DNA from: a virus
Virus record (IMG/VR): IMGVR_UViG_3300021440_000120
Location: 1-24,311 of that record
Reading direction: 5' to 3' (one strand)
Length of the DNA stretch: 24,311 nucleotides
This document shows, one piece after another, positions 1-24,311 of this stretch. Numbering within the stretch: position 1 is the stretch's first letter; each line of letters begins with the position of its first letter. The position numbers and the translations under genes are program-made. A model generated the notes under the pieces. It made no database searches, was not told the DNA's origin, and was given only the letters and a program-made list of their open reading frames with translations.

Positions 1-162
1 ACGGTCTGGCAGGCGCGCCTGGAGATCCCGCGCACCGAGATCGGCGGGCCTGGCGGCATCAAGGCGTCGTTCACGTTCAAGGGAGAGCGGGACTCGTCCA
101 CCGGCATCGCGTACACGGTGGTGCTGCAGAACACCACGGCGGCGGCCACGTACACTGGTTGA
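1..162 (+). CDS. Phage tail tube (major tail) protein, C-terminal fragment
   Basis: Only the last 53 codons are visible, because the start lies before the window. The reading frame is open from base 1 to a TGA at 160-162. The peptide (containing IPRTEIGGPGG and SFTFKGERDSSTG, then a beta-rich end) resembles the C-terminus of siphovirus tail-tube proteins, which polymerise into the hollow tail shaft around the tape measure. Position supports this: in lambda-like tails the tube gene comes directly before the frameshifted chaperone and the tape-measure gene, which is the order seen here. The family assignment rests on a short fragment and context, so it is good but not certain. Confidence 0.7.
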   Translation, partial: TVWQARLEIPRTEIGGPGGIKASFTFKGERDSSTGIAYTVVLQNTTAAATYTG

Positions 163-250
163 CGCAACGCTCAGGAAACCGTAACATAGTCGCAGCACAA
201 GACGCCCTTGTCTTACCACAAGGGCGTCGCCACATCAAGAGGAGCTAACC

Positions 251-712
251 ATGATTTCCATCAAGAAGAGCAAACCTGATTCTTTGGTCAAGATCCCCCT
301 CAGTTTCAACGTTGAGCTGGAGTGTCAGATTCTTGACACATCGCAAATGTTCATGGCGCGCAGTCGGACGCGGGTTGCGGTGCGGAACAGCGGCGCGACC
401 ACGGATGAGTTATCAACCGAAGACTTCCTTGCCGTGTTCGATGCAGAGTTGATTCTGCAAATGGGGGCGCTCAGTGTCAAATCCTGGACCGGAGTCGAGG
501 AGCCGTGCACGCCTGAGAATGTCCGCGCACTGCTATCCTTAGCCCCGTATGGGCAAGAGTTCGAGCGGATGTACAATCACATCTCGTGGGAGGATACCGC
601 CAGAAAAAACGGGTTCGCGCCTTGGCAGAATGGGAGTTTAACGGAGGCGCCGACTACTGCCGAGGCTGCCGAGAATCAGACCTTCCATGCGCAAGAGGGC
701 AACGTGGCGTAG
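251..712 (+). CDS. Tail assembly chaperone, short (gpG-like) form
   Basis: A 153-residue protein starting at ATG 251 behind AAGAGGAG. It sits between the tail-tube and tape-measure genes, where long-tailed phages encode the gpG/gpGT chaperones that coat the tape-measure protein during tail assembly and are absent from the finished virion. The N-terminal about 120 residues look like a compact folded domain. The last 30 residues, after the slippery site, are low-complexity (rich in A, E, T), as expected for a tail reached only by ribosomes that do not shift. I recognise it by position and frameshift architecture rather than by strong sequence motifs. Confidence 0.8.
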   Translation: MISIKKSKPDSLVKIPLSFNVELECQILDTSQMFMARSRTRVAVRNSGATTDELSTEDFLAVFDAELILQMGALSVKSWTGVEEPCTPENVRALLSLAPYGQEFERMYNHISWEDTARKNGFAPWQNGSLTEAPTTAEAAENQTFHAQEGNVA

Positions 713-954
713 ACGGGCACTATTGTCCGTACATCGAGCACGCCCCGGAGACCATCTACGAAGCGCAGTGCATTGCGCTGGTGCTGGCGTGCTCTGGGCA
801 AATGCGCACCGCAGGCATGGGCGGTATAGTTGGCATTGACATAGGCGTGGCGTTGGCCATGGCGCAAGCCATGGGCTACGATGTTGAAGAGATGGCCGAA
901 CTGCTCCCATGGGCAGAACAGGGCATCATGAAAGCGTTCACAAAAGATAGATAA
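251..954 (+). CDS. Tail assembly chaperone, -1 frameshift fusion (gpGT-like)
   Basis: Codons 1-120 (251-610) are shared with the short form. Ribosomes slipping back one base on A-AAA-AAC (604-610) reread base 610 and continue to the TGA/TAA region ending at 954, giving about 234 residues. The extension carries a Cys cluster (CRGC, then further Cys within about 30 residues, possibly a zinc site) followed by a helical Ala/Gly/Met-rich domain. In lambda the T domain of gpGT binds the tape measure while the G domain recruits tail-tube subunits; the same role is inferred here. The downstream frame has no convincing start of its own (only a GTG at 586 with no Shine-Dalgarno sequence), which favours frameshifting over independent initiation. 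Confidence 0.82.
604..610 (+). promoter_or_regulatory. Programmed -1 ribosomal frameshift site (A AAA AAC)
   Basis: The heptamer A-AAA-AAC is in the exact register required (zero frame reads AGA AAA AAC GGG, 602-613), so both tRNAs can re-pair after slipping back one base. A short helix between 617-621 (GCGCC) and 646-650 (GGCGC), starting 6 nt after the heptamer, could act as a downstream stimulator. That helix is inferred only. Confidence 0.85.
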
Positions 955-977
955 CTCCGTTTTTCAAAGAGGTTCCC

Positions 978-3900
978 ATGGCTGGTCAAGCTAACGAATT
1001 GCGATTTCGGCTCAAGGTTGACGGTGAGGAGTTGCGCGTCGGCCTCGACCAAGCCATCCAGCACATCAAGAAGTTCGAGGAGCAGGCAGGCGGGGCCACG
1101 CGGGCCATCAAGAAGTTGAGCGACGAGCAGAAGTTCGCCGCGCAGCAATTCGGAAAAGGGGTTGCGAAAGACCTCGGTCTTCCCTGGGCCGAGGTCAAGC
1201 GCCCCATGATGACGGCGTATTCTGCGGGCATGAATTCCCCTGGAGGCGATGAGTCCCAGGCGCGCAGCATGATGCAGGCCATGGCGGACCATTACCGCAA
1301 GGCGGCGGAAGAGAATCGAAAGGCTCTGCAATCCGTTCGCGAGCGCGTGGCGGCAGAGCAACAAGGGTTGGAAATCGCGCAACGATCTGCCGCTACGCAA
1401 GCGGAGGCCAGCCGCCGCAGGATGACGGACGAGGAGCAGATCGCCCGCCTCCAGGAGCGCAATCAGAATTTCCTGTCTGGGGAGCGCACCGCGCGACTCA
1501 CCTCCACCATGCAGGCCGAGTTGCGCATGCTGGAGCGAATGGGGCGCACGTCGGACGCCGAGGCACGCCGCGCAGTGTTCACGCGCGCCATGCTTGAGCG
1601 GCAAGCGGCGGCGTCCTCAGAGCGTGATGCAGAGCAACGACGGACGGAAGAGGCGCGCAACCGTGAACGCGAGTTGGAAAGACTGCGCCGTATTTCGGAT
1701 CGCGCGCGGGCGACGGCTGACCGGGAGCGTCATCAAGAAACAATGCGTCAGCTTCGCGATGAAGGGCGCGCCCGCGAACAAAGCATGTCTGCGATGATGT
1801 CGCGCATGCAGGCGCTGGCAATCATGGCTCCTGGTGGCGGCGGACCGTTGGCGGGCTTGTTCATGGGCGCTGGCCGTATGGGGCCGCTTGGCCTGCTTGG
1901 CATGACCGGAACCGCCGCCGCTGCGGGCGGTTTCATGATCGGCGACCAGTATAACCAACTGCTCCAACGCATGGAAACCGCCATGCCGGGCGGAAGCAAA
2001 AGCGGCGCTGCGGCGGCGCTCAGTGCCATGACCAATATTGCGGTCGATCTTGGCGTGGCCCTGGGCGACGTGGTTCCTCTCTATCAGCAACTGGTTCTCA
2101 CCGGCAAGGATCTTGGTATCTCCAACCAAGAGGCCGAAAAACTCACCCGCAACATTCTCAACCTCGCGGCAACGTCGGGCATTTCCGCGCAGGCGATGCA
2201 GTTCGGCCTGCGGCAGATGGGGCAAGCCCTCGGCATGGGAGTGGTGCATGCCGAGGAGTTCAACTCCATGGTCGAGAACATGTATCCTCTCGTCGTCAAG
2301 ATTGCAGAGGCCATGGGGAAGACCGTTGCCCAGCTGCGGCAAGATGTGATCCAGCAGAAAGTATCGTCGCGTGATCTTCTGAACGGACTGCAAGAGATTC
2401 AGGTGGCGTCGGAAGGGGCGTACATCTCTGCGGAGCGCACGCTCACGCGCATCTGGGAGTTCAGCAAGGCAAAAGCAGACGACTTCCTCGGTTTGCGAGG
2501 GTGGACTGAAGACGTTTTAAAGAATCTAAATGGCATCATCAACGGGCTTGAAAAACCGCTGTCCCTCAAGCCAATTGAGGAGCAAATTGCCGCGATGGAG
2601 CGGGACAAGGCGAAGATTGATGCCTTGTCTAGTTTTTCCGGAGGTGTATACGACGCTGCGCACTCTCCTTCCACCTTTCCAGTCGTCGGACCTTTGGCGA
2701 GTTTGCTGACTCGCTGGGCTATGTCCTCCGAGGTCGGCACAGAAACAGGCATGAGTCGGGAGCAAATTGTTAAGCAACTCGCTGCGTTAAAAGACACTCA
2801 GAAAAAGAACGCGGAGTTGGAGACAACTCCTGATGCGTTTCTCAAACCTGCGCAAGCATTCATGACGCATTTAGCAACGCAATACGGGGCGTTGAAAGGG
2901 CTTCCAGAAGCCGCCACGAGACTCAGCACCTTAGACGAATTGAAACGTGCCTCGGGAGCATCTATCGACCCAAAGCTGTCCGCCGACATCGAGGCGCTGC
3001 ACAAGTTTGCGCAGGCTTACTCGGTTGCGGCGGACAAGGTAGGCCGAGACACAGCCTTTTTCTTGAACAGTGAGCAAGACCCTAAGCAAAGGAAAGCTAT
3101 TCGAGACAGCGGAGACGCAGAACAGAGACGTTTGTTTTTTGACTTTATAGCTGAGGCTAATAAGAAGCAAGTTGTCATCGACAAGAACGTTGCTGAGAAA
3201 CTTGGCGCTCTTGCAAACGTCGAGCAGACGAAGGCTAAAAACAAATTGGAGTTGGATACTGAGGACCAACGGGTTCAAGTTGAATCGCTTCGTTTGCAAG
3301 CAAAACAAATTGAAAACGAAGCGACCCTTACGCGAGAACGCGAAAAGAAATTGCGCTTGATCGACACGGCGGCCAGTTTGGAGGCACAGGCCGCAGAAAA
3401 AGAGTTCATGATTAAGTTTATGAATAACAAAGAGTTGAGTGAAGGGGACGAGAAGCGCGCCAAAGCACAAGCCGCTGCGCACGCTGCCAATGTCGCCGCA
3501 TCTGTTAAAGAGCGGCTCATGCATCAAGTGGCGATCAAGGATCAGCAAGAGGCGCACAAGAAGGAAGAAGAGACGCGCCGCGCGCAAGAACGCTACGATC
3601 AACACTTCATCACTATGAAAGAGCAGGTTTCCGCGCTGGAGGCGGATATTACTGCTGAGGGGCTTCCAACAAAGCACGAGCAGGCTTTGGAGAAGCAGAG
3701 AGCCGCTATTCGCGCAATTGTGAAAGACAAAAAAGATCTGGTGTTGCGCGACGAGGAGATGGCGGCGCTTGCGGAGAAAATAGTGTCTTTGGAAGAAAAA
3801 CGGGACGCCATCATCAAAGCGCGGGAGATGAACGCAAAGTACGATCCGGAGGCCCGCTACAAGCAACGCATGGAGGAGCTTGCGCGGTGGAAAGCTTCTG

Positions 3901-4694
3901 GCGGGCTTTCCGATGAAGCGTATCGCAGAGAAATGTTCGACGCGGATCTTGATCGCCTGTCCGGATCCAAGAATTGGGTTGACGGCATGAAGGCGGGGGC
4001 CATGGAGTATTCCCGCACCATGGAAAGCACGGCAGAGATGACAAAGAAGGCATTCCTGGACAGCTTCAAAGCCATGGAGGACGGGCTTACGGATTTCGTC
4101 ATGACCGGAAAGTTGAACACCACCTCTTTTGCCAATCATATCCTGAGCGAGATGGCGCGGGCGGCGGTGAAGAAAACCATCACGGAACCTCTGTCAGGAA
4201 TCCTACAATCCGCGCTTGGATCGGGTTTTCTTGGATTGTTCGGCGGATGGGGAGGTGGAGGTGGAGGAACCGTTGGTGGAGGCGTTAAAGGCATGCCTGC
4301 GGAGCCTCCCGTGTTGTCTGCGTTAGGAAATGCCTTCCACAACGGCAACGTACTTCCTTTCGCGATAGGCGGCGTTGTGGGCGGCCCTACGCTCGCCCCC
4401 ATGGCTTTGATGGGCGAGGCTGGCCCTGAGGCGGTGATGCCTCTGGCGCGGCGCACAGACGGCAAACTCGGGGTGCTTGGCGCAGGCGGGGGCGGCGCCA
4501 ATGTGGTGGTAAACGTGATCGCTTCTCCGGGCAAAGGCGGACAAGTCAACGAGCGCATCGACAACGGCACGCGGTTCATTGACGTGATGGTCGAGCAGGT
4601 TGAATCCGCGATGTCTCGGCGGCTGATGAGCGGGAGAAGCAATCTCGGAACGGCGATAGAGAACACTTATGGCGCGCGCAGAGGGGGTTACTGA
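978..4694 (+). CDS. Tail tape-measure protein
   Basis: A 1238-residue protein that sets tail length and is thought to help DNA cross the envelope. Start ATG 978 follows AAAGAGG. Residues about 110-280 are charged, Arg/Glu/Ala-rich helix (coiled coil). Residues about 290-325 form a Gly/Ala/Met hydrophobic stretch. Residues about 330-470 resemble the tape-measure N-terminal domain family (typified here by LGVALGDVVPLYQQL and MGVVHAEEFNSMVE). Residues about 620-1000 are again coiled coil. Residues about 1015-1070 match the lambda-type C-terminal region (AMEDGLTDFVMTGKLN, then LSEMARAAVKK), followed by a Gly-rich linker and a GEAGPEAVMPL motif common to this family. The middle of the gene is clearly richer in AT than its ends (about 43% GC at 3121-3300 against 67% at 1081-1140, counted by hand), suggesting mosaic origin. 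The stop overlaps the next ATG by one base. Confidence 0.95.
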   Translation: MAGQANELRFRLKVDGEELRVGLDQAIQHIKKFEEQAGGATRAIKKLSDEQKFAAQQFGKGVAKDLGLPWAEVKRPMMTAYSAGMNSPGGDESQARSMMQAMADHYRKAAEENRKALQSVRERVAAEQQGLEIAQRSAATQAEASRRRMTDEEQIARLQERNQNFLSGERTARLTSTMQAELRMLERMGRTSDAEARRAVFTRAMLERQAAASSERDAEQRRTEEARNRERELERLRRISDRARATADRERHQETMRQLRDEGRAREQSMSAMMSRMQALAIMAPGGGGPLAGLFMGAGRMGPLGLLGMTGTAAAAGGFMIGDQYNQLLQRMETAMPGGSKSGAAAALSAMTNIAVDLGVALGDVVPLYQQLVLTGKDLGISNQEAEKLTRNILNLAATSGISAQAMQFGLRQMGQALGMGVVHAEEFNSMVENMYPLVVKIAEAMGKTVAQLRQDVIQQKVSSRDLLNGLQEIQVASEGAYISAERTLTRIWEFSKAKADDFLGLRGWTEDVLKNLNGIINGLEKPLSLKPIEEQIAAMERDKAKIDALSSFSGGVYDAAHSPSTFPVVGPLASLLTRWAMSSEVGTETGMSREQIVKQLAALKDTQKKNAELETTPDAFLKPAQAFMTHLATQYGALKGLPEAATRLSTLDELKRASGASIDPKLSADIEALHKFAQAYSVAADKVGRDTAFFLNSEQDPKQRKAIRDSGDAEQRRLFFDFIAEANKKQVVIDKNVAEKLGALANVEQTKAKNKLELDTEDQRVQVESLRLQAKQIENEATLTREREKKLRLIDTAASLEAQAAEKEFMIKFMNNKELSEGDEKRAKAQAAAHAANVAASVKERLMHQVAIKDQQEAHKKEEETRRAQERYDQHFITMKEQVSALEADITAEGLPTKHEQALEKQRAAIRAIVKDKKDLVLRDEEMAALAEKIVSLEEKRDAIIKAREMNAKYDPEARYKQRMEELARWKASGGLSDEAYRREMFDADLDRLSGSKNWVDGMKAGAMEYSRTMESTAEMTKKAFLDSFKAMEDGLTDFVMTGKLNTTSFANHILSEMARAAVKKTITEPLSGILQSALGSGFLGLFGGWGGGGGGTVGGGVKGMPAEPPVLSALGNAFHNGNVLPFAIGGVVGGPTLAPMALMGEAGPEAVMPLARRTDGKLGVLGAGGGGANVVVNVIASPGKGGQVNERIDNGTRFIDVMVEQVESAMSRRLMSGRSNLGTAIENTYGARRGGY

Positions 4695-5440
4695 TGCCTT
4701 TCATCTTTCCTGCGCCGATGCCGGGATACACGTTAAAGCGGGTTGACCCATGGCAGACGTTTCAAGCGGAGATCGGGCCTCCGATCCGCTATCCGACATC
4801 CAAGCGCGTCCGGGTGAAGACGACCCTGGCGTGGAACCTGGATGCCACGCAGCAAGCCGCGTTTGACGCATGGTTCCTGGAAACGGCGGAAAGCGGCAAT
4901 CAGGAGTTCTCGTTGTCTCTGGCCATCGGTGCCGGAGGTTTCGATACCGTCACCGTGCGCCTGGATGGCGCGCACAATCTGGCCTCGTTTCGCTCTGGTT
5001 CGACGGTGCGGTGGAATTTGACCGCGCCGGTCGAGTTCGAGCTTCCAGACCTTGGATGGGGCGCGCCGACCACAGCTCCGGCGGCGTGGGCGGGCACGGC
5101 GTTGCCTCTTCCTGACATGCGGTCTTGGAACCGCGCGGTGACGCCTGCCGTGATCAGAACTGCATCGAACGGGCCGACGTTCACCCGTATCCGGCGCAGG
5201 GCATATTACCCGACCGAGAAAAACCCCTTCCAACTGCGGTTGACGGACGCAGAGATGACAACCTTCTTAGCTTTCTTCGAGAACACGTTGCATGCGGGCG
5301 GGGATTGGTTTACCATGACCCTGCTGCGAGGCGATACGTTGGAGGACACAACGGTTCGTTTCGCATCTCCATGGAGCGCCACCGTTCTGCCGGGCTGCCG
5401 GTGGGCGGTGGAAACGGAGTTGGAGGTTCGCCGTGTCTGA
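4694..5440 (+). CDS. Minor tail protein with two similar halves
   Basis: A 248-residue protein that starts on the last base of the tape-measure stop (TGATG). Its place between tape measure and DUF1833/NlpC/TipJ genes is that of lambda gpM-type or distal-tail proteins at the tail tip. By eye the halves align: residues about 50-116 and 188-248 both run from an Ala/Phe helix (AAFDAWF; TTFLAFF) through an aromatic strand (QEFSLSL; DWFTMTL) to a TVR[LF] strand, and end in a W-x-hydrophobic strand (RWNLTAPVEFEL; RWAVETELEVRRV). This suggests a tandem beta-domain duplication. I do not recognise a named family for the full protein. Confidence 0.7.
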   Translation: MPFIFPAPMPGYTLKRVDPWQTFQAEIGPPIRYPTSKRVRVKTTLAWNLDATQQAAFDAWFLETAESGNQEFSLSLAIGAGGFDTVTVRLDGAHNLASFRSGSTVRWNLTAPVEFELPDLGWGAPTTAPAAWAGTALPLPDMRSWNRAVTPAVIRTASNGPTFTRIRRRAYYPTEKNPFQLRLTDAEMTTFLAFFENTLHAGGDWFTMTLLRGDTLEDTTVRFASPWSATVLPGCRWAVETELEVRRV

Positions 5441-5960
5441 TCCTTTTATGCTTGCCGCCTTGGAAGAGGCGTATGCATCTGCGCCAACGGAGCAAGTCAT
5501 ACATGAGACCATCGAAATCCATCACGCAGGATTCGTGGCCCCGATTCGCGTTGTGCGGGCGTTGACGGATTTGAGTGCGAAATTGGAGGCCAGCGCACCA
5601 GAGAACGGAGGCGAGTATGTCACGTTTCTCGCCTATGACTTCCGGTTCGTGAAGCCTGAGCGCGGCGCTTCCGGTGCTCCCCAGGCCACCCTTGCGATTG
5701 ACAACATCAACTCTGCGATCTACGAGGCGTTGCACGACGCCGCCATGTCCGGCACGCAACTCACGGTATATTATCGGGAGTATCTGACCACCGATCTGAC
5801 CCAGCCTCAGACATATCCGCCGTGGCGGTTCGTTGGCACCGCTGCGGAGGTGGACATGTTCAAGGCGTCGCTGACGATCATGTTTGATGATATGATGAAT
5901 CGAAAGCTCGGAAAGAACACTTTGTACACGGAAGAGCGTTTTCCAGGGCTGCGGCCATGA
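5433..5960 (+). CDS. DUF1833-family minor tail protein
   Basis: A 175-residue protein beginning at GTG 5433, preceded by GGAGG six bases upstream and overlapping the previous gene by 8 nt. The sequence (opening SDPFMLAALEEAYASAP, an FVKPERG motif near residue 70, a YYREYL strand, then late motifs resembling LTIMFDDMMNRK and YTEERFPGL) fits DUF1833, a tail-tip family that commonly sits where lambda has gpL, just before the NlpC/P60 gene. It is inferred to be a structural component of the tail tip near the baseplate hub. Its stop overlaps the next start as ATGA. Confidence 0.8.
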   Translation: MSDPFMLAALEEAYASAPTEQVIHETIEIHHAGFVAPIRVVRALTDLSAKLEASAPENGGEYVTFLAYDFRFVKPERGASGAPQATLAIDNINSAIYEALHDAAMSGTQLTVYYREYLTTDLTQPQTYPPWRFVGTAAEVDMFKASLTIMFDDMMNRKLGKNTLYTEERFPGLRP

Positions 5961-6370
5961 GCGACACCGCTTGGATGCTTTTGTATCTTGGTAAACCTTG
6001 GAAGGCAGGGGCACACGGTCCTGTCGCATACGACTGCTGGCATCTGTTTCGCGCCGTGCAGAAACACAGGTTCCAGCGGACGGTTCCCGTCTTGGCTTTT
6101 GTCGATGGGGCATACGATTCGCTGGAAGAACAACGCCTTCATCTGATGAGGGAGCGGCGCTATCGATGGGAAGGGGTGCCGCGTCCAAAGGAAGGTGATG
6201 CCGTGGTGACGCACCGCCCTCTGCACATTGGCGTGTGGCTTCCGTACAACGGCGGCGGTGTTTTGCATGCGGTGGAGCATGTAGGGGTGGTGTGGACCAA
6301 AGATCGTGATTGGTGCGCTTTAGGATTCGGTGAACGGACATATTACAGGCACGCCCCTGATGAAGAATAA
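5957..6370 (+). CDS. NlpC/P60-family tail peptidase
   Basis: A 137-residue protein overlapping the previous gene by 4 nt (ATGA). The motif YDCWHLF places a candidate catalytic Cys at residue 27 on the N-terminal helix, and RPLHIGVW places the catalytic His at about 90, with a further His at 104. This is the Cys-His arrangement of NlpC/P60 endopeptidases. In lambda the equivalent gpK carries an N-terminal JAB domain plus NlpC/P60; here only the NlpC/P60 part is present. It is likely a tail-tip enzyme that cuts peptide cross-links in peptidoglycan during DNA entry or assists tip assembly. It overlaps the next gene's start. Confidence 0.85.
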   Translation: MSDTAWMLLYLGKPWKAGAHGPVAYDCWHLFRAVQKHRFQRTVPVLAFVDGAYDSLEEQRLHLMRERRYRWEGVPRPKEGDAVVTHRPLHIGVWLPYNGGGVLHAVEHVGVVWTKDRDWCALGFGERTYYRHAPDEE

Positions 6371-9227
6371 ACGCATCCAGGCCGAAGTGTTCAATGTCGC
6401 ATGCCCTTTGGCAGATGCGCGAGAATCCACGCACATCACTGTGACGCGGCGCGCTCGGCTGCGGCAATTGGTGCCTGCGACACGGAGCGTTCCGTTCGTT
6501 GTGCTTGTGAACAAGAAATGCGTGTTGGAGAAAGATTGGAAGCGCCGCGTCAGACACGGGGACGTTGTAGTGGTGCTTTTCCTGCCGCGTGGCGGTGGAG
6601 GGGGAGGAGGCTCAAACCCGGTTCGCATCATCGCGTCCCTGGCCATCATGGCGTTTTCGTATTGGGCGCTTGGCCCTGTGGCGAACGCACTAGGTATACA
6701 GGCGGTTGCTACCGGCGGCGGTCTGACGATGGCCGGAAACATGCTCTTGGGCGGCATGAGCATGATTGGTAACGCAGCGCTTAACTTGCTGATGCCTGTT
6801 CGCCCGCCTGAGCCTGCTGCGTTCGGAGGAGGTCCGCAACCAAGTCCGACCTACTCGCTCACCGCGCAAGGCAATCAGGTGCGCATTGGGCAGATGATCC
6901 CGGTCCAGTACGGACGGCTTCGTGTGTTTCCGGAGCTGGCCGCGCAGCCGTACACCTATTTCCAAGACAACGATCAGTATCTTGCGCAACTACACTGCCT
7001 TGGGAACGGAGAGTTCTCGGTTGAGGCATTGCAGCTCGAAGACACGGATATCGATGCGTTCACCGACATCGAATATGAGGTGGTAGCACCTGGAGGAACG
7101 TTGACAATGTTCCCTGCCGCTGTTTCCACCAGCGAGGAAGTCTCCGGGCAGGAGTTGCTGAAAATCGTCAACACTTCGTATTCGCAAACAGGCACCGTTT
7201 TGACCGTAACCTCTACGGCGCACGGGCTTGGGATCGGGGCGCATGTATATCTCAGATTCACATCGGGAAGCGCGACTTCTGGCATCTATGAGGTGACCGG
7301 CGTGGCCGAAGACACCTTCACTGTGACGACCAGCAGCGCTACCACATCTGGATCGGTGGCGTATTCAGGGTTCACAGGGCCGTTTATCATAAACGCCGCC
7401 GAGACCGATACCCACCGCATTGCCTTCGACATGGCTTTCCCCAGAGGGGTGTCTGGTGCCGCAGCGAACGGTGATGCGCTCCCGGCATCGGTCGAGTTCG
7501 AGATGTGGTTGCGAGAGATCGATGACGATGGCCTGCCGGTCGGCAGTTGGGTGAAAAAGGCTTCTGAGGTGGTGAGCGCAGCGACCTACACCCCGCAGAG
7601 GAGAACTTACACCTATGACGTGACGCCAGGGCGGTACGAGGCCATGACGCGGCAGATTGAATCGCCAGTTGATGGTATGAACACCGTGATTGCATGGGCG
7701 GGGGCGAGGTGCTATTTTCCAGAGAACCGTGACTTCGGTAACGTGACGTTGATAGCGGTGCGCATGCGGGCCACGAACAATCTCTCGTCGCGCAGCACGC
7801 GACGCTTCAATGTTGTCTGTACCCGCAAAATTCCGATCTATGATGCGGAGACCGAGACGTGGAGCGCGGCAACGGCGTCATCGTCGATAGCCTGGGCGGC
7901 GGCGGATGTGCTTCGCAACGCTGACTATGGTGGCGGTCTGGCTGACTCTGCCATCGATCTTGCTGGTTTGGCAGACCTGGATGCCGTGTGGACCGAACGT
8001 GGAGATGAGTGCAACATCAGGTTTGATTCCACCATCACCGTTGAGGATGCCTTGGCGAACATTCTTCAATCCGGTAGAACGCGGTCATGGCCGCATGCCG
8101 GGGTGCGCATTTTTCACCGGGACCAGGAACAGACCGTTCCGACCGTTATGTTCACCCCGCACAACATGCGGGATTTGAAGTTCTCGTTTGCCCTTCCGAA
8201 TGACCGCACACCGGATTCGGTGCGCGTCACCTACTTTGACAGCAGCTCTTGGACGCAACGGACCATCGTGACCGATCACACCGGAGTCGTGGTGACGGGG
8301 AGCAATCCTGCGGATTTGAAGTTGATGGGGGTGACCTCTCGCGAGCAGGCACACCGGGAAGGCGCCTACACGGCGGCGGCCAACAAGTATCGCCGCGAAG
8401 AGATCTCGTTCACGACGGATCGCGTTGGATTCCATCTGTTGCCTGGCGCCTTGATCGGGGTATCCCACGACATGCCGTCATGGGGCATCGCGGGGGAGGT
8501 TGTGGCGTACAACAGCGGCACGAACGTCATGACGCTCTCAGAGCCGGTCACGTTTGCAAGCGGGGCGCATTACATCGTTCTTCGGACGGACACCGGGGGA
8601 CAGACTGCGCCTATCGAGGTTACGGCGGGAGCGGACGAGTTCCATGTCGTATTGGCCACCGACCCGACTATCACGCTGCGCGACGGGCATGGGCGCATTA
8701 GAACACGCTTCGCCTTCGGAAAAGCCGACGCCTATCAGATGTGGGCGGTGGTGACGACGCTCGCCCCTCGAAGCGAGTTCGAGGTGGAGGTGGCGGCGGT
8801 CCTGGAGAGCGCACATGTGCATTCCGCCGACGTTGATCTGGGGACTCCTTCGGCGGTGGAGTCTGCCCTGCCGCGCCTGTTCTCCAAGCCGACCGTGGCG
8901 CAGGTATTCATTGCGCCGACTCCGGCGCGCCCTGAGATGGCCCAAATATCATGGACACCGGCGGAAGGCGCGGATTACTATATCGTGGAGATGTCGGTGG
9001 ACGGTTCGACATGGACGCGGGTGGCCGACACCACCGCCACCCACATTGCGGCCATCGCACCAGCTGACACCGTGACCATCTTCCGTGTTGCCGGGTCCGG
9101 GTTGCTCCGAGGCGATTGGGTGACGGCGCGTTACGTCAATTATACAGGCAACGATATTCCGTTTTACGGATATTACTCCGACACTTTCTATGTCGGCGGC
9201 GATAGCGATCCTTTTTACAACGAGTGA
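6360..9227 (+). CDS. TipJ/gpJ-like tail tip (host-specificity) protein with N-terminal beta-grasp-like segment
   Basis: A protein of about 955 residues. I prefer ATG 6360 (11-nt overlap with the upstream gene) over GTG 6330, which is in frame but weaker. Residues 1-77 resemble a small beta-grasp/ThiS-like fold ending in HGDVVVVLFLPR followed by seven consecutive glycines (78-84), then a hydrophobic Gly/Ala/Met stretch (about 88-145) as in gpI-type proteins. The rest follows gpJ/TipJ proteins: a tail-hub region (QVRIGQMIPVQYGRLRVFPE), a Ser/Thr-rich beta insert (about 265-338), a central phage-tail region (LRNADYGGG, then DSVRVTYFD), and a fibronectin-III-like domain near the end (about 842-917, AQISWTPAEGADYYIVEMS). 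It forms the tail tip and central fibre. It appears to fuse functions that lambda spreads over gpI and gpJ. Confidence 0.88.
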   Translation: MKNKRIQAEVFNVACPLADARESTHITVTRRARLRQLVPATRSVPFVVLVNKKCVLEKDWKRRVRHGDVVVVLFLPRGGGGGGGSNPVRIIASLAIMAFSYWALGPVANALGIQAVATGGGLTMAGNMLLGGMSMIGNAALNLLMPVRPPEPAAFGGGPQPSPTYSLTAQGNQVRIGQMIPVQYGRLRVFPELAAQPYTYFQDNDQYLAQLHCLGNGEFSVEALQLEDTDIDAFTDIEYEVVAPGGTLTMFPAAVSTSEEVSGQELLKIVNTSYSQTGTVLTVTSTAHGLGIGAHVYLRFTSGSATSGIYEVTGVAEDTFTVTTSSATTSGSVAYSGFTGPFIINAAETDTHRIAFDMAFPRGVSGAAANGDALPASVEFEMWLREIDDDGLPVGSWVKKASEVVSAATYTPQRRTYTYDVTPGRYEAMTRQIESPVDGMNTVIAWAGARCYFPENRDFGNVTLIAVRMRATNNLSSRSTRRFNVVCTRKIPIYDAETETWSAATASSSIAWAAADVLRNADYGGGLADSAIDLAGLADLDAVWTERGDECNIRFDSTITVEDALANILQSGRTRSWPHAGVRIFHRDQEQTVPTVMFTPHNMRDLKFSFALPNDRTPDSVRVTYFDSSSWTQRTIVTDHTGVVVTGSNPADLKLMGVTSREQAHREGAYTAAANKYRREEISFTTDRVGFHLLPGALIGVSHDMPSWGIAGEVVAYNSGTNVMTLSEPVTFASGAHYIVLRTDTGGQTAPIEVTAGADEFHVVLATDPTITLRDGHGRIRTRFAFGKADAYQMWAVVTTLAPRSEFEVEVAAVLESAHVHSADVDLGTPSAVESALPRLFSKPTVAQVFIAPTPARPEMAQISWTPAEGADYYIVEMSVDGSTWTRVADTTATHIAAIAPADTVTIFRVAGSGLLRGDWVTARYVNYTGNDIPFYGYYSDTFYVGGDSDPFYNE

Positions 9228-9231
9228 CCTC

Positions 9232-10380
9232 ATGAGCGCATTTCCGAGTAGCACCGATATCACAGGCACCCCGACCAACGCCATGGCGCGGTCTTGGTTC
9301 GACGCCCTTCACGCGGCCATCACGGGGCTTGTTGGGACCGACGGCACGGTTGCCACTGCGTTGGCGACCCTGAAAGCGCCTTTCAGTGCCTACGCCGCCA
9401 AGACCGCCACATACGCGGTTGTGGATGCAGACAGGGGTAAGGTGATCGATGCCACCAGCGGCACCTTCTCCATCACCCTTCTGGCGGCGTCCACGGCTGG
9501 AGCGGGGTTCACCTTCATCGTGCGCAACTCCGGGACTGGAACCATCACCATCGATCCTGACAGCAGCGAGACAATTGATGGTGCGGCCACAAGAGATCTC
9601 ACGGAAGGGCAGGCATGCGTGATGATCTGCACGGGTAGTGGATGGGTCACTGTTGGGTTGGGTTCTGGTGGTGGATTTGCCGATACGAATTATAATCTTA
9701 AAATAGGTGACCATGCATTATCTGATGTAACAACTGGATCTTTTAATACTGCGTTCGGAGATTGGGCACTCCATGAAGTGACTACTGGTTATTATAATGT
9801 TGCTATTGGACGTTCTGCCGGAGGTGCGATTACTACAGGAAGTACCAACTCGGCATTAGGGGATCATGCTGGTTATGGAATTGGTACATATAGCAATTGC
9901 TCATGTGTAGGGTACATGTCAGACGTCACTGGAAGCAACCAAGTGCAACTCGGTGATTCCGCGACAACTCCTTATGTCTGGAACGCCGTACAAAACCGCT
10001 CTGACGAACGTGACAAAACAGCTATCCGCCCCTGTTCTCTTGGACTTGAATTCATTTTGCGTCTTGATCCTGTAGATTTCAAATGGAATTACCGGGAAGA
10101 CTACAAAGAACGTCTTCCGGACGGCACTACGATCATGCACGAAAATGACGGGTCAAAGTCACGCACCCGATATCATCATGGTCTGATCGCCCAGCAAGTC
10201 AAACAGGTGATGGACAATCTTGATGTTGATTTTGGCGGATACCAAGATCACTCCGTAAAAGGCGGACAAGATGTTCTGTCTATCGGATATCAGGAATTTA
10301 TTGCACCGACTATCAAAGCGATTCAAGAAATCAACACCCGGCTTATCCGCCTGGAAGAAACTATCAATAATGGAGGATGA
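9232..10380 (+). CDS. Tail fibre/receptor-binding protein with S74 self-cleaving chaperone domain
   Basis: A 382-residue protein. ATG 9232, four bases after the TipJ stop, is preferred over an in-frame ATG at 9190 buried in the upstream gene. Residues 1-142 are a GC-rich attachment and beta domain. After a glycine linker (GLGSGGGF, about 143-149), residues 150-245 contain imperfect repeats of the type GDxAL-x-TTG-xxN-x-AxG, which predict a trimeric beta-helical or beta-roll tip. Residues about 250-382 are a Peptidase_S74 intramolecular chaperone, with the catalytic dyad in the motif SDERDK (Ser257, Lys262) and the typical LRLDPVDFKWNY and HHGLIAQQV segments. The family trimerises the fibre and then cuts itself off before the Ser. 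From about 9665 the DNA becomes markedly AT-richer, consistent with a swapped receptor-binding module. Confidence 0.9.
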   Translation: MSAFPSSTDITGTPTNAMARSWFDALHAAITGLVGTDGTVATALATLKAPFSAYAAKTATYAVVDADRGKVIDATSGTFSITLLAASTAGAGFTFIVRNSGTGTITIDPDSSETIDGAATRDLTEGQACVMICTGSGWVTVGLGSGGGFADTNYNLKIGDHALSDVTTGSFNTAFGDWALHEVTTGYYNVAIGRSAGGAITTGSTNSALGDHAGYGIGTYSNCSCVGYMSDVTGSNQVQLGDSATTPYVWNAVQNRSDERDKTAIRPCSLGLEFILRLDPVDFKWNYREDYKERLPDGTTIMHENDGSKSRTRYHHGLIAQQVKQVMDNLDVDFGGYQDHSVKGGQDVLSIGYQEFIAPTIKAIQEINTRLIRLEETINNGG

Positions 10381-10381
10381 T

Positions 10382-10897
10382 ATGGGTTTCAGCATAGCAG
10401 ACTTCGCGCCCACCCTGATGAAGGCCGTCGTGTCGGCGGTCCCAGGCGGTGATCTCGCCATGATGGCGGCGCGATCTTTTGGCAAAGCGTTCGGCCTTCC
10501 CGTTGGGGAGGTGAACGTGGATGACATCAAAGCGCGGCTCGATGATCCTGAGATCCAGTTGAAGCTCAAGGAGGCGGACCGTTTGTTCCAGCAGGATCTC
10601 CTGGTGCATGCGCGAGAGATGCGCGCCTTGGAGGTGCGGGAGTATCAGGTATGGGGCGAGGATCTTGCCAGTGTGCGGCAGATGATCACCGCCACGCACG
10701 ACACCACGTCCCGCAATCTAGCCTACGGCGCAGGATTGGTGCTGATCTACATCGTCACGTTGATTTTCTTCAAAGGCGTTCCGTCAGACCAGACGGCCTT
10801 GTTTATTCTCGGTTCTGTCGTCACGGGGTGCCTCGGTTGTTTGGCGGTGTTCACAGGTGCGTTGCCGCCATCGATGAACCCAATGGTAAAAAAATGA
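10382..10897 (+). CDS. Holin candidate (GTA-type holin-like membrane protein)
   Basis: A 171-residue protein from ATG 10382 with GGAGG six bases upstream. The N-terminal two-thirds are amphipathic and charged, including a helical ALEVREYQVWGEDLASVRQ segment. Two strong membrane segments follow at about 113-130 (AYGAGLVLIYIVTLIFF) and 138-160. The layout resembles the GTA-release holin family (soluble N-terminus, hydrophobic C-terminus), and the gene lies just before the lysis region. The role is inferred: making holes in the inner membrane so the endolysin encoded at 12590 can reach the wall. A membrane-anchored tail accessory protein is the main alternative. Confidence 0.65.
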   Translation: MGFSIADFAPTLMKAVVSAVPGGDLAMMAARSFGKAFGLPVGEVNVDDIKARLDDPEIQLKLKEADRLFQQDLLVHAREMRALEVREYQVWGEDLASVRQMITATHDTTSRNLAYGAGLVLIYIVTLIFFKGVPSDQTALFILGSVVTGCLGCLAVFTGALPPSMNPMVKK

Positions 10898-10940
10898 GGC
10901 GCCTTTCTTTTTCCTCTTGCATCTGTTTTGGAGATCCGTT

Positions 10941-11198
10941 ATGAGTAATCCTCACTATATCCCTCCGTCGCTTGTCGAGAACATGACGGACCGTCTAGAT
11001 TCGCGAATCGCCTATGACGGCAGCGGCAATCCGGAGTATGTCGGTTGCGCCACAGCAGGCACCGCGACCAGTGCGACGGCCTGGGCGATCAAGAAACTCG
11101 GTTACAGCAGTGGCGCGGTTGTAAGCGTGCTGTGGGCCAACAAGGCGCAGTTCAACTGCGCGTGGGATGATCGGGCCGCGTACACTTACGGCCCGTGA
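10941..11198 (+). CDS. Small conserved phage protein (IAYDGSGNPEYVG type)
   Basis: An 85-residue protein at ATG 10941 preceded by GGAG seven bases upstream. The sequence has a helical start (SLVENMTDRLDSR) followed by IAYDGSGNPEYVGCATAGTAT and an IKKLGY strand. I recall this pattern from many short phage proteins and fibre-associated domains, but I know of no defined function. The Gly/Thr-rich beta character and its place after the fibre and holin genes would suit a small structural or fibre-accessory protein. That is inference only. The tRNA gene begins 6 nt after its stop. Confidence 0.75.
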   Translation: MSNPHYIPPSLVENMTDRLDSRIAYDGSGNPEYVGCATAGTATSATAWAIKKLGYSSGAVVSVLWANKAQFNCAWDDRAAYTYGP

Positions 11199-11204
11199 TG
11201 CTTC

Positions 11205-11282
11205 GCCCTCATTAGTCGAATAGGCCAAGACGCCCGGCTTTGAACCGGGAGATTTGAGGTTCGAATCCTCGATGGGGCGCCA
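11205..11282 (+). tRNA. tRNA-Gln (anticodon UUG), slightly irregular acceptor stem
   Basis: Cloverleaf read by hand. D stem GTC/GAC (from 11214; 11229-11231) encloses a loop with GG. The anticodon stem CCCGG/CCGGG (11233-11237, 11245-11249) encloses CTTTGAA with anticodon TTG at 11240-11242. The variable loop has five bases, the T arm is TGAGG-TTCGAAT-CCTCG (11255-11271), and there is an encoded 3' CCA (11280-11282). The acceptor stem pairs over seven positions only if one C among 11206-11208 is bulged. It decodes CAA (and possibly CAG) glutamine codons. Confidence 0.8.
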
Positions 11283-11304
11283 ATGCGTATCGCCAGTCAG
11301 ATGA

Positions 11305-11321
11305 TGAGGTTCGAAACCTCA
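11305..11321 (+). other. Isolated tRNA T-arm-like hairpin
   Basis: TGAGG-TTCGAAA-CCTCA forms a perfect 5-bp stem with a seven-base TTCGAAA loop, the shape of a tRNA T arm, 22 nt after the CCA of tRNA-Gln. No anticodon arm precedes it. It may be a tRNA relic or the 5' domain of the adjacent structured RNA. Confidence 0.5.
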
Positions 11322-11605
11322 CGCCGTGCCTGGGTTAGCCATACTCAGACCCACGGGAGAGTATACGGGACAACTACTGCTCTTGCTGGTGGTTGACAGC
11401 CTGGAAAGACAGGCTCCTAAATGAAAGAGCGCGGTCCAAGAAAAACCATATCGACTCCCGTGGCGGCTTCACGAATGACCGGACGTGCCACAATAGTGGA
11501 GTGACGATCGCTCTTTTTCTTTTAGGTGCTACCACGGTGGATGCGCAGGCTGATGCGCGACGAAACTGGCTAGTGGGGACGATGGGCCAGAACACTTCTA
11601 CTCAT

Positions 11606-11650
11606 TCCGGAGATCAGCGCCGGACACCTGACAGCCGGGAAAGACCGGCA
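11606..11650 (+). repeat. Structured RNA module, copy 1 (two adjacent hairpins)
   Basis: Hairpin TCCGG-AGATCAGCG-CCGGA (11606-11624) is followed by CACCT and hairpin GACA-GCCGG-GAAAGA-CCGGC-A (11630-11650). It matches the module at 11965-12009 with compensatory stem differences. Confidence 0.8.
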
Positions 11651-11964
11651 AACTCTCACGGGCTTGAGAGAAGGCGACGCTGGCCAGCCTGGACAAATAA
11701 GCGATGCCCGCCAAGCGTGAGCGTTATTGGACGGCGGTCCGGAGGGAAACGACAATCCCATGCACGCGCAGCAAGGCGCGAGTCGGTGAGTTGCCGACAC
11801 TTGTGTTGAAACATACATGTAGCGCCTATGCGAAAGCACGCGAAACCTCTACATGTGTCCTGGTTGATGTGCAGGCTGATGCACAATTCGTGTGGCGCAA
11901 CGTGACCGAGTAACCCTCAACCTCTGCGGGACAAAGGCCATGGATCGTGTAAGAGGCGCGCCAG

Positions 11965-12009
11965 CCCGGAGATCAGTACCGGGAACCTGACAGCCTGGAA
12001 AGACAGGCA
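11965..12009 (+). repeat. Structured RNA module, copy 2 (two adjacent hairpins)
   Basis: Hairpin CCCGG-AGATCAGTA-CCGGG (11965-11983) is followed by AACCT and hairpin GACA-GCCTG-GAAAGA-CAGGC-A (11989-12009). Compared with copy 1, the outer T-A pair of the first hairpin becomes C-G and a G-C pair in the second becomes T-A, with loops almost unchanged. Confidence 0.8.
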
Positions 12010-12103
12010 GCCTCTTCACAGATTGCCCGCCAAGGCTATGCGCGGCTGCGCATCCTCAAACCGGCGGGCCTCTTATCTTCGCGCAAATTCAACGGAGGAA
12101 GTT

Positions 12104-12559
12104 ATGGGGCTTTATGAGTGTGATGCGGAGGTTACGATTGCGCGCTTGCAAGCAACACAGGACGTGAACGCCGTTCCATCCAAAGATGCGCTTGCCGCTT
12201 GGGTAGCGCCTATGATCGAGGCAGCGCATACACAAGGCACGAAAGCCGACGGCGGTAAGCTCCGCATGGACTTGCTCCCGGTTGAAGCCCTGGAGTCTTT
12301 GGCGCGACGCCTGACGCTCGGCGCAGAGAAATACGGTCCTCGCAATTGGGAATCCGGTATTGAATATTCGCGCGTCTACGCCGCGTTGTTGCGGCACCTT
12401 TTGGCGTGGTGGTCCGGCGAGGACATCGATCCTGACCCTATCGCAAAAAACTCCCATCACCTGGAAGGCGTGCTCATCAACGCCGCGTTTCTCGTGACGT
12501 ATGTGAAACGAGGGATGATTGATTTCGACGACCGCCCTTCGAAGCACGCAGCACCGTAA
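12104..12559 (+). CDS. dATP/dGTP diphosphohydrolase-like protein (MazZ/MazG-related)
   Basis: A 151-residue protein from ATG 12104, with GGAGG five bases upstream. From residue 50 it follows the phage dATP/dGTP pyrophosphohydrolase N-terminal family: DGGKLRMDLLP, an ExxE pair at 61-64 (EALE) before a helix ending LGAEKYGPRNW, then RHLLAWWSGEDID (ExxD at 106-109) and HHLEGVLINAAFL. The acidic motifs match the metal site of all-alpha NTP pyrophosphatases, which cut dNTPs to dNMP and pyrophosphate. The family includes MazZ, which supplies dGMP for 2-aminoadenine (Z) synthesis in some phages, but many phages carry relatives without a Z genome. The gene could simply tune the nucleotide pool. The first 45 residues have no recognised match. 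Confidence 0.8.
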   Translation: MGLYECDAEVTIARLQATQDVNAVPSKDALAAWVAPMIEAAHTQGTKADGGKLRMDLLPVEALESLARRLTLGAEKYGPRNWESGIEYSRVYAALLRHLLAWWSGEDIDPDPIAKNSHHLEGVLINAAFLVTYVKRGMIDFDDRPSKHAAP

Positions 12560-12589
12560 AACCAACAATTGTAAACAAAGGAGCCTGTT

Positions 12590-13102
12590 ATGGATGCTGT
12601 TCTTCTCGGCCTTCTGCTTCCCCACGTCAAAGAATCGGAAGGGTTTTATTCACAAATATATCTTTGCCCCGCAGATAAGCGCACCATCGGCTATGGCCAT
12701 AACCTGGATGCACATCCTATCACCGCTGAACAAGCGGTGCGCTTAGGCATTCCTCTCGGCGTCATTGGGCATCCTGAACGGGTGACTTTGACGGAGGAGC
12801 AAGCGGAAGGGTTGATGCGGGATGAGCTGGAAGAGGTATACCAAGCGCTCAAAAGCCGTGGCGCGTTGTCTGGGCTGGACCATTCTCGGCAAGCCGTGCT
12901 GATCGACATGGGATTTAATATCGGTGTGCCCGGACTGATGAGATTTCACCGCATGTGGGCGGCAATCAAGGATCGCCGTTTTGACGATGCGGCGGATGAG
13001 ATGATCGACAGCGCGTGGTGGCATCAGGTCGGGCGGCGCTCGAAGAAACTTGTGGAGATCATGCGCAGCGGTGTGTGGTATCACGGCTATCGGAATCATT
13101 GA
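12590..13102 (+). CDS. Endolysin, T4/P22-type lysozyme (GH24)
   Basis: A 170-residue muramidase starting at ATG 12590 behind AAAGGAG. The GH24 active-site region reads KESEGF (catalytic Glu17), YLCPADKRTIGYGH (Cys26 in the position of T4 Asp20, and Thr32), giving the Glu-Cys-Thr triad seen in P22-like lysozymes rather than Glu-Asp-Thr. A second conserved block (SRQAVLIDMGFNIGVPGL) and a C-terminal WW..VGRRS region complete the domain. It hydrolyses the MurNAc-GlcNAc bond of peptidoglycan at the end of infection. No signal peptide or SAR membrane segment is visible, so release should need a holin such as the candidate at 10382. Confidence 0.93.
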   Translation: MDAVLLGLLLPHVKESEGFYSQIYLCPADKRTIGYGHNLDAHPITAEQAVRLGIPLGVIGHPERVTLTEEQAEGLMRDELEEVYQALKSRGALSGLDHSRQAVLIDMGFNIGVPGLMRFHRMWAAIKDRRFDDAADEMIDSAWWHQVGRRSKKLVEIMRSGVWYHGYRNH

Positions 13103-13113
13103 GGAGATCCCCC

Positions 13114-13734
13114 ATGGAAAAAACTCCTCTCGTAATCCCTGACGGCGTGCGCATTGTTTCGGCGCAGGCGGCGCCTTCCACGTTGCCCCGTGCCGAGGAG
13201 CTTGTGGCGTTGCAGATCGCCTCGGAAGCCGCGCCTTCTCCTCCTGCCTTTAATGAGCTCCCAGGACGGCGCTACAAAATCAAGCCTCCGACCATTGACG
13301 CCGCGATCTACATCATAATCGTGGATAAACAAGTCGATGGACGGCTGCGTCCTTGGGAGTTGTTCATCGAGACTAAGAATCAGGCCGTAAAGCGCAGTCT
13401 GACCTTGACTTGCCGCATGGTGTCGGCGGTGTTCAGAAACGGCGGCTCAGTGCAGTTTGTAGCCAGGGAATTTCTTGACGGGGTGCTCGGAGAGGGATAT
13501 TATCAAAACGGGCGTAAGTATTCGTCCATTGAGCAGCACATAGGGATCGTGCTCGAGCACCATTTGAGGAACCTTGGTTTTGGAGATGTTGATGGACCCG
13601 TTAAACACGCCCCTGCCAGCTCCAAAGATTCGCTCTCAGCGTTCGAGAAGTGCCCGGCCTGCGGAGAGCGCGCCTTTGTCATGTCAGAGGGATGCGGAAC
13701 CTGTAATCAATGCGGGCACACACGCTGCTCATGA
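13114..13734 (+). CDS. Stand-alone TSCPD/zinc-ribbon domain of class II ribonucleotide reductase (NrdJ C-terminal part)
   Basis: A 206-residue protein from ATG 13114, with GAGGAG upstream. Residues about 50-155 (RRYKIKPPT, then DGRLRPWELFIETKN and LTCRMVSAVFRNG) resemble the TSCPD domain found at the C-terminus of B12-dependent ribonucleotide reductase. Residues 180-205 contain six cysteines (C180, C183, C194, C197, C200, C205) in the CPxCG...EGCxxCxxCGxxxC pattern of the NrdJ tail. In complete NrdJ this tail binds zinc and its last cysteines pass electrons to the active site. The catalytic chain at 14531-16381 on the other strand lacks this domain, so I infer the two act together in trans. 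It sits oddly, between endolysin and a membrane protein. Confidence 0.78.
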   Translation: MEKTPLVIPDGVRIVSAQAAPSTLPRAEELVALQIASEAAPSPPAFNELPGRRYKIKPPTIDAAIYIIIVDKQVDGRLRPWELFIETKNQAVKRSLTLTCRMVSAVFRNGGSVQFVAREFLDGVLGEGYYQNGRKYSSIEQHIGIVLEHHLRNLGFGDVDGPVKHAPASSKDSLSAFEKCPACGERAFVMSEGCGTCNQCGHTRCS

Positions 13735-14059
13735 GGATTGCGACCAAGAAGGCAGCCCATGTAAGAAGTTGCTTTATTTATCTGCGGACATTGCTTTGTT
13801 GGACACAAAGTTGAAAGCGCAAGAAAATGCGCTTGAGTTGATCCAACAAGAGCTTCTTTCCCAACGGGAAACCACCGTTGCCACCCTGACATGTGTAACC
13901 AAATTGCAAGGCGAGTTGTTGAACGCGGTCGATGCTCGCCTTGCACCTTTCCGTGAAGCAGAGGCCACGTTGCGGGTGCTAAAATGGGGATTGGGCGCAA
14001 TAGGAACTGCGGTGGCTGCTATCGGTATTGAAGCGTTGAAGCGCGTGTTTGAATTGTAA
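13592..14059 (+). CDS. Coiled-coil protein with C-terminal membrane anchor (possible lysis accessory, XhlA-like layout)
   Basis: A 155-residue reading frame. ATG 13592 has GGAG six bases upstream, but this start lies 143 nt inside the preceding gene. Residues 1-47, in the overlap, are Pro/Arg/Ser/Ala-rich without clear structure. Residues about 60-125 form a helical heptad-like segment, and 131-149 (VLKWGLGAIGTAVAAIGIEAL) a membrane helix with a positive end. This is the layout of XhlA-type phage haemolysins, and the gene follows the endolysin, so a lysis-accessory role is possible. A shorter product from an internal TTG near 13769 would remove the overlap. No named family is recognised. Confidence 0.62.
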   Translation: MDPLNTPLPAPKIRSQRSRSARPAESAPLSCQRDAEPVINAGTHAAHEDCDQEGSPCKKLLYLSADIALLDTKLKAQENALELIQQELLSQRETTVATLTCVTKLQGELLNAVDARLAPFREAEATLRVLKWGLGAIGTAVAAIGIEALKRVFEL

Positions 14060-14060
14060 C

Positions 14061-14093
14061 AGAAAAGCCCTCTTTCGAGGGCTTTTCTTTTGC
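14061..14093. terminator. Rho-independent terminator between convergent operons
   Basis: A perfect 12-bp stem AGAAAAGCCCTC / GAGGGCTTTTCT (14061-14072, 14077-14088) with loop TTTC is followed by TTT. It begins one base after the last + strand gene and 18 nt before the end of the - strand operon. Its A-rich left side could let it work in both directions. Confidence 0.93.
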
Positions 14094-14110
14094 GCCCATG
14101 GCGCACCATG

Positions 14111-14521
14111 TTAGCCTCGTGCTTTGGCTCTGAGCATGGCCCCGTATCTGGCGAGCATCGCTTTCTGAAACGATGCCGCGTCAACCCCAGCGATATCGCA
14201 CCAAAAATACAGCGATCCTTGCTTGTCTTTCTCGTTGCACAGCCAATTTAGCAAAAGGCGCGACTCGTACTTCAGGCTCGCGTTGAGCCGATGGGCGCCG
14301 CGGGACGCCATGCCGCGGTCAAGCGCCTGCCCTTTCTCGATTTTTTTCGCATCTGTGATCGCGCAACTCAAGACTGCGTTTGCCAGCCTCTCCTCCGGAA
14401 TCAAGGCTCGCTCGACGCCTCTGGCCAAGGAGCCTGCCACGGCATGTGTTCCTCGGTTTGAAGGGCGTTTTTCATCTTCGTTGACGCTTCCGAAAGCGTT
14501 GTGTAACAAATAGGGCGTCAT
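14111..14521 (-). CDS. Hypothetical protein, last gene of the minus-strand operon
   Basis: A 136-residue basic protein beginning at ATG 14521, with AGGATAGGAGG upstream, 9 nt after the ribonucleotide reductase stop. It appears soluble and helical, with a central LERLANAVLSCAITDAKKIEKG-like helix region and a C-terminal half containing ESRLLLNWLC and FWCDIAGVDAASFQKAM, the latter resembling a small helix-turn-helix-like helix pair. No known family or catalytic motif is recognised. Coupling to the reductase gene suggests co-expression with nucleotide and DNA metabolism functions. Confidence 0.72.
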   Translation of the reverse strand: MTPYLLHNAFGSVNEDEKRPSNRGTHAVAGSLARGVERALIPEERLANAVLSCAITDAKKIEKGQALDRGMASRGAHRLNASLKYESRLLLNWLCNEKDKQGSLYFWCDIAGVDAASFQKAMLARYGAMLRAKARG

Positions 14522-14530
14522 GGATGCCTC

Positions 14531-16381
14531 CTATCCTTGTTTTTGGTTCGCGTTCTGGAAATATTCCCGCCACAAAGCGGCGGTCGAGGTCTCTCCTTGG
14601 AAGGTCAACTCCGTGTCCCCGGTGACGGATATCGTTTCTCCGTTGTCAAGCGTGAACGTGATCTGCTGCTCTTGTAAAGAGGCGTCCGTCACCAGAACTG
14701 CGCCACGGGTATCGGATGGCCGGTAGGTGGTGCAGCCTTTGCAGCCCATCTCCCACGCCTTAATGTAAACGTCTTTGAACTCGGTATATGAGATCGACGA
14801 CGGCAAGTTGATAGTTTTGGAGATGGCGTTGTCCACCCACTTCTGGGCCGTAGCCTGCATGATCAGATGCTCGTCGGGAGTCAACTCACCGGCGTCAACG
14901 AACTGGTGCGCGAGGTGCGGGGCCAGCAACATCTCCTTGCTGTGAACACGCACGGGCAGCTTCGTCTTGCGCCCCTCCACCAGCAGGTTGCGAGTGTACG
15001 AGTGGGCGAAGGTCGGCTCGATGCCATTGGAGCAGTTGTTTCCGAACGACAACGCCAGGGTGCCCGTCGGGGCGATGGCGGTGCCGTGGGAGAATCTCGG
15101 CGCCCAATAATCGATCCCTGCTTCATCGCAGAAGGAGTTAACAGCGCCTTCTCCGAAGCGTGAATTCCAGAAACGCTCCCATGATCCCCCTGCTTTATTA
15201 CTTTCAAAGATCGGAGCGCCTTCATAACGATGCCCCATCTCCAGAGACACCACCACCCCCGCCTTGGCGATTATGTGCATCACATGGTCGAGAAGAGCTG
15301 CCGCTTGCGGCGAGCCGTAGCGCACGCCAATCAGATTCAACGCGGTACCAAGCCCCATGATCCCGAGGCCATGGCGTCGCTTCAAAAGAAGCTCGTCGGT
15401 ATACGTTTGGAGCGGAAGATTCGCTTGATCAACCACGCGGTCCAGCATCTCGTGAAAAACTCGCGCATGCTCGTAAATCTCATTTGATCTGAAAGTTTTG
15501 CGCTCCATGTCTACGAATTCAGACAGATCCATGGAGCCGAGCAGACACGCCCCGTTGGCAGGAAGAGGTACTTCTCCACAAGGATTTGTAGCATGAATAT
15601 CTTCGACCCCTGCCAGGGGGTTATTCCTGTCGGCCACGCTGATGAAGAACACCCCAGGCTCCGCGCTCTCATAATTCGCCTGCATGAGCGCATCCCACAA
15701 GAAGCGCGCCTTGTAGGTTGGCCCTGCGATGCGCTCGCCCTTCAAGACAAACTCGGTTTCCCAATCCCCGTCCGCCTTCACCGCTTCCATGAACGCATCC
15801 GGAACCAGAACAGACAGATTGAATTGCGTCAGTGCGCCGGGCGTGCGTTTGGCGTTTATGAAGGCCAGGATGTCGGGGTGCCGCATGCTGAGCATCCCCA
15901 TCTGCGCCCCGCGCCTTCCTCCGGCACAAGCGATGGTTTTGCATGTCGCATCGAAGATGTTCATAAACGAGATCGGCCCTGACGTGTGTGCCCCCGCTCC
16001 GGCTACAGGCGCGCCGCTAGGGCGCAGGGACGAGAAGTCATACCCGATGCCGCACCCGGCTTGCAGCGTCAGTCCTGCCATGTGTACCGCACGCAGAATG
16101 CCATCCATCGAGTCATCGATTACACCGGACACCGTGCAATTGATCAAACTGGCGCTCGGCTTGTGAACGCCTGCCCCTGCGTTGGCCATGATGCGGCCTC
16201 CTGGGTAGCAACCGGAGAGCAAAGTTTTGAAGTATTTCTCTCCGTCACCATGCCATTTACTCAATGCCAGCGCCACCCGGCGCAGCGTGGCTTCCGGGTT
16301 TTCATCCACAGGCGCTCCGTTCTTGCCCCGAAGGCGATATTTCTTGTCCCAGATGTCAAAAGATGCGGGTTGTAAAGCCAT
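14531..16381 (-). CDS. nrdJ: Ribonucleotide reductase, class II (adenosylcobalamin-dependent) catalytic chain
   Basis: A 616-residue protein from ATG 16381, with AGGAG upstream. It converts ribonucleotides to deoxyribonucleotides for phage DNA synthesis. Visible reductase features include the redox Cys in LINCTVSG (Cys82), the GCGIGYDFSSLRP block (from 109), the active-site triple N-x-C-x-E in NPCGE (Asn266, Cys268, Glu270), the partner Cys279 in NGACLLGS, the RRHGLGIMGLGT block, the phosphate-binding APTGTLAL, and CKGCTTYRPSD near the end. No nrdB-like small subunit is nearby, and a separate NrdJ-type TSCPD/zinc domain at 13114 supports class II. The C-terminus ends in a short unrelated beta-rich tail instead of TSCPD. 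It overlaps the upstream gene by 26 nt. Confidence 0.93.
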   Translation of the reverse strand: MALQPASFDIWDKKYRLRGKNGAPVDENPEATLRRVALALSKWHGDGEKYFKTLLSGCYPGGRIMANAGAGVHKPSASLINCTVSGVIDDSMDGILRAVHMAGLTLQAGCGIGYDFSSLRPSGAPVAGAGAHTSGPISFMNIFDATCKTIACAGGRRGAQMGMLSMRHPDILAFINAKRTPGALTQFNLSVLVPDAFMEAVKADGDWETEFVLKGERIAGPTYKARFLWDALMQANYESAEPGVFFISVADRNNPLAGVEDIHATNPCGEVPLPANGACLLGSMDLSEFVDMERKTFRSNEIYEHARVFHEMLDRVVDQANLPLQTYTDELLLKRRHGLGIMGLGTALNLIGVRYGSPQAAALLDHVMHIIAKAGVVVSLEMGHRYEGAPIFESNKAGGSWERFWNSRFGEGAVNSFCDEAGIDYWAPRFSHGTAIAPTGTLALSFGNNCSNGIEPTFAHSYTRNLLVEGRKTKLPVRVHSKEMLLAPHLAHQFVDAGELTPDEHLIMQATAQKWVDNAISKTINLPSSISYTEFKDVYIKAWEMGCKGCTTYRPSDTRGAVLVTDASLQEQQITFTLDNGETISVTGDTELTFQGETSTAALWREYFQNANQKQG

Positions 16382-16568
16382 GCTCTGCTCCTGTCAAAGG
16401 TCTGGTGGTGAGGTCTTGGCGGAAGGGCCAGTAAAATCCGCAAACGTGATCCGGAGATTCCGGCTCGAAGTTACTCCAGTTTTGATACTCGCTTGGCGGT
16501 GAAATTGCGCGCCAGCACGTTGCCCTTCTTGGACAGCATTCGGTGCCACACTTTGCAATGTCAGGCAT
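16356..16568 (-). CDS. Small cysteine-rich phage protein
   Basis: A 70-residue protein from ATG 16568, with GGGGAG upstream. It overlaps the preceding small gene by 8 nt and the nrdJ start by 26 nt. The pattern C-x3-CC-x5-C-x2 then YQNWSNFEP and C-x-FYWPF is one I recall from short phage hypothetical proteins of the form CP-R-x-TCWR ... F.P, probably a metal-binding mini-protein. Function is unknown. An alternative TTG start at 16601 would add 11 residues but lacks a good ribosome site. Confidence 0.65.
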   Translation of the reverse strand: MPDIAKCGTECCPRRATCWRAISPPSEYQNWSNFEPESPDHVCGFYWPFRQDLTTRPLTGAEHGFTTRIF

Positions 16569-16705
16569 TACGCAACTCCCCTTGCGCACGGGGCGCGACA
16601 ATCACCAACGCTTTTCCGTCGCAGAAATACTGAATGTCTTCCCCTGGCATAAGCTCTGGGGCATACGTTAGCAGCACATATCCTTCTACGCGCTGCGCAA
16701 GGCAT
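16561..16705 (-). pseudogene. Small gene apparently broken by a one-base insertion after the start codon
   Basis: A strong GGAGG (16715-16711) stands five bases before ATG 16705, but that frame gives a Cys/Arg-rich, unprotein-like peptide. One frame over, from about 16699 to a TGA at 16561, the translation is convincingly protein-like (VEGYVLLTYAPELMPG, then EDIQYFCDGKALVIVAPR). Removing one C from the CC right after the ATG would join start and body into a protein of about 47 residues. The body's stop overlaps the next start by 8 nt, as for a coupled gene. If intact, a GTG at 16677 behind AGAAGG could give 38 residues. Function unknown. Confidence 0.5.
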
Positions 16706-16736
16706 CATTGCCTCCTCTAGGCGCCGTTGCATCTGC

Positions 16737-17024
16737 TTAATTTCGCTCCCACTGAGCTTTCTCTTCTTCGGTCTGGCGGCGTGTCTCGCCACAAGACAGG
16801 CAGTTGACCCAAGCGTATTTGGTGTTTGGCCTCATCCATGTGTGCTCCGCGCCGTTCAAACAATCTGCTTTGTGCCCGGAGTACGTTATATCGATCACGA
16901 CATAGAGCACGAAGTTCTTTCCGCACACACCACAAGCGTACTCATATGGCTCCTCTGGTTCGTGATAATCACAAGCGTCAACGTCATTCCTGTGCCCACA
17001 GTAAGGGCATTCCACGTCTCTCAT
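16737..17024 (-). CDS. Small zinc-ribbon protein
   Basis: A 95-residue protein from ATG 17024, with GAGGAGGGG upstream. Four CxxC knuckle-like elements are visible: CPYC near residue 6, CGVC near residue 31, a single Cys at 55, and CLSC near residue 74. The first pair of knuckles forms a typical zinc ribbon with intervening acidic residues (DYHEPEEPYEYAC). Such proteins are common in phage replication regions and may bind DNA, RNA or a partner polymerase, but nothing here specifies which. Confidence 0.75.
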   Translation of the reverse strand: MRDVECPYCGHRNDVDACDYHEPEEPYEYACGVCGKNFVLYVVIDITYSGHKADCLNGAEHTWMRPNTKYAWVNCLSCGETRRQTEEEKAQWERN

Positions 17025-17077
17025 TCTTTCCCCTCCTCGAAAGGTTAGATTTCAGCGCAGATCCACATTTTGCAGGG

Positions 17078-17287
17078 TCACGCATCTTTACCGTCCATCA
17101 ACACCGCCCCCTCCGCTCGTTGCGGCGGGCGCAGTTCGCAAGGACGCTTGATTGAAAGTTCTCCAGGTGCGTCTTCGGTCCAGCAGCGAAACGTGACATC
17201 TTCACACACGATGCCTTTGACGCATTTTGTGAAGTCACGCAAGGCTGCGCCTCGTCGCTCTGCGATTCTTACGTCAGAATAAGACAT
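17078..17287 (-). CDS. Small hypothetical protein
   Basis: A 69-residue protein. ATG 17287, with GCGGAGA six bases upstream, overlaps the cytosine methylase by 14 nt, and I prefer it over a start at 17305. The sequence opens SYSDVRIAERRGAALRDFTKCVKG and has three Cys in the first 40 residues. No family is recognised. Its tight overlap and ribosome site are the main evidence that it is real. Confidence 0.55.
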   Translation of the reverse strand: MSYSDVRIAERRGAALRDFTKCVKGIVCEDVTFRCWTEDAPGELSIKRPCELRPPQRAEGAVLMDGKDA

Positions 17288-18308
17288 AGTTGGTCTCCGC
17301 TTCAAAGGTGGGCATTACAGCTTCGATGAACGCCGCCGCGACATGTGGAACGATTGCATTGCCGTAACCGCTGATTCGCACCACTCTTTCGGGAACCCCA
17401 TGAGCCAACGGCAGAATTCCGGGCTGAGCAGGGCGGGTTTTTCCGTCGCTTCCGGTGAGCCATTCTGAGCCGTCGTGCTCAAAGCCTGACGTGCCAATGG
17501 CGCGCCCTTGCTGCCGTACAACTCTTGATCCGTCATCTTGCTGCGATCTGATTTCCAATCCCGCGCGCTTACCGTTGCCCATCCCGCCATCAACGCCGCT
17601 TGCTGGCTCAGCGGGATTCCGGTGTCGTGCAATCGTGGCGGCTTGCCTCCGCGTGAATGATCCTGCTTTGTCGGCGTTGCCCATCCCGCGCAGGCCGTTT
17701 TGTATTCGCGCGCCTGTGCCGTCAGGTTCGTGAACGGCTTGCTCCCGTCGTGCCGCCGCCCCGTGATCGAGTCCAAGTTCGGGTTCTGCGTGTTGGCGTT
17801 GCTTTTTGTCGGCGTTGCCCATCCAGAAAAGCCGCTCTCGGATGTGCGGCGCGCCGATGCTGCAAGCCGGGAGAACCGCCGCCCGGATGGAGTAGCCCAT
17901 TCCTTCCAAGTCATTGCATACAAGGTCGAACCAAGCGTTGGCCCCTCCACGGGCAACTTGCTCTCCAAAGACGAGGCCAGGGCGGCATTGATCGATGAGC
18001 CATTGCCACGATGGCCAAAGGTGCCGCTCGTCAGCAAACCCTGCGCCTTTGCCTGCCGTGGAGAAAGGCTGGCACGGACAGGAGCCTGTCCAGATTGGCT
18101 GGTCGTCAGGCCACCCGACAAGACGCAATGCAAGCGGCCAGCCTCCGATTCCGGCGAAGAAATGACACTGTGTGTATCCGGCCAGGTCGGAAGGCAGCAC
18201 ATCTTCGATGCTTCGCGCATCAACATCTCCTTTTGGTAACATCCCGTCCAAAATCAATTGCCGCAGCCATGCGGCGGTTTTTGCGTCAAACTCGTTGTAG
18301 TAGTGCAT
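17274..18308 (-). CDS. C5-cytosine DNA methyltransferase
   Basis: A 344-residue enzyme whose ATG 18308 overlaps the upstream stop (TAATG). It transfers a methyl group from SAM to carbon 5 of cytosine. Motif I FAGIGGW (about 51-57), motif IV GSCPCQPFS with catalytic Cys79, the motif VI variant GEQV (115-118; usual ENV), motif VIII IRERLFW (156-162) and motif X GYGNAIVP (about 315-322) are all present. The variable target region between VIII and X has repeated MGNADK-type words. No restriction nuclease gene is visible, so it is probably an orphan phage methylase that masks DNA from host restriction. Its coding sequence contains a second long ORF in another frame, listed separately. Confidence 0.93.
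   Translation of the reverse strand: MHYYNEFDAKTAAWLRQLILDGMLPKGDVDARSIEDVLPSDLAGYTQCHFFAGIGGWPLALRLVGWPDDQPIWTGSCPCQPFSTAGKGAGFADERHLWPSWQWLIDQCRPGLVFGEQVARGGANAWFDLVCNDLEGMGYSIRAAVLPACSIGAPHIRERLFWMGNADKKQRQHAEPELGLDHGAAARREQAVHEPDGTGARIQNGLRGMGNADKAGSFTRRQAATIARHRNPAEPASGVDGGMGNGKRAGLEIRSQQDDGSRVVRQQGRAIGTSGFEHDGSEWLTGSDGKTRPAQPGILPLAHGVPERVVRISGYGNAIVPHVAAAFIEAVMPTFEAETNYVLF
17315..18220 (-). CDS. Overprinted ORF inside the cytosine methylase (WATPT-repeat phage protein)
   Basis: A 301-residue frame, shifted by one base, lies wholly within the methylase gene on the same strand. ATG 18220 has AAAAGGAG exactly six bases upstream, as good a ribosome site as any in the operon. The product is protein-like: repeats of GWATPT (near residues 132, 180 and, partly, 215), an RPHD-like PPRLHDTGIPLSQQA segment, and an end reading LSPEFCRWLMGFPKEWCES with a terminal SRRRSSKL. 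I recall phage proteins with the same WPTPTARD repeats and WLMGFP ending. Function is unknown; part of the repeat similarity simply reflects the MGNAD words of the other frame. Confidence 0.5.
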   Translation of the reverse strand: MREASKMCCLPTWPDTHSVISSPESEAGRLHCVLSGGLTTSQSGQAPVRASLSPRQAKAQGLLTSGTFGHRGNGSSINAALASSLESKLPVEGPTLGSTLYAMTWKEWATPSGRRFSRLAASARRTSESGFSGWATPTKSNANTQNPNLDSITGRRHDGSKPFTNLTAQAREYKTACAGWATPTKQDHSRGGKPPRLHDTGIPLSQQAALMAGWATVSARDWKSDRSKMTDQELYGSKGAPLARQALSTTAQNGSPEATEKPALLSPEFCRWLMGFPKEWCESAVTAMQSFHMSRRRSSKL

Positions 18309-18616
18309 TACGCGCCCTCGAGTGGTGGAGGCATCCAGGTACCTTCTTTGATTCGCGCCAGGTCAGCATCGGTCAGGCAGCACGGGGCATACGATTTTAG
18401 AGGATCAAGACGCCTGTCAGGCACCCCTTCTTCAATAATCACCTCCCCGGTGATGGTTCGGAAGTACCTCTCTCCGTCCAACAATACCGGCTCAAGGAAC
18501 TTTATCACGATTGGGGCTTCCAAAAACCCAGATTCGCAATGGACGAGCACCTCGCGTTCAACCGTCTTTTCCGTGCCGTCAAGCCCAATCCATTTGAACG
18601 GCGCTTTCTTGATCAT
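18308..18616 (-). CDS. Small hypothetical protein between primase and cytosine methylase
   Basis: A 102-residue protein from ATG 18616, with GGAGGAGGG six bases upstream. It overlaps the primase stop by ATGA and its own TAA overlaps the methylase ATG, so it is clearly embedded in the operon. It is beta-rich and acidic, with an opening segment resembling KWIGLDGTEKTVEREVLVH, a VLLDGERYFRTITGEVIIEEG hairpin, and a helical end (LTDADLARIKEGTW). I recognise no domain. Confidence 0.75.
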   Translation of the reverse strand: MIKKAPFKWIGLDGTEKTVEREVLVHCESGFLEAPIVIKFLEPVLLDGERYFRTITGEVIIEEGVPDRRLDPLKSYAPCCLTDADLARIKEGTWMPPPLEGA

Positions 18617-20844
18617 AACCAACCCTCCTCCGTTGGAGTTTCGCCAAGATACCGTGCCCAGGCGTCCCGCATCACCTCGATATCTGGGAACGCCACCACT
18701 CTTGACCTGCGCTCGGAGAGCGAAACGCGCTTGCCCTCCACCGCAGAGCACGCAGTTTGTATCATCTCAATCACGTCGTCAACGGGCGGTATGCGCTCCC
18801 GTGCATTTCTTGAATTCGCGTATGCTTTAAGCGCCTGGACCAACTCGCTGGTCGGCATGTGGGAGGGCCATTCGTCGTACATAGCCATGAGCGGCGCACC
18901 GTTTGACAACGAGTCGCCGAACCATTGCAGGGGCAGCGACAGCGACAGCCTTTTCTGGTCCACCAGGGCGGCGGTCGAAGGGGCGCTGTTGAGATCCACC
19001 TTGCTCAGGTCGAACGTGTTCAGGTAGTCGAACAGCAACCTCGCGCCTCCCTGCTCCATACCGTCGCGCATGCGAGTGAAAAACAGGTGGTCCAGGCGGT
19101 TGCCTTCTCCCACGTCGAACACTGCGAACCGGCGCTCATCGACCGACGCGGGCACTAACCACGACTCGTTGCCAATGATCGCCACGCGCGTCAGGTTGCG
19201 CACGGCGTAGGACGCCTTGCCCTTGTGCTCGATGTGGTGGGTGGTTCCAGTGATCAGATCCTTGAGCACGGACTCTCCCATCTTGTCGCCGGACCACAGC
19301 GCCTCATCCAACACGAACAGCAGGCATTGCTCAAGGTGGCTGTTGAACTGGCCTGTGACATACCGTGGATGAGCGGTCAGGAAAAAATGCTGGCCCAGCA
19401 GCCCGCGCAGCACCTCCAGGAGGATGGTTTTCCCGGTGCCCTTCTTTCCACGGAACACGGCGGCCACACGCGGCTTCTCCCACGGCCTTTGAACAAGGTG
19501 CGCCAAGAATCCGGTGAGCCACCGCGACAACAACACGTTGTGGCCGCACACATTTTCATGGAGGTGCAACTTATAGGCCGACAGCGCCAACTCGGAGGCG
19601 GCTTGGTTCACGATCTCGCATTTCAGAAACCCGGACCACATGTTGTAAAACGCGGAGGTGGTGCGCCCGGCAGGATCGAACACGATGCCGTCATAGCTTC
19701 TGCGCCCTGGGTGCCGCATCCACAGCTCGGTTGCCGGGCGGCGCTTGCCGCTGTCATCGATCTGCACGGTTCGCGCAGCGAGTTTCTTGTGGAATGTGCT
19801 CTCCGTCAGATGCTCCAGGCGCGGAGCGCCCTCAGCATCCTTCGTTTCCCACAGGATGTGATGCCCGCCGCCTGCAATCACGAAAGCGTATTCCAGGTTC
19901 AACTCTTGAACGAAGCGCGGCAGAGACGGTGCGGAGACTTCCGGAAGTTCGGCCTCCGGTACAGACAGCAGCACGGCCTCTCCGAAGCCGTCTGCTGCGT
20001 CTTCTTCCGCCTCCGGTACTTCGCCCCTGGCTTCGATAGAAAGCGTCCCTGCGGGCTTCTTGGCGTAGGTGTAGACGCTTCGCAGCACCGCGTCAACCTC
20101 AGATTCGTCCAACGCATCCCCTCGCGGAAGCCAATGCTCGACGACCACGGCTTTTGCTTGTTCGGCAGACAGGCCGAAGTCGCGAACGGTGCAGCACACC
20201 GCGTAGGCGGTGCTGTTCCGGCTTCCTTGCTGTGGCAGCGGCGCGACTTCCCGCAGATAATGTACTGCGCGTCCGTAGTCCAGGCCGCCGTCCTCTACTT
20301 CGGTATCCGATGCGACCTGCGGCAAAACCTTCTGCCACGGCGAAAACAGCGCGATGGCTTCACGCGGGGCATCGGCGAGCGAGGCGTCGTTGTCTGTGTA
20401 GGAGGCTCCTTCGATGATAGAACCAGATCCCACCACATATCCGCCGCCGGATCGGGTGTCCAAACCTTCTCCCAGAACGCCAGCGCCCTGGCGTAGAGGT
20501 TCTGGAACACGGAAAATGACATGTCGGCCTCCTGTCGGGGTGGTCTGAATGTATGTTGCGGGCAAGGCCAGGGCGTGCTTCTCGCAGAACATCGCGAAAG
20601 TCTGTTCTCCGTGCCTGCCTTCTTTGGCGTCGATGTCGAATGCCAACAACGCACCGCCATCCGCATGGCGCGACGTGGCGATGCCGATGTTGGCGTGTGG
20701 CCATTGCCGCCACCACCGTTTTATCTGCGCCTCTTCGGTGGTGGCGAGATCGGTAAAGCCTTTGATTCGGGGCGTCTTTCCACCGTCCTTCAACGGAAAA
20801 ATGCAAAACCCGAATCTGGCAAGGCGCAAAGCTCGGTCAAGCAC
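18613..20844 (-). CDS. Bifunctional primase-polymerase/helicase (PrimPol with SF3-like ATPase)
   Basis: A 743-residue replication protein from GTG 20844, overlapping the upstream gene by 8 nt. The N-terminal Prim-Pol domain (1-165) shows the metal-binding FDIDAKEG (Asp70, Asp72) and GGRHVIFR (His108). Residues about 190-275 resemble a PriCT-type linker. The C-terminal part is a phage/plasmid helicase ATPase with Walker A RGKKGTGKT near residue 465, Walker B LLFVLDEALW near 510, and a sensor-like VAIIGNESW near 565 followed by an arginine-finger candidate in ERRFAVFD. It probably unwinds the template and lays primers for the DNA polymerase encoded at 22414. It may also incorporate dNTPs itself. 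Confidence 0.9.
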   Translation of the reverse strand: MLDRALRLARFGFCIFPLKDGGKTPRIKGFTDLATTEEAQIKRWWRQWPHANIGIATSRHADGGALLAFDIDAKEGRHGEQTFAMFCEKHALALPATYIQTTPTGGRHVIFRVPEPLRQGAGVLGEGLDTRSGGGYVVGSGSIIEGASYTDNDASLADAPREAIALFSPWQKVLPQVASDTEVEDGGLDYGRAVHYLREVAPLPQQGSRNSTAYAVCCTVRDFGLSAEQAKAVVVEHWLPRGDALDESEVDAVLRSVYTYAKKPAGTLSIEARGEVPEAEEDAADGFGEAVLLSVPEAELPEVSAPSLPRFVQELNLEYAFVIAGGGHHILWETKDAEGAPRLEHLTESTFHKKLAARTVQIDDSGKRRPATELWMRHPGRRSYDGIVFDPAGRTTSAFYNMWSGFLKCEIVNQAASELALSAYKLHLHENVCGHNVLLSRWLTGFLAHLVQRPWEKPRVAAVFRGKKGTGKTILLEVLRGLLGQHFFLTAHPRYVTGQFNSHLEQCLLFVLDEALWSGDKMGESVLKDLITGTTHHIEHKGKASYAVRNLTRVAIIGNESWLVPASVDERRFAVFDVGEGNRLDHLFFTRMRDGMEQGGARLLFDYLNTFDLSKVDLNSAPSTAALVDQKRLSLSLPLQWFGDSLSNGAPLMAMYDEWPSHMPTSELVQALKAYANSRNARERIPPVDDVIEMIQTACSAVEGKRVSLSERRSRVVAFPDIEVMRDAWARYLGETPTEEGWL

Positions 20845-21196
20845 GAGGAGCGCCGCAGCACGGGCAAACTGCGGGCGTGGCGGCGGGATCTTCCCAACCG
20901 GCTTCCTTCAACGCACCATAGACAAGATCGTACATATTGCGCTGTGTTTCGTTGCTTTCGTCCAGTATGACGGCCAACTCAAGCAGCGTCTCGAACATCC
21001 TTGGCGCGGCCAGGATTAAAACTTTATTCCCGTTTCGCGCCTCGGCGTGAGCGTAAGGCGCATATATATGCGTCCTACCCTCGCTGGTGTGGACACTAGC
21101 TATATGTTCCGTGCCGGCGGGGGGTCGCTCCGCTTGCATCCACGGGGCATACGCCACTGGAGTCCACGGGGAGAGGGAGTGTTTGTGCTGGTTCAT
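20837..21196 (-). CDS. Small phage protein of the AAPELL type with a C-terminal CxxC knuckle
   Basis: A 119-residue protein from ATG 21196, with AAGAGG upstream. Residues 30-85 resemble a very common short phage family with a strand, then an Asn-x-x-x-hydrophobic-AAP helix (here NGNKVLILAAPRMFETL) and a following helix. The last residues are CPCCGAPRA, a possible half zinc site. Function unknown. Its end overlaps the primase start by 8 nt, so the two are probably translationally coupled. Confidence 0.75.
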   Translation of the reverse strand: MNQHKHSLSPWTPVAYAPWMQAERPPAGTEHIASVHTSEGRTHIYAPYAHAEARNGNKVLILAAPRMFETLLELAVILDESNETQRNMYDLVYGALKEAGWEDPAATPAVCPCCGAPRA

Positions 21197-21244
21197 GGTT
21201 TTGGCGCCTCTTGATAAAACGTTTTTGCAGGTACGGCGCAGCGA

Positions 21245-21934
21245 TCACGGTGCGCGAGTTTTGTGCATGAAAAGTTTCTCCGTGCGCGGCGCACGCCCGT
21301 CTTTACTGCGCAGTCTCAACGTTGTGGGGTATTCCTTGACGCACACAAAATCCGGCGGGGCTGCGTACTCAGACACAACAACAAGGTTGCCTAAGCTCCA
21401 CTCCCGCACACAATTCCAAAACGCGGCGCTGTCAAACGCGCCTTGGCTATACCCCGTGGTTCCGGCATACGGAGGATCGCAGTAAATCAAACGCATGTGA
21501 GGGTTAAAAGTTGCATAGCTCCGTGCATCGTGGAAGCGCACGTCCTTTATTTTTGGCAACTGCCGCAAAAGGCTTCGCCGTGTTGTTGCTGCGTAGCTAC
21601 ACACACCTCCTCTTGCATACCCGCCGAACCATTTACCTCCGAACGAACAGCCGAAACCAACAAACGCCTTCAACGGATCGCTGTCAGGAAGCGTTCTTGC
21701 AGCGGCGTATTCCTCCTCTGTTATGCGCTCCGGCGGGAGCCATCCTTTTTGAAGCGCTTGGTACATGGCGATCAACGCGGGGTGCGCGTCGCACGCCTCG
21801 CGGACGCCGGACATCTCTTGCAGCACCCATCCACCGCCGACAAAAGGCTCAAAATAAGGCATCCCGCAGCGGACGCTTTCAAGAAACTCCGCTATCGGTT
21901 TGGCAAGCCTGCTTTTTCCACCTAGATACATCAT
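21245..21934 (-). CDS. D12-class N6-adenine DNA methyltransferase
   Basis: A 229-residue enzyme whose ATG 21934 overlaps the upstream stop (ATGA) and follows GAAGGAAGG. The Dam/D12 signatures are YLGGKSRL near the start, SAM-binding FEPFVGGG (28-35), and catalytic DPPY in YCDPPYAGTTGY (near residue 150). It methylates the N6 of adenine. A D12 enzyme and a C5 enzyme in the same operon with no nuclease suggest protection of phage DNA rather than a restriction-modification system. The recognition sequence cannot be told from the sequence. Confidence 0.92.
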   Translation of the reverse strand: MMYLGGKSRLAKPIAEFLESVRCGMPYFEPFVGGGWVLQEMSGVREACDAHPALIAMYQALQKGWLPPERITEEEYAAARTLPDSDPLKAFVGFGCSFGGKWFGGYARGGVCSYAATTRRSLLRQLPKIKDVRFHDARSYATFNPHMRLIYCDPPYAGTTGYSQGAFDSAAFWNCVREWSLGNLVVVSEYAAPPDFVCVKEYPTTLRLRSKDGRAPRTEKLFMHKTRAP

Positions 21935-22389
21935 GCGATGCCTTCCTTCGCGTCATCGCGTTCCGCCAGCAGGGCTTTGAGCAGGATAACCTGCCCGTGC
22001 AGTTGGTTTGCTGTACGGTGCAGGTCAACCGCGTACTGTTCAAGCGCCAGCACATACAGATGCAGAGGAGACGGCGTTATAGCGCCACCGGTAAGCATCG
22101 CTGCTGGTCTTTTTGGTGGAAAAGGGATGTCGCTGGCACAGAATCTGCAACTCACGGCGCACCTACGACTTCTTGAAAAAGGCGGAAGTATGGCGTGCCG
22201 CCCGGTCACCGTTGCCTGACGTGCCGCATGGTCAGCAAAGCGCGCCGGGCCAAATGCGTACCCAATGGACAAAAGGTGCGTTTTCAAGACGAAACGATGC
22301 TCGCCTTCTGCGCGCTGCAACGCAGCTCTGAGTTTTTCCTGAAGGTTCTGCAACGCTTTATCTTCGTACTCCGTTACGGTGCAATCCAT
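21931..22389 (-). CDS. Hypothetical phage protein
   Basis: A 152-residue protein. I chose ATG 22389 because GAGGAG stands seven bases upstream, rather than an in-frame start 15 nt further up. The N-terminal 40 residues are helical and charged (DKALQNLQEKLRAALQRAEG), the middle is rich in Arg/Pro/Cys (CAVSCRFCASD), and the C-terminal 45 residues form a helix with a heptad-like pattern (LHLYVLALEQYAVDLHRTANQL). No known domain is recognised. The stop overlaps the adenine methylase start. Confidence 0.68.
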   Translation of the reverse strand: MDCTVTEYEDKALQNLQEKLRAALQRAEGEHRFVLKTHLLSIGYAFGPARFADHAARQATVTGRHAILPPFSRSRRCAVSCRFCASDIPFPPKRPAAMLTGGAITPSPLHLYVLALEQYAVDLHRTANQLHGQVILLKALLAERDDAKEGIA

Positions 22390-22413
22390 GGCGTGACTCC
22401 TCACAAGAGTTGA

Positions 22414-24311
22414 TTATTTACGATACCTCGTTCCGATCCGTCCCTCCGCTCCGAGAGGAAGATCGGACGCCCACGCCGGTGTTTCTGACATAAAAGCCTC
22501 GATAGCATGCAAGGCTTCCTCAGCTATGTCAACTGGAATTTCACACCCCGGTTCATCATGCACATGCAAATCGATGGCGTTCGGATACGCGGCATCAATT
22601 TTCAACATAGCCTCGGCCAGAAGATCACGGGCCAGTGCTTGCACGCCATTCTGAAACAACGTCCCTCCCCAGGTTCTGACGCGCTCCCAATGGAAAGGCG
22701 GCACCGGGCTTTTGCCGTAGAACGTCACCCCGTCCCTTCCTTTCTCGTCGGCACCGATTGCTGCAAACGGGTAGCACAACAATCGCCCCGACTGCAAACG
22801 CAGCCACAGATGCGCCCCTGTCTTGACGAACATGAAGCGTCGATGTTTAGGCCCGCACACAAAGCGCGTTCCAGGATGGCGCAGGGCGTGCAAAGCGGTC
22901 GCCTCCATCTGGTGCCATATACCTGGGCCAAACAACGCGCCGTCATCTGTGAACAGCAGTTTTCCTTTTTTGTCGCGCCGTCCTGCGATTGGTGCGTGTG
23001 CGTAACGCCATCCGTTCACCACCTCCTGAATGGTCTCGTCATCGAGGCGAACCCCGTAGGCAGCCGCCATGCGTTTGAACGCACCAACCCCGCCTCCAAA
23101 ACCGAGGGAGAGAACGGCCACTTTGCCGATTTGACGGCGCTCGTCTTTCTTGTCCAACGTTCCGTGTGGCAGGCGGTATATGTTCTCCGCTTCGAACAGA
23201 TACAGGTCTTGCCCGTTGCGGATGACCTCAAGGGTCGGCTCGTCTCCAGCCGCCCAAGGTGTCAATCGCGCCTCGATAGAGGAGAAGTCGGTGTCCACCC
23301 TAGTGTAACCGGCAGGCGCCTCCAGAAAGCCGCGGATGCAGTCAGAAACGACTTCCAGAGGCTCCCCGAACGCCATGGCGATATACTCGGTGCGCACAGG
23401 AACCGGCGCCTTGCTGGCGAAGGCTTCAAACAAAGCCGGATAATCTTTTGACGGCTTCACCCGATCTGGGTTTGGGCGCGGAAGGTTGTGTAGTTGGATG
23501 CGCCTTCCGCTCCACCGGCCTGTTGATGCCCCATGGTATTGGAACATCCCTCGCACACGGCCATCTGCGCTCACGCCCGCCAAAATAGCCTTGAGTTTGG
23601 CCGTGGACGCCTTTGCTCCTTTGATGCGCAGGTCGATGATCTCCCGCACTTCTGGGAGAAGATCGGTCCTGCGTTGCAAAGCCTCTACAGTGCCTTTGCC
23701 CAAAGAGGTGATCGTTGGGTCAAGCGTTTGTAGATAGGCGGTCAATACGGCGGTCTGGGACACCGATTGCACGGCCCCGTTGGTGACACGCGCTATTTCG
23801 TCATCGATGCGTTTCTTCTCTGCCAGCAGAATGGGTGCGACGTTCTTCACGCTCTCCAGGTCCACCCGCACGCCTTTGTCATTGATGCGCTGGTCCAGCC
23901 TCCACAAGACCAACTCGGATTCCGGCAACGGGCGCAGAAGTTTTCCGATAGCGCGCTCGCTACGGACATCGTTCTTGCAGTACTCCAACAGGCGCGCCAT
24001 TTTCTCTGGCGTTGCTTCTTTGCCTCCTGATTCGGTCGGCTTGCACAACTGCAACATGAGGCGGTTCCCGACCTTATCCTTGACCTGCTCCACCTGCAAC
24101 GCTTTTGTCACCGCGTCCAGCGCCCCCGGCAGCGACATTGCATATGCCATGGACATGGTACAACGCCATTTTTCATCTGGAATCGGCGGGTATCCTAGCC
24201 TCTTGTGCGCGAGCTCCCTCCATGCGAGGCGCTCGAAGGCGGCGTTGTGGGCGAAGATCACCGCATCCGGGCGCGAGGCCAACTCGAAAAATGCGCTTAG
24301 ATCGATGCGGC
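22414..24311 (-). CDS. Family A DNA polymerase with 3'-5' exonuclease, N-terminal end cut by the window
   Basis: The frame is open to the right edge (24311), so the start lies outside; the visible part is about 630 residues. Exonuclease motif II FAHNAAFE and motif III YCKNDVRSE lie near the cut end. The polymerase shows the TGRWSG...QLHNLPRP segment, motif A VDTDFSSIEARL, a motif B-like RRQIGKVAVLSLGFGGG, and motif C HVHDEPG. This motif B form is typical of phage family A enzymes rather than bacterial Pol I. It is the replicative polymerase of the phage, working with the PrimPol-helicase downstream in the same operon. TTG at 24282 is not the true start. Confidence 0.94.
   Translation of the reverse strand, partial: RIDLSAFFELASRPDAVIFAHNAAFERLAWRELAHKRLGYPPIPDEKWRCTMSMAYAMSLPGALDAVTKALQVEQVKDKVGNRLMLQLCKPTESGGKEATPEKMARLLEYCKNDVRSERAIGKLLRPLPESELVLWRLDQRINDKGVRVDLESVKNVAPILLAEKKRIDDEIARVTNGAVQSVSQTAVLTAYLQTLDPTITSLGKGTVEALQRRTDLLPEVREIIDLRIKGAKASTAKLKAILAGVSADGRVRGMFQYHGASTGRWSGRRIQLHNLPRPNPDRVKPSKDYPALFEAFASKAPVPVRTEYIAMAFGEPLEVVSDCIRGFLEAPAGYTRVDTDFSSIEARLTPWAAGDEPTLEVIRNGQDLYLFEAENIYRLPHGTLDKKDERRQIGKVAVLSLGFGGGVGAFKRMAAAYGVRLDDETIQEVVNGWRYAHAPIAGRRDKKGKLLFTDDGALFGPGIWHQMEATALHALRHPGTRFVCGPKHRRFMFVKTGAHLWLRLQSGRLLCYPFAAIGADEKGRDGVTFYGKSPVPPFHWERVRTWGGTLFQNGVQALARDLLAEAMLKIDAAYPNAIDLHVHDEPGCEIPVDIAEEALHAIEAFMSETPAWASDLPLGAEGRIGTRYRK

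Follow-up and report, generated by a model that had tools for sequence, protein, structure and literature searches.

Two copies of an RNA class absent from Rfam, probably related to STnc100, in an apparent array of structured RNA cassettes next to a phage tRNA-Gln

The non-coding gap of about 800 nt that follows the tRNA-Gln gene in the virus record IMGVR_UViG_3300021440_000120 (positions 1 to 24,311, all 24,311 nt of which were analysed and are called here the window) reads, by its sequence, as a series of structured RNA cassettes arrayed in tandem, and arrays of this kind are widespread among tailed phages. Two of its units belong to an RNA class that we name here CA RNA, which is absent from Rfam 15 and is probably a relative of the prophage small RNA STnc100. 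We are highly confident of this identity, i.e., of the array, the CA class and the STnc100 relationship taken together.

The array is headed by the tRNA-Gln gene (anticodon TTG, 11206–11282, plus strand), identified by ARAGORN and by the Rfam tRNA model (56.8 bits). Downstream, on the same strand, lies a dNTP-pyrophosphohydrolase gene of the dATP/dGTP diphosphohydrolase-like type (dGTP_diPhyd_N, 12104–12559; Pfam PF18909, E = 7.8e-28; PHROG 801), which, as stated in the earlier note, has its own ribosome site (GGAGGA upstream of the ATG at 12104). The claim that no believable protein is encoded between the two genes was also correct: none of the open reading frames of the gap matched PHROG, and the longest, of 138 aa, gave only a weak tblastn match, covering 25% of the query (E = 0.2), so that a protein-coding gap was rejected. 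The minimum free energy of 11283–12095 was −312.6 kcal/mol (z = −2.8, 20 shuffles), which is only modestly better than that of shuffled sequences; the real evidence of structure is the repeats. Recurring hairpin motifs indeed fill positions 11283–12080, as had been noticed. A 21-mer hairpin motif occurs four times (three of them good) and a 50-mer twice (84% identical), and there are one further duplicated 21-mer and one 11-mer. The modules are ordered B-C-A-B-C-A-B: a 50-nt block at 11607 and 11966 comprises hairpin A (CCGG-AGATCAGNN-CCGG) and hairpin B, hairpin C (GGTKGATGYGCAGGCTGATGC) is located at 11536 and 11862, and the TGCCCGCCAAG repeat at 11705 and 12024. The repeat motifs of the gap recur in hundreds of unrelated phages.

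The earlier note interpreted this region as one large ornate RNA, possibly of the GOLLD or ROOL type, a divergent relative or a new class. The gap is indeed large, structured and non-coding, and it adjoins a phage tRNA; however, positions 11283–12080, approximately, are occupied by separate small units rather than by one giant RNA. The size, the hairpin density and the adjoining tRNA would suit a GOLLD- or ROOL-like molecule, and the array shares with these RNAs a phage location near tRNAs and loop–loop contacts as a design principle. Yet GOLLD, ROOL and HEARO had no match in the window, even when a search of 1 kb was relaxed to E ≤ 10, and the region divides into repeated units that are found singly elsewhere, which makes a single giant RNA highly improbable. 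All other Rfam families were rejected for the gap as well, as only the tRNA reached its gathering score in the window; relaxed limits added a sub-threshold abiF RNA match at 12026–12069 and two chance-looking matches. The suggestion of a new class came near the truth, in that two of the units are CA RNAs.

Hairpins C and A are two arms of one RNA, C being the P2 arm and A the P4 arm. CA RNA consists of a closing stem P1, a 2-nt linker, P2 with the loop AGGCUGAU, a payload, and P4 with the loop AGAUCAGNN, which directly abuts the 3' strand of the closing stem, P1'. Stem lengths are 7 bp in stem P1 (an eighth pair is weak), 4 bp in P2 and 5 bp in P4, and stem P1 pairing peaks (95%) only with a 5' linker of 2 nt and a 3' linker of 0 nt. 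Examples of stem P1 are TTGTGGTG...CACCACAA, GCAGATG...CATCTGC, ATTGGATG...CATCCAAT and GCGGTCTG...CAGACCGC. A covariance model, R1, built from 30 CA RNA loci with the window left out, recovered both window copies, and the next-best window match had E = 0.09. Copy 1 (11532–11631, plus strand; 57.8 bits, E = 1.3e-15) has stem P1 GGTG/CACC (11536–11539/11625–11628), the linker at 11540–11541, P2 at 11542–11558 (loop AGGCTGAT, 11547–11554), a payload at about 11559–11605 and P4 at 11606–11624 (loop AGATCAGCG, 11611–11619). In copy 2 (11858–11991, plus strand; 53.3 bits, E = 2.8e-14), stem P1 GGTT/AACC (11862–11865/11984–11987) and the linker at 11866–11867 are followed by P2 (TGTGC-AGGCTGAT-GCAC, 11868–11884), a payload at about 11885–11962 and P4 at 11965–11983 (loop AGATCAGTA, 11970–11978). 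Stem P1 has about 7 bp in the class and 4 bp in the window copies (copy 1 reaches 6 if a bulge is allowed), where hairpin B follows directly. We call these copies divergent class members because they match the model and keep the position and linkers of stem P1 despite its shortness. From copy 1 to copy 2, compensatory changes convert GGTG/CACC into GGTT/AACC in stem P1 and GCGC/GCGC into GTGC/GCAC in P2. Near relatives of the window phage were not found, and a search for close relatives of the gene at 12104 gave only two distant loci; thus, the covariation of the window itself comes from two copies.

The class as a whole provides a broader basis for the structure. In an alignment of 30 sequences, picked for a varied stem P1 with at least six paired positions, changes on both sides were seen at 8 of 8 pairs of stem P1. 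Covariation over the whole structure scored 0.370, compared with 0.105 in shuffled alignments; none of 500 shuffles reached it, and slid controls were all low. As this set was selected for stem P1, a fairer test is the count in 141 distinct units for which the two loops and the P2 and P4 hairpins were required, but stem P1 was not. In 119 of them, 7–8 of the 8 pairs of stem P1 are present, built from 48 different 5' strands, and all four Watson–Crick types occur at pairs 5 and 6. In units fetched with hairpin A, the pattern itself prescribes part of the P1' sequence, and a scan of bacterial genome contigs for hairpin A only tests hairpin C and the 5' strand of stem P1 independently. Hairpin C upstream and a stem P1 of at least six pairs accompanied about 70% of the 62 hits of that scan. 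They came mostly from Gamma- and Betaproteobacteria, with single hits, by MAG label, in Verrucomicrobiota, Phycisphaerales, Syntrophomonadaceae and Magnetococcales contigs. Since the scan patterns prescribe the loops and a large part of P2 and P4, covariation in these two arms is under-sampled.

In the class, the GCUGAU within the P2 loop and the AUCAGC within the P4 loop are perfect complements over 6 nt, and in both window copies the AGGCUGAU and AGAUCAGNN loops could pair over 5–6 nt, with one G-U in copy 2. From this complementarity we infer a 6-nt kissing loop between P2 and P4, the 5-nt core of the loop being too nearly invariant for covariation to prove the pairing; a protein site would also explain the nearly invariant complement.

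CA RNA was found in hundreds of phages and prophages. The C and A patterns each occur in at least 120 IMG/VR loci, which, for collection scans of this kind, is a lower bound on abundance, and about 145 loci combine the two on a single strand, with A 29–180 nt after C. One variant of CA RNA is present in 842 of 5,426 complete E. coli genomes (~15%), with no annotated feature under it among the matches listed. Phage P1 carries CA RNA, at about 69818–69917 of NC_005856, adjoining tRNA-Asn and tRNA-Thr; it is also present in mEp460, IME207 and phiEt88 (beside tRNA-Phe), and Klebsiella phage UPM2146 has one CA RNA among other structured units in a 3.3-kb region. That region (L342:1393-4729) is devoid of annotated genes; the CA RNA shares it with an STnc100 unit, a frame resembling a tmRNA tag and the other structured units, and two tRNAs follow. 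No significant match to the CA model was obtained in the CPS-53 and e14 prophage stretches of MG1655. A literature search with the motif sequences returned no relevant paper, the matches being to one short string in unrelated work. A covarying RNA class that is carried by textbook phage P1 and by about one-sixth of complete E. coli genomes has been missing from Rfam 15. Its arrays would explain long 'empty' stretches of phage genomes, and its occurrence in phage P1 makes it directly testable in laboratory E. coli.

The payload differs in nearly every unit: 139 payloads formed 115 clusters, and one payload was found inside four unrelated P1 stems. Moreover, two phage P1 isolates (NC_005856 and OP279344) differ downstream of tRNA-Thr by one 196-nt cassette, composed of a CA RNA and a spacer, and this difference is a clean presence/absence between repeated CTTACCGTTGTGATGAA ends; the CA unit of the extra cassette in OP279344 is located at 65635–65767. 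Together, the payload clusters, the payload shared by four stems and the cassette difference between isolates indicate that cassettes, payloads and closing stems move separately. In the annotation of the phage P1 record, the ban promoters, which C1 controls, precede the array, so that induction would be expected to switch on its expression. Two minus-strand genes annotated in the phage P1 reference, plp and upl, overlap the array and may be spurious. Neighbouring units at L339:2935-3230 in phage P1 share a stem sequence (CACAAC...GTTGTG...CACAAC...GTTGTG), in which each GTTGTG could pair upstream or downstream, forming a possible switch.

Relatedness to STnc100 (RF02076) is probable, judging from cross-detection by R1, a model built from CA RNAs only. 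R1 detects the STnc100-like unit of phage P1 (27.3 bits, E = 3.5e-6 in 46 kb) and the STnc100 unit of UPM2146 (15 bits, E = 0.0012 in 3.4 kb), both E-values being rough. The Rfam STnc100 model itself gives the UPM2146 unit 47 bits, equal to its gathering score, and the phage P1 unit a weaker 33.9 bits; it did not match CA RNAs, and had no match in the window at E ≤ 10. The two RNAs agree in the closing stem (GGUG...CACC), in the GAAU that follows the 5' strand of this stem, and in having a hairpin before a variable central part; comparison of the Rfam structure line with the CA alignment adds a 3' hairpin of 5 bp that directly adjoins the closing stem. Additionally, their units sit in the same arrays. 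In contrast to CA RNA, STnc100 has other arm loops, without the GCUGAU/AUCAGC pair. STnc100 adjoins the stx2 operon in Stx phages (PMC12370729), and it likely shares an ancestor with PasD, although the seeds and targets of the two differ (Zhu, Shabalina and Storz, PMC13192938). CA RNA would tie this lone prophage small RNA to a much larger family.

The arm dimensions of CA RNA match those of the acceptor, D and T arms of tRNA (RF00005), in a comparison that is geometric only: at the class level, a 7-bp closing stem, a 2-nt linker, a 4-bp arm with an 8-nt loop, and a 5-bp arm that joins the closing stem without a gap. Unlike tRNA, CA RNA lacks an anticodon arm, has a 9-nt second loop, and would make its loop–loop contact through the 6-nt complement; neither the tRNA model nor ARAGORN matched the window CA units, the match at 11206–11282 being the only one. 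With tmRNA, CA RNA shares tRNA-like ends and a large insert at the place of the anticodon arm, but no tag frame was recognised in the CA unit, and tag-bearing RNAs near the arrays are separate. The tRNA-like geometry, together with the placement in the tRNA clusters of phage P1, phiEt88 and UPM2146, could suggest that the units are decoys for host enzymes that act on tRNA, such as defence anticodon nucleases or RNase P. We consider this quite unlikely, as neither a CCA end nor a conserved discriminator follows P1', there is no anticodon-like loop, and the part at the anticodon position is the most variable one.

Tentatively, and with clearly less assurance than for the identity, we propose that CA RNA acts as a scaffold for a payload. 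The P2 and P4 arms would dock via GCUGAU–AUCAGC, where the D and T loops of tRNA meet, yielding a compact, nuclease-resistant, tRNA-shaped scaffold cut from a long phage transcript along with adjoining tRNAs. The scaffold would present the payload at the anticodon-arm position, and the payload would base-pair with host or phage RNAs, as is reported for STnc100 and PasD; that these two pair with different targets (PMC13192938) favours such a function. Recombination between repeated stems would gain, lose and refill cassettes. Several observations speak against the proposal: the loop complement is almost invariant, stem P1 is short in the window, P1' is followed by neither a CCA nor a conserved discriminator, no Rfam tRNA match covers the units, and a tRNA could be detected within 1 kb of only 15 of the 139 CA units (11%, compared with 4% background). 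Identity and function combined into one explanation, the best overall, appear evenly balanced between right and wrong, as a compromise between the two parts. A wider and more speculative possibility is that tailed phages carry arrays of tRNA scaffolds locked by kissing loops, in which the anticodon arm has given way to an exchangeable effector of 30–180 nt, so that the swapping of cassettes would provide every phage with an individual set of RNAs for regulation or anti-defence, STnc100 and PasD being the only examples noticed before. RNA engineers stabilise RNAs with tRNA scaffolds, and CA RNA suggests a natural counterpart.

The location of some units is also what would be expected of put-like anti-termination or anti-Rho elements, which would act in the nascent transcript and let polymerase read through long untranslated leaders and tRNA arrays. 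CA RNA and hairpin B are found in early leaders (mEp460, mEp390, Medea1) and in untranslated arrays, and a sequence resembling a sigma70 promoter (TTGACA...TACATT) immediately precedes CA RNA in the L229/L242 type of E. coli prophage. However, HK022, a phage with known put sites, lacks hairpin B, and its CA match (L132:33582-33691) is weak (16.4 bits, E = 0.016); phage Alexa has a terminator-like hairpin after two B hairpins; and endless payload variation would be unexpected for a polymerase-binding site. Anti-termination is thus unlikely, and the HK022 put elements were rejected as the identity of hairpin B.

Hairpin B, with the consensus TGACA-GCCNG-GAAAGA-CNGGC, is present in three window copies on the plus strand: copy 1 (TGACA-GCCTG-GAAAGA-CAGGC, 11394–11414; repeat family D1), copy 2 (11629–11649; families D1 and D2), directly 3' of CA RNA copy 1, and copy 3 (11988–12008; found as a repeat), directly 3' of CA RNA copy 2. 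The exact pattern occurs in at least 120 IMG/VR loci and the reversed control pattern in none of the same collection, and the free N...N positions are complementary in all listed matches bar one G-U. In loci fetched by CA RNA, 12 B hairpins lie within 1 kb of a CA RNA (257 kb) and none elsewhere (871 kb). In several loci hairpin B is 3–6 nt upstream of a tRNA. All 12 hairpins are on the strand of the CA RNA, and all 21 tRNAs within 1 kb of hairpin B are on its strand, which argues against a DNA-level feature, such as a packaging site or a recombination or integration hot spot. Cassettes do recombine, and some copies are near terminase genes (DIBBI, ESP2949-1), which would suit such a feature, but stem P1 pairing is kept while both strands change, linker lengths are fixed and genome positions vary. 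We therefore regard a DNA-level role as very improbable. Two further ideas about hairpin B were rejected: kissing of its loop GAAAGA with an upstream UCUUUC, which is depleted (2/125, compared with 12% background), and a single RNA family upstream of it, since the upstream sequences form many unrelated groups. The exact pattern of hairpin A directly followed by hairpin B, as seen in the window, had no match elsewhere. Large non-coding gaps of the crAss-like phage cr55_1 (L129), cyanophage MinM2 (L127) and Acinetobacter phage Alexa (L125) also contain hairpin B or a close variant of it, twice each in the latter two.

The remaining units of the array are all on the plus strand. A T-arm-like repeat (TGAGGTTCGAAACCTCA, 11305–11321; family D5), identical to the tRNA-Gln T-arm in 15 of 16 bases, is a probable remnant of a second tRNA or a tRNA-like unit. 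A long-stem unit, recognised by its fold, occupies 11416–11526 (stem CCTAAATGAAAGAGCG/CGCTCTTTTTCTTTTAGG); similar spacers, judged by eye, separate CA RNAs in the arrays of phage P1 and the Klebsiella phage. The internal-loop hairpin TGCCCGCCAAG...GGACGGCGG (11704–11737; family D6) has an 11-mer in common with the abiF-like element. The latter, a terminal hairpin (CCCGCCAAG...CTCAAACCGGCGGG, 12026–12069), resembles abiF RNA (RF03085) in its frame CCCGCCAAG...CUCAAA.CGGCGGG; its score of 26.6 bits (E = 0.027 for 1 kb) is below the gathering score of 37, and no abi gene was recognised among the window proteins scanned.

A separate observation concerns tmRNA-like loci, most of which, including phage P1, also carry CA RNA. 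In these, AAATGCAAACGA... is followed by 10-codon frames, as at L339:2359-2391 (phage P1 isolate OP279344), L342:2310 and L126:2642; further candidates are L146, L160, L177, L194, L200, L218, L226, L227, L232, L234, L304 and L359. The frames (ANDDLMMVAA*, ANDDLMLMAA*, ANDDVVLMAA*, ANDEQFLAVA*, ANDNTFLAVA* and ANEEMYLAVA*) resemble the E. coli tmRNA tag, ANDENYALAA. Three of the tag-frame loci score 22–26 bits with Rfam tmRNA_permuted (gathering score 47), and the loci could possibly encode unannotated phage tmRNAs.
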